Shown here piece by piece: positions 1 through 64,000 of a stretch of DNA of 64,000 nt (within the stretch, counting starts at the first letter, position 1; each line of letters starts with the position of its first letter). The stretch covers positions 3,224,001 to 3,288,000 of the forward strand of contig JAJFZO010000566.1 of assembly GCA_021397835.1 (NCBI GenBank). The letters run 5' to 3'. This DNA comes from Moringa oleifera. Taxonomy: Eukaryota; Streptophyta; Magnoliopsida; Brassicales; Moringaceae. Made by a program: the position numbers and the translations under genes. Below the pieces are notes generated by a model that was given only the letters and a program-made list of their open reading frames with translations, ran no database searches and had not been told where the DNA came from.

Positions 1-1292
1 ATAAAAATTTACATTTTATTAAGTGAAAACATTTATGTATAGTTTGTTTTTAGTGTTTGTGTTTTCTTGTTAGACGTCTTTACTCTTAACAAGATTTCAC
101 CAATAATGCATTTTCAAGAAGAAAAAGGCAAAATTCTTGATGTGGACCTCCTAAAAAGTATGCAAATTTCTGTCTATGAGCAAAATTTTCTCTTTCTTTC
201 TTTTCCTTTTTCTTTTCTCCCAAACATACAATAACTCCAAACATCGTTAATTCCACTACAACTCAAATTTCACCGGAAAAATCAAAAATTTTAAATTTCT
301 TGTAATTATTCATACATAAGAAGCAAATTTGTGAAATGAAGCTTAGGTTAGTGTCTTAATCAATCAAAATTGAATTTGGCACACTAACTTAGTTGCTTAG
401 TGAGTTTGATGCCTTTATGAGGAAGAGATCAGGGAGGGTCCAGCCCTGAAATTGAGTGAAAAAGGAAAAGCAAAGCCAATCCAAAATGACAAGAAATGTC
501 CATAAAGTGCAAAATTTCTAACACTAAGGTACCATTTTTTTTAAATTATTATATATACGCACAACACAAAGCTCATCTAACATAAAAAAATCATTAAAAA
601 AATTAAAAAAGATGGTTAGATTTCGTAAAATCTAATTGAATCAAAAAATGGGTATCTAGTAATTTTGAAAAAAATAATGATGACATTTTTTCTTTTAATT
701 TTTTAATTTTTAATTTTTAATTTTTAATTTTTATTGAATTATACATATTATTTACTATTATTTAACGAGGAATACGCATGATTGAGAATGCAGTTAAAAA
801 GGTTAAATTTTCAATATGATTAACCTATAAAATGTTTAATAAGTATTAATAAAATAAAAAATAAAGATTTCTAAAAGATTTAAAAATTTTTATTGAATTG
901 ATTTGTATTAAATTATTTAATAAAAAAATAAAAAATATAATTTATTATATTAATGTAAACAAACATAAATAATTTTTGTAATAATTTAAATTATTAAATT
1001 ATCATATATTATTATTGTTTTTAAAAATTAATATAATTCAAATTAATAAAAGATTTTTGTAGTTTTAATTTAATACCATATTAGCTTACTAAGAAGTAGG
1101 AAAGACAGAGTGGCCTAATCTATCTCTTATGAAAGCGAGAAATCACATGCGTCAAAGAAAGGCACCTCCAAACCAAAATCTAAATGACCAAAAATGCCCT
1201 TGGCATCCTCAATTGCTAACAATTTTATCTTTTTAAAAAGGCATTAAATTAAATTAAAAAAATAAAAACAAAAATAAAAATTTGACCGAGTC
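1..1292. other. AT-rich intergenic DNA, no gene seen
   Basis: No open frame of note and no recognisable domain on either strand. A low-complexity run of TTTTTAA-like units lies at about 690-735. The stretch 1080-1230 is less AT-rich but carries no coding signal that I can recognise. Confidence 0.6.
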
Positions 1293-1758
1293 ATGAAGAA
1301 GAATAGCATGGCAGCCCCTTTTCGCCCGGATATTTCGTTCATTTCAAGGCAGATGAAATTTCCACGTTGTCTTTTATACAGCAAATTCAGGGATTCTTGG
1401 ATCTTCTTCTGGTCAGGTCACCATGCACAGAAGCTTCTCCGGTTAACTGGGTTTACTGATCCTGCTTTCACTGAACCAGACGGCAGCCATTAACAGGTAC
1501 TAGGAGTTCGGGTTCTACCCGTTTCACCTAACTAAGCAAAACCCATGAAAGATTGAAGAAAGAATGTTTTCAGTAAGTTCATTAAGCAGAGATCATATAG
1601 AAGATGGTGAAACAGATTTGAATTGAAATGAATTTGACCATGCAAGCTTGTTCTTACAGTGAACGACTGTTTGAACTGAAAGAAAATCATCTACCCATTG
1701 AAAGAAAATTAACTGGAAAGCTAAATTCATGAAGCAATTATACAAAACAGGAAACCCA
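1293..1758. other. 3' flank of the zinc-finger gene
   Basis: Base composition is more balanced here than further left. This stretch is downstream of the minus-strand zinc-finger gene and probably contains its 3' UTR. A 66-codon plus-strand frame at 1293-1493 shows no domain, and I regard it as chance. Confidence 0.45.
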
Positions 1759-2718
1759 TTAAGCATCTGAGACCACACTGAAGTCGTCGTCATCGAGTGG
1801 AGCAGGCAAGTTTAGATCTATGAATTTGCTCTTGAACTCGACGAAATCAAAATCCGTTGCAGTTGATGATGAAGAACCCAGTAGGTGAGATCTCTTGTGT
1901 CCGCCGAGTGCTTGCCCAGATGCAAACACTCTGCAACAAAATGGGCACTCGAAGATTTTCTTGGCAGTCGTAACTTTCCCGGCTCCTAAACAAATCCTCT
2001 TGTGCCCACCCAATGCGTGAGGAGATCGAAACACTACGTTGCATTTTCCGCACTGGTATTTCCGGCGAGTCCTGTTGGGTTTGATCTCCTCTGGTTCTTC
2101 TAGTATCTCGACTTGCTTTTCTTCTTCTTTCTCTGCTCGTTCTTGATCTTGCCTCTCCTCGTTTCTTTCCTTCCATGCATTTCTTGAAAGCATCATCAGG
2201 CACACAGCAACGTCTTCTTCGGGAGAAGTATCAGAGACTGAACTCGCCGGTTCCGGCTCCGCCGGCAACTCAACCCAACTAGGACTCTTCAACTTTTGCT
2301 TCTTGGCTTCCAAATTCTCATTCTGGTTCTTCAAGACACCTGGTTTCCGATTCCTCTTAGATCGTCTCCGAGTTGGGTTCCTTGACTCAGTCTCGCTCCC
2401 TCTGTCCTGAACAACAGACCCAGAATCCACCACAAAGGCGAACTCAGGATCTGCAAGCCTGAAACTCTTCTTGGGATTCTCTCTCAATCCATAAACCAGA
2501 GATTTCTCTTCCACATCTCTGCTAACACTCTTATCCTCCAGCTCTTCCTCTTCACCCGACGAAGAAGACGAAGAGGAAGCCGAATCAGTACGGTCGCCAA
2601 GTGTTACCGGAGTCTTCGGCGGCAGAGGAAACGTGGCCAAGTGAGCCTTCATGTGACCACCCAGAGCTCTGCCATTGATGAAAGTTCTCGTGCAGAGCTT
2701 GCATTGATGCCTCTCCAT
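1759..2718 (-). CDS. C2H2 zinc-finger repressor, ZAT4/ZAT9-like (C1-3i type)
   Basis: Intronless gene for a 319-residue nuclear transcription factor, probably a repressor in stress or development. Three QALGGH-type fingers are visible: residues 6-26 (RALGGH), 223-243 (HALGGH) and 258-278 (QALGGH). The N-terminal finger is separated from the closely spaced pair by a long acidic/Ser-rich linker, the layout of ZAT1/4/9 proteins. A basic RRRSKRNRKP stretch at 117-126 is a likely nuclear signal. Residues 168-178 (EDVAVCLMMLS) match the L-box seen in this family. DLNLPAP at 301-307 is an EAR motif, known to recruit TOPLESS-type co-repressors. Odd: the middle finger ends H-x3-C (HKRIC) instead of H-x3-H. 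The ATG at 2718 is the first in frame and opens directly onto finger 1. The upstream leader contains a long GA/CT repeat. The family is certain; the exact orthologue is not. Confidence 0.93.
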   Translation of the reverse strand: MERHQCKLCTRTFINGRALGGHMKAHLATFPLPPKTPVTLGDRTDSASSSSSSSGEEEELEDKSVSRDVEEKSLVYGLRENPKKSFRLADPEFAFVVDSGSVVQDRGSETESRNPTRRRSKRNRKPGVLKNQNENLEAKKQKLKSPSWVELPAEPEPASSVSDTSPEEDVAVCLMMLSRNAWKERNEERQDQERAEKEEEKQVEILEEPEEIKPNRTRRKYQCGKCNVVFRSPHALGGHKRICLGAGKVTTAKKIFECPFCCRVFASGQALGGHKRSHLLGSSSSTATDFDFVEFKSKFIDLNLPAPLDDDDFSVVSDA

Positions 2719-2751
2719 GGAAACAGAGCAAGCAGAGCAGAGACCAAAGCT

Positions 2752-2758
<7 letters not shown>

Positions 2759-2800
<42 letters not shown>
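2759..2800. repeat. (TC)21 microsatellite in the zinc-finger gene leader
   Basis: An uninterrupted dinucleotide run about 40 bp upstream of the zinc-finger ATG. On the gene's strand it reads (GA)21, so it probably lies in the 5' UTR or core promoter, where GA runs can bind BPC/GAGA-binding proteins. Likely to vary in length between individuals. Confidence 0.9.
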
Positions 2801-2805
<5 letters not shown>

Positions 2806-5279
2806 GGATGAGAGATTGGGAACTTAAAAGGAGTAGGTGACAAGCATTCCTCCACCAAAAGACACAACCCAAAAGTAAAAATCGATATATTTTTTATATT
2901 TTACAAAAATTAAAAAAAATAATAAATTTATCATTTTTGTTAAATAAAAAATTAAAAAAATTGTGTGATCATAAATGGAGAAAGAGTGACAAGTGACATG
3001 CAAACTCTTTCCCATTTGGGTAACAAGCTTTTCCTTTTACCACTTATTAAAATCCATAAATTGCCATTTTAGGTGATTTTATTCCAACTTTTTTTAATTA
3101 ATTCAATTTTTATTTTTTTTTACCAAAGCAGAAAATACTCAATATGCATTGCCAACACCTCCATAGTATTTTTAAAATTTCAAAACGATTTTTCTTTTTT
3201 AAAATTATTTTTACATTAAAATATTATATTAATAAAAAAATTAAATAAATATAATAATAAAAGTTTTTAATTTAAACTTTAAAGTATCAATTAAAATAAA
3301 TATTTTAATTAAATTTAATATAAAAAATTATCAAAATTTTAAAAATTAAATATATTCAAATCAGAGATGTTATCCAATAAATTTTGATTTAAAATTTTTC
3401 ATAAAAAATTTAAAATTTTTTGAATTTTAAAAATATTTTTAATTTGACACTTATAATTTTGAAAAAAGTTTTTAAAATCAAAATTATTTAAATATAAAAA
3501 AAATCAAAATAAAATATAAATATATTTAAATGACTTGTAAAATATTCAATAATAAAAATATTATCATTATTTATTTTTTTATATTTTGCTTCACGCAAAA
3601 ACTATTCTATTAGCCAATTTATAAAATTTTTACTCTTTTCATGTTTGTAAATGCATTTTCTAAAATTAGAAAACATTATTTTATAGAATTGTCTGCAATA
3701 AAAAATATCTGTAATTTGGAATTCAAACAAACGTTATTATTATTATGGAACTAAACATATATTATCACATTTGTAGTTTATCTAATTATATTTTTATGGT
3801 AATAAAAACATTATTTAAAATCATAAAGTATATTTTCTCTCTATAAATATATTCAGAATTTTAAAAATAAATAAATAAATAAATTTTATTTGATCAATTT
3901 AAATAAAAATATCAATATAAAAACTATGAAATTCAAACATCATTTTTCTTTCTAGCTCAACATGTTTTTTTCTTTTAATTTTAATTTTTCTTGTTTGGTA
4001 GAGAATTAAGGTTACCATGTTTTTTTGGTCATGCATTTAGTGCAAAGTGTAATTTCACGGGTGAACAAGGAGCTACCGTTTTAATAGCACGTCCTTTGAA
4101 TCTTTAATTTTATAGTTCATATTTTTCAATTAAATAATTATATTACTATTTATTATCTATATTTTATTAGATTACTTCCCCATGACTCCTTAGGAAAGAT
4201 TTGCTGGAATACATGTAAATTAATACATATCTTCATATGTATATAATTAAAGAAAAAAATATTAATTTAAATTTACATTGAATTAAGTTAAAACATATAT
4301 GTTTATAATTATAATATTAATATAAAAATAAAAAATCAATCAGTAATTTTATTAAATTCACATGTAACATAATATTTTTTTCAAAAATTTAATACAACTT
4401 AAAATAATGAAATTTATAATTTATAATTGAAAAATTAAAATTTATTCCTCAAAGCCAAATATCATGCTGGGTTAAGTTGTTGCAACTAAGTAGTAAGCCA
4501 CCCCTAATAAAATCATTAGTGAAAATGCATTTATTAATTTAATTTATTTTTTAAATGGTATAAGATTCATACAACCTGGAGTACTATTTTTTTAAAAGAT
4601 TTCAAAATATTTATATTAAAAACAAAAATTTTTAAATAAATTTATTATTCATATTTTGTTACCCCAAAAAATAATAATTTTCAGAATTTTAAAAATAAAA
4701 TATAATGATGATTAATACATATATTTTTAAAATCATTTATTTTTTATATTTGTTTTTAAAAATGATAATATTTTAATAAATTAATTAATTTTATTTAAAA
4801 AATAAAATTAAAATAAATTAAATTATAATAACGATGAAGATAATAATAATAATAACTTAAATAAACAAATCATTTGAGATTCTATTGATAACTTTGTGCG
4901 GGTATTCTTCTGCGCCAACTGTATCACAGTAAACAGCAGAGCAGCACGCCGGTCGGTGCTTTTCGTGGATGACCTTTATGCACGCTCCAAGTTTAGCGCG
5001 TGATTGAAAACGCGTTAAGGAGGCTAGGCGGTCTGTCATGGCCAACATTGTATGGATTAGCATAAATCTAAAATGGTACATCATTTTTTTCTTGAAAAGT
5101 TATATGCAAGGTATCTCCATTTTTAACATAATATATACGGTTACATATATACATATAATATATATATATATGTGGTTTGAAATTTTTTTAATGATGATAT
5201 TATTTTAAGTTGATGACTTATGTATAAAAATATTATTTATTTTTAAAATAAATTTTTTATTAACCTTTTTTAAAATTTT
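2801..5279. other. Zinc-finger gene upstream region and AT-rich intergenic DNA
   Basis: Nothing coding is seen. The first few hundred bases should hold the minus-strand zinc-finger gene promoter. The stretch at about 3330-3570 resembles, in inverted orientation, the dispersed AT-rich family described near 45 kb. A small GC-balanced island at 4870-5090 is listed separately. Confidence 0.5.
4870..5090. other. GC-balanced island of unknown nature
   Basis: About 220 bp of clearly higher GC with several CG dinucleotides, set sharply within very AT-rich DNA. A 75-codon minus-strand frame (4857-5084) spans it. Its translation is Cys- and His-containing but I recognise no domain. It could be an eroded gene fragment, an insertion of organellar or other origin, or a non-coding transcript. 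I cannot decide between these. Confidence 0.3.
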
Positions 5280-6692
5280 AAAATAATAATTCTAAACATG
5301 CAGATATATCATAAAATTCAAGATTTAATTCATCGTACTTTAGATATAGTCTGACTCCTTAGATATTGTTATGAGTATCAATTTGATAATGTCAAATTTT
5401 AGATGTCTACTGTATTATAATGGATTTACTAACTCGAAGGGATAAGATTTTATATGTGATCACATCTGCAAATTATCATCATGGCTTTTAGACGTGGTCC
5501 TTATACATTATCATGAACATTAATTTGATAACGTTAGATTTTGTTTTATTTTAATCTTACTTTAATTTTGAGACACGTGAAGATCTTGTCATTCTCAAAT
5601 ATGTCTTTATAATGAAATATTACTGTATTATATTGCATATATTAAAGTAAATGGTTAAAATCTTATATGTGATCACACCTATAAATTATAATTTCATTTT
5701 ATGAGAAAATTGTTTGATCCTACTTATGTATAGATTTTATCGATTATTGAAAATAAAATTTATTTTAAAGTTTTTTTTGGCTTTTAAAATTTATTGTAAA
5801 TAATTTTTAATATGGAGATATATTATCATGGCTTTCAAGATTTAATTTATCATACTTTACACGTGGTCCTCAAAATAGATACGATCATAAATATCAATTT
5901 GATAATGTCAGATTTGATTTATTTTATAATCTCACTTAAATTTTGAGGCATGTGCAGATATCATCTGTCTCAAATATATTTTTTATGAAACATTTTACTA
6001 TATTGCTACGAGTGTAAAAAAGATAAGATTTTATATGTGATCATATCTATAATTTTTTTTTTTGATAATTCACAACTATTATATGGTTATAAATTTATTT
6101 GATGATGATATTATTTTGATCTAACTTATGTGTAGATATTATTAATTTTCAAAAATAAATTTTATATTAAAGATTTTTATGATTTTAAAATTATTCATAC
6201 ATAATTATTCTGAACGTGCAGATGTATCATCATAACTTTCAAAATTTAGTTCATCATACTTCAAACGTGGTCCTTAGTACAAACATCATAATGAATATCA
6301 AGTTGATAATTTCAGATTTTTTTTATTATAATATCGTCTTAATCTAAAGGCACATTCATATATTGTCTATTTCAAATATGTTTTTATAATGATATTATAT
6401 TGTGTTTGCTAATGTAAATAAATAAGATTTTACATATGATCTCTTCTATAAATTTTGTTTGATGGCAATATTATTTTAAATTGAGTTTTGCATTGATATT
6501 ATTTGAAAATGTCTCTATATTTAAATTCTTTATATTTTTAAAATTATTTACAAATGATTATAAATTTTTAAAATATATTATTAATATTTTTAAATTTTAA
6601 TTTATCACATTAAAATATCTGATTTTATTTTACTAATATTTTACACTAATTTTCAAATCTATGCAAATCGTATCATTTCCAAGATACTATTA
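5280..6692. repeat. Degenerate tandem array of ~400-bp units
   Basis: Landmark phrases recur in the same order about every 400 bp: a GCAGATATATCAT-like phrase, then AATTTGATAATGTCAGATTT, then TAAGATTTTATATGTGATCA. Phrase 1 is near 5300, 5812 and 6214; phrase 2 near 5379, 5521, 5903 and 6300; phrase 3 near 5440, 5653, 6021 and 6421. Copies are heavily diverged and some are partial. Further copies lie beyond the inserted MITE, at about 8100-8400 and 8560-8960. No coding potential is seen. Confidence 0.6.
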
Positions 6693-7499
6693 CAGCATGT
6701 TTGGTTGGTAGGAATACCAATTCTTTTCCTACTTTATTCCGTATGGAATTGCTTTTCCAATGTTTGGTTCATTTTTATCACAGAATTGTAATTCCTTAAG
6801 GAATTTCTATTCCTTGAAAACCCGGAATAGCTATTCCGAAGTAAACCCTCGGAATTGCTATTCCATAAAAACAAGGAATTACTATATTTTTTTATTTTCA
6901 ATATACCCTTGATAAAATTTTTAAATTACAATATATATATATAATAACTTTATTTTTTAAAAATAATTTACTAAAAAATAAAAAAATATTATTATTATCA
7001 AAATATTAATTACTATTAATATTAATTTTATAATATTAATATTTAAAAATAAAAAATAATTATTAACATATCATTTAGTTAATATTATTTTTATAATAAT
7101 AACATCTTTTTTATTTTTTAAATAATTTATCAAAAAAGAAAAAAATATTACTTTTATTAAAACATTAATTAATTTTAATTTTAATTTTAATTTTATAATA
7201 TTAATATTTAAAAATAAAAATAATTATTAATATATTATTTAGTTAATATTATTTTAATAAAAATTAATTAAATTATAATTAATTTAGTTGAAGGGTATAC
7301 TAGTCTTTTAAACTTACTTCAATTACTTTCCTAACTTATTTTTTGATGAACCAAACATATGAAAACGAATTCATACTCTATTCAATTCTAATAAACCAAA
7401 CATAATAATGCTTATTCTTTTCTATTCCTTCTCTTTTCTATTCCCAAAGAATACCTTTTCTATTCATTCTCTATTTTATTCCATGAACCAAACATGCCA
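6693..7499. mobile_element. PIF/Harbinger-like MITE with TTA target duplication
   Basis: About 807 bp bounded by terminal inverted repeats: left CAGCATGTTTGGTT, right end (reverse complement) TGGCATGTTTGGTT. It is flanked on both sides by TTA (6690-6692 and 7500-7502), the usual PIF/Harbinger target. The subterminal regions are full of GGAAT/ATTCC motifs. The AT-rich centre contains an internal duplication with a period near 160 bp. No transposase is present, so it is non-autonomous. It interrupts the 400-bp repeat array. Confidence 0.7.
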
Positions 7500-7502
7500 T
7501 TA

Positions 7503-10120
7503 GTGTGTGGGGATAAGATTTAACATGTGACTGCAAGTATAAGTTTCCTTAGATGATAGATATTGTTTTGAATTGAGTCACATGCATAAAATTGACAACA
7601 TTAGGGTACTTACCTATATAGCAGAACTCATATCCTATTACAATACAAATATTCGAATTATTGAACTCATATTAAAATATTAATTTTATTATCAAAATTC
7701 ACCTCAAATTTGATTATTAATACTCATATAATATCTGAATTCAGTTTAAATTATTTTTAATATTTATATATATAATTATATTTCATGAATTTTAATTGGA
7801 TAATAAGTATGAATGCATTTTGGTAATGAAAATAGGTATCATTTTTTAAATCAATTTATTAATTAAATATTAAAATAAATTAAAAATATTAATAAAAATA
7901 AAAAATAGATATGAAATTAATAAAACAAAAAAATCTAAGTTGATCAAATCTAAATTAATAAAACTAAAACCAAACATTAAAAGTATTTTCATAAGTTGGA
8001 TACATGCGAAAAACCTCATCCACTATAATTTATGCACGGGTAAATAGTGTCAATTTTGAAAATAATCTCTTTATTAAAATTTTTTATAGTTTTAAAATTA
8101 TTTACGATTGACTTTAAAGCTATAAATATATCATCATGACTTTTAAAGTTTAATTTATCTTATCGCAAATTTGATCCTATAATTCGACAATATTATATTA
8201 TATTATATTTCTATTTTGCTTTGATTTTAAAATACTGTTAAATATTTATAATATGCATCTATAATGAAATTGTTATTATTTTATTATAGTGCAATTATTA
8301 ATGTTTGAAGGTAATATTTTATGTGTGATTGCTCTTATAAATTTTGTTTAATAATAATATTGTCTTCAATCAAGTCATGCGCATTATTATTTTATTTATA
8401 AATAATTTTAAATATAAAAATATCTTATCACAATTTTTAAATTCTAATTTGTCACATATTAATTATGATGACGTTATTATAAATATTGAGTTAGGTAAAA
8501 TATCATTATAAATAAAATATTTATTATTTCTTTTAACATTTAGTAATATGTGGAGAAAAAACATTATATGTGACTGTTTCTTGAACTTAAGTCTCACAAT
8601 AGATACGAACTTGGTGTTATCACATTTCGTTTGATATTGATGTTATTTTTATATTAAAAAAATTAAATAATTTTTATTTTTATCATAATTTTTTTAATAA
8701 ATCCTTTACGTAATTACACGTATATAAAAAATCAAATTTTATATGCAATCGTATCTTTAAATTGAAACTCTATGATGAAGGGTAATTTAGTGATGTCAAA
8801 TTTTTATTTTAAGAGTGCTATGATACTAATGTTGAGATAAATGTATATTTTCTCCGTTTTTAAATGTGTCTATATGACAAAATTGTTTTGTAAGGTGTTT
8901 ATAAATATGTGAAGAATTAAGATCTTACATGTCACAATCATTTTAAATTTAAACTTTGTAAAAATATTAGTTTATTTATATTATATTTTGTTCTATAAAG
9001 ATGTGTTGCATTAAGCTCAAGTTACGTAGATAACATTATTTATGATATTAAAATATAAAGTTAATTACATGAAAAACATCTATATTTTATTTATTATCTC
9101 AAATTAAGGATTACAAAAAATATATATATATATATTTAAAATTTATTTTTTTATTAAATTCTCGATATGAGATTTTTGTTTGTAATTTTATTAATATTAA
9201 TAATTTTATGTGTATATGTTTTTTATTTGTGTAATTATCATAATATCCTTTTAAAATACTATCAAAATAAATAAAATATTTTTTATTTTTATTTTTCTAA
9301 ATATCGATATTTTACATATTTTTATTAAATTTTATGTAAAAAATAATATTTTATGATTTTGATAATATTTTAAAAAGACATTGAGATAATTATAAAAATA
9401 AAAATCACATTCACATTATATTCGTGCATAAAATCATTAATATTAATAAAAGTTATATACGAAAATCTTACATTAAAAATTTAATAAAAAATTTAAGTTT
9501 TAAGTAATATAATTTTTTTTAGATCCTGATTTGAGATGGTAATTAAAATACATATTCACTTGATGTAGTTAATCCTAAAATATATTTATAAACACTTATA
9601 AATTTTTTAATATATTAATTAATAAAATATTTATTTTATGATATTAAATATGACAAAATATATAAAAAATTTACTTCAAATTCAGTTTTAATTTGAATCC
9701 TATTTTACCAATTAACTTAATTTACATTAGATAAAATTGAACTTGGTTATGAAGATTTTATATGGTTATTCAAGAATAACAACAAAAACCAAGTAAAAAA
9801 AAGACAGAGAAAGAGATAAATCGTTTTATTTTTTATTTTATTTGAAAGAATATTTTTTTATTATTCTAAAATTATCTATAAAAAATGTAAAGAATTTTAA
9901 AAGCGGATTCTGGGTTACTCCTCATCAAAAATTTGAATATAAATTGAGTCAATTAATATAATAAATTTTTAAATAAGAAAATCAGTAAAAATTATTTGTT
10001 ACACTAAATTTATAAGATATTACTATATATATTCTTTTTGGTATTTTTAATTCAATAAATAATAATCATAAATCAAAAAACTTATTTTGTACTTTTTTAA
10101 AGAAAAAGAAAAGTTGGGAA
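7503..10120. other. AT-rich intergenic DNA with stray copies of the 400-bp repeat
   Basis: No gene seen. Recognisable fragments of the degenerate array occur near 7511-7560, 8100-8400 and 8560-8960. The remainder is extremely AT-rich with no structure that I can name. Confidence 0.5.
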
Positions 10121-10530
10121 ACCAAGGAGAAGACTTTAACAGAATTAACGGCGTTATTGGTGGAGGAGACGGAGTCATAGTGATTTGCGGTGGGCAGGAA
10201 ATTTAGAAGTAGCCGACGTTTTGTCGGTTAGGGAGGGAAGATTTGCATTTATGCTAATACTGGGCGTGCTGGCAATATACGGTCGTCCTCTTGATTTGCC
10301 TTTAGACACGCGTCTCGGCGCATGTGGGCTTTTTGGTCTTTTCAGACACAACGTGGAAGATACCACCTCCACTGATCTGCATGCAAGTACCCCATTGTCT
10401 TTCGTACACCACCCTCGTATCTGTACACGTGGCGATTCCGCAAGCTTTCGTTCTTGCCTAGAAGATGGAAAAGCTCTCTCTCCCTGGTCAACGCTTGTTT
10501 TTCTCAAAATTGAGAAATTGTGAAACATAT
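10121..10530. promoter_or_regulatory. Orphan GC-balanced island with DRE pair and G-box
   Basis: A 400-bp island of much higher GC than its surroundings. It holds two DRE/CRT cores in inverted orientation (AGCCGAC at 10211-10217 and GTCGGT at 10223-10228) and a G-box/ABRE (CACGTG at 10426-10431). Both strands are open for about 340 bp (10185-10523 plus, 10175-10528 minus), but neither frame starts convincingly nor resembles a known protein. It may be an orphan promoter, a non-coding RNA locus, or a gene remnant. The regulatory reading is inferred from motifs only. Confidence 0.3.
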
Positions 10531-13500
10531 GCTAAAACATGAATCATCCAGTAAATATTTTTAAATATTATTTTAAAATTGATAGCGTGTAATTTTATGT
10601 TTTAAAATTTTTTATAATATAATTTATTTTTTTAAATAAATTTCAAATGATAAAAATATAATTTCATACTAAAAGTAATTTTGATTACATAAAATCTAAA
10701 AATTAATCATATCTTTTGAAAAAATTAAAGATTGAAAAATATTTTCTAAGGTAAAAAAATTAAATTTAATAAATAATTAAATAGATAAAATTTGCTAATG
10801 TTATTACAGTTGACTTTTTTTTTTTAAAAAAAATTCAATTTGCTTTATCATGAACAATTTTAGTATAACCATACGTTATAAATAGAAAGTTAACTTGGAG
10901 CCAATTAAAGAGAGTAATTACTCAATAAAGTAAATTGTAATTATTTATTTTTACATTAATTATCTTTTTTTTTCATAATTTTGTTTAAGAGTCACTAAAT
11001 TGGATTTACTAAAAGTCAATAAAAATAGTATATTCTGAAAAATATTAAATGATTCAATCACGAGAAAAATAGTTTATATTTAGGTAAATATTATTTTAAA
11101 TTTTAAATTTTATTTTTTCGATGAAATTTTTTAATTTTAAATCGTATCCAAATAAATTTTAATATTTTAAGTTTATTTAAATTAAATTTTATTAAAAAAT
11201 TTTAATATTATAAAATTCAAAATACAGATATTTTAAAATACTTGCAATTTTTTTGCAAGTATAAAAAAAAATATTCAATCTATAGTCATAAAAAAGTTTA
11301 AATTTTTTTGAGTAATAAAAATATATTATAAATTTTTTTAAAAAATTCATAAAAAATAATCAATTGATTGAATTTTTTAAAATTGAGAAATAAAATTAAA
11401 ATAAAATATTAAAATCTATTTAGGTAGTTTTTAATCATTTAATAATAAAAAATTATTAATTTTTATAATTTTTTAAAATAAAATAAAATTTAAATAAAAT
11501 TAATAAATTAAAATTTATTTAGATATGTTTTAAAAATTAAAATGTTATTGGAGAGAGAATAAAATTTAAATTTTAAATAATATTTACTTTCTATGTTTTT
11601 ATTATTTATTTATTTTTTAATGGGTACAGTTGAAGTCCAATTTGGATCCATTTGCTTCAAAGGTAGCTTTGAAATGGAAAGGGGAAGTCCACAAGTCCAT
11701 TTACTGTCCTTCAAACGGGTCCCTTGATAGGATCTCCCAAACATCACTTTGCCAAGAACCTAATTTACTCTCAATTCAAATGAAAAAACATCACTACCCA
11801 ACCTAACTTTGGATTTAATGTTATTAATCTTCTACGAGAAGATGTCTTTGATGCGTTTAAAAGTTCTTATTTTTTTCATATACAATATTCTTTAACAGAG
11901 TATTTAAATTTTTTAAAATTATAATTTGAAATTAATATAATTAAATATAATCGTGAATCTAAATTTCTAAGCATTATTATAAATCGTGTGATTTATTTTA
12001 GACCTAATAAAAATAATCTATTAAGAGTTTAGGATGAGCCTTTCAAGAAGGAACTTATCTTTTGAAGGAGATACTATTCCCAATATCAATCCTTATTATG
12101 CTAAAATACCAAATTAATTTGAGTGTTGGAAGGCACTTTAATTCCTTCTTCTTTTATTTTTATTGTCTCATAGATCCTTACCTTATTATCTTTGAATATC
12201 AAGAGAAATCCTTCTCGCGTGTCGCTTTTATAATTTTATTAATTTTAAATATAAAAAATACTAAAAACAATTATTAGTATTTTTAAAATAATATAAATTT
12301 TAATAATTATTTTAAATCATCTTCCATTTTTATTCCGTATCACAAAAGAGTTGCTAGCATACCTCTTACATGAAATATATTTTATTTTAATATATGCATC
12401 AAATTGTTGATATCTATAAATTTTTTAAAATTATTATTTGTTTTGAATTATAAACTCTACGTTGATCATTTTTTTTTTAAAATTAAATTTTCTAAAAAAA
12501 GAATATAATTAAATTTATCCTTCTAACAAAGTTGAACTTACCAAATTATCAATATTTTTTCCAATGTCAGATTTGGTAATTCTCTTACATTATTTGGGTG
12601 AGGATCTGGTCAAAGGGGCATCAATATAGGTAGAAATTAGGTTTGAATCCAACTATTGTCATCATTTAAAGAAAAATTTAATCATGGCCTGTCCCAATTG
12701 TACTATAATCTTTATCATTCCATTCAACTCTTCCACTAGATTCAGATTTCATGATTTAATCAACAAATTAATAAAAATTAAAAAAGGATTAAGATCTTAA
12801 TCTTAATTGTTCCAAAGTCATAAGTTTGATTTGACCCAGTTGGTTCAAGGTTGGTGGTGAGCATGGGCATGGGGCCCTGTTAGGTTCATTGCAGTTTCAC
12901 TTAATTAATTACCATAATAAGCCTAATTTTCCCCTTTAATTCATAATTAGTGGCAATCAATGTTACCCAATTAATAGTCACCCCATTTTCCTAGATTTTT
13001 TTTTTTTTTGCGTTGACAAAAAATTTGTTCTACTTAGTAAGCTTTCATGGAAAAACGTATTTTAATTTTGCTAAAATTAACTCTGCTGAAGGCATCTAGT
13101 CTCCTATAATGGGACACTTTTTTTTTTTTCAGGAACAAAAATTATCTATTTATCTGAGTTTTGTGCTGAAATATTCAATAGAATTATAAAAATATTTTAA
13201 TAATTTATAATATTAATATAAAAAATAAAACGATATGAATTATAAATTTTATTAAATCAAGAAGATTTTGATCCTTTTTGTTAGCTATGATTTGATGTCG
13301 CATTAAATGCTAATCATTAAATTGATAATCATAATTTAATTTACCTTTGACCTTAATTATTAATTCAATTAGTATAGATAGGAATTTTAGCTTGTTAATT
13401 AGTACAATTTTATTGATCTTCCTATCTACAATTAAAATTGGTACAACGTACAATGCTTCGTTATTCATTTATCTCACACCATTGAAAAATAGTTTCATAA

Positions 13501-14050
13501 ATCAACATAAAATTTCGAAGTTTTTAAACACAATTATTTTTAAATAAAAAATATTCGCCTCTAATTTAATGTAAATGCAAAAATTTTGATATATCGCAGC
13601 TTAGGTAAATCACATAATTAAATAATATTAAAATTTATCTTTTTATGTGTTATTCATCCAATTGAATTGTAGCAATTTTTAATGAGATCATAACATGTAA
13701 TAATTTAATAAAATTAATAATTTTAATTATATTTTATTCTTCACACTAACATTGTAAATTATTAAAATATTTTTATCGGAATTTTATGTACATGTTTTAA
13801 AATTTAAAAAAATTATTTAAAAATTAAATTTTAAATAGATAATAGTTACAATGTAACAGAAATTAAAATAAGACATGCTCATATATATATATATATTATA
13901 TGCTTTAAGCTATTATGGCAGATTGACTCTAATAAGCCAAGCCAACTCATAATATAACTAATTTAAAATAATAAAAAAATTCTTTTAATTTTATTATTTT
14001 AACAATATTATTATTTTTTAAATATGAAAAACAAACTTGATTTACATAAA
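10531..14050. other. AT-rich intergenic DNA
   Basis: No gene recognised. The stretch about 11180-11480 resembles the dispersed AT-rich family in inverted orientation. Moderately balanced stretches at 11620-11830 and 12560-12960 have no open frame of note. A short (AT)n run lies near 13880. Confidence 0.5.
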
Positions 14051-14734
14051 TCCACAATATTTAAGTAAGATTATTAGTAGTTTGTCCATGAGGTGGGATC
14101 CAACCAGCCTGTTAGTAATCTTCAGCTACAGGCTTTCTTCAGGCCCTAATCAAGCTTCCTTGTTATGCCATGAGCTCCTCAATTTTGCCAGGCAGAAACA
14201 AAAACCATCCTGATAAGTGATATCTGACTCAGGGAATCAACAGCTTCTTTCTGCCAAAACTGTTGATAATTCATCAACTCTTCTTCCTGTTCATTTGATC
14301 TTATTGATTTTCTTTCTGGAAATAAAATCAATTCATCTGAGTCTAAAAATCAGATCCTCTTTTCCAGCTTAAACCCATATTCTCTCTCTTACTCTTTTTT
14401 CCCTGTTAAGAAATTACATTCTTTTCAGCCAAGTTTATACATATAAATATATATACACTGCTGTGTAAACTCCTGTCTCTCTCCATGAACCATTCCCATC
14501 AAGCAATAAACAGCAGAAGGAACACCAGCAAGCCATAATCAGACTTCTGCAAAAACAGTTGAAAAGGTAGGATCTTTTTACATTCTAACACAACAGTTTT
14601 CTTCAGATGAAGAAAAGTACTACTAGCCTGTCTGATAAAGTCATGTTCATATATGCACAAACCCTAAGTAACTGAGTACCCATGCATGCATAGTTAAAAA
14701 CAAAGCTAATTATGTATGTACAATACTGGCTATG
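14051..14734. other. 3' flank and probable 3' UTR of the WAT1-related gene
   Basis: Unique, more balanced sequence immediately downstream of the minus-strand transporter stop codon. It contains pyrimidine-rich tracts but no open frame or known small-RNA sequence that I recognise. Part of it is presumably the transporter's 3' UTR, possibly with an untranslated intron. Confidence 0.45.
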
Positions 14735-16207
14735 TCAACTCAATAGAGGCTTCTCTGGGTCGAACTCACTTTCCAAGCCATCCCCTTCTCCGAAATCTTC
14801 TTTCCCTTTAGCCCACAACACGAAGTAGAGCCCCGTGAACATCAGGAACATCCCTGCAATGCTGCGTTTAACAGGATATAGCAATCAGACAGGTAATCAG
14901 CATATTTCAGACGGACAGTTTCGTATAATCAGATCCTGATCAGGGTTTTACCTTCCGAGTTTGACTGTATCGCCTAGGGTGAAGACAGAGAGAATGACTG
15001 ATATGACTGTTCCGATGGGGCTGAACATGGAAACAAGAACAGGCCCTCTTTTCTTCAATGCCCATCCGTTGAAGCTCACACAGGCTCCACTCACTGTACC
15101 TGCCTGAATCCAAAGTTCATGCAGGTTTCTGATCAGTTCAACTGATTAGCCATGGAAATAGACTTCAGAATTCTGCCTCTTACAGGTTCTTTCCTGATAA
15201 CTTACCAGTATAGAGTAGCCAACCAGTTGTCCGATGCTCAAAACAGGCCAATCAAAATCGATGGAACGATCCTGAAAGAACTTCATGGCTATGGTTATAA
15301 CCACCCCAATCAAGGATGTTACAGCACACAACGACATCGGTGCCGGAAAATCACCCAAAGTTGTTGCCTGGGAGAGAAATTAGAACTAAGGCTTCTCAGA
15401 AACTTCCATTAATTACTGGAGAGATGAGAAAAGCTTCACCCAAAGTATCGGCATTTGTCGTACCTGGAGGACGACATTGCTGGATAACACGAAAACAGCT
15501 GCGAGGAGATAGATGCAGCCGATGATCTTCTCCTCATCGAAGAGAGTGGCCGGCGTGGAACTTGTTACGTCGACGGACGAAGAACTCTGTATTAGGCTCA
15601 TTATTATGGCGCCTACGACGCACAGGAGAGTGCCTAGGATCTTGACTTTGCTGTAACGGCAACTAAGCTTAACTTTCTCTAACCTGCGTGACGATTGCAG
15701 AGCATGAGAGCTTGCTTTCATGGGTTCTGTTTGGAAATGTGGAAAATTTGAAAGAAAAAAGAAGAAAATGAATCTACCCACCAGATGAATTAACGAGAAG
15801 ATTAGATTTGGCCGGAAAGAAAAAAGGGTTAAGAGTAGATGAGTACCTGACAGTCCATGCAATGACAAAGATGAGGCCTGGAGCTAGATTGGGCATGGCT
15901 GTGGCCATCGCTGGGGAAGTTAGCTTGATGCCCTTCAGGAATAGGGATTGGTAAAGAGTTACCCTGTAAGAGATACAGACAAGACATTCAAGCAATATTG
16001 ATTCAGAAGAAAAAGGTTTTAGAATCTTACAATTTTTTTTTCCACTTTAAAACTAATTGGCCATTCCTAAACAAAAATGGAAATAGATAACCCAGAAAAT
16101 TGATTGCTTACCCTCCAAAGGAAATCAAAACCAGCTGAATTATCAACTTCATGGTGAGTTTCTTAGGCCATTGCTTCCTGCAAGACAGAAGCCAACCATT
16201 TATTACC

Positions 16208-16239
<32 letters not shown>

Positions 16240-16438
16240 GAGAAGAGAACCTTTCGAAGTAAACAGCAATAGGAGAAAGAATAAAGAAGGTTGCAGAAGT
16301 AGAGAAGATGATAATGGTGAGAGTGCTGAGGCCAAGAGACATGAGATAACCGAGCAAAACTGAGCTGCCTGCATACACAAATTGCACCAGAACCAATCCC
16401 CCGACTATGCCCACATCTTCAATCGTCTCTCCCTTCAT
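14735..16438 (-). CDS. WAT1-related EamA/DMT-family transporter (nodulin MtN21-like; At5g47470-type)
   Basis: Seven coding exons: 16438-16251, 16177-16112, 15963-15847, 15683-15464, 15367-15206, 15103-14952 and 14861-14735. All have GT-AG borders and the spliced frame is open for 343 residues. The product is a drug/metabolite-superfamily membrane protein with two EamA halves (about residues 12-142 and 178-317) and about ten hydrophobic segments. Relatives (WAT1, SIAR1, UMAMITs) move auxin or amino acids across the plasma membrane or tonoplast. Recognisable family blocks include VGIVGGLVLVQFVYAGSSVL near the start, LTSPAMATAMPNLAPGLIF and SGACVSFNGWALKKRGPVLV. The start is the ATG at 16438; the open frame runs further up only to a TTG. 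The short acidic tail ends PEKPLLS. Substrate is unknown. The neighbour is a head-to-head PPR gene, as I recall for At5g47460/At5g47470. Confidence 0.9.
16208..16232. repeat. (AG)n microsatellite in intron 1 of the WAT1-related gene
   Basis: A perfect AG run of about 25 bp lies about 20 bp inside the exon 1 donor. On the gene's strand it is a CT run. Confidence 0.85.
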
Positions 16439-18311
16439 GCTTCCAGCCACCTTTCTCTCTCCCAAAGGAAAAGAAACGAAAAGAAGATGAAGGAAACAAC
16501 AACCTCTGTCTCTGCACTTTCTCTTAATTACTTCTTTCTTTTTGCTGGGCCATCATACATATTGATTCTCTCTTCCTTTTCATTTCATATTCTGGGTTGA
16601 TTTGGGGCCAACTCGTGATTAACCCCTCGTTCTTTCTTTCTTCTTGTTTTGTTTCATAAACCGTCAGCTACCATTCAAGCCAGTTTCTCTACCATTCTTT
16701 CTTACGTTTTTCCCGAGAAAAAGATTCTTCCTGTCTTTTCCTTCTTTTTCTAAATAGCTTTCCCCCTGACTTAAGATAGCTCACTTCCCCTTCGGCCTAT
16801 CCCTCTCTCTCAAGATTTTTTTTTAGCAGACTCATTTAGCCAATAAATTGCTGCATCCCTTTCCATCTCTTTCTCTATTATTTTTTTTTCTAAATTTTCT
16901 CTGTATTGAGTCTTATCTTAGGTCTTTTTTCCCCGAAAATTACTCTACTTCATTCAATTTTCTCTTTTCCAAATTTTAATTTCTGATTTCTATAGTAATT
17001 ACTAGATAAAATTATTAATTCATATTAAGAACTATTATTATTCAATAATAATGCAAAGAGAATATTAATTATTAATTCATAACTTTATTAGTATTAAAAA
17101 AAAGAAAAAAGAAATCTAAGTGATTATCAGTGATGACTAGGCTGTAGACATGCATCCTCGCTGTTGATACTGACAGGTCAACACTGAGTTTGCTAGATGG
17201 AATAACCAGAGAAACAACATATGTTTCCAAGTTAGACTTCTGTTTTTGCCTTCGATTCTCTGCTGTTGTCAACTGCACCTCTTGTCGTCCTAATGCCAAG
17301 TGTACACTGTTGATGATATTAATACATTTATCAAAATTTAATTTGAAATCATAATTTTTTATGTTTAAAATTATTGATAAGTTTTTTTAAAAAAATATTT
17401 ATTTTTTATAATAATATAATTGATTAGAATCTTATATTGACGGATGACATTATTATGATTTAATTTATAAATAGAAGATAATTTTTTCTTAACAAATAGA
17501 TTTTTTCAGAATGTATTAAATTAAATATTTTTTTAATATAACATCCGAGTAAATGTAATTTCATAATATTAAATCTTTTAATATAATATGATTCATGCGT
17601 GAAAGGTCGAATTAAAATCTTATATTAACTATTGATATTATTTAATATTTTTTAAATATAATTTTATTATATTATATATTTAAAAAAATTGTACTATAAA
17701 TATGTGTTTAAATTTATAGTGCATTTGATTGTAAGTTTATATAATAAATGAAATTATAGTAAGATTTTGATAAAAATTTTATTTTATTAATATATATATT
17801 TTAGAAAAATTAAAAATATGTTTAAATTTATATTGCATCTGATCATAAATCTCTATTTGACTTGAAATTGTGTTAACAATTTATTTGAATGATTTTGAGC
17901 ATCAATGAAATGAATTTAAGTATAAAGTGTATGATAATATTTGATTTGATCACAGAAATTTTACATAAAAATACCTATCCAGACCATTAACAATGGAAGT
18001 TGCTTCTTTTTCACAGCATTCTTCTGTTAAGAGTCGAGAATGGTTAATTATATCTGTTTTCTTTTATCTGTAGATATAAATAGTTAATCATAGTCTGCTC
18101 AATAGTGATCATAACATTGTCAATGTTTTGGGTCTGTAAAAACAAAACGAAGTAATGATGCTGGAAGGTTTCAAAGCCACGGAAGTCTGTGGTTTTATGC
18201 CATCTCTGCCTCTGGGTTTAAATGGTTCCAGTGTTAATTCTCTTCTTCATCAAAAATTTTTGCACTTAGACATGGGAATATGGCAGTGAGGATCAGAAGG
18301 TGCAGTGTTGC
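16439..18311. promoter_or_regulatory. Shared upstream region of the divergent WAT1-related and PPR genes
   Basis: The two genes start head-to-head about 1.9 kb apart. The part nearest the transporter (16440-16960) is strongly pyrimidine-rich on the plus strand, hence GA-rich in the transporter's leader direction. The middle is AT-rich. A balanced island at 17100-17310 carries a 75-codon minus-strand frame with no recognisable domain. I cannot place TATA boxes with confidence. Confidence 0.4.
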
Positions 18312-20135
18312 ATGTACTGCCATATTTCCAGAGCCATGCGAAGATCTCTCATAAAGAGAAACCAAATATATCTGCACCAACCAGTCAAAGCATTTATCAG
18401 CACACGCATCCTAACTCGAGACAATCCAGTCGACCAAAGTTGCCAAAGAACAGATTCTGAATTATGGAGTAATCTCGTAAAAACTGTTGATAGAGGTGGC
18501 ACCAATGCTGAGGTCGCCTTGTGTGAGGTCTCTCAGATGCTCAACAATGGCTGCAGACCCAATGGCTATGCCCTGGTCCACCTTGTTAGAGTTTCATCGG
18601 ACCTGGGCTATGACTCCTACTGCCAGCAGCTTCACAGCTACATTCTGAAAGCTGGGTTTGTCTCGAATGCTTTCGTCTCCAACGCATTGATAGGATTTTA
18701 TAGGAGAATTGACTCACTGAGGGATGCCCATAAGTTGTTTGTTGAAATTCCACAACCAATTGTGATTTCTTGGAACTCTTTGATTTCCGGGTATGTCCAA
18801 TCAGGTCGGTTTGGTGAGGCCTTGTGCTTGTTTCTTGAGCTAGAGAGATCTGATATTTGCTTGGATGCCTTCTCTTTCACTGCAGCTTTAGCTGCTTGTG
18901 CTCAGCTGAGTTTGCTGCAGCTAGGCAGGTCAGTTCACTCAAAGATTGTGAAATATGGATTAGAATGTGGTACTGTTGTTGCAAATTGCTTGGTTGACAT
19001 GTATGGAAAATGTGGGTTTGTTCAGGAGGCTATACAGGTTTTTGAAGATATGATTGAGAAGGATATTATTTCCTGGAATTCTGCCATTGATGCTTGTGCT
19101 AGAAATGCTGAACTTGATCTGGCATTCGGTTTCTTCCACCAAATGCCAAACCCTGATATCATTTCATGTAATCAACTCATTAGTGGCGTTGCTCTGTTTG
19201 GTAACATAGATGATGCTACTCAGCTCTTATTGAGTATGCCAAGATCAAATTCTTCATCTTGGAATTCAATTTTGACAGGATATGTTAACAGAAGCCAAGC
19301 ACAAGAAGCCCTGGATTTCTTCAGCACAATGCATAGAATGGACATTGAAATGGATGAGTTCACAATGTCGATTATTCTGAGTGGTGTTGCTGATCTAGCT
19401 GCTTTAACATGGGGAACCTTGATCCACTGTTGTGCAATTAAGTCTGGCCTGGAAACTTACATAGTTGTGGGCAGCGCTCTTATTGACATGTATTCGAAAT
19501 GTGGGCAGGTGAAGACTGCTGAATCGGTGTTTCAGACACTGCATACAAAGAATTTGGTAACCTGGAATGCAATGATCTCTGGCTATGCTCACAATGGGGA
19601 TTCAGCCAAGGTGATAAAGCTTTTTGAGCGGCTGAAAAAGGTAAGTGATTTAAAACCTGATTGGGTCACATTTCTTAACGTACTAGCTGCATGCTCTCAC
19701 TGTGAAATGCAATCGGAAAATGCAATTCAGTTCTTTGAATCAATGATTAACGAATACAAGATTGAACCAACTGTTGAACATTGTTGTTCAATGATCCGAG
19801 TTATGGGACTGAGAGGGGAGTTGTGGAGGGTACAGAGGCTGATATATGAGCTGGGTTTTGAGTCATATGGGTTGGTCTGGAAGGCTCTGCTTGGTGCCTG
19901 TGGAACTTCCAGGGACCTGAAGGTCGCAAATATTGCAGCTGCAAAGGTGATTGAATTAGAAGGAGATGACGATTATGTTTATGTTATGATGTCTAATATA
20001 TATGCCAGTTATGGAAAATGGAGAGAGGTGAGCATGATTAGGAAGCTTATGAGAGATCAAGGGGTGAGGAAGGAAGTTGGTTGTAGTTGGATTGAAGTGG
20101 AAAACATTACATCACATTCATCAATAGGAAGATGA
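18312..20135 (+). CDS. Pentatricopeptide repeat protein, PLS class, E subgroup (At5g47460-like)
   Basis: Intronless gene for 607 residues from the ATG at 18312; the open frame extends only four codons further, to a GTG. PPR proteins of this class bind organellar RNA in a sequence-specific way and commonly direct C-to-U editing. Tandem P, L and S motifs are seen from about residue 100 onwards, with hallmark phrases such as NALIGFYRR, SWNSLISGYVQSGRFGEAL, NCLVDMYGKCG, SALIDMYSKCG and TWNAMISGYAHNG. The last hundred residues form the E motif (WKALLGACG, YVMMSNIYASYGKW, GCSWIEVEN). The protein then stops, with only a stub of E+ and no DYW deaminase, so it would need a partner for editing. The Arg/Ser-rich N terminus suggests mitochondrial or plastid import. 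It converges with the RH28 gene. Confidence 0.93.
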   Translation: MYCHISRAMRRSLIKRNQIYLHQPVKAFISTRILTRDNPVDQSCQRTDSELWSNLVKTVDRGGTNAEVALCEVSQMLNNGCRPNGYALVHLVRVSSDLGYDSYCQQLHSYILKAGFVSNAFVSNALIGFYRRIDSLRDAHKLFVEIPQPIVISWNSLISGYVQSGRFGEALCLFLELERSDICLDAFSFTAALAACAQLSLLQLGRSVHSKIVKYGLECGTVVANCLVDMYGKCGFVQEAIQVFEDMIEKDIISWNSAIDACARNAELDLAFGFFHQMPNPDIISCNQLISGVALFGNIDDATQLLLSMPRSNSSSWNSILTGYVNRSQAQEALDFFSTMHRMDIEMDEFTMSIILSGVADLAALTWGTLIHCCAIKSGLETYIVVGSALIDMYSKCGQVKTAESVFQTLHTKNLVTWNAMISGYAHNGDSAKVIKLFERLKKVSDLKPDWVTFLNVLAACSHCEMQSENAIQFFESMINEYKIEPTVEHCCSMIRVMGLRGELWRVQRLIYELGFESYGLVWKALLGACGTSRDLKVANIAAAKVIELEGDDDYVYVMMSNIYASYGKWREVSMIRKLMRDQGVRKEVGCSWIEVENITSHSSIGR

Positions 20136-21085
20136 AATTAAAATCTTCTCTTGATTTTAACAATATAAATTTTTGAAAAAATATTGACACATAATAATTT
20201 AATAAATAATCACTAAGATATATGTAAGATAAATAACTTCTTGTTAACATAGTATTTCATAAAGATATCATTTTGTCATCTTATAGACAAAAAACTTTGG
20301 CATACTATTGGTTTTTGAGTTTTAGTAGCTGTGTTATATACTTACAAAGAGAGAACTTCTTTGGCACCTGCATGGCCTTCATTTTTCTACTGGAAGTAGC
20401 TCTGTCAGGCCATGAATTACCAGTTGGATTTGCTAAGGACAATGAGGTTGCTCATATGCTCCTCTTTTTGGCTAACCAGTAAGGACTGTAAGGCGGTCCA
20501 GATGCTTCTTGTTCCAAGATCAAAAGGGCAAACCAAGTGGGTATGTAACATTACTTGATCATGGGAGACAGGCGGGATTCATTTTATCTATCTGGACATA
20601 CAAGTGGGCATTTCCTTGTGGAGAAGATGGAATGAAACGACCAATAGGGTCTTGGAGTTTGGCATCCTATTGCCATTGTTTGCAGCATTAAAAATGGCAG
20701 TTTTAATCAACTTAAATTCTCAGCCAATCTTAATTGAACTGATCGCTGACGAGGCATTTGAATGGAAAAAGAAGAAAGAGAAAGATAAGAGCACAAAAAA
20801 CTTCATCATCAAGTCCACCATTAGTGGCCATTCTTTAGGCATTTTACTATATTCAAAAGATGCAATTGAATGATATACATATCAAGCTGCAACATTCAAT
20901 TCCTTCATGTGTAGCTAATAGTCCTCTCCCTCTACTCCCATCAAAACTGAAGATATTTTCCTTACAAAATCACTTCTCAGTAGATACCTCTTCCCATATG
21001 TTTTTTTGGCGATGATCAGCTTCTGATTAAAGTGTTTTCTAAGAAGAAGCAGGTCAGTATACCAGATTATCCTTTCAAAGAGGTG
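20136..21085. other. Convergent 3' region of the PPR and RH28 genes
   Basis: Less AT-rich than typical spacer. It should hold both 3' UTRs. Several short plus-strand frames occur at 20273-20873. One phrase (VAHMLLFLAN, near 20450) vaguely recalls the C-terminal part of short-chain dehydrogenases, but stops follow at once. I do not call a gene here. Confidence 0.4.
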
Positions 21086-24000
21086 CTACCTGCGCTTATA
21101 CCTGGGAAAGAAACCAAACACAAGTGAGGCTGCAATCACATGAAACAAAGGTGAAAACTCAAGAATAGGCAATAGAAAGCAACAGATGCATTCGACTTTA
21201 GTGTTAATAGAAACAAGATTGACTTTAATAAGTTGAGGCATTCCACCGGGCCAAATAGAATTCCTCATAACAATGTGCATCATACAACAGAAGCAATTGC
21301 TTAGTTTAAGATTAATATACCCAGGAAATGACAAAGTAACACAAGGACAGCAACTAAAAGCAACCTAATCAGTTATTATCACAGAAAAGAAGGATTTCAT
21401 TCTTATACAATATCTAGAAAAATGATTAACAAAACCGGATATAGAGAACCTCCTCTTGGTATCCAGCATGACTTTCCAACTTCTATCTCTTAACGAATCG
21501 GTTAAAAGCACAACTTCCTTCTATATGGTTGGCTGAGCTTTTCCAAGCATATTTCAATTGTAACTATTCCAACTATAGAACCATTAACTTTCACATAAGA
21601 ACACAATGGATTTAAAAGACAAAAATCAAAAGTACAAAGGAGAAAAATGGGGTGATTCGCACCTCGACTTGCTCTTAAATGAGTTCTTGGACTTTTTCTT
21701 GCCCATGCCACTTCTCTTTTGCTTTCTCTCGCTCATATCACTATGGAAGAGCTCTTTCATCTCTTCAGTCCTCGATTGGGTTCTTTGAGTCGGCCGTGTT
21801 GATTTGTTGCCAGCTTTTCTGTCAATCTTGTCACCATGTAAAGCCTTGTCCTTAGCTTTCACTGCTTTTGCTCGTCGATAAGCAAGGTCAACCAATGATA
21901 TTCCAGTCTTTTCTTTCTTATTTTTATCACTACCCTGCAGTACAAGTACCAAATACCTCTTTGTAATAATGAAAATGACTTACAAAATGTACCTTGAGAT
22001 TAATTGTTCAATCAAAAATTGAAAAGTCAGAAAAACATAGCATCTTTGACCATTCTCAATTCAAATATCAGTGGAAAGTCTGAAGAAGCAGAAGCTCAAT
22101 GAGTCCTTCCCCTCAAAAAAAGAAAACAGAAGAAGCACAAAGGAACAAACACATACTTCTGATGTTTTCATTTGACTTTCATCTTCCAACATCTCTCGAG
22201 CCGCTTCCAACTTTCGTCGCTTCTTCCTAGGAAGGTTTTTCTGCTCAGCAGATATCAGTAATACGTTATTACAATAAACATGGTAGTAAATATTTCCAAT
22301 GGAAAAGGTTTATAATCCAAACGTAGGATCATAAGCACCTCACGCTCCCGCTTCCTTTTTTCCTTCATTTTAAGGTCTTCCGCTTGTTTAGCACTTATTA
22401 CCTCATTTCCAGAACTTTTTCCTTTCCCCAAATATGTCTGTTGAAATGGATTGCAGATATCATGTTATTCACCGAATTATTGAACATCATACTGAAAAAT
22501 TGCTGAACATATAATTTTGCTAAAACAGGAAGTGAGTAAGAATAAAATTTTGAGAAGAAAAGGAAAAACAAAATGTCCTTATGCAACATTACTGCTAAAA
22601 TAATGTTGCTTCGCTGATATACAAAACATTTTTAAGCACATAAGGACCCATAGGCCCAATACATCCAATAAGTACACTACCACAAAGTTTTATGTTCATT
22701 TTTGAGCATCTACTAAGATAGGCAATGTATGTATGCTTTTCATCATTCTTCCATTCCTAAAGATCCTAACATAATGGATCAGTCTTTACGTAACAAAAGT
22801 TCCAAAATATGAAGACGGTCTTGCAAGCCTTTTTACAAGGAAAAAATGCATCCAGACTGGCCAAAGAATTGAGAGAGAGAGAGAGAGAGAGCTGTGTAGA
22901 AAAGCAACCTAAACCCGAAAGATAGTACGAGGCAAAAGAAGCCTTTATCACACTAAAAGATGGATTATAGTCAACATCAAGTGCTCTGATTCTGCTAGTC
23001 CAACTATGACAAGCCACTTTCACATTGACCAATTTCTATAACAGTTGAGTAAAATATTCACAAATTAATTTTACACTTACAGTAATCCTATGGTCACTCC
23101 ATAGTTTTGTCTTCTGAAGAACGAAATAAAACTAAAGAAGCAGTGTTAACCATCAGGGCGAACTTTGTAACACGAACATGGAAAAGATAAGTTTAACATT
23201 TCTTTAAAAATGTCTATTTGCTACACTTACAAGGTATTGCCAGGTGAAATTTAATTTAATAGGCCTAGCAACTATAATACAGAAAAGTTGAAGTTACTAG
23301 GAAATTATCAGTAAAAAACCACGTGAACCAAAATGCAAAAAGAGCTGCCTATAATGCTTAGATACATATAAAGAAAACAACATTGAAAACAAAGTATAAC
23401 CTTTTCTGCCTTTGCTGCGAGCTTTTTCTCCTTCTCAGTCAAAAACCAGGTCTTTTTAGGACGTGAAAATATTTCATCCCTATGTGTGATCATATTTTCC
23501 GCCTGCACACATCATGGAAGTGCATGAAGTCATTATATAACAAAGCTTAAGCATAAAGCCCTCTTGATAATACAAGTAGAGTACCCACTTGTCAATTTCA
23601 AAAATTCTCACAAACGGAGGATAGGAAGATATTCACTAGGAAAACGTTGCAGCTTAGAAGACATAAACAGAGACACAGACACCACAAGCAAACAGATGGA
23701 AAGCGGGCAAAGCAAGGCTAATAAGTACATGCGCTCACCGATCAAAGCAAGACATATGATCAGGGACCACAATTGATGATAACTAACTAAAGATTTAAGA
23801 TGGAGAATCGGGAAAACAATCACGAAAAAGTCTAAATTGAAAAATGTGAAGGCTAAATTGGAATCTCTAAATTTATTTTTAAGCCATGAATTTTTATTAT
23901 TGGGTGTGAAAGCTCCTTCATTAACATTGCTTAGTGGGCCCCCTCGAGGAACAAATATTACCTAGCGAGATGGCCTGACTTTGATGCTTCATGATTCACA

Positions 24001-27000
24001 TGTCCAATATGATCTTGTCAAACAACAGATTAAAACAAACATGGATGGAAGGATTGCTCCACTCTGGGGACATCGATGTTAAATTGACCCACATCAAAAA
24101 CCCAGAAACCACTTATATTCTGTTTTTAAAAAATAATTTCTGCAACTTCTTCCCAAAATTGTTTCATTGTTTTAATTTAAAAAAAAAATAGAAATGGGTT
24201 TTAAGCCATAATAAGAACAGACTAGAAGAGTGAACTACCTTGATGGCTTCCATTTCAGCTTTCCTTAGGGCTCGCTCTTCCCTGCGAAATTTAAAAGCAA
24301 TGACGACAACCACACAAAGTATAATGATTACTCAAAAGAAATGATGATGAAGCACAATCAAAACCTCTCTTCTTCAAGAATGGTAGCCACTTGATCTTCC
24401 ATTTGTTCAATTATTTGAGACCACTTAGCAATTGATTGCTCAGCCACAATTCGCCTCTTCAATTTTGAACCGACCCTTTTTGTCTATCATCCATAATGAC
24501 ATTTTCAGTAAAAATTGTGGGAGTTTCACAAAGATCAATCTTACCAACTTTTCGTTCTTTGGAAAACAAGGAAAAAATGAAACAAAGAAGCTTCTGCTAA
24601 TTTCTCCCAATATAGAATAAAAAGAATGTAATAGACATTTAACAGAGTTGAGCAGAAGAAGGTGGAAAGGCCAAAAACATAGAAAAAATGAAATGTCCTC
24701 ATTTATATATTTCCTTCTAATGTAAGGTTCAAAAGGTCATCATTTAGTATAGGATCATCCTAATCCTTTATCACAATCAAGAACCACTAAAACGCACAAT
24801 GACTTGTACACACTGATTCAAAACACAGTTCACTTATACGAGTACGTATCTTTTGGCTTTCTTTTAGGAGATTATGCTCTTTCAGAACTTAATTTACAAG
24901 TGTGTCCATCCAGAAGTCCTTTAATTATAGGGAACACATGCATTGCTATGTCCTTGCTAGTAGACTTCAGGTTCTTGGGCAATCACAAATTATCAAAGTA
25001 AGAATTATCAAGTTATAGAAATGAAGGGAAAAAGATTCAATGAAGTAGGTAGGATTTATGGATTTAATTCGAGAAGAGATTTTGTAACCAGAGATGGAAA
25101 AGTGGGAATCGAAAAAACATTTATTGAAAACAGCGTTTGTATGCAAGTTCATGTTCTAGTGTTTGAATGAGCAATAGAGTTTTACTCAAATATGATCTAT
25201 CGGGGTATCCGGCTTTTGGGATTTTTTTAAGGGTGTTTAAGTATAATTTTCCTCAACTTCCATTGTAATTGTGGTGACACTTTGGTGTGATCCTATGTTT
25301 ATTTAATCCAAGCAAGAAATTTGACAATTTTGGAGTTCTATATCCTGGGTCTTGAAAATGCTTTAGACAAACACACTCCTTACAAGCTTCAATAATGAGC
25401 CTACAGCAGAGACACACTCTCAGTACAAAAAATAAATTCATGGAAACCATTTTTCTAGGTGAAAAATCAATAACTGAGTTATTTTATAGTATGTATAGGA
25501 AATAATATTCAATATGTAAATCTATGATAACACTATATTTTGAAATTGAGATCACAAACTATGTAAATTTGCATGGGTAATATAAAAATGCTAAAGCATA
25601 TGGCTCTACTGAAAGCATTCAGATAATGAGGCAGCCAGAGATCTATCTTTCAGAACACACAGAGCATAAAAGGAAAACAGGGGCAACACAATCTAAGGAT
25701 AACTCACAATGGATTTTAAAAGAGACCGATCATTGTCAGTCACAAATGTAACAGCATATCCTTCTCTGCCAGCTCTGGCTGTGCGACCCACTCGATGAAC
25801 ATAGCTGCAGAAAGGAACAAAAGAAAATAACCCACCCATTAAAAAAGAAAAAAGGTAGAAATGAGCCAAGGTGGGTTAAAGAGGCAACAGAGGCATAAAA
25901 ATCACTGAGATTGTGAATAAGCAAAACCATAAGTTATTGACAGCGGAACAAAACTAGAAAACTGGCATAGAAACTGACAAATATCACAACAACAACATCA
26001 AGACCAGTAAATCATTACCATGTCAGGTCACGAGGACATGCATAGTTTATAACTGTTTGAACGCCAATTATGTCAAGTCCCTGGAAAAGGTCATGAAAAA
26101 TTCGAGCCAATGAAACAACACAGACAAACATTATTATAAGTCATAGAACATATGAAATGAGTAATAGCAGAAGGCCTTGAAATTGGAAATTCTATCTTAT
26201 GCATCCAATGCTAAAACTTAGTGATACTAAATTAACTTCAAAATGAAAATTACAACTAGAAAGTGAAAGTTAAACATTAAACAAAAAGAAAGAGATCAGG
26301 GGAGAAAGTAGAAGTATGCAAATAACCATATGATTATAAGCCCATGGCTCTTGTGCAGGTGGTGCTGATAGGCAGATATGAATTAAGAACAAAAGGACAG
26401 GTGATAGAATTTCCACTTACACGGGCAGCCACATCTGTTGCAATCAGAAAATCAGCCTCCTGCTTCCTGAAAAGTTCCAAAGCCTACACAAACAACCACA
26501 AGGTACACGTTGAGAACTAAAATAAGAATAAATTACATGAGCAATCAATGATTATAATATCATCACTTTCAATTTGCTGGATCAACTACTTACTATCAAC
26601 CAAAAACAATGTCTTACCTAGTCCCCATTTCCATTCAGTTAAAAAAAAAAAAACTAATCAGAGTAAAACTAGAGCATGTTCAGATTGGTTTTCTATTGAT
26701 TGGTCTAAAATGTCACTCAAAGCAGTAATAAAAAATAATAATAATTCTGGTTCTTCTTTTTCAATAAGACAAAAATTTCTTACTTTTCACCTGAACATGT
26801 TTTGATACTACCAGCTTTAGAGTTTTGTCCTTCTACTGCCTGTCAAATGATGATACATTTTAATGAAATAAATAGTTCTTCCCTGTTTCCAAATGTGCTT
26901 CCTCATTTCATATTCCTTTTCTCCAAAAACAGCTTAAAATAATGGACAACATTAGATGATACAGGCCCTGTTTTCCAATGGTGCTGAATTTTTTTTTTTA

Positions 27001-30000
27001 TCTTAATAAATAAGAACTATTATTCACAAAGGCACCAAGGGCATAAACCCATAAAATAGTGATGAAAAAACTTGTTTATACACTAATCAAACATATTTTG
27101 GACATCATGGACATGATATTTGTGTACCAAATATGCTTGACATTCCAATCAAGTTGATTTTTGATCATAAGACAAAATCTTTCTTCCCAACAAAAATCAT
27201 CCAGTCAATTTGGTCAAATTAATTGGATTGGAAAAAAAATAAGTGTAGAGTGCATGGGACATTTATTTAGTTGACAGTTCAAGGAACGAGTTCCATGGGC
27301 TCAAAATCATGGAATTATTGGTAAAGCAGTAAAATTTACAGGCTTCTCATATAATTCACCTAGTAAGCATTTTAAAATGAGCCCTAACAATCTGGTGCTA
27401 TCATAAAATTCAGCATTTAAATGCATTTTTAAGAAAGACAAGTGAACTCTATCAATAGAAATAAGCTGCTCACATCTAAACGTTGGACTTGAGTAAGATT
27501 TCCATGAAGCTCCGCTGCTTTAAGACCAACTAATCCAAATAAAATCTTCAACCTATGTGCAGCTAGCTTCGTTCCACTGAAAAAACAAATGAAAAATCAT
27601 TTAAGAAAATGGATTACTAAATATGAAAAGCTAGATTCTCAGATGAGACTGTCAAATTTCTGGTAAGCATGAAGGAAGGTTCCCAGGCCACACATGGTTG
27701 CCCACTACCAATTTACGAACAAAAACATTGATAATGAAGAAATTTGAGAACATTTACAACAGGAATAATACAACTATATATTTCAAACACCAGAATATCC
27801 CCCCCCAAAAAAAAAAAAAGAAAGAATCCCAACATCCATCGAGCAATTTTCATAAAACTATAAATATAAAATAAGATTCACAATTCCAACATCCTTCGAG
27901 CAATTTTCATAAAACTATAAACATAAAATAAGATTCATCTATTTAATTTAGAAAATCACAACCCAGAAATTAAAATAATTTTCAATAGATAAATCTTATA
28001 TTGTACTAAATTTGAAACCTGAAGATGATGACTTTGGATTTAAAAGTCCTTGAGCACAGTGACAGAAGAACAGCTTCCTGATTCACTCTACGCATTCGGC
28101 GAATCCTAACCACCCTACAGAAAAGCAATAATATCTTAGTTAAGCTGACTGAAATTTACGCGAAGGGAAGACCATACAACCAAGGATCAGTCATGTAGCA
28201 ACTTATGCAGTAGACAAGCTTTTATTTGATGAACATCCTAAATGCAAAAGCACACCATGACATAGTCAGGTATATAGAACAAATTATTGGTCCCAACAAG
28301 AATTGCTAAGCTTACTCCTCAGTCAATGTAGCTGGCCGTTTTGCAGACGGGTCAGCTGAGAGACGCAATGGTTTGTTTAGAGAAAGCTTGATAAGTTCAT
28401 TAATTTCTTCGGTCATTGTAGCAGAAAATAGCATCGTCTGTCTTCTTTTGGGACATAGGCGAGCCTGCAAATGAACTCCAATTCATTGGAATAGTAGAAC
28501 AGAACATTCCAATTCAAAAAGAACTAAGTAAAGATTCGTTTATTCACAGTCAAATCCTTGGCTGATTTAGACGCATATTTAGATTTTTCTAATTCGAGAA
28601 AACAACTAATTAGTACCTATTCTCGACTATGCCCAACTACGGTAGGCATTTAATATTGTCCCTGCAATCAATTAATGTAACACGAGAGAAGTCAAAGAGA
28701 ACGGACTATTCCACACTAGCAACTTGTTACAGGACACTGATCCTGTTTGAGAAACAGAAACATGCATTTCATTGTTCTAGATACTACTGTAGAAACTTTA
28801 TTATTTCAATTACAGCACATAGGCACCACAGAAAAAACAGGAAAAATGTACCAGCTCATGTATTTCAGCACTAAATCCCAGCTCCAGAAGACGATCTGCT
28901 TCATCAAGAATCAGAACTGCAAGATCATCCAAATCCACAGACATAGAATTGCGCAAATGATCTATCATGCGTCCAGGAGTAGCCACAACAATATCTGGCA
29001 TTGCTCTCAAAGCAACCGCTTGCACCTAAAATAACAATCACATAACTAGAATACTCTCAAAAGAAACAAACAAATAGAAGAGTGCATCGTTAAGCAAACA
29101 GGAAATCTGCATATTCCATGTTAATAGCCATGTTCAGAAGGATAATGCCAAACTTGGCCCCCAAGCTTCCTTTTACTTTTAAAGCTATAGAATTTTTGCA
29201 CCAATTAATCTTCGAAGAAAAAACTGCATACAAAATTCCAGGATTTAAGAAAGGAGATAAGTCTAACCAAGCTTTAAAGTTAACGTATATTTTTACAGTC
29301 AATAGTAAATTAGGCTACGCTAGGCAAAACAATCAAAAGAAAAGACTTTTCTATTCCATCATATGTCAAGTATCTATACACTAAGCCATTAAAGAAGTAG
29401 AAAAGACATAATCGAACCTTTATTGAAAGCCCTCCAACAACCAAGCAACATTTAATATCAGTAAACTGAGCAAGCTTCTCTATCATACTGTGAACCCTGT
29501 AATACATACATGAAGAACAAAATTTAGTGCCTTTTATTGATAATTTCCCAAGAAGTCCTAAAAGCTTAGTTGTTAAGTAGGCCAAACAGTCCCAACAATA
29601 GCAGGACAAAAAGAAAAACCATAAGTTTGTAGAATGGCCAAAAAAAAAAAATAGAAGGGCAAGCCAAATGGAAAAAACACATCAGATACTTACTGAACTG
29701 CCAACTCTCTTGTTGGAGTAAGAATAAGTACCCTTATAGCTGGGACACGTTTGGGACGGAATAGCAACCTTTCCAGTGTAGGTAAGGCAAAAGCAGCTGT
29801 CTGAGGGAACAAAACATAAGATCAGGAAAGTAACAACTTACTGATTAAGCCCAAGCAGTTATAGTTCCTATCAACTCAATTCGACAAACATCCAAGTCTT
29901 GAAGGCATAAAGGAACAACAAAGAAAGTGATATAAATAATTGACTAACCTTCCCTGAACCAGTGACGGCACTCCCACAGATGTCGCGCCCAGTAAGTGCC

Positions 30001-30692
30001 AAAGGTATACATGCTGCCTATAAAACAAATCACCAAAACTGAAAACGCCTAAACAGGACTTACATTACACAACAAACAAATGATAACTAAGAAATAAAGA
30101 AGAATGACTGAAACCTGAATTGGAGTAGGCTTTGAATACCCCAATGCTTCACAAGCCCGGAGCAGAGGCCGTGAAAGATTGAGCTCCATGAAGGAATTTG
30201 CACGAAACGACACACCTTCAACAGGTGCAAAGAACGACTTGCTATCATTGGTGTTACAAGCATCATTACCCTCATCTTCTGAATTATAATCCTCCTAAAA
30301 AAATTTGGACCAAAAAAATAAATAAATTCGAAAGCATAACTGATTTTGTTAAGGGAAACTAAAGCCACAGATAGGTCTTAAGTTACTTGTTGGTCCGGTT
30401 CGGAGTCGGAGCGGTTATCATGGTGAAGGGCATTGGAGAGTTGTTGGCGAGCTTTGGAAATCTTGAAGTCGATAGATGTGGTGCTACCGCGAGCGTGTTC
30501 TTCAGCGACAGATTCAGAATATGAAGCGAAGTCCCAGGGGGGTTGGGTTCCGCGTCTTTTCGCAGGTTTCTCTTCTTCTCCTTCCTCGTCTTCTCCTTCT
30601 TCTCCTTCTCCTAGTTCTTCTTCTTCTTCTTCATGCTGCGAGTATTCTTGTTCTTCATCACTGGGAGCTTCGAACACAAAGCTTAAAGCCAT
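21086..30692 (-). CDS. RH28: DEAD-box ATP-dependent RNA helicase 28-like (RH28; Drs1/DDX27 type)
   Basis: Nineteen coding exons: 30692-30387, 30294-30115, 30017-29949, 29800-29694, 29496-29418, 29025-28852, 28464-28316, 28114-28019, 27576-27474, 26483-26421, 26080-26019, 25804-25708, 24483-24365, 24281-24239, 23502-23401, 22437-22339, 22240-22157, 21934-21663 and 21101-21086. They sum to 2220 nt (739 residues) with every junction in frame. Motifs in order: acidic N terminus; Q motif GYSKPTPIQ (154-162); Walker A AVTGSGKT (179-186); PTRELA (214-219); GG (242-243); TPGR (263-266); DEAD (288-291); SAT (319-321); ARGLDI (441-446); HRVGRTAR (466-473). A Lys/Arg-rich tail follows, including PRKKRRK, and the protein ends SRYKRR. 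Drs1/DDX27 relatives act in the nucleolus in 60S ribosomal subunit assembly. The last coding exon is only 16 nt. Arabidopsis RH28 is slightly longer. All core motifs are intact, so it is probably functional. Confidence 0.95.
22871..22891. repeat. (GA)n microsatellite in RH28 intron 15
   Basis: A perfect GA dinucleotide run of about 21 bp within the intron between the exons at 23401 and 22437. Confidence 0.8.
26982..27415. mobile_element. Candidate MITE inside RH28 intron 9
   Basis: TGCTGAATTTT at 26982-26992 and its perfect inverse AAAATTCAGCA at 27405-27415 frame about 430 bp of intronic DNA with no coding content. Similarity extends a few bases either side (AATGGTGCTGAAT against AAATGCTGAAT). 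A GGCCCTGTTTTCC phrase just outside the left arm resembles MITE ends. I found no target duplication, so class and exact ends are uncertain. Confidence 0.4.
27829..27942. repeat. 57-bp tandem duplication in RH28 intron 8
   Basis: Two consecutive near-identical copies, each beginning CCAACATCC and containing CGAGCAATTTTCATAAAAC, at 27829-27885 and 27886-27942. They differ at only a few positions, so the duplication is fairly recent. Confidence 0.85.
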
Positions 30693-30844
30693 GTAGGAAG
30701 GTCTGGCGTTGATACGTCAACTGGCCAGTAAAGTGAGCGAGAGAGGGGGACTAGCTGATTAGGGTTTTAAAGGTTTATGAGTAACGCCAGGAGAAGGGTA
30801 AGGTTAATTTGGCTACGGCCAGGACTTCAACCACGAACATTTAA
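30693..30844 (-). promoter_or_regulatory. Remaining native upstream region of RH28
   Basis: Only about 150 bp of non-transposon DNA separates the RH28 ATG from the end of the large MULE-derived repeat. This stretch is GC-balanced and presumably contains the 5' UTR. The core promoter must lie here or inside the transposon end. Confidence 0.45.
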
Positions 30845-32093
30845 GGGTAAATTGTTTTAAACCTAAAAAAATTTAAGAACCTAAATAAATCTAACCCTAT
30901 TTTTTGTTAACTTATTTTTATTTTTTTAATGATTTATTTTAAAAACTTATTAAAAACTTGTTGAATTTAATTTTTAATATTAAATTAATCCATTTCTATT
31001 ATTATGAAAAATTTAATTCTCTTTATATAAATTTATTTGTTATCCTATTAGGTCAAAATCAAAAAAAAAAAATCTTAAGAATATATATCTTTCTCCGTCT
31101 CACCTTTTTTTTTTTTTTCCAGTTCTCTTTCATTCATTAAATTTAACAATTTATTCAATTAATATATTTTTAAGATTTAATTTAATTAAAAATTTTAACA
31201 TCTATATATTAAGATCTAAAATTTTAATTTAACGTAGTTGTTGGTGTTTTCTTTTAATGGAATGGACAAAGATCCAATTACATCAAATTCAAGTATTTTG
31301 TTTACTTTGATTTTCATTTTTCCACCATTGTTTTGGTTTTAATGTTTAGTTAAAACTTTAAAATTGATATGTTAAGATACTTTTTATCTATTTGGATCAT
31401 CAATTTTATTTATAAATTTTAAATATTTTTGTTGACTATTAATATATTGATTATATATATTTTTATTATATATTTTAATTATTTTATTAAAAAAACGATT
31501 GATATGCTTGAAATAAACAATCGATATATTATCTACGTACTTTGTTTATCTATTAATTGTATATCAATCAACTATTAATCTGTTGATTATTCACTTATTC
31601 GTTGTATATATAATGATCATTTTTATTTATCAACTATTTAATTATCGATAGTGTATTATTAATCATTTATTTTAAGTATATATTTTAATTATCATCGATT
31701 GTCTATGTATTTACTATCTGTTTATCAACTATTTATCTATCGATTATTTATTTATTTATTATCTATTTATTGATAGTTTATTTATCAATTATTTATTTAT
31801 AGACTACTAATCTAGTTCACTTATTAATTACTAATATATTGATCACTTACCTATCAATTACTTATCTATTGATCGTTCATCTATAAATTACTCATCTATT
31901 GAATGTTCATCAATCCATTGCTAATTTAATGACTACTCATTTGTTGAGCATCTATTGATTCCTCATTTATATATTGACTACTTATTCATTAATCGTTCAT
32001 TTATTGACCTTCTTATCAACTATTAATATTAATAACTTAAGTCAAACATTCATATATATATATATATATATCCAATTTTTTTTCTTAAAATTA
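30845..32093 (+). repeat. Left arm of the MULE inverted repeat, outer part
   Basis: Outer 1.25 kb of the left arm. Its inverse counterpart lies at about 39200-40188. The inner 31490-32040 is packed with short diverged units built on TATCGATTATTTATC-like words. The arm resumes at 35844 after the CACTA-like insertion. Confidence 0.65.
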
Positions 32094-35000
32094 TACTACA
32101 AAAAAATAAGCTTTTTTATGATTAAAATTAGTCTTTGTTGACGGTTACAAAATTAACGTCTAATTAAGTGACATTAGAGATTATGATCCAAAGATGATAG
32201 TTACAAAAAAATAATTATCTAATTTAGTTTTTTTTTTTGACGATTACATATGCATTAGATGATGTTTACAAAAATCGTTATCTATTTGATTATTACAAAA
32301 ATGACAGTTCTGAGATACATTAGATGATGGTTGCAAAAATAAATATTAAATTTGATAATCAAAAACTTTAACATCGATCACGAAGAGACCAATATATATT
32401 TTTTAGAAGATAATTTAGTAATTTAAATATTTATTTTTTAGATAATTTTAGATCTTGGTTTTGTTTTAAAATCGATGTCTATAGTAAGTTTTTTGTTAAT
32501 TTTTTTATATTCATAAATTACAAATGATATTTCTCATAATCAATTACAATATAAATTACATTACAATTGATAATATTAATACATTAAATCTTATCAACCA
32601 TGAACTACTTCAAATAAAATAATATCATTGATCACATTTAACCTATGTAGTACCACACCCCAATATGTATAATTAACACTCTCATTAATTTTATAACATT
32701 ATACCATAATAATGATACACCAAAATCACACTGTAATATGCATCAATATCAAAGCATATCTTCATCATTGTACCACAACAATGATACATTAAAATCACCC
32801 TCCAATACATATCAATATCTTCATCATCAAACCATAATAATAATACACTAAAACCACATTCCAATATACGTCAACACACATTCATCATTTTCTCAACATT
32901 ATAATACAACATCAAAGCAAAAAAAAAAAAAAAAAAAACCTTATCTTTTATATGCATTCAAACATTATACTCTTCCAACAACATACTAAAATATTGTCAT
33001 ACAAAATATTCATTCAAAAAAACTAAATAACCGTTCCAACTATTACATCACAAATAAAAAGTACGTATAATATATATATATATATAATAATTATTCAAAT
33101 ATACAAAAGATGGCACAAAATAACTTATTCACCTTTTTTCCTCTGGTATGTCAACATGTACTCATAAAAATCTTTCTTTAGCTTATTTATTTTTGATTCG
33201 GCATATGTATTTTTATCTTTCAACTATATATATAAGAAAAATAAAGTAAATAAAATAGTTTTTTATAATAAACATATCAACTAATTAAGCAATTATTAAA
33301 CAACTTATAATTTTGTAAGAGAGACAGTATTACTATGTCTTCTTATGATGTCTCTCATATGCGTCATGATATAATAATCACATTCAACGTTAGAAGGTTA
33401 TATGGACACTATATTTAAACAATGAAAATGTCAACATACTAAATAAAAAAAAAACTAAGAAGAAACGAAAAGTTTTATCATATTATAAATACTTGAGTGA
33501 TGAAACTTTTAAAATTTTTTCATGAAAACCTAGGGGCATGAATTGCTATATATATCTTGAAACCACTGAAAGATAAATAACAATCATATATAATTGTAGA
33601 TATTCTAATTAAGATGTACTTTAGTAAATGTTACTTAACTCATATTGTGATTAGATTTTTCATATTATCTTGATCACTGTGCCCTAAAAGATCAAACACC
33701 ACATATTGTTAAAAGTCAGGTTCCACAACGATCAACATCCAATGTGTTTTATATTGTTAAATATAATTTCACTAAACATAAATTCAAAAATATATTTGTT
33801 ATTAAAAATTTATTTCTACTTACTTGACATTGTAGGGAAGCATTACAGAACCTCCATCGCTTACTCCATTCTTTCAACAAGATTTTGAACTTGCTCTTCA
33901 ATTTCATTATAGTTTTCTGTCGATATCATCATGAGACCAATAAATATATATTTACTATTTAGAGCACGTATAAAAAACACATTTTTATGAAGTTTTTTGC
34001 AACATAAGAATAAAGCATAACTAATAATATTAAAAAATAAGAAAAAAATAAGATAATAATAAAATGTGAGAGACATAATTAATGTAAGCTTATATGATGA
34101 TAACACTTAACTTCTTCATATAACAAAATTGTATGATATCATCCCTGTAAATACATATCGTGCCTTCAAAACAAAAAATCTTTACGCTTAATGGAATAGG
34201 TACTATCATATTTATGTTCATAACATAACACACATAATGATAATGAATATGATCAGTTCCAAATAGATTCTACATCTTGTTCTTGTACTGCAAACAATGG
34301 TGTCGATTTAGGTAACATTTTTAAAAAATTAAATAAATTATTTTAATAATTAATTTTTAAATTTAATAAAAATAATACATATTATAATATTATACTATAT
34401 GTAATCTAGGAGCAATTATCCACTGTGATGGTCAAGTGATATGTGTCTCAATAACATGAGATACACTAAGCATATCTGTATCAAAAATCAGTCAAGGTAA
34501 AGAAGCATTGGAGTTTGTAATTATAGTGATTTGGACTTTGATGTCACCCTTAACTACATTATGATGATAAGATTCAATGATAACAAATTCATTGGTCACA
34601 ACATCACCTATACTGCCAAGTGTCACTTGACACAATATATACCACAATTAAAAATACAAAGTAATATTTAATACTTTACATAAACTGAATAAAATATAGC
34701 ATACATTCACACTAGTCAGTAGAACATTTGGTGTGTATTAAAAGTGATGTGGGATCTTGGTCTTTGCATACATTCACACTATTTTGCTTATATTGTTACT
34801 AGCCTTACTAGAATGTTTATGATCAAAGAAAAGTAAGCGAGGTGTGTGCTCATGCCATCTAACAGATGTTGATGATCATTGATTTAACTCAATATTTTTC
34901 TTAGTTTTCTCATCATTAGTGGTGATTGTTAGTATCTTAACTCTTCTCTCAAAATAAAAAGTAATGGATACCGTAGAACCAACATTTCCCATACAACCAA

Positions 35001-35843
35001 AATGCTCTAGAGTACTAATTTCTGTCGTGATTACATCTTCTATGTATGACACTTTAAAAATACTTTATGTGACTTATACTATCAATTCATCTTGCAAATA
35101 ACCAATTAAAATGTAGATAATTCAATGGTTATTTGAAACTAAAAAAATTAAAAAATTATATAAAATCAAAAAATTTACTATTCTCTTAGCACATGTTCTA
35201 TCTGGTTCATTGATGGACTCGTTTATTGAATTAGCACGTGCTGTTTTTTATAATATTACATTATCAATATCTCCATCAGTACCAAAATTTTTTGTGCATT
35301 AGTAAACTCATCTAAATATTAATACAACAAGTGTAATTCTTATACATTAACACTATAAAAATAAATTTAACTTATAAGTTTAATCTTCGATCTTGCAAAA
35401 TCTTTACGCGATAAACGATGATCATAAACAGTCTTTTTTCTCCTTTCCATTTGGACTTTTGTTTGCTCCTGCAATAAAATTCAATATTTGGTTAACAACA
35501 TAAACATACATAAGATTATGATTAACTTAGTATACTTGAAATTCTATAGATAATCATAAGTTAACAAAATCATTCCAAATTGATAGTTAAATGATACTCC
35601 TGTATTCAGCAGGTGGATCTTTATGGTATTCTAGGTCATCCAAAATGAATAGGTATGAAGTAATTTCTCTCAGTTTCTCTCAAATCGACAGGTTACTTGA
35701 TATATCGAGAAATTAGGTTTTCATGACGGTTTTCACAATAACTGTCATCTATTATTTTTGAATTTTTATTTTTCACCTTTAATAATAGTTTTTGTAAAAC
35801 CATCATCTATTTAACATTATTAAAAATCTGTTTGGTTGTAGTA
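32094..35843. mobile_element. Nested CACTA (En/Spm)-like transposon, degraded
   Basis: The ends are TACTACAAAAAAA (32094) and TTGTAGTA (ending 35843), diverged forms of the CACTACAA terminus. Both ends carry the repeated GACGGTT..AACCGTC-type subterminal motifs typical of plant CACTA elements: GACGGTTACAAAA and GATGATAGTTAC on the left, GACGGTTTTCACAA and AAACCATCATCTATTTAAC on the right. Internally there is a minus-strand Ptta/En/Spm transposase remnant. The flanking triplets (TTA and AAA) do not match. The opposite MULE arm lacks this 3.75 kb, which marks it as an insertion. Confidence 0.65.
33130..35480 (-). pseudogene. Ptta/En/Spm plant transposase remnant
   Basis: Scattered minus-strand fragments with intervening stops resemble the plant transposase family Ptta/En/Spm (Pfam PF03004). 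Near 35390-35470 a basic block reads MERRKKTVYDHRLSRKDFA, matching that family's N/H-R-x-G/SRKSFA region. Near 35200-35290 there is KTARANS followed by acidic residues. Near 33130-33240 a Lys-rich coiled segment recalls the C terminus. Non-functional. Confidence 0.5.
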
Positions 35844-36559
35844 AAATTTTTGTATCCCATTCATATATATTGATTAATCATATCAACTATGGTTACTTTT
35901 AAATAGTTTAAAAATAAGATGTATAATAATTTCTTATTTGTTGTTGATTATTTACGAGCATGCCAACTATATTTATTTATGTATAATATGGAGGATAATA
36001 GATTGATTATAACAAAGAAGACAAATTCAACTACGTGTAACACTACTTTAAGATTACACATTCGGTATTTGTTCCATAATTTGCATCAAAATTTGAATAT
36101 TAATCTTAGAATGTACAAGACTAGACTATAGCTTGGATGTGAAAGAAAGGTTGAAATGCTAGTGATCAAGATAGAAAATGATGCCCAATTGATAGGTTTC
36201 ATCTTACACAACAATACACAAAAATGAATGGCACACTTTGTGTATAATGACTGAAACATTTCATACTTATCTATAAATTAATATGCAAAAGTAAAAGCAA
36301 GTGAGCTATGAACACGAGATTAGTGAACTTGATAATACCAAAAAAAAAATGAGAAATAATTTGTGCATGTAAAGGAACTTAAGAAGTTGAAAGAAAAGAG
36401 GATAATAAAGGTGATTTGAATGATGATGTTGAACTTGTACAAGTACTAGATAGTCAATACAAATCAACTGCTTATGTTCAAAATATTTTATATGACATAT
36501 TAAGATTTTATCATTTGACGTGATTGAAAAATGGTAAGTTTTTTTTTTTAAAAAAAAAA

Positions 36560-37660
36560 TATTGAGTTTCATGGATATTTGAGTTCATTTACAATAAAAA
36601 TAAAAATTGAAATTTCATATGAAGAAATCTATAACAGATTTATTTGTAACCATATATGTTAGTGATTCATCTGAATGGCAAGTAAAAGCTACTAAGGTAA
36701 TTTCATCTAACTATTTTGTAATTACTAAAAATTCTTATAATTAGTCACAAAACATTTTTCACCACGATCATCGTCAAGTAAGTATATGAGTTGGGTAATA
36801 ATGTAATGTGTTCAGTTAAAGTATGCAACGAGTTGGACATAACTATAGACTAAAAAATACTATTGAAGATACACATGAAGATTATGGTGTTATTATTCAC
36901 TATGATGAGGCTTGAGAGGCTAGAGAAAGTCCTTTGCCTTTAACAAAAAGAAGTTTAGAAAAATTATATGTTATTCTTCCATCATATTTTACGATGTTAG
37001 AAACTAAAAACTTAGGGACTGTGCCTCAAAATATTAATAGTAGCAACCTCTTTAAATACTTATTTATGCAATTGGATCATGCAAAAGAATGTTTTATATA
37101 TCTACTAAGCATATTATAACCATTGATGAAATATTTTAAAATATAAGTATTTATTTGAGTGATTGAGAAAAAAATATGAATAATTAGATATATTCGATAG
37201 CCTTTGATGTTGGTGATTCAGAAAGTGGTACTTCTTAAGAATGATTTTTATTGAGCTCAAACAAGTCATTTTGAACCACTTTTATTTGTTTTCTATACAA
37301 CACAAATATTAAGAAAGTTATTAAGAATGAGTTTTCTATAGCAATTCATTGGATATTTATATACCACTTGAATTAGAATTTTGATAACAAGATTTAAGCA
37401 TGTGGCTAAATTACCGTTTTTCTACAATGAAACTAATGCTTACTGGATATTAGAATTTTGGCACTTGATAGAACAAATCAATAGTATTGATCTTAATTAT
37501 GTATAATATGTCAGAGATATGAAAATTATAAAGTGGGTTCAAACATATTCTGATGGTAGGTGATACGATATCATGATTACCAATATTGTCAAATGTCTCA
37601 ATATTATACTGAAATATGCACATAAAAAAAAATTATCTATTACATCATTGGTTACTTACT
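36560..37660 (+). pseudogene. MULE transposase fragment, plus-strand copy
   Basis: Decayed MuDR-type transposase with stops and frameshifts. Recognisable blocks in order: SSEWQVKA (near 36670); YVILPSYFTMLETKNLGT then FKYLFMQLD (36968-37082); VGDSESGTS with EWF after a stop (near 37207-37250); and YDIMITNIVKCLNIILKYAHKK (near 37565-37625). These match the order LPSY-ML..NPGT, FKYLFMAL, DSENDASW.WF and YDIMTTNI of MULE transposases. The SWIM zinc-finger end is missing. It is truncated at the palindrome centre. Confidence 0.75.
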
Positions 37661-38480
37661 TTAAAGATTTACTGTAAAGTTGATTTTTTTAAAAGACATC
37701 CCATGAACAATTGTAGGGAACACATTCTTAATAGTTTTCTTAAATATTTATATTGCAATTAAAAAACAAACATAAGTGCTTTAGGATTACTGTTAGCTCC
37801 TATGAGCTTAGTAAAAAACTATTCCTACGAAGTATTATTTTTTAAATCACCAATACTAAAGGCTATCTGGTATATTTGATTATTCTCATCTTTTTCAATC
37901 ATTATAAATAAGGTGCAAGATATTTACTTTTTGAAAATGTTCCATCAATGATTGTGACAGATCTTACATTTATATGAAATTATTTCATGTATGAACTAAT
38001 TGACATAAACAAATATTATATGTGTCACAATCCCTAAATTCTTAACTTTTAATAACACAAAATTGGATGGAAGAATAACATATAACTGATTTAGACTTCC
38101 TTATACTAATGCAAAAACATTTTTTCTATCTCTTCAAGCCTTATTATAACTAATGTTAACATAGAAATCTTTATGTATGTCTACAATGACATTTTTTGAT
38201 CTACAATTATGTTTAATTCTTGCATAATTTAACTAAATATACTGCTTAATTACCTAATTACTTATTTGGTGATGATCATGGTGAAGAATGCTTTGTGAGT
38301 AAGTTTGAGTATTGATGAATTTGTTAATTATAAAATAGTAGGATGGAACTAATATAGTAGCTCTTACTTGTTATTTACTTACATGAATCACTAGTCATGC
38401 TATGAATTTTTATTTTTATTTTTTTTGCATTTCTTCATAAGAAAATCCAAATTCTTTTTCATTGTTAATAAACTCAAATA
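37660..38480 (-). pseudogene. MULE transposase fragment, minus-strand copy
   Basis: The opposing decayed copy. On the minus strand the blocks run: VNISYNKA, LYVILPSNFVLL with KNLGIVTHI (near 38060), FMSISSYMK (near 38000), VTIIDGTFSKSKYLAP (near 37930), then NNQIYQIAF and GDLKNNTS (near 37850). A shifted NCNINI-type stretch continues towards 37660. The order is that of MULE transposases, with many stops. It covers nearly the same protein region as the plus-strand copy and meets it at the centre. Confidence 0.7.
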
Positions 38481-40188
38481 TCTATGCAAATCCATCTTAC
38501 TAAAGAAAATTTACTCTTTCTTAATCACATAAAACAATGAGATCTCAATGCCACATGCAGTGTTTTGGCTTCCACCAAAATATAAAATATGAGTACTTGA
38601 TTCGTAATGATTGTTTAATGTTATTGTTAAGATCAATTTCATTATCTTCTTCATTCATAGTTTTTTCAAGTCTCCATGTATGCACAAATTTTTTTTTCAG
38701 TATTTACTATATTATCAAGCTCCCTAATCTTATGATCATTACTCCTTTGCTCTTGCTTTTACACGTGAGGTTATAAATAAGTAAGACATGTTCAATCATT
38801 ACACACAAAGATTCATACATTCTTGTATATTATTGTACAAGATGAAACTCATTAATTGATCATCATTTTTGATCTCGAACACTAGCATATCAACTTTTAT
38901 CTGATATCTAAATGACACACTAATTTTATCTACTTTATGATCAACACATTTAAGTTTTAATGCAAACAATGCAACAAATATCAATATGTGCAATTTTAGA
39001 GTACATGCAACATTTTGGCATTATGTATAGTTGAGTAAAATTATCTCTTTTGTTGTTGTTTGTCCATGGACTTCCATATTGAACACAAATAAGTACAGTT
39101 GACGTGCTTTCAAGCAATCAATGATAAATAAAAAATCATTATGTATTATAATTTCAAACTATTTAAAAGTAAAAATAGTTAATATGAGTGGTCGATATGG
39201 ATAATTGATATATAAGAATAAAATATGTGATTAGTAATTAAACAATCGATAAATGAATAACGAATAACTGAGCGATCGAAACATAAACGATCGATAAATG
39301 AATAATCAATAAATAAATGATCAATAAATGTGCGGTCGATAAATTGACAACTAACATAAATGGTTGAAATATATATTTAAAACATATGGTCAATAGATAA
39401 ACATCAATAAATGGATAATTGAAAAATAGACTATTGATATATATAAATATCTAATAAGTAAATCAACGGATGAGTTGTCAAGATAAAACGAATGATCGAT
39501 AAATGAATGATCGTTAATAAATAAATAATGTTGATCATTTATTTTAAGCTTTTTTTATCAACTAATTGTTAATTATTAACCACCAATTTTAATGAAATAA
39601 GTTAAATTTTGAACTAAAAAAATTTCATTGAAATTTTAACAATCGATAAATTAGTGATTAATAAATGAACCTGAAATAAATTTTTAATAAATATATTTGA
39701 AACCCATGATTAAAATTGATTATTGAAATAGATAAACTCTGTCTCAATATATCAATTTTAAGATTTTTATTAAGCATTAAATAATCGAACCAAATGTAAA
39801 ATTATAAATAAAAATCAAAGTAATGAACTTGTCCATTATGTTAAAAAGAAAAAATCATCAAATACTTCAAATCAAAATTTTAAATATCAATATATTGATT
39901 CTAAAAATCTTTAAAATATGTGAGTTCAAAAAATTTATAATTTGATAAAAAAATTAATGAATGAAACTAACCAATAAATGGACATGAATAGATATATAAA
40001 ACTTCTGAATTTTATGAGTAAAAAATTAAAAAATAGAGATTATTAATTTTTAAGGTTTCTATTATTTTAATATAATGGGATAAAAAAGTACAATTCATAT
40101 AAAAAAATTTTTAAAAAAAGCTAATATAAAATAACAGTTAGATTTGTTTAATCTCTCAAATTTTGTAGATCTTTTAAACAATTTATCA
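37690..40188 (-). repeat. Right arm of the MULE inverted repeat
   Basis: Inverse counterpart of the left arm without the CACTA-like insertion. The TATCGAT-rich short repeats occur at about 39210-39660. The region 38800-39190 matches, when inverted, the sequence at 35850-36250, sharing for example TTACTTTTAAATAGTTT. Confidence 0.65.
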
Positions 40189-43100
40189 TTTTAAGTATAA
40201 ATAAAAAAATAGAAATTATAATGTTTAGTACAATTTTTTCTATGAAAAAAAATTTAAAAAATAACATTAAAATCCCCAATTTTGGGTGTATCAACTAAAA
40301 TTGCATCATAATTTGAATCATGAGAATTTAATTTCATAAACGAAATTAACTTTTCCAGTAATTATAGCATTCCAAGTGAAGAAAGCCCAAGCAAAAGTAT
40401 AAAGTAAAATACTTAGTGGTAACCATAGGCCTAAAACAACTTACAAAATTTACAATTGCATAGATTATCCCTGGGATAAATAACCTGAAATAGAACTATT
40501 AGTGACAACCTTGTCTTTATATTATCAACTTACTTTGATGATTTCACTGATTATTTCAAGAGCTTCGGATATGGCAATTACAACTGTGAAATTACAAGAA
40601 CCAAATAAGATCCGAGACCCCCCACATGAACAAGTTCATAACACCAATCCTGAAGACAACAAGATTGAGCGAGACAGTAACCAAAACAGTAAGTTCTTAT
40701 TGAGAAAACAATCAGAGAAATGAATCAATATGCCTAAAAAAGATGTACACTATTTGGCGGACAAGTATAGGAGACTGAAACAAATGAGGGGACTTTAAGG
40801 TTTTGTTTTTATCAAAAGATGCCCTTCGACTTGGGCTGAGTCGATATCAGTTTCACTACTCTTAGGTTTCAGGCAGTTTATATAAAATGACAACCACTGT
40901 AGTCAGGAACAACAAGAATTTACTTCTGCCATTCCGTCAAGATAATCTCTCTTCATGCTGATGGTCTGCTAGAAAATCACCTTGGGACCGAAAGACCCAG
41001 CTCTAGAATAACACAGAGAAACCCAAATCAGAAACGGGATAACAGATTTAAGGGGGGGAAAAAACAATTCAAAAAAAGCAGAATATGTCGGAGGTGACGG
41101 CATCTAATCAAGAAGACTAAAACTAACTCTTTCTACTTTATTTCCAACCAATCATATGCGAGTCAATAGTTATATATCTAACTTAGCAGCCTTTGATTTT
41201 CTCAAGAATCGAACAGCTTGCTCAAGAGATATTGCATGTATAACCAAACCCATAATTAAGGACAAGCCATGAAACTAGTATCATCTAAGTAGTTATCCAA
41301 AATGTTCTTCTCAACTCATAAATGATGCAGCACTGACGAGAGATTCCACCTTTGACAACAGCATACATGTCTCACGTACCATCAATTCCATCTGGGAAAA
41401 GGAGCACTAGTGTTACTAGGGATTCTTAACCACTTACAAATGTATCACACTTCAGTGCAATGAAATCAAGCTAACACATTTGTATGCATAAGCTACAGTA
41501 AGGTTGTGCACTAAGATTACTGAAATCTCACTGTTTAACCCTCAAAGGTCTTCAACAAGTTATACTAACTGATTTTCAAGTTATTACCAGACTGCACCAG
41601 ACTGATACATTCTAATATCAGTAACTAAAAATGGATACACTGTGTATGTCTATCAACCAAGGAGTTACACAGACATTGAACAAGGTTAAAGCCATGGTTA
41701 CAGTGGGAAGGAACAAGAAGATACCTAGATAGGAAACTAAGAATTCGACATGTTCAAAAGGTACCCTGTAATAAATAGCACAGTTCCTACTGTGGTACTG
41801 TACTAGATCTAACAAGAAACACAGGGTCCACTAGGACCAGTAAGTTCAGTAGAATGCCACATTTTGCCAACACTTTCTACCATAGCTCAGGTTTCCTTTT
41901 TTTTTTTTTTTTTTAATCAGATACCATAGCTTGTGCTAAGACCTTCTAGTGCAGTAGATATACACTTTGTGTGCAAAAATGGGTCAAAAATTAGAGTCAG
42001 CGTATCAAAACCAATAGCATCAGAGCCAACCAAGAAGGAAAAGTAAATTGTAAAGCAAGGTTAACAAATAACAGGGAACATTAAGTTCTTGGTTACAATA
42101 CAATGGCATTTAGATGCATAAACTCATAAAAATCCACATTTTTTGTTTCTATATCCTTCCCCTGTCCCTGTTTTAACTCTGGTGGCAGTATGTAAGAAAG
42201 CCTTGAAATATTACTAAAACTGTAAGGAAATAACCAGACAATATAAAGACTTGCAAGTAGGCAGCTTGTCCATGCATCAGCCAATTTATCACTTCTCTTG
42301 TTATTTGCTGATTATTCCAGTTTCAAAATTATGTTCTTCTGATAAGAAAACATCCAATACCTTCACCAGGCCAATTATTTTCTTTCACAATTAATGTCTA
42401 TGTATGTGCTATCTACACAAAACTTCCACCACATAAATTTCAGAGCTTCAATGTAGCACATGGAATATAGTTCCACAAGGAAACGAAAGAGCAATTATCC
42501 CAATTAAACTAATACAGATTTTTATTCCTATAGCTAAGGAGTCATCTTGACTTCTAACAAAGTTGGAAATAGAAAAAATTATTGAAGCAACAGTTTCTAT
42601 TTTGATAATACTAAACATTTTTAAGATTATTGAGAGAGCATGCATGGTTTCGTACTTGACAAAGATGCAGTGGCCTGTCACTGTAAATTCCCAGTTTATT
42701 TCTTTCAAGGATATTGAAATTATGTGCCTGCAGGAACCAAATATTCTAGTCAGATAGTGTTAAGACACATGAAAACACTTTTGCTTCATTTTTGAGTCCC
42801 CCATTTGTTTTTTGTAAATAAGTTACAGCCCTGTAATTCCACAGAAAAAGCAAAAAAGGGAACCTTACCAAATGAGTGCACCAAATCTAACCACCTCCAA
42901 CAAAGAACAAACCCTTCTCTGAACATCCATTTATGTGCTTAAAGTTTTAGATGTATTTACTTTACTTTGTGGATTTTGTCCATGCATCCTTCCATGCACC
43001 AATGAACACGTTTACTCATAAAACAGACAACAACTTCAACACCAATCCCACAAGCTTATCAGAAAACCAAAATAAAAGAGTATGGCCAACATCTCTCTGA

Positions 43101-43291
43101 CAAAGTCTACAGTTAAATTTACTGTCTCACATGTCTAGCCATTCTGTGAATCGAAAATTCTCAACATAAACAATGCATTAAATAGAGACAATTTCTATGA
43201 CCATTGCAGCAAAAAGTAGGAGTATATTCGTTGTATTTATCATAAAGGAGAAGCCAAAAGCTACTCACACGCAAAAATAGACACAACAGTA
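40189..43291. other. Downstream region of the NFD6-like gene
   Basis: Unique, moderately AT-rich DNA with no transposon signature and no long frame. It lies 3' of the minus-strand NFD6-like gene. It may contain untranslated 3' exons and introns of that gene, but I cannot place any. Confidence 0.35.
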
Positions 43292-44102
43292 TTAGAGGCC
43301 GGGAGAGGTGCAGCAGAGTGTACCCTGTGAAAGAGCTCGGCAACTCCTTGATGTGGTGCTTAGGCATGATGTCATCCTGGCTGCTGACACTGCACTGTGC
43401 AGTGGCAAGAGTGACTGTATGCATCCCAGCTCAGATGGAGACCTACCAGAAAAAAGGACCCAAATAATAGAGCAATAAACAAGAAAATATTTTGTGAAGT
43501 GAACAAACCAAAAAGACACCAACTACTACAAAGGTCAGAAAGAGGGCAACAACAATCCATAATATCCATAATAAATACAGTAAGATGAGAAATCAATAGA
43601 AAGCAAAACACTCAATTACCACACTCCTGAAGACCTAAGAACAGAGAAGAGAATTCTGCCAATCTATATTTACCTTAAAAGAACTATAACACATGGAGAC
43701 AACTAAAACCGCCCAAAGAAAGAGACAGAGATAAATTTCAACAGAAGAGAAATGAATGACAGGCGAATAAGAATGAGAATCCTACCGAGTAAACACGAAT
43801 CACTTGCACGAATACATATATATACACATTCATATGCATGAACAATAATATATGTACTATCTATACACGCACATATACATATATATATATATATATATAT
43901 ATTCTATCAGTATAGGGAATGAGACAGACCTGGAAAGAGAGAATCGACGAAGAGGAGAAGGAGAGGGCTTAGATGGGAGAGTGAATCCAGGAGAGGAAGG
44001 AGCGGATCTGGGGAGGGAAGATTTTTGACAGTTGGTCTTGATGGCGGCTTTTATGGATGAGAAGGAAGTTCGGTTGATCAATCTATAGCACCCAGAAGCC
44101 AT
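43292..44102 (-). CDS. NUCLEAR FUSION DEFECTIVE 6-like small organellar protein
   Basis: Two coding exons, 44102-43930 and 43442-43292, joined in frame (173 + 151 nt) to give 107 residues. The N-terminal half is rich in Ser, Arg and Pro with few acids, a typical mitochondrial or plastid targeting peptide (MASGCYRLINRTSFSSIKAA). The second exon carries the family core: SPSELGCIQSLLPLHSAVSAARMTSCLS as two adjoining blocks, then SRSCRALSQGTLCCTSPGL. In Arabidopsis NFD6 is needed for polar-nucleus fusion in the female gametophyte and is reported to be mitochondrial; the biochemical role is unknown. A possible alternative donor (CAG/GTACAC) lies within LSQG, so a second C terminus is possible. Intron 1 holds an (AT)n run. 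Family assignment rests on the PSELGCIQSLLPLHS-type core and short length. Confidence 0.8.
43879..43904. repeat. (AT)n microsatellite in intron 1 of the NFD6-like gene
   Basis: A perfect AT alternation of about 26 bp, about 25 bp into the intron from the exon 1 donor. Confidence 0.85.
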
Positions 44103-47100
44103 TTAGAAAAAGTTGAAACAGAGTAAGGAGATCTCAGGGAAGACAACAAGAGGAAATTGGAACCCCGAGGAAATGCAACGAGCGCACGCAGTACGCGAGG
44201 TTTATAGGGTTTTAGCTCAACAGGGGGAATCGCGAGCGTGGAAAGCAAATGTGTTGGTCTGGAGACTTGGGTGGGTTCGTGTTTTTGGGTTGGTTTCGGG
44301 TCAAAGCATACAATTCGATACTTCTAGTAGCAATTACATAATCCCTCTGCAATTACAAGCTGAGGCGCAAAGATGAACTAGGCCAGGGGATGGTGATGCC
44401 GAAGCTCTTGGACCCAGTAACAAACAAGAAAGCCCAAATCTATGATTTGACCTCATTTTGCCCATCCATGGAATCTGACCTGCGTGGTGGTTTGGTAGCT
44501 AAACTTCATTGCTAGCAAGGAGGGTTTTAGGGCTTGATTTCTATTTTCAAAAACCAGTTTTTTATTTTTAAAAATAAAAAAAATATTTAATAAAATTGTT
44601 TTATAAAAATTAATTTTTTAATTTTTAAAACAAAAAAGTAAAGAATTATTTTTTAACTTTTATGAAAACATATTTTTATTAATAACACTATTGTAATTAT
44701 CAAACAATTTAAAATTATAATAAATTCTTTTAAAATAATATTATCAAATAAGTTTTTTAAAATAATATTTTAAAAATAAAAAATTAAAACACAATCAAAC
44801 ATGACATTATATCTTCAAATCTCTCTTAACAAAATCTCATTTTAATTGGAAAAAGAAAGAAAATTCCAAGGGAAAAACTTTCTACATGGACTTATGAGAC
44901 TGGATTTTATAGTAAGAGAGAAAAAGGGGCCCCATGCTCCCTAATGAAAAGCGGTGTTTCCAAGCCTAAATTTACTATAATACATGTAATCAAAACAATC
45001 TATTTATATTCGCTTTATGTTTATTGTTTGAAACTATAATTTTATAATTTTAAATAAATATAAAAAATATATTTGTTTTATATTTTATATATTGATACAT
45101 CGATTAAATCAATTATATATATATATATATACTATTTTGATTAAGTTAAATTTAAATTTTATAAAAAAAATAAAATTTAAAAATATTTAAATTGAATATC
45201 TTACAAAATAAATTTTAATTTAAAATTTTTTGAAGATGTAAAAAAATATTGTAATTATCGTTAAAATATTAGAACATTTTAAGTACTTAAAAAAATTACA
45301 ATATCAAAATTCATAAAGAGTAGATCGTAAAGTAAAAATTATTTAAATTTAAAGTATAAATTGAAAAATACTATGTAGAATTTATTTAAGTAAATTTTAA
45401 GGCATTTCAATAATAGAAATATATTCAATTTTTTACATTTTGAATCAAGATCTAATTTAGATGAAATCAAAATTTTAAATATATAATTAATTTAATCGGT
45501 ACATCAAATTAATTTACATTAAAAAATAAGTCTTGTTTAAAATTTTTTGTACTTATCTTATGATTTAATAATAAATAAATTATTTTTTATATTTACATAA
45601 AATACATATTAACATAAATCAAATTAATTAAAAAATTTTAGTTTAGGATAAATATCATTTTAAATCTTTAAAAATATTTTCTCTCTTGATCTTTACTTGA
45701 ACTTCAAAACAAGCAAGTCTTGATGATGGAAATTGTTAAATTGAACCTCATTAAAAATTTTAAAATTATGAATATTCAAATTGATGATCTTATGCTATAA
45801 ATTTTGACTTAAATTTTTTTTATAAATATAAAAAATATTTAAACTACCATTCAAAAATTTTTAAGCATTGAAAATATATTTTAAAAAATTTTACAATTAA
45901 AAATATAAAAAATTTATGATAAATAGCTTACGAGTTAAAAAATATTTAAAATTAAAAAACTAAATCAAAATAAAGTATAAAATTATTTGAATTATTTTTA
46001 AAATATTTAAACAATAAAAATGTTATTAATTTTTATTTTAATTTAAATTAATATCTAATTTAATTATTTTTATTCATTAAAATTTATTTTAAAATAAAAA
46101 TAAAAATTATAAAAAAATATTTAAAATTTTAAATAATACTTACTTTTTTAATTTATGTTAATGTGATATTAGTCTCTTCTCAGGGAAAACTTCCAAAATT
46201 TAGTTGGACATTAGTCCAACCTTGACAATTTGACCGGTTGGCCCGGAAGCAATGGGGCAATGGGCAATAGTCCAAGCATAAGGGTCAAGAAAGGTCCATA
46301 TCACCAAATGACATCTTGATGATGATTCCATTGAAATAAGAGACTCAATTCAAATTGGGTCTATAATTTCTTCTTTTTCTCATATCTACACTTGATTTAA
46401 TGTACCTAATCTCCACTTCAAAGTTGACCATGGCCTTCTAGGTTTAGTGGCATTTCCACCTCTGGTAACATGGAAAGGACCATTTAAGTTGTAATGAAGA
46501 GTGCAAAGATATGTTGCGAACAATCATGACAAGTTAGAAACCCGAAAAGAAGTTCAAATTTTGCTCTTCATATGGGTTAAATTTATAAATCATGGTTACC
46601 ATAAGCTGAAGTTTTGTTATAAGTCAGGTTTAAGATTCAAAAATTCTTTAAAATTATTTTTAAAAAATTAATCATTAATATCAAGAATTCGAAAAAAAAA
46701 AATGAACTCTTCGTTCAATAATCAAATTATTTACTTTGGACATCTTGATTATTAAAAAAATTAATAAATTGTTATATTTTAAAATTTAAATACATACTAT
46801 GTCTTAAAAGATTTGAATTAGAATTCCACTAATCTAATTTTTACCATTTTTTATAAAAAATTGACAAATTTTAACAATTTATTATATTAATATAAAACAA
46901 ATAAAAAATTATAATTATTTTTATTAAATTATTATTGATAAATATTTAAAAATATAAAAATCAAGTGAACAAAAGATTCAGAAAACTCATTCTATATCTT
47001 TAAAGCTAGTTTATTTATATTCTCGAAACCGTCAAATCTTATATTTAATTTAAAGATTAATTTAAATTGTATTGAGTTTTTTATAAAATTATAATGTAAT

Positions 47101-48646
47101 AATTTAATAATTTAAAATTTTTATTAATATTTTAAATTACTAAAATATCCTTATAAAGCTAAGTTCAGTAAAAAAAAAATTAATAATTAATTTGAAGACA
47201 AAAACTTTGGTAACAAGGTTCTTCTCCCAATAAGAGGAGGGTCTTGGCAGTGTTGTCTTGGATGTGAAGCAATTCCCTGTTGGCATTCCTGTTTGGAGTT
47301 TAGGCATATTCTTTTTGCATTCAGAATGTAATTAATTCTGGGTGAGTAAGTTCTGGTTTCATGGTGCCATGTCAACCAATTGTGCCTGCCTTCCTTGCAC
47401 AAAAATCCCAAAAGAAATTGACAAGCAAAGAAAGAAAAAGTTGTCTTTTTCCATTGGATTGCAGGTTTGCCCCCTTCTGGTCACTTTGGCCTATTGCTTT
47501 CTCTCTTGTTTTCCTTTCCTATATTTAAAGCTGGATAAAAATGTTCGATGGTATTGTTTTTTTTCTAAATATAAAGTTTAAAAGATATTTTTAAAATATA
47601 AAATAATAATATAAAAAATATAAAATACATTAAAATTTTTAAATAAATATTATATAAAATTTTAATATTTATTTTATATTATCAATCAAACTCTCGTATT
47701 TAAAAATAATAAGATAAATCTTGATTTATCAATTTAATTTAAATTTAAATTTAATTCAAATAATTATAAAAAATTAAAAATATTTTTATTTTCAAATGTA
47801 TTAAAAATAATTTAAATAAATTATTTAATTTATTTTAATTTTATTTTTTAAATTAAAATATTTTTTTGGTGTAATATTTTTTAATAAATTTTCTAAAAAT
47901 TTAATAGTATAAATTTTAAAATATATATTTTTATTATTAAAAAATTTAAATTTTTTTGTAATTATAACTTGAATAGTTTTCGAAACCGATAAAAAAATTC
48001 AAATCAAAATTCGTTGTACAAAATCTTTAATTTAAATATCTTTAATTTTTAATTTTTATAATATTTAATTTAATTTAAATTAATAAATCAGATTGTAATT
48101 TATTATTTTTTAAATATAATAATTTAATTAATAAATAAAATAAATATAAAATTTTTATATTTTTATTTAAAAAAATTAATCATAAATTTTATTAAATTAT
48201 CACGTATCATTGTCTATTTAAAATCTCATCATAATTACATAAATCAAAAAATTCTAGCTATTTGAAGTAGTGAAATGAAATCAAATTTCTATGTTGATAT
48301 GTTGATTTTTTCTTAAAAAAATAATATATAATAATTTTATAAAATAAATAATTAAAAATTTTATATTAATATAAAAATTATAAATAAAATAATCAACAGA
48401 AAATGAGTTGAAGAAAGACAAAATTGAAAGGAAAATATGTCATAAACTTTAACAACCTTTATTAAGAAGTAAAGAAGAGAGATATATACATTTTGCAGAA
48501 CAAATAAGAATTCTTTTGCTTCCTTTGAGCTTTCAATATATATAAATTTGCTGTCTAAAAGAAAAAAAAAAATTGAAAGTTCAAAGTATTTGTGTAAAGA
48601 TCTTCTAAAAGGCTAAAAGAAAGGACAAATAAAAGAGGGGCCCTTT
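44103..48646. other. Intergenic region between the NFD6-like and metalloproteinase genes
   Basis: The first 450 bp are GC-balanced and should hold the NFD6-like promoter; an 87-codon plus-strand frame at 44113-44376 there looks like chance. 44560-46140 and 47570-48380 are extremely AT-rich and contain MITE-like copies (45092-45506, about 45780-46080). 46180-46620 and 47190-47570 are more balanced unique stretches with no recognisable gene. The 3' UTR of the metalloproteinase probably occupies 48450-48646. Confidence 0.45.
45092..45506. mobile_element. AT-rich MITE-like element with ~70-bp inverted ends
   Basis: The left end reads TTGATACATCGATTAAATCAA and onwards. The right end, inverted, reads TTGATGTACCGATTAAATTAA and continues similarly into an ATATAT tract. 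The core, inverted, carries TAAATAAATTCTACATAGTA, which matches copies at about 51.3, 53.1, 54.2 and 57.6 kb. No coding sequence. Confidence 0.5.
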
Positions 48647-49759
48647 TCATGGGCGCAGAAGCAGAATCAGAAGAGCCACGAAGAAAGAAATGGTCAAAGA
48701 ATCGGACATTGATCTGCTTGTAAGACCAACGCCCTTGTTAGAAGAATTCTCAGATTCCAACAGAGAACTGAACTCGAAGTTAGGGTTTGACCCGTACAGC
48801 GCCTGGACTCCCTCCACGTCGTCGATCTTGAGGTCGACTTTTTTGGTTCTGGGGCTCACACTCGGGTACATCACCGCCTCCTTCACCGAGCTGTGAGCCA
48901 GCCCCAGTAAGTGACCGATCTCGTGGGTCGCCACCGATTCCAAATCGACGGCCGCTCTTGACTTGACGTCGTTGAAATTGACTGCCCATGTTTCCGCCGC
49001 GTCCAGGTGGAACCTCCCGTTCTCCGGGGAGAACGCGTGGGCTAGGACTCCAAGTACCCCGTCGAACGGCTCTCCGTCGCCGTGGTCACCGTGGTAAAAC
49101 CCGATCTTTATGTCGGCGGATTCATAGTCTACTACCTCAGTGAAACTCACCGGAATCACCTTCGCCCATCGGGAAAACGCGCGGCTGAAAGCGGCCTTGA
49201 TGTCCCTTAAGCTTATGTAATCGATCATGTCCTTCATCGAGAAAGCGTACGTCAGCATCACGGGACTCGCGCGTGTCCACCTGGGCTGGCCGTAAAAATA
49301 CGCGTAGTGTTTTCTCGCATGGAGACCGCTATTGCCACGCGTCGCCTTATGGCTACTGGTGTGAGCATCGCTAACGCCACACCTCGGTGACATGATAACT
49401 GAGATAGTAGCCGCGTCGAGCTCACCGCTAACCGGAAGCCCAAGTCTTTGCTGGTAAAGACTAACGGCCGATTGAAGATCCGCGTCGAAAACATCCGTGA
49501 AATTCCCCCCCGCATCAGGATTAACCATCAGGTAACCGAAACGGTGGAAGTACTTCTTCAGCTCCGAGATGCCGGTGACGTTACTTCCCTTCTCGGCGTC
49601 GAGGAAGCGAGTGAAGCCGAGCCAAGTCCAGTTGGCGGCGCGGCTGCTGGCGTCTGTTATTACAGTTACAGAGCCCGGTACATTTCTGGCGGGAAAACAA
49701 GGGAAGAGAAGGAAGAAGGAGAAGAAGATGATATGGGAATAACTGAATAACGGAAACAT
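48647..49759 (-). CDS. Plant matrix metalloproteinase (matrixin, MEROPS M10A)
   Basis: Intronless gene for a 370-residue secreted zinc endopeptidase of the cell surface. In order: a hydrophobic signal peptide (about 1-23); a propeptide with a peptidoglycan-binding-like segment (about 60-122); the cysteine switch PRCGVSD (125-131, Cys127), which keeps the zymogen latent; and a catalytic domain from about 150. The domain has structural-metal histidines around FYHGDHGDGEPFDG (221-234), the zinc site HEIGHLLGLAH (His279, Glu280, His283, His289) and a Met-turn VMYPS (Met297). A Ser-rich spacer and hydrophobic tail (about 352-370) suggest a GPI anchor. There is no haemopexin domain, as usual in plants. 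All catalytic residues are present. The coding region is much richer in GC than its surroundings. Substrates in plants are poorly known; relatives act in growth and defence. Resembles At2-/At3-/At5-MMP; the exact orthologue is undecided. Confidence 0.95.
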   Translation of the reverse strand: MFPLFSYSHIIFFSFFLLFPCFPARNVPGSVTVITDASSRAANWTWLGFTRFLDAEKGSNVTGISELKKYFHRFGYLMVNPDAGGNFTDVFDADLQSAVSLYQQRLGLPVSGELDAATISVIMSPRCGVSDAHTSSHKATRGNSGLHARKHYAYFYGQPRWTRASPVMLTYAFSMKDMIDYISLRDIKAAFSRAFSRWAKVIPVSFTEVVDYESADIKIGFYHGDHGDGEPFDGVLGVLAHAFSPENGRFHLDAAETWAVNFNDVKSRAAVDLESVATHEIGHLLGLAHSSVKEAVMYPSVSPRTKKVDLKIDDVEGVQALYGSNPNFEFSSLLESENSSNKGVGLTSRSMSDSLTISFFVALLILLLRP

Positions 49760-51199
49760 GGGGTAGTTATGTGGGGATTAGAGCCCTTTTTTGTGGGAAG
49801 GGACTTGCAGAGATGGGTTAGGCCTTTTTATTTTAGGCTACTCTGATTAAAATAAAAATAAAAATTTATTTATCTACATGATTAATATGCCATTAACATA
49901 ATTAATCACTTCTTCTAAACAATGTAAATAGTGTAATTAAGGTAAGATGGGCCAGCAAAATTCAAGGAGAAAGCTACGAGATCTCTCCGTGGCTCCCCCT
50001 TTTTATTTCCGGATTCCGGCCGGTGGGTTAACCACTTTCTTAATTTCTATTTTATTTTTAATTAACTTATCATATGTTTTTAATTATTTTTATTTTATTT
50101 TTAATTAAATTACCCATTTTTAAAATTTTATTGAGAGACTGAGAATAGGTAGTTTAATTTGATTAATATTTTTGGAAAAAATGAAAATTTAAGTGCGTGT
50201 ATAACAAGCATAGTTGAATTTGATTTTATTCCAGTTTGGTTAAGGTTTACTTTGTTGGTTGACCAAATTAGTTGAACTTCAAATGTATTTACTTGTGGAA
50301 TCGGTTTCTAACTGAGGGAGGCTTCTCTCACAATGACTTGTACGAGTTGATAATCCACAAGATTAGATGGATGATTACGTGATGCATGAACTAATTAATT
50401 TAAGATAAGATAATATGTATATTTTATAAAAATATATATTAAAAAAATAAAGCCAAACCACATTTGATTATTTAATTTCATGAACTATAGACGGTTAATT
50501 ACATCAACAACTTATGTTTTAGATATTTTATTAAATCGATATTTTTATATTATTATCATAAATTATAAAAATACTCTTTCAATTTATTAAAAAAACTTAG
50601 CATAAATTCAAATATAAAATTTTTATTTTAATTGAAAATACGCATTTTACAATGTTTTTACTATAAAATTTCTATCCAAAAAAGATATTGATAAATTAAT
50701 AATAAATATTTAATAATTAATTTTAAAATTTATTAAAATTAGTTTTTTTTTCCTCCCTCTCATGCAACTTAGTAGAAATAAATAGAATTCAATAATACGG
50801 GATGGTGACTCAAAATATCATAAAATATAAATGAAGAATAAAATTAATTAAGATAGCATGGTGGCTCATTCAAGCTTGGAAATCAGGACGATTAGGGTCC
50901 AAGTCTTCTTTGATTTCGCTTTCGGAGACGCCATGAACTTTATCTTCAATGACGTAACCCTAATTAACAATAAGTCCAATTTGGTTGCGACTTGCTTATT
51001 TCGTTTTCCATGTGCCTATCAAAGAGTCCCGTTGTGCTCTCCCTTAATCTTTTTTTTTATTTGGTTGGTTCGTTCTTTAAAAAATGCACATTTGGCAATA
51101 TGGAAGTGTTTGATCATTTGTCTTTGATTATCTTTATTGTAATAATTGCATGAATTAACGCAGGAGATTGACTATAATATAAATATAAAAAATTATAAA

Positions 51200-51450
51200 T
51201 TTTACATGTTTTTAAAATTATTTTTAGTTTTTAATTATTTATTTAAAATTTTAATGTAGGTAGTTTACAAAATTAATGATATTTTTATTATAAAAATATC
51301 TCAAAAATTTACTTAAATAAATTCCATATTTTATTTTAAGTTCATTATTTAGATTTAAATAAATTTTGATTAACGAGTTTTTTATAAGTTTTCTGAATTT
51401 TTGATAATATAAAATTTTAAATATATATTTAATATTTAAAAATTTTTGTG
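51200..51450 (+). repeat. Copy of the dispersed AT-rich MITE-like family
   Basis: Contains the family core ATAAATTCCATATTTTATTTT, then AAGTTCATT and a GAGTTTTTTATAAG phrase, in the same order as the other copies. Ends not resolved. Confidence 0.4.
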
Positions 51451-52364
51451 ATGACAGTTTAAATATTTATTCACATTTATGTAAAATTTTAATTATTTAT
51501 ATAATTTTTTAAATTTAATTAATTTAATTTTTAATTTTTTAATGAAATTCAAATTAATTTAATTTTAATATCACAACTAAAATTTTGAAAAAAAAATAAA
51601 ATTTAAATTAAAAAACATATAAAATTAACGATTTCTTTATATATATAAATAAATAAAAGTAATATGATATTCCAGTTCACAATAATTGCATAAACAAGGT
51701 AGATTGAATGTACCAAAAGGGATTGACATCTTTCTATTTTTAGTCAATGTTTGGAATTCCGAAAAAACAACCTACCGAGACAAGTGATGTAACATGTTTT
51801 TTCACCAATGAAGGTAGGGGATATGGTGTTGAGTTAGGCCGAACAATAACTTTGAAATTTTTGTTAAAATAAAATTTTAATATTAAGTTAATATAAATTT
51901 TTATATAATAATAAATAAATAAATAAAATATATATATCTGAGATTTAAATATATAATATGAGATGGTAAAATTTATTGAGTATGCATTCACATAAAAAAA
52001 AAATTAATTGTATATAATTTCATGTTTTTTAATGAAATTTGAACTTAGGCTTGGAATTCTTCATGAATTTCAAAAACGAGTTGTTTTCAATATTATAAAT
52101 TATTGAAATATTTTTATAATTTTTCAAAACTAATTAAAATTAGAAAAATATATATATTAAAAATATAATATAATTAAACATTAGGCAGCGTGACAAGAAC
52201 CGATTTTGATGGCTTTTTATTGTAGCCACTAAAATAAAATAAAATACAAAAATCAAACTTTATGTGAGGAGGGAAGATGAACTACTTTACCAGACAAGAC
52301 AAAAGCGACAAAGCCTGTGTTAAGCCGTTATTAGTTGTTGAAGTGGTCATGATTATCGTTTTGG

Positions 52365-52430
52365 GACCAGTGGGACGTGTCGTAGGTAACACTAATAAAT
52401 TTAGCCAATCATGGTCGGCCACGTGGCAAA
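52365..52430 (+). promoter_or_regulatory. ABRE/G-box and CCAAT motif cluster without an obvious gene
   Basis: GGGACGTGTC (52370s), GCCAATC (52404 region) and the perfect palindrome GCCACGTGGC (52418-52427) fall within 65 bp in an otherwise AT-rich desert. Both strands are open for about 230 bp around it, but neither frame resembles a protein. Function is inferred from motifs only. Confidence 0.25.
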
Positions 52431-53039
52431 TACCCACTGATTTATTTATTAAAAGAAGGGAAGCTAATTTTAATTTGACTTGCCCAAAGAAATGGTACAG
52501 TATCATTCACGTTACAAATTAATAAATAATTGTTAATAATGTCCGAGATTGTTTAACAATTGTATTCTCTAAAGCAACATAAGAGATCTTCAACTTTAAA
52601 TATCAAATTTAATATTATCTTTTTATTAAAAAATTATTTTAATATTTTAATATTTTAATTTTACTTTATTTATATTAAATAAATATTATATATATTATTT
52701 TAATATTATTAAATAGTATTAAAATAATATGCGTAACATACAAAATTTTTGATGAGATACTTTTGATAATATAAATTTTTTCATAACAATATGATATATA
52801 GGTTGAGTTATTTATCAAAAATATATTTTATTTAAATCATAAAAATATTAATATACAAAATAATAAAACCGCGCTGCACCAAAATGTTGAGGAATTATAC
52901 CATCTCATTGGAAACGAGCTCAATTTTTTTAAATAAACCATATATCATTATAATTTATTAGAACTTAATAAATAAATATTATACAAAGTTTTATATTTAT
53001 TAAATAAATTTTAATATTTAAAATTAAAAATAAATTTCA

Positions 53040-53340
53040 ATGGATTAATTTAATTTAAATTAAATTTGTATTTAAATAATTATAAAAATTATAGATATTT
53101 GCATTGTTGAAATGCCTCAAACATAATCTAAATGAATTCTATATTTTATTTCGAGTTCATTTATCAAATTTAAACAATCATCTGCTTACGAACTATTTTA
53201 TGAATTTTAAAAATTATAAAATTCAAATATATATACATATTTAGTACTTAAAAAATTATATTTTTTATAATAATTGAAATATTTTTTCATATTTGTAAGA
53301 ATGAATTTTTACATAAATTTTACTTAAATTTAATTTATTA
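53040..53340 (+). repeat. Copy of the dispersed AT-rich MITE-like family
   Basis: Contains GTTGAAATGCCTCAAAC, AAATGAATTCTATATTTTAT and TACGAACTATTTTATGAATT in family order. This copy aligns best, in inverse, with 45200-45440. Confidence 0.5.
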
Positions 53341-54089
53341 CATGCTAAATTCAGTTTTAAATGTTGAGTAATTATGTCAGATATTATTATAATAATAATA
53401 TTTTTATAATCTGAATTGTATGCAAATATTATCCATTTATAATGTGCTTTTGATTATTTTTTTAATCTAAACATGAAAAAAAAAACATCATATTTATAAA
53501 ATATATTTTGTATTTGCTAATTTAATATTATTAATTTATTTTTAAAATTTTAAATTAAATATCGAAACCTCAGCAAAGTTTTTATGGAAAAGAAAAATAA
53601 TACATCATATAGTATAAATTTTTCAGACAGGACGAAAACAAGACGCTCATTGGGCCTATTCTGGGCTGACCTAAGCCCAATTAAAACTTGCATGAGCCAA
53701 ACACAGCCTAAAATAAAACTATGGGGCTGCAAAAAAAAAATATATATATATATATATAATGCACAAAACAATATTTATTAAATCTTGGATTTGTAAAAAA
53801 TAAAAGGAAAAACAGAAACTGGTTTCCTGTCCATGTAACTAAAGATCTTCGAAACATTTGTTCATGTGGGCCCAAGTTCCATAAATTAGACTACTCAATT
53901 AGATGAGCCATCCTACTAACTACTTATGTCACATTGCCAATGGAACCCCAAATAGATAATAACAAAAATAATAATTATTATTGTTATATATACTTATCAT
54001 GTACACTATTTTCTTAATTTTCTTTATTATCTTATGTAGTATAAATCTGCTTAGGTTAAATTTGGATTAATGATTTTTTAGAATTTTAA

Positions 54090-54370
54090 ATTAAATTTCA
54101 TGTATTAAATTAAATATTAATATTTTAAAAATAAAAAAAAATGTGATTTATTAATTTAGTTCATACTAATGAACTTTAATTTAAGTGGCTCTAAAAAATT
54201 AAGAATATTTTTATTGTCGATGTCTAAAAATAATTCAAATAAATTTTATATTTCATTTCTGAGTCAATTCTTTAAATTTAAATATTTTCAGACTCACAAA
54301 AAAAATTAATGAAAATTTTTAATTTTTTAACAATTTGAATTTTTTTAAATATTTATAGTATTTAAAAAAT
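54090..54370 (+). repeat. Copy of the dispersed AT-rich MITE-like family
   Basis: Contains ATTTTTATTGTCGATGTCT followed by AAATAAATTTTATATTTCAT and a diverged 3' part. Confidence 0.4.
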
Positions 54371-55085
54371 TATTATATCAAATCTTTAATTTAAATTAAA
54401 GTTTAATTGATAACCTTTTGCATATTAGAATTTTATTTAATAGCAATAGTAAAATTCAAGTTTATACAACTTTTATATTTAAATTAAAAAATTTTATTTC
54501 TATCACGATAAATGAAAACTAAAATATATCAAATTTGATAACAAATTCATGAGATATTAAAAAAAATATAACAAAAATCTTTATAATTTAACAGAACAAA
54601 AAATTTTATGGAATTAATCACTCATAATTATGAAATCAAAAATTAAAAATCTAAAATATTTAATCTACCCAAAAAAAAATCTCAGCCCAAATCCAAGGAG
54701 GAGACATAGAAACTACTCACTTTATAGTAATTTCAGGAAACAACTCAACAACTAATTGAAGGCTAAAACGCATAATTTTGCTACTTTTTTCCAATAGGAC
54801 GCCCATAATTTCAGTGTTCTATTGGGTATGCATTAAATTTGACCATAAATGCAAAAACCTATTTGGTAAATGAAGAGGGCAAGGCTGCCAAAAAATTGAT
54901 TGAATGCAATGTGACACTATGAATTATTTAACGTGGGGTCTTAGGTCATTAAATAATGCCCCAGTGGAAGGAGGAGGACCCATTCCTACCATGAGTTAAA
55001 CAGATTTGGCCGAGCATATAGAGATTCGGGTCATGTGGGATTCAAGGGGAATTCGTGTGAATTTTTTTTGTGGTAGATGAAGATA

Positions 55086-55225
55086 ATGTCACGTGTATTA
55101 GCGGTCCAAATTGATGGATTATTATTGTGCACGTAAAATTTTAGCGTTGTAATGAGGGTCATGTGACGTGTAAATGGTCCAAATTAATGAAGTATAGTAC
55201 TTGTACAATTTTAGTGTTACAATGT
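55086..55225 (+). repeat. 75-bp tandem duplication carrying ACGTG motifs
   Basis: ATGTCACGTGTATTAGCGGT at 55086 and ATGTGACGTGTAAATGGT at 55161 begin two consecutive diverged copies. Both continue with GGTCCAAATT(G/A)ATG and end in TTTTAG(C/T)GTT(G/A)(T/C)AATG. Each contains an ACGTG core. No gene seen nearby. Confidence 0.7.
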
Positions 55226-57009
55226 TTTTCTATGCCGGAATTGATTTTGATGTGAATTGTATTTTTAAGATATTGCAAAGTTCAAGTAGATGTGTTTGGA
55301 ATATTAAAAAAAATAATAAGAATAGGTATGTGCCTCATTTTTTTAAAATAATAACAAATAAATAAATAAATCTCAATGCTTTAAAAATCAAATCAAATTA
55401 ATCAATTTAATTTGTTAAATGGTGAATCAAATTTTTAATCAATTGAGTTTATTTAAAAAATAATTTTATTTATATTATTAAAATTATGTTATTTTATTTA
55501 AAAGATTTAAAAAATTCTAAAAACAAAAAATTGAACCAAAAATTCTTCTAGCACCATTGTTGTTTTAAAAAAAATAATTGTTATTTTTATTTTTATATTA
55601 TTTATATTAACGATAAAAAATATTATAATTATTTATACATATTTGATTTTGATCTAACTTGGTATGGTAGGTTTTACTTATTTTAAATGAATTAAAATTT
55701 ATTTTAGTTTTAAATTAAATTCAATTTAAATTTAAGTTTTAAATTTTATTTAATTTATTTTAAAATTTTAAAATTTGTACGTACAAATAAAAATAAATTA
55801 ATCGAGTTTAAGACTCAAATATGAAACGAAAAACGTCATCCTTGTTCTCACTCTGAATTTACTTAAAAAATAAAAAAAAGAAAAAAATATCCAAAGTCAA
55901 TTTAATATTTGTCATTTATACTCTCATTAAAATAGTAATTAACCTCCTAAAACCGACCAAAATGGAAAATCTTTCCGACTTTAAGTAGTTTGCATTAAAC
56001 ATATACATACATATATATATATATATATATTAAGAAATGTTCCTTATCTTCCATTTAGGTACTCATCACAAATGCAAATTTTTTCCATCCAAGAAAAGAA
56101 TGAGTAAGCCTTACTCAATTTAGATAGGCCATCTTGTCCGTGGAGACAAACATAGCTTTAATAAATTGTTTATAAATTAAAATTAATTTAGTACTTTAAA
56201 GCTTTAAGCTTTTATAGGGAAATGGTCATTATTTAGTTGGCTTCAACCTTACCCCAAAAGTCAATTGGGATTCCATCTTTGCCTTACGTAAGTTGCTTAT
56301 CAGGATTCCTTAATGCTATCAGAATTTGAGAGGGTAAAAATGATATTATAGCTTACATTATTAAATTAAATATATCGATTTAAATAAACTTAAATGGTTG
56401 ATATTTAAGTTATAAATGAATTATGTTTATTTATGATGATGTTTATAGTTATGCATGTGAATTCATGGTTACATAAATGATTAATTACATAAGAAAGATT
56501 TATATTTTTTTAGGATCATAAATTAAGATCTATAAAAAAATTTTTATTTAAAATTTATATTTTTGCTAAATTTTTATGTAAAATTTTTGTTTATAATTTT
56601 TTAATATTAAAAATTTTACGTATGTAATAACTGATTTTTACTTATATAATTACTTTAATATATTTTAAAAATATTATTAAAATAAATATAATATTTTTTT
56701 ATTTTTATTTTGTAAAATATTTATATTTTATATATTTTTATTAAATTTAATAAAAAATTTATTTATTTTGATAATATTTTAAAATAATATTAAGTAATTA
56801 CATAAGTAAAAATAAAAAATGTAAAATTTTTAATATTAATAAAAAATAATTTTTTATAAATTTTAATTAAAAACTAAAACGTGTATCATCATTTTTTTTT
56901 TTTAAAAGCCGAATACAATTAAAATTGACCTAGTATTCTCATCCCTGGTTGTAATACAGCACCATCACCTTATTAATTACTTTCCTTAATCACATTACTT
57001 AAATTCTCT

Positions 57010-57155
57010 AACAAGTGGCACGTGCTAATTCACCATACCCACCCAGAAAACATGATTGCACGTTACGTGCATGCAATCCGTCCGTTAGGTTGACTTTTTG
57101 CACGTGATAATGAAATCTCTAACAAAGTCAACCCCCAGGGAAATACACGTGGAAC
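57010..57155. promoter_or_regulatory. Dense G-box and W-box cluster with inverted repeats
   Basis: Within 145 bp there are three CACGTG G-boxes (57019-57024, 57101-57106, 57146-57151) and a 6+1+6 palindrome GCACGTTACGTGC (57058-57070). A perfect 10-bp inverted repeat, GGTTGACTTT (57088-57097) and AAAGTCAACC (57124-57133), has W-box cores (TTGAC) in its arms and a G-box in its loop. This looks like a stress or ABA-type control module, but no gene is recognisable next to it. Confidence 0.4.
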
Positions 57156-57539
57156 AATTAATCACAATGATCATGTTTACCCATTTAACGCTCCCAGTTT
57201 GTCTGCTTAAAGTTCTCCTTCAATGTCTATCCCTTTCATATTATATTGTTTCATGTCTTTCTCAGCTTTAATTAATTAATTAATTAATACTTTTGCGTAA
57301 TTGAAGATTATTCTTAATTAGTCCATAAATGCGGGTTTTTGGATATTTTAAAATATATTTTGAATTTATAAAATTAACATCATCGATAAAATCAACTTTC
57401 TCAAAAAACCTGATAATGTTGTCTTAACCTATTTCAAATTTAATTTTAAGATTTTTTTGTGTTTTTTATAAGTTATATATATATTATTTAAAACTTTAAA
57501 TTATACATACTTATTAATTCAAATTTTCAAAAAATCAAT

Positions 57540-57800
57540 TAGAGCATTTATATTTAGATTCTGACTTAAATAATTATAAAAAATTAATAATATTTTTATT
57601 AAAATATCTTTAAAATGATTCAGATAAATTTTATATTTCATTTCAAACTAACTTTTAAAATTTGAATAATTTTTTATTTAAAGTTATTTTATAAAATTAT
57701 TATTATTTGATAATAGAAGACTAAAAAAGAAATTTTATACTCAAAAAATTTGAAATTTTATTGTTGTAATATTTTGAACATTTTGTTTTACATATGTAAA
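57540..57800 (+). repeat. Copy of the dispersed AT-rich MITE-like family
   Basis: Contains AATATTTTTATTAAAATATC, then CAGATAAATTTTATATTTCA and the later AAAGTTATTTTATAAAATTA phrase in family order. Confidence 0.4.
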
Positions 57801-58921
57801 AAATATCATATCAAAATTCATCATATATTCTAATGTTTCAATTTTAAAATATTTTGATATAGTTTAAATTAAATTAAAATACTTAAGATAACGTGGTTTT
57901 AATTGATACTTAAAAATTTAAATTAAAAAGCACGTATCATCTAATTTTTTAAAAATGTTTATTTTTATTTATAAATTAAAGTTTCACATAATTTTATACT
58001 TTGCATGTTGATTTTTTATATATTTATTGATGAAATAATTTTTAATTAATGCAAAATCTAAGGAATTTGTAACCATATATATTATCAAATATAGCATCGT
58101 CTTCAAAATATAAATGTATGTAATATCTTTAACATAAAACAAACCTAAACAATATCACCATCATAATTAAAGTAAATCTTATTATAATAATATTCACAAT
58201 TACATTTAAATTTTGTATTTCAAAGTATTATTTAATTTATCACTAATCTTAAATTTTCTTGAATTTCTACAAATTTTTACCAATAAAAAAGAAAGCCCAA
58301 AAAAAGGGTTGTCGGTGCTTTTCCTTAAATTTGATTTGTTTGTCATGGAATAAAGCATCATTTTATTTATTTTATTTTATTAAATTACAAATTAAACAAA
58401 TAAAAAAATTTATTAACTAAAAATAAATACAAAAGGTTTTTGTCATAAATTTTTCTTGGTAATTACGATTACACCCTGAAATTTTAATAAAATCTAATAA
58501 AAATAAATAAATATATTTTAAGATACGAGTAAGGAAAAATCTTATATAAATATGTTTGCGGGGTAACTTTAGCTAGACAAGGGGTATTTTTAGTGGGATG
58601 TTATCATTCACATGGGTCCACATTGGGGTTCCCAAATCAAGCAATTTAAACTAAAGGGATGTTTAATTTGATTATTTCAATAAAGATATTAATTATTTTT
58701 TAATAAATTATTTATATTTTTGGAAATTTGTGTTATTTTAATTTGAAGGTGATTCATGCTGTCTCGCCTCCACCATAGTATGAAACATCGTGGAGGTTAT
58801 CACTATTTAAGTGTGTGGGGTAATAAATTTTAATCTTTTAAGAAAATTATATGATAATAAATTTTAAAATAAATATAAAAATATTAAATTGTAAGTGCCT
58901 TTTATTTTATATATTTATCGA

Positions 58922-58947
58922 ATATATATATATATATATATATATAT
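58922..58947. repeat. (AT)n microsatellite
   Basis: Perfect AT alternation of about 26 bp in gene-free DNA. Confidence 0.8.
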
Positions 58948-61700
58948 GATTGTTTCAATTTTGTTTGATTTAAATTTTGATAAAATATTTAAATAAGAAA
59001 TTTTCATAGATGTGCACAAATATTCGAATGTAATCACAAAAATTTTTAAGTATTAAAAATAATTTTAAATATTTATATTATTAAAAATTAAAAAAAATTA
59101 TGAAAAATAATTTTTGAATTTAAAATTATGTAAATTTGAGACATGATCTCATATTTTTAAATTTTCAAAACTGTTTAAATTGAAATTCAAATTTAAAAAT
59201 TAAATATATAATTAATTCAATCATTATAATAAATTATAAATTTAAAATAATTTATATAATTAAAATTGATATAATAATTTTTTGAATCTACTTAAATTGA
59301 TAGATAAATTCCACCAAGTGATAAAATGGGATGGTATATAAAATAAATGGATAAATGTATATAAGGTATCTTTTTTTATGTGGTAGCATATGTCAGCCAT
59401 GGAATGCAAACAAAGCAAATCCCTGATACACATTTATGTCTGCCCTCACTTCTGCTATCAAAGGGTCCCAAAACATCTGTTTTGTTCCTTCTTTATTTTT
59501 TATTTTGTGAATAAAAAAGAAACAGTAAGTTTTATCTTTTGAATATTTTTTATGTTTAAATTAGATGTTAATTATAATTTTTTAAAAATAAAAAATATTT
59601 TTATATTATATCATGCCAATGGAAAATTAAAAATAAATAAAATAAAATTTGAAGAATTATTTTATTAAATTATTATATGTTTTCATCTATTTAAAACATT
59701 AATAAAAATTAGATCATAAAATATTATGATTAATGTAAAATTTAAATTAATTACATCAAAAAACTTGCATTTCCCGTTACTTCAAATTAAACTTACAAAA
59801 TTTTTAATTTATATTTTGCTTAATTTTCAACATGAAATTTTTATTGCCAAATCCTATTAACATAACCCTTTTATGTAGGCAGCATTTATGTGAATGAAAA
59901 AACTTTTTATTATTTTATTTCTAATATATATACTTAATTTTAAAATTAGATCGTGATGTGGATTTTATATTTATGTAAATAAATTTTAAAATTTAAATTT
60001 AAAGATAATTTATTTAAAAATTTAATGTTTATCTTATTTTTATGGAATTGATAAGAAATATATATATTTTCAATTTGAAATCGAAATTATTTAAATAGAT
60101 ATCAAAATTTTGTTAAGATTAAAATTTTATTAAATAGTCATTATTTGTTCTTATAAATATTTTTAAATGAAGGACTATTTTTCTAAGTTATCAGTTTCTA
60201 TTTTGATATAATTAATTATTTATTTATTTATTAATGATTTGTGCATGATTAACACATGATCAATTAAGTTTTTTTTTCTAATGATTTAGTTTATTTTTTA
60301 ATCTATGATTTTCAATTTAATAGATGTTATTGTAGTTTTTTTTATTTTTTATTTACAAAAAGTGTTTGCTATTAGCAATCATAATAATAGGGTTTTCTTT
60401 ATTATTTTCTTTTAACTATACAGAAAGTTTTTTTTTATATTTAATATTATTATTTATATGTGACATGAATTTTAATTTTTTATATAAATAAAAGTGAAAG
60501 AATTTTTAATATTTTAAAGTTTTCATGTTAATATTTACGTAACGTTGACGTGAATATTTATTATTTTATTTATATATTTTAAATATTAATAAATTTAATG
60601 ATAAATTTAATTTTAAAATTTTAAAATTTTGAAATTTTAAATTAAAAATAAATTTAAAAATAAGTATAATCTTAAAATATTGATAACTATTAATTCGTAT
60701 AAAATATTAATTTATATAATATTATAATATTTTTTAAAAATTATATTAAATATTTTATAAATTTTAAATTTTAAAATGCAGGAATATTGATAATGTTTAT
60801 TTACATTATTTTAAAATTTATATTTAGTAAATTATATCTTAAAAAATTAACTTCAATTTGATAATATTTTAAGATAAAAATATGCATAAAAAATAATTTT
60901 AAACTTTACATGAGAAGAAATTTATAATTTAAAATTATAATGCAGGCTATAATTAAAAAAATCATAATTTTGATAATCTTATAATATTGAAAAATTTTAC
61001 TTAAAATATTTGGATCAATTTCAATATTGAAATTATTTTTAATATTAATATATAATTAAATTTTTATTATGTTTTGATAAAATAAAAAAACTTATTCAAT
61101 TATCAATGAAATACAAAGCAATAAATTTATGATGCATTTAAACTCTTTTTTTTTTTTATTAATTATCAATTTTGATTGTTGAGTTAAAGTATGATTCATC
61201 TTAAAATATTAATTGAAAACTTATTCAAAATTTATTATTTTGATAATGTTTATCTCAAAATATTTGAATTTAAAATCTTTATAACTTCATTAATTTTATT
61301 TATTATATTTATTTAATCTTTTGTGTCATTATGATTAATAAAAGCTCAATTAGTATTTTATCAGACATCTGATTCTGACATTTAATATTTTTCAATTTTG
61401 AAGTTATAAATGTTATAATTAATTAATGCATAATTTAATTATTTTTAAATATTACAATTTTAATTAGTTTTCTTAAATATTATTATTAATAAATCCATTA
61501 ATACATGTTTAATATGATAAAATACATTGCACATTTTATAACTAGTTATTTATCAAATATTAAAAATGATAAAAATAATAAATTATTTAATTTTTTTGTT
61601 TTGTTAATGATTGATTCTTAAGAAAAATGGACTTCCTAATTAATTTGGATGTGGGCATTTTGATCCATCACATGATTATTTAATTATTTTTTAAAATCAT

Positions 61701-62308
61701 GGCAAGTTTTTAGTTGCCTATTTTGCCATCTGAGTAACCAATATTTCCATTGATGGAGAAAGATGATATAAACGTCGCCGTTAGGTTGGTTATTCTAGAT
61801 TCCTTATTGACCAGGAAAATGTATCCCCTAATCCTCTTTAAATTTCATTTTCATTTTCAATTTCACTTTCCTTTTCTTTCTCCCTTACTCCGCACAACCA
61901 AACAAAATAAAAATAAGGAAAGCAGATAGCTTTAGTTTAATAAGTGTATTATTTTTGCTGATCTGAGACTTCCTTGTTTAAATCTCCTGAACGGCCTTCA
62001 CTTTCACTGTTCTCTTTACACGCCTCCTCTGTCTCGTCTAACATTTTTGATTCTTGGCATTGTGGCAGAGGCAGAGAGAGTTTGATCACAGCTAACTGTG
62101 TGAACCCTAGCTCGGTGTTCACGTCGGAGCGGGAGAAAATCTCTCATTTGCGTTATTTGATTATTCACATTTTTACCCGTTAGTCTTTTTCTCTTGGAGT
62201 CTGGCTTAGTGGGTAGTAATTCACTTGGAAGCTCCGTTTTTCGAGGGATGCATTTGGGTGAGGAAGTTATAAGATTGACGGCACAGAGTGGTTGAAGACA
62301 GCCCTCAA
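61701..62308 (+). promoter_or_regulatory. Promoter and 5' UTR of the O-fucosyltransferase gene
   Basis: Composition shifts from AT-rich to balanced here. Pyrimidine-rich tracts at 61840-61890 and 62010-62040 are typical of a plant leader. The transcription start cannot be fixed. Confidence 0.4.
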
Positions 62309-63367
62309 ATGGGCGCGGCCAAAGCCTGGAGGTATAGTGTGATATCGGCGAACCTGGCTCTGTTACAGCAGAAAAACGGAGCGTACAGCGGCAGCGGCGC
62401 TGGCGGCAAGCATGCATGCTGGAGGTTGCGATCCTCTGCCGCGCAGCCGAGGAAACCGATCTCGTGGTCGCTACTTTGTGGGGTGATGCTGTTCAGCTTG
62501 GGACTGATTTCACTTTTCACGGGTCATGTGGCCTCTCATCTTGAATGGTACTCCCAGCAATTGGTGAAGCGCAGCTTGTACTCCAGATTGGTAACTTGCG
62601 AAAAGAGACTCTTTCTTTTTTTGGTCCCTTAAATTTTGGTGAGAATGAGGTATAACCTGAATTGGAAGTGAAACTTTGACTAAAGGGTTGTCCTTTTAAG
62701 ATAATTCCAGAAGCATTACTATGAAACTCATGCTTTATTTGTGTGGCTGCATATGAATGTATATGTTTTTATATATGTGTTTATTTGTTCCTGTGACTCA
62801 AATTGTGTGGTCCTCCGCTTGCAATGAGTACTTTTGCTGCTCACTGGTCACTTCATCTCTTCGTCTCTTTTTTGGTGCTCTCATTGATGATATTTGTGGA
62901 TGTTGGGACTGAGGTTCAAGTTTTCCGATGGGCTTATTCTGGATTCCTTTTTTGTCTCATGTGCTATGAATTAAAAGGATTTAAACGAAACATTGAATTA
63001 AAACTATAGTGGCTGTGAGTGGCTGTGGTTGAATTGGAGTGCTCTCTATTGTGTGAGTTCTTGCATCTGCATAATGATCAAGATTGGTGTTTTAATTGTC
63101 ATCAAAGCTCTTTTAGCCCGTTGCTTTTTATTTTTTAGGGAAATAAAAGCTCCGGGTTTAATGTCTTGTGGAGAGAGGAGAGAGATGAAGGACCATCCTA
63201 TTAAGTTCCAATTCTGCTTTGTGTTACTGCATTAACTGCCATATTCATTAGTGTACTTACAATGCAAACATTGTAGGATGGAGGTCGTCGTGAACCAATT
63301 GATATTTGGAAATCAAAATATTCAAAGTTCTTCTATGGATGCAGTGAAAGAGGTCATAAATTCGCCG
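62309..63367 (+). CDS. GT106-family O-fucosyltransferase-like protein, FRB1-like, partial (exons 1-2)
   Basis: Start of a gene that continues past the window. Exon 1 is 62309-62590 (94 codons, phase 0) and exon 2 is 63277-63367 (91 nt). Both have good splice sites (TTG/GTAACT, TTGTAG/GATGG, GCCG/GTAAGT). The N terminus MGAAKAWRYSVISANLALLQ is followed by a basic stretch and a single membrane anchor at about 51-76 (ISWSLLCGVMLFSLGLISLF), as in Golgi type II proteins. Exon 2 reads DGGRREPIDIWKSKYSKFFY then GCSERGHKF, the conserved opening of this clade before the GLNQQR donor-binding block, which must lie in later exons. The Arabidopsis relative FRIABLE1 (At5g01100, from memory) is a putative glycosyltransferase affecting cell adhesion and pectin. 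The last 630 bp of the window are intron. Confidence 0.85.
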
Positions 63368-64000
63368 GTAAGTAAATTTCTTAACTGTTTCTTCAAATTA
63401 CATCTTCTTGCAGTAGCTATCATTTTGGCCGTGAATTATGGAATTGCTGCTAATACTATTCCAGTGTCTTGCTTGTATGAATCCAAGCTGCTCTATCTGG
63501 ATCAGGAATTACTACCTGCTAGAAATTGGCTATTATATCTAATGCTGCTCTGCTGGTAGGGTGTCTCCTAAGTACGCGAAACTGTTTTTTTTTTTTTTTT
63601 TTCCACTTATGAGTGGTAATCTAGTAACTAATTGCACTTTTGACATTGTTGGCTTTCCTCTTTAAGATTCTCTTACAAAGATTAAGACATGATATGGTAT
63701 TCTAAGATTTCATGCTTCAGTTCTCCGCCTCTCTTTGTCTAGATGCTGCAGCTATGTCTATCAGCTTAGATCAGCTTCTTCTTTTTTTTTTTTAAATAAT
63801 CAAATGATATTGTATTATAGTCGGGGCAGCCTGCTTTTTAATGTCACTGCATGGTAGTTTCACGCCTTCTACTGAAAGAACATGGGAGAGAAGTGATCAT
63901 AGATACCACCAATATGACTTAAAGAGGATCGATCAAAGTTTCTGCATTTATTACTTGCTAACTTATCAAGTTTAGCGTTTAGGGTTTTTACCATTGCTGC
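63368..64000 (+). other. Intron 2 of the FRB1-like gene, to window edge
   Basis: No further exon is recognisable: the expected GYLLIGTSGGLNQQR-type block does not appear in any plus frame. Poly-T tracts lie at about 63583-63602 and 63782-63794. Confidence 0.6.

Follow-up and report, generated by a model that had tools for sequence, protein, structure and literature searches.

A decayed palindromic MULE of Moringa oleifera with the layout of maize Mu killer

The window analysed here, a stretch of 64,000 nucleotides of the Moringa oleifera genome (C25:3224001-3288000 in 279.5 Mb; GC 28%), contains a palindromic element at 30846-40187, whose ends mirror each other inward to approximately 37.7 kb. 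Both arms are front halves of elements of one and the same MULE family, each with the outer end, a TATCGAT-rich tract and the first part of the transposase gene. We read it, with a probability of a little under one half (roughly 0.48), as a fossil palindromic MULE with the layout of Mu killer, in which two 5' halves were joined tail to tail in one aberrant event and arrived at the site as one unit.

Results

The region from 29.5 to 41.5 kb was compared with itself by BLASTN, which gave an inverted match of 35846-37354 with 39219-37698 (67.2%, 1581 columns, E 3e-129), a match of the outer ends (31128-31433 with 39966-39686, 68.7%) and a match of the tracts (31578-31860 with 39471-39202). Since BLAST with match 1 and mismatch -1 was swamped by AT-rich noise at this GC content, the arms were also aligned with a composition-aware matrix and compared with randomised controls. 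The left-right alignment itself served to estimate the matrix, which was afterwards made strand-symmetric; identities obtained with it are therefore higher (roughly 72-80%) than those of BLAST (67-70%). After a 3750-bp insert had been removed from the left arm, the left arm (30846-37354) aligned end to end with the right arm (40187-37698) with a score of 2003, the maximum in 60 first-order Markov randomisations being 145. The outermost 282 and 221 bases alone scored 98, which was not reached in any of 300 randomisations (maximum 83), and the outer end, the middle of the terminal inverted repeat (TIR) and the tract, scored separately, were each above all 300. A reading made earlier from the sequence only had described mirrored ends, tracts and transposase fragments in inverse order and arms of about 2.5-3 kb that include the transposase, and this was confirmed: the homologous lengths are 2761 bases on the left (insert excluded) and 2490 on the right, homology is not confined to the extreme ends, and the self-comparison gave no inner second pair of TIRs as two complete MULEs would have. 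On common columns the arms are 71% identical. Palindromes are a known assembly error, but the arms of such an artefact would be near identical, whereas here about 29% of the aligned sites differ and one arm alone carries an insert, so that a false palindrome has a negligible probability.

From left to right, the element begins with the 5' TIR of the left half-element on the plus strand (30846-31490), which was aligned with the right end, has a tip common to other genomic copies and owes its inner limit to the short copy C523:3.12 Mb. It is followed by a tract rich in TATCGAT/TATTGAT with tandem units of 15/30 bp and its inner edge (31491-32093, plus strand, from self-BLASTN and alignment) and, beyond the insert, by a partial MULE transposase gene (35844-37697, plus strand) with many stops that reads towards the centre and whose domain identity comes from DNA homology to relatives. 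On the minus strand, the right half comprises a partial transposase gene that is cut at the equivalent of left 37354 (37698-39219, from self-BLASTN and alignment), a TATCGAT-rich tract (39220-39639), its boundary with the TIR being set by alignment with left 31490, and the 5' TIR of the right half-element (39640-40187), identified by alignment with the left end and by the family tip.

DNA searches with the two arms gave family matches at 26 or more genomic places (places within 10 kb merged). Both orientations were seen at the window's place only (1/26), the other 25 having one orientation among the matches listed, and a second copy of the palindrome was not found among these at least 26 places. 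Translated pieces of relatives reached the Pfam cut-off in two of seven cases, with DBD_Tnp_Mut in C62 (E 9.8e-7) and MULE in C11 (E 4.2e-6); SWIM in C563 and MULE in C517 stayed below it and the window's own five translated pieces had no Pfam match. By DNA homology to relatives carrying MuDR-type transposase domains, the element is a MULE, as had been proposed. The tip GGTGATTTRTTTAAAA, or a close variant of it, scored above 75 (a score not calibrated by randomisation) at 5 of the 28 other loci examined and fits the edges at 30846 and 40187. In the short copy C523:3.12 Mb, the initial 0.43 kb of the transposase region is directly followed by an inverted TIR that lacks a tract and whose tip is not recognisable. 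Judged from this one copy, the normal TIR of the family would be about 0.65 kb, much shorter than the arms, in agreement with what the earlier reading had said of MULE inverted repeats, and tract and transposase would normally not be part of the 3' end.

The long composite ends with a tract of short repeat units resemble Foldback-type elements, and FARE in Arabidopsis is reportedly a Foldback-type Mutator element. The whole MULE family could then be of the Foldback type, with tract and transposase as normal components of its terminal repeats. Such a family should have left more palindromic copies, yet there were none among the at least 26 places listed, 25 of 26 had a single orientation, and the second TIR of C523:3.12 Mb lacks both tract and transposase, which makes this explanation very improbable. 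TIR-MULEs are described as having TIRs of 100-500 bp (PMC3903597), and in the window long TIRs align at both ends of the element. At another locus, L003 (C559:0.668 Mb), two family TIRs lie end to end in inverse orientation.

The two halves meet tail to tail and without filler at 37690-37698, where the alignments of the left and the right copy to relatives come together. The left copy ends near 37695 and the oppositely reading right copy begins directly, at the equivalent of left 37354. The right half thus ends 343 bases earlier than the left half, and 37355-37697 (plus strand) is a stretch of the left copy that is unpaired in the arm alignment and forms the loop of the palindrome. A palindromic centre had been expected near 37.66 kb; the centre exists and the join lies at approximately 37.695 kb. 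Eight of nine single copies compared continue for about 0.4-0.9 kb past the equivalent of 37696 (pair scores 228-1055), the ninth copy, C62, giving the background (69-114). The stretch of C667 past the junction matches C11, C563, C82, C517:6.02 Mb, C12, C572 and C519:1.61 Mb by BLAST. Since family sequence extends past the fusion point in eight of nine relatives, both 3' halves are absent from the element in the window, and the search of the host genome for single-copy relatives that had been suggested thereby showed what the palindrome lacks. The family's precise 3' end was looked for among the genomic copies and not found. A truncation point shared by the right half and C665 (37353/37354) was considered and dropped, because BLAST homology of C665 stops near the equivalent of 37150 and its tail is without clear match.

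The insert (32094-35843, 3750 bp) has the ends TACTACAA.../...TTGTAGTA and subterminal GATGATGGTTGCAAAAA-type repeats. CACTA elements are defined by CACTA ends, subterminal repeats, a 3-bp target site and an En/Spm transposase; the insert is called CACTA-like because of its ends, with 12 of 16 matching at TACTACAA, and its subterminal repeats. The flanking triplets TTA and AAA, compared as a 3-bp target site, differ. With 40 of the 219 candidates scored, the insert had at least 68 matches in the genome, of which the longest reached 72-74%, and five translated pieces had no Pfam match at cut-off, with one chance-level hit to SbmA_BacA (E 0.05). The sequence-only reading had predicted a continuous antidiagonal with a single gap of 3.75 kb in the left arm, and this gap is the insert. 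Gap placement without prior removal of the insert gave four pieces across 31910-35866 instead, because short AT-rich scraps within the insert align by chance. Being confined to one arm, the insert came in after both arms existed.

The relationship of the arms was determined by BLAST scores, distances and trees. For the left arm, C667, C62 and C563 scored above the right arm, which was fourth among the non-self matches listed; for the right arm, C62, C667, C563 and C665 scored above the left arm, which was fifth. On common columns, 4 of 12 copies are closer to the left arm than the right arm is (C667, C563, C11 72%, C82 73%) and 5 of 12 closer to the right arm than the left arm is (C667, C62, C563 72%, C11, C82 74%), the remaining copies being as distant as 71% or more so; by these comparisons the arms are as diverged from each other as family copies in general. 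Two trees, one of 9 rows with 7 copies and one of 14 rows with 12 copies picked for overlap from 21, were both star-like and did not pair the arms when left free. Forcing the pair cost 3.0 and 3.1 lnL (AU p 0.18 and 0.25), so that pairing was not rejected. With the arms held together, the shared stem amounted to 0.006 (95% of 40 bootstraps below 0.0245, the largest 0.038), against end branches of 0.24 and 0.21 in the tree and 0.22-0.24 in the shared-stem comparison. Any history common to the arms after the family spread would thus cover no more than about a tenth of their age and, given the short stem and long end branches, a duplication well after the spread appears very unlikely. The arms share 17 derived sites in 1063 gap-free columns (7 rows), the highest raw count of 21 pairs. 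As a signal of kinship this was discarded, since relative to singletons the pair is only fourth of 21 and since such sites are also expected if both arms fall outside the group of the other five.

These data bear on how the palindrome arose. It had been taken for an inverted duplication of a MULE, and the palindrome itself would agree with a recent duplication of one resident MULE in place; the arms should then be mutually nearest. The distances contradict this for any duplication that does not date back to the family spread. The palindromic structure stands; duplication of one MULE in place is only partly supported, would have to fall within the family burst, and as a recent event is hardly credible. 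Two histories fit the tree: formation of the palindrome during the burst, or fusion of two separate copies by a deletion. In the latter, two members of the family would have inserted independently, tail to tail, at one spot near a promoter, and a later deletion would have taken both 3' halves and everything between. In its favour, each arm has closer relatives than the other arm, neighbouring insertions do occur, as in the inverse TIR pair at L003, and a deletion junction would look identical to the observed join. It requires, however, that two of the few dozen copies detectable in 280 Mb inserted close together and in the right orientation, and that one deletion then cut into both. We regard this history as a serious contender, at somewhat less than even odds.

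The flanks bear on the same choice. A target-site duplication of 8-11 bp is described for MULEs (PMC3903597), and a possible one of 9 bp is present in the window, with the left copy CATTTAAGG at 30838-30846 and the right copy CATTTTAAG at 40187-40195, each sharing one base with the TIR tip. The match is weak, with agreement at 7 of 9 positions; allowing for 27 registers and with 20,000 draws each, it was equalled by 2.7% of random edge pairs (p 0.027) and 7.9% of AT-matched pairs (p 0.079). Two independent insertions should have unrelated target sites at the outer flanks, and this weak match may be taken as a lean towards arrival as a single unit, not as proof. In the 1.4-1.5 kb outside each end no remnants of the family were found. 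An empty site was not found in the genome; the right flank matches only itself, and the five additional matches of the left flank, 45-89 bases long, all fall within the repetitive coding start of a neighbouring gene. This gene, which from motifs in its reading frames we take to be a DEAD-box helicase, has its ATG at 30692 (minus strand), 154 bp from the left end of the element, which lies upstream; its first two putative exon pieces had no Pfam match. MULEs are usually found near promoters.

Both arms are strongly decayed: their transposase frames are crowded with stops, and the longest stop-free frame within them has at most 92 codons. When the fold of 36300-38750 was computed, pairing in register was obtained at 742 of 984 homologous columns. 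With the right arm replaced by C667 or C11, the counts were 709 of 1018 and 586 of 932, and with a shuffled right arm 0 of 183; the fold is therefore about what two family copies give in any case. Left-right differences in the inner arms were more often G-U-compatible than not (161 vs 122, p 0.024), and over the full arms the counts were 214 vs 186. Against other copies, the right arm leaned the same way (C563 p 0.008, C62 0.047, C667 0.125, C11 0.16, C665 0.40; eleven comparisons in all, p values uncorrected), the left arm did not. Selection for pairing of the arms was rejected as the cause, because the excess does not hold up over the full arms and the right arm leans alike against other copies. 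We read the excess as a quirk of the right arm, weak selection on the right arm being an alternative. Neither the fold nor the G-U comparisons gave a good sign of selection for a hairpin, and today the element looks inert.

Discussion

The element is a dead MULE relic: its kind is known, its layout rare. In the origin that we prefer, one aberrant event while the family was active would have produced a tail-to-tail palindrome with a 343-base loop, through strand switching or the aborted repair of an element in transposition. The palindrome, bounded by a 5' TIR on both sides, would then have reached its present position as a single unit. Before its arms diverged, it could have been a source of hairpin or antisense RNA and of small RNAs directed at the transposase, in the way suggested for Mu killer of maize.

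For an origin as one unit we counted the end-to-end inverted homology, the filler-free join and the family tip at both outer ends, and also the remnant-free flanks with the possible target-site duplication (7/9). The similar end branches (0.24 and 0.21), the small positive stem (0.006) and the top raw count of derived sites were placed on the same side, together with the known precedent of the same layout (PMC3440606). On the other side we counted the arm identity of 71% with closer copies elsewhere, the unpaired arms in the free tree, the tiny shared stem, the weak target-site match and the lack of a second palindrome among the places listed.

Mu killer is the standard example of a rearranged transposon that starts the silencing of its whole family and, to our knowledge, is essentially a single case. 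As described in PMC3440606, maize Mu killer (Muk) is a derivative of MuDR in which both TIRs come from the mudrA end and two partial copies of mudrA meet as an inverted duplication; the rest of MuDR with the other TIR is absent and the locus lies between host genes. Its halves, co-linear with mudrA, reach 1.298 kb into that gene, and the centre of the locus resisted sequencing. Silencing by Muk was shown there and attributed to short antisense transcripts, the original read-through model being disputed and a long hairpin being left as a possible contributor (PMC3440606). The element in the window is alike in that each outer TIR belongs to the transposase-side (5') end, two partial transposase copies meet as an inverted repeat, the 3' part is absent and host genes are near. 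It differs in age and in its arms, which are 2.5-2.8 kb long, about 71% alike and full of stops, in the CACTA-like insert and in its readable centre; silencing was shown for Muk and is only a possibility for the window element. As to descent of the arms from one element, those of the window are unpaired in the free tree, with pairing not rejected (AU p 0.18, 0.25).

Other systems are less similar. In MULEs with multiple or tandem TIRs, the extra ends are, according to Ferguson and Jiang 2012 (PMC3310237), mostly tandem, most elements are non-coding and the mechanism of formation is unclear; extra copies of own ends are the common feature, whereas in the window whole 5' halves are inverted and no tandem TIR was seen. 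The Foldback-type Mutator element Tm1 of nematodes (PMC3169594) has long composite inverted ends, 9-bp target sites and, in some elements, a MULE-type transposase. In Tm1 the transposase lies between the arms, whereas in the window it is inside both arms and the palindrome is single among the family places listed.

The element could also be what is left of a natural Mu killer. On this reading, a palindrome formed during the spread of the family would have been a source, beside the helicase promoter, of small RNAs directed at the transposase and would have contributed to the end of the burst, after which all copies would decay together and leave a star-like tree. We consider this unlikely. Among the matches listed in a literature search, no second natural Mu killer was named in titles or abstract openings. 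The element, now so decayed, may once have acted as a silencer or may consist of two wrecked copies fused by chance. If it did act as a natural Mu killer, it would add a second case, from a plant other than maize. If it is merely two fused copies, it is a warning that the layout of Mu killer can also arise by chance. As a fossil of that layout, as old as the radiation of its family, the element offers a place to test whether palindromes end transposon bursts.

In the right arm of the palindrome (window 37698-39219), which holds the right partial transposase gene on the minus strand, transitions relative to five copies of the MULE family were strand-biased, with p-values from 0.008 to 0.40, but this bias was absent from the left arm. 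A minus-strand DEAD-box helicase-like gene has its start codon at window 30692; the palindrome starts 154 bp upstream of this codon, at 30846. A matrixin gene, also on the minus strand, is located at window 48647-49777; it is encoded in a single frame and contains a Peptidase_M10 domain (E = 3.1e-51) and PG_binding_1.

The insert in the left arm (window 32094-35843) belongs to an old, abundant CACTA-like family. Among the matches listed, eight end at the equivalent of window 35645-35647, approximately 200 bp inward of the apparent right end of the insert.

On contig C24 of the same genome, four matches to approximately window 31203-31320 were found between 490 and 579 kb, all in one orientation and distributed over ~90 kb; this region is perhaps a duplicated segment that contains one MULE end. 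Locus L003 (around 0.668 Mb on contig C559) carries two TIRs of the palindrome's MULE family that abut each other and are inverted relative to one another (~745-1795 in the analysed orientation). The GGTGATTTGTTCAAAAAAACC tip is clear in one of them, and the other has no recognisable tip. This arrangement suggests that members of the family inserted next to each other.
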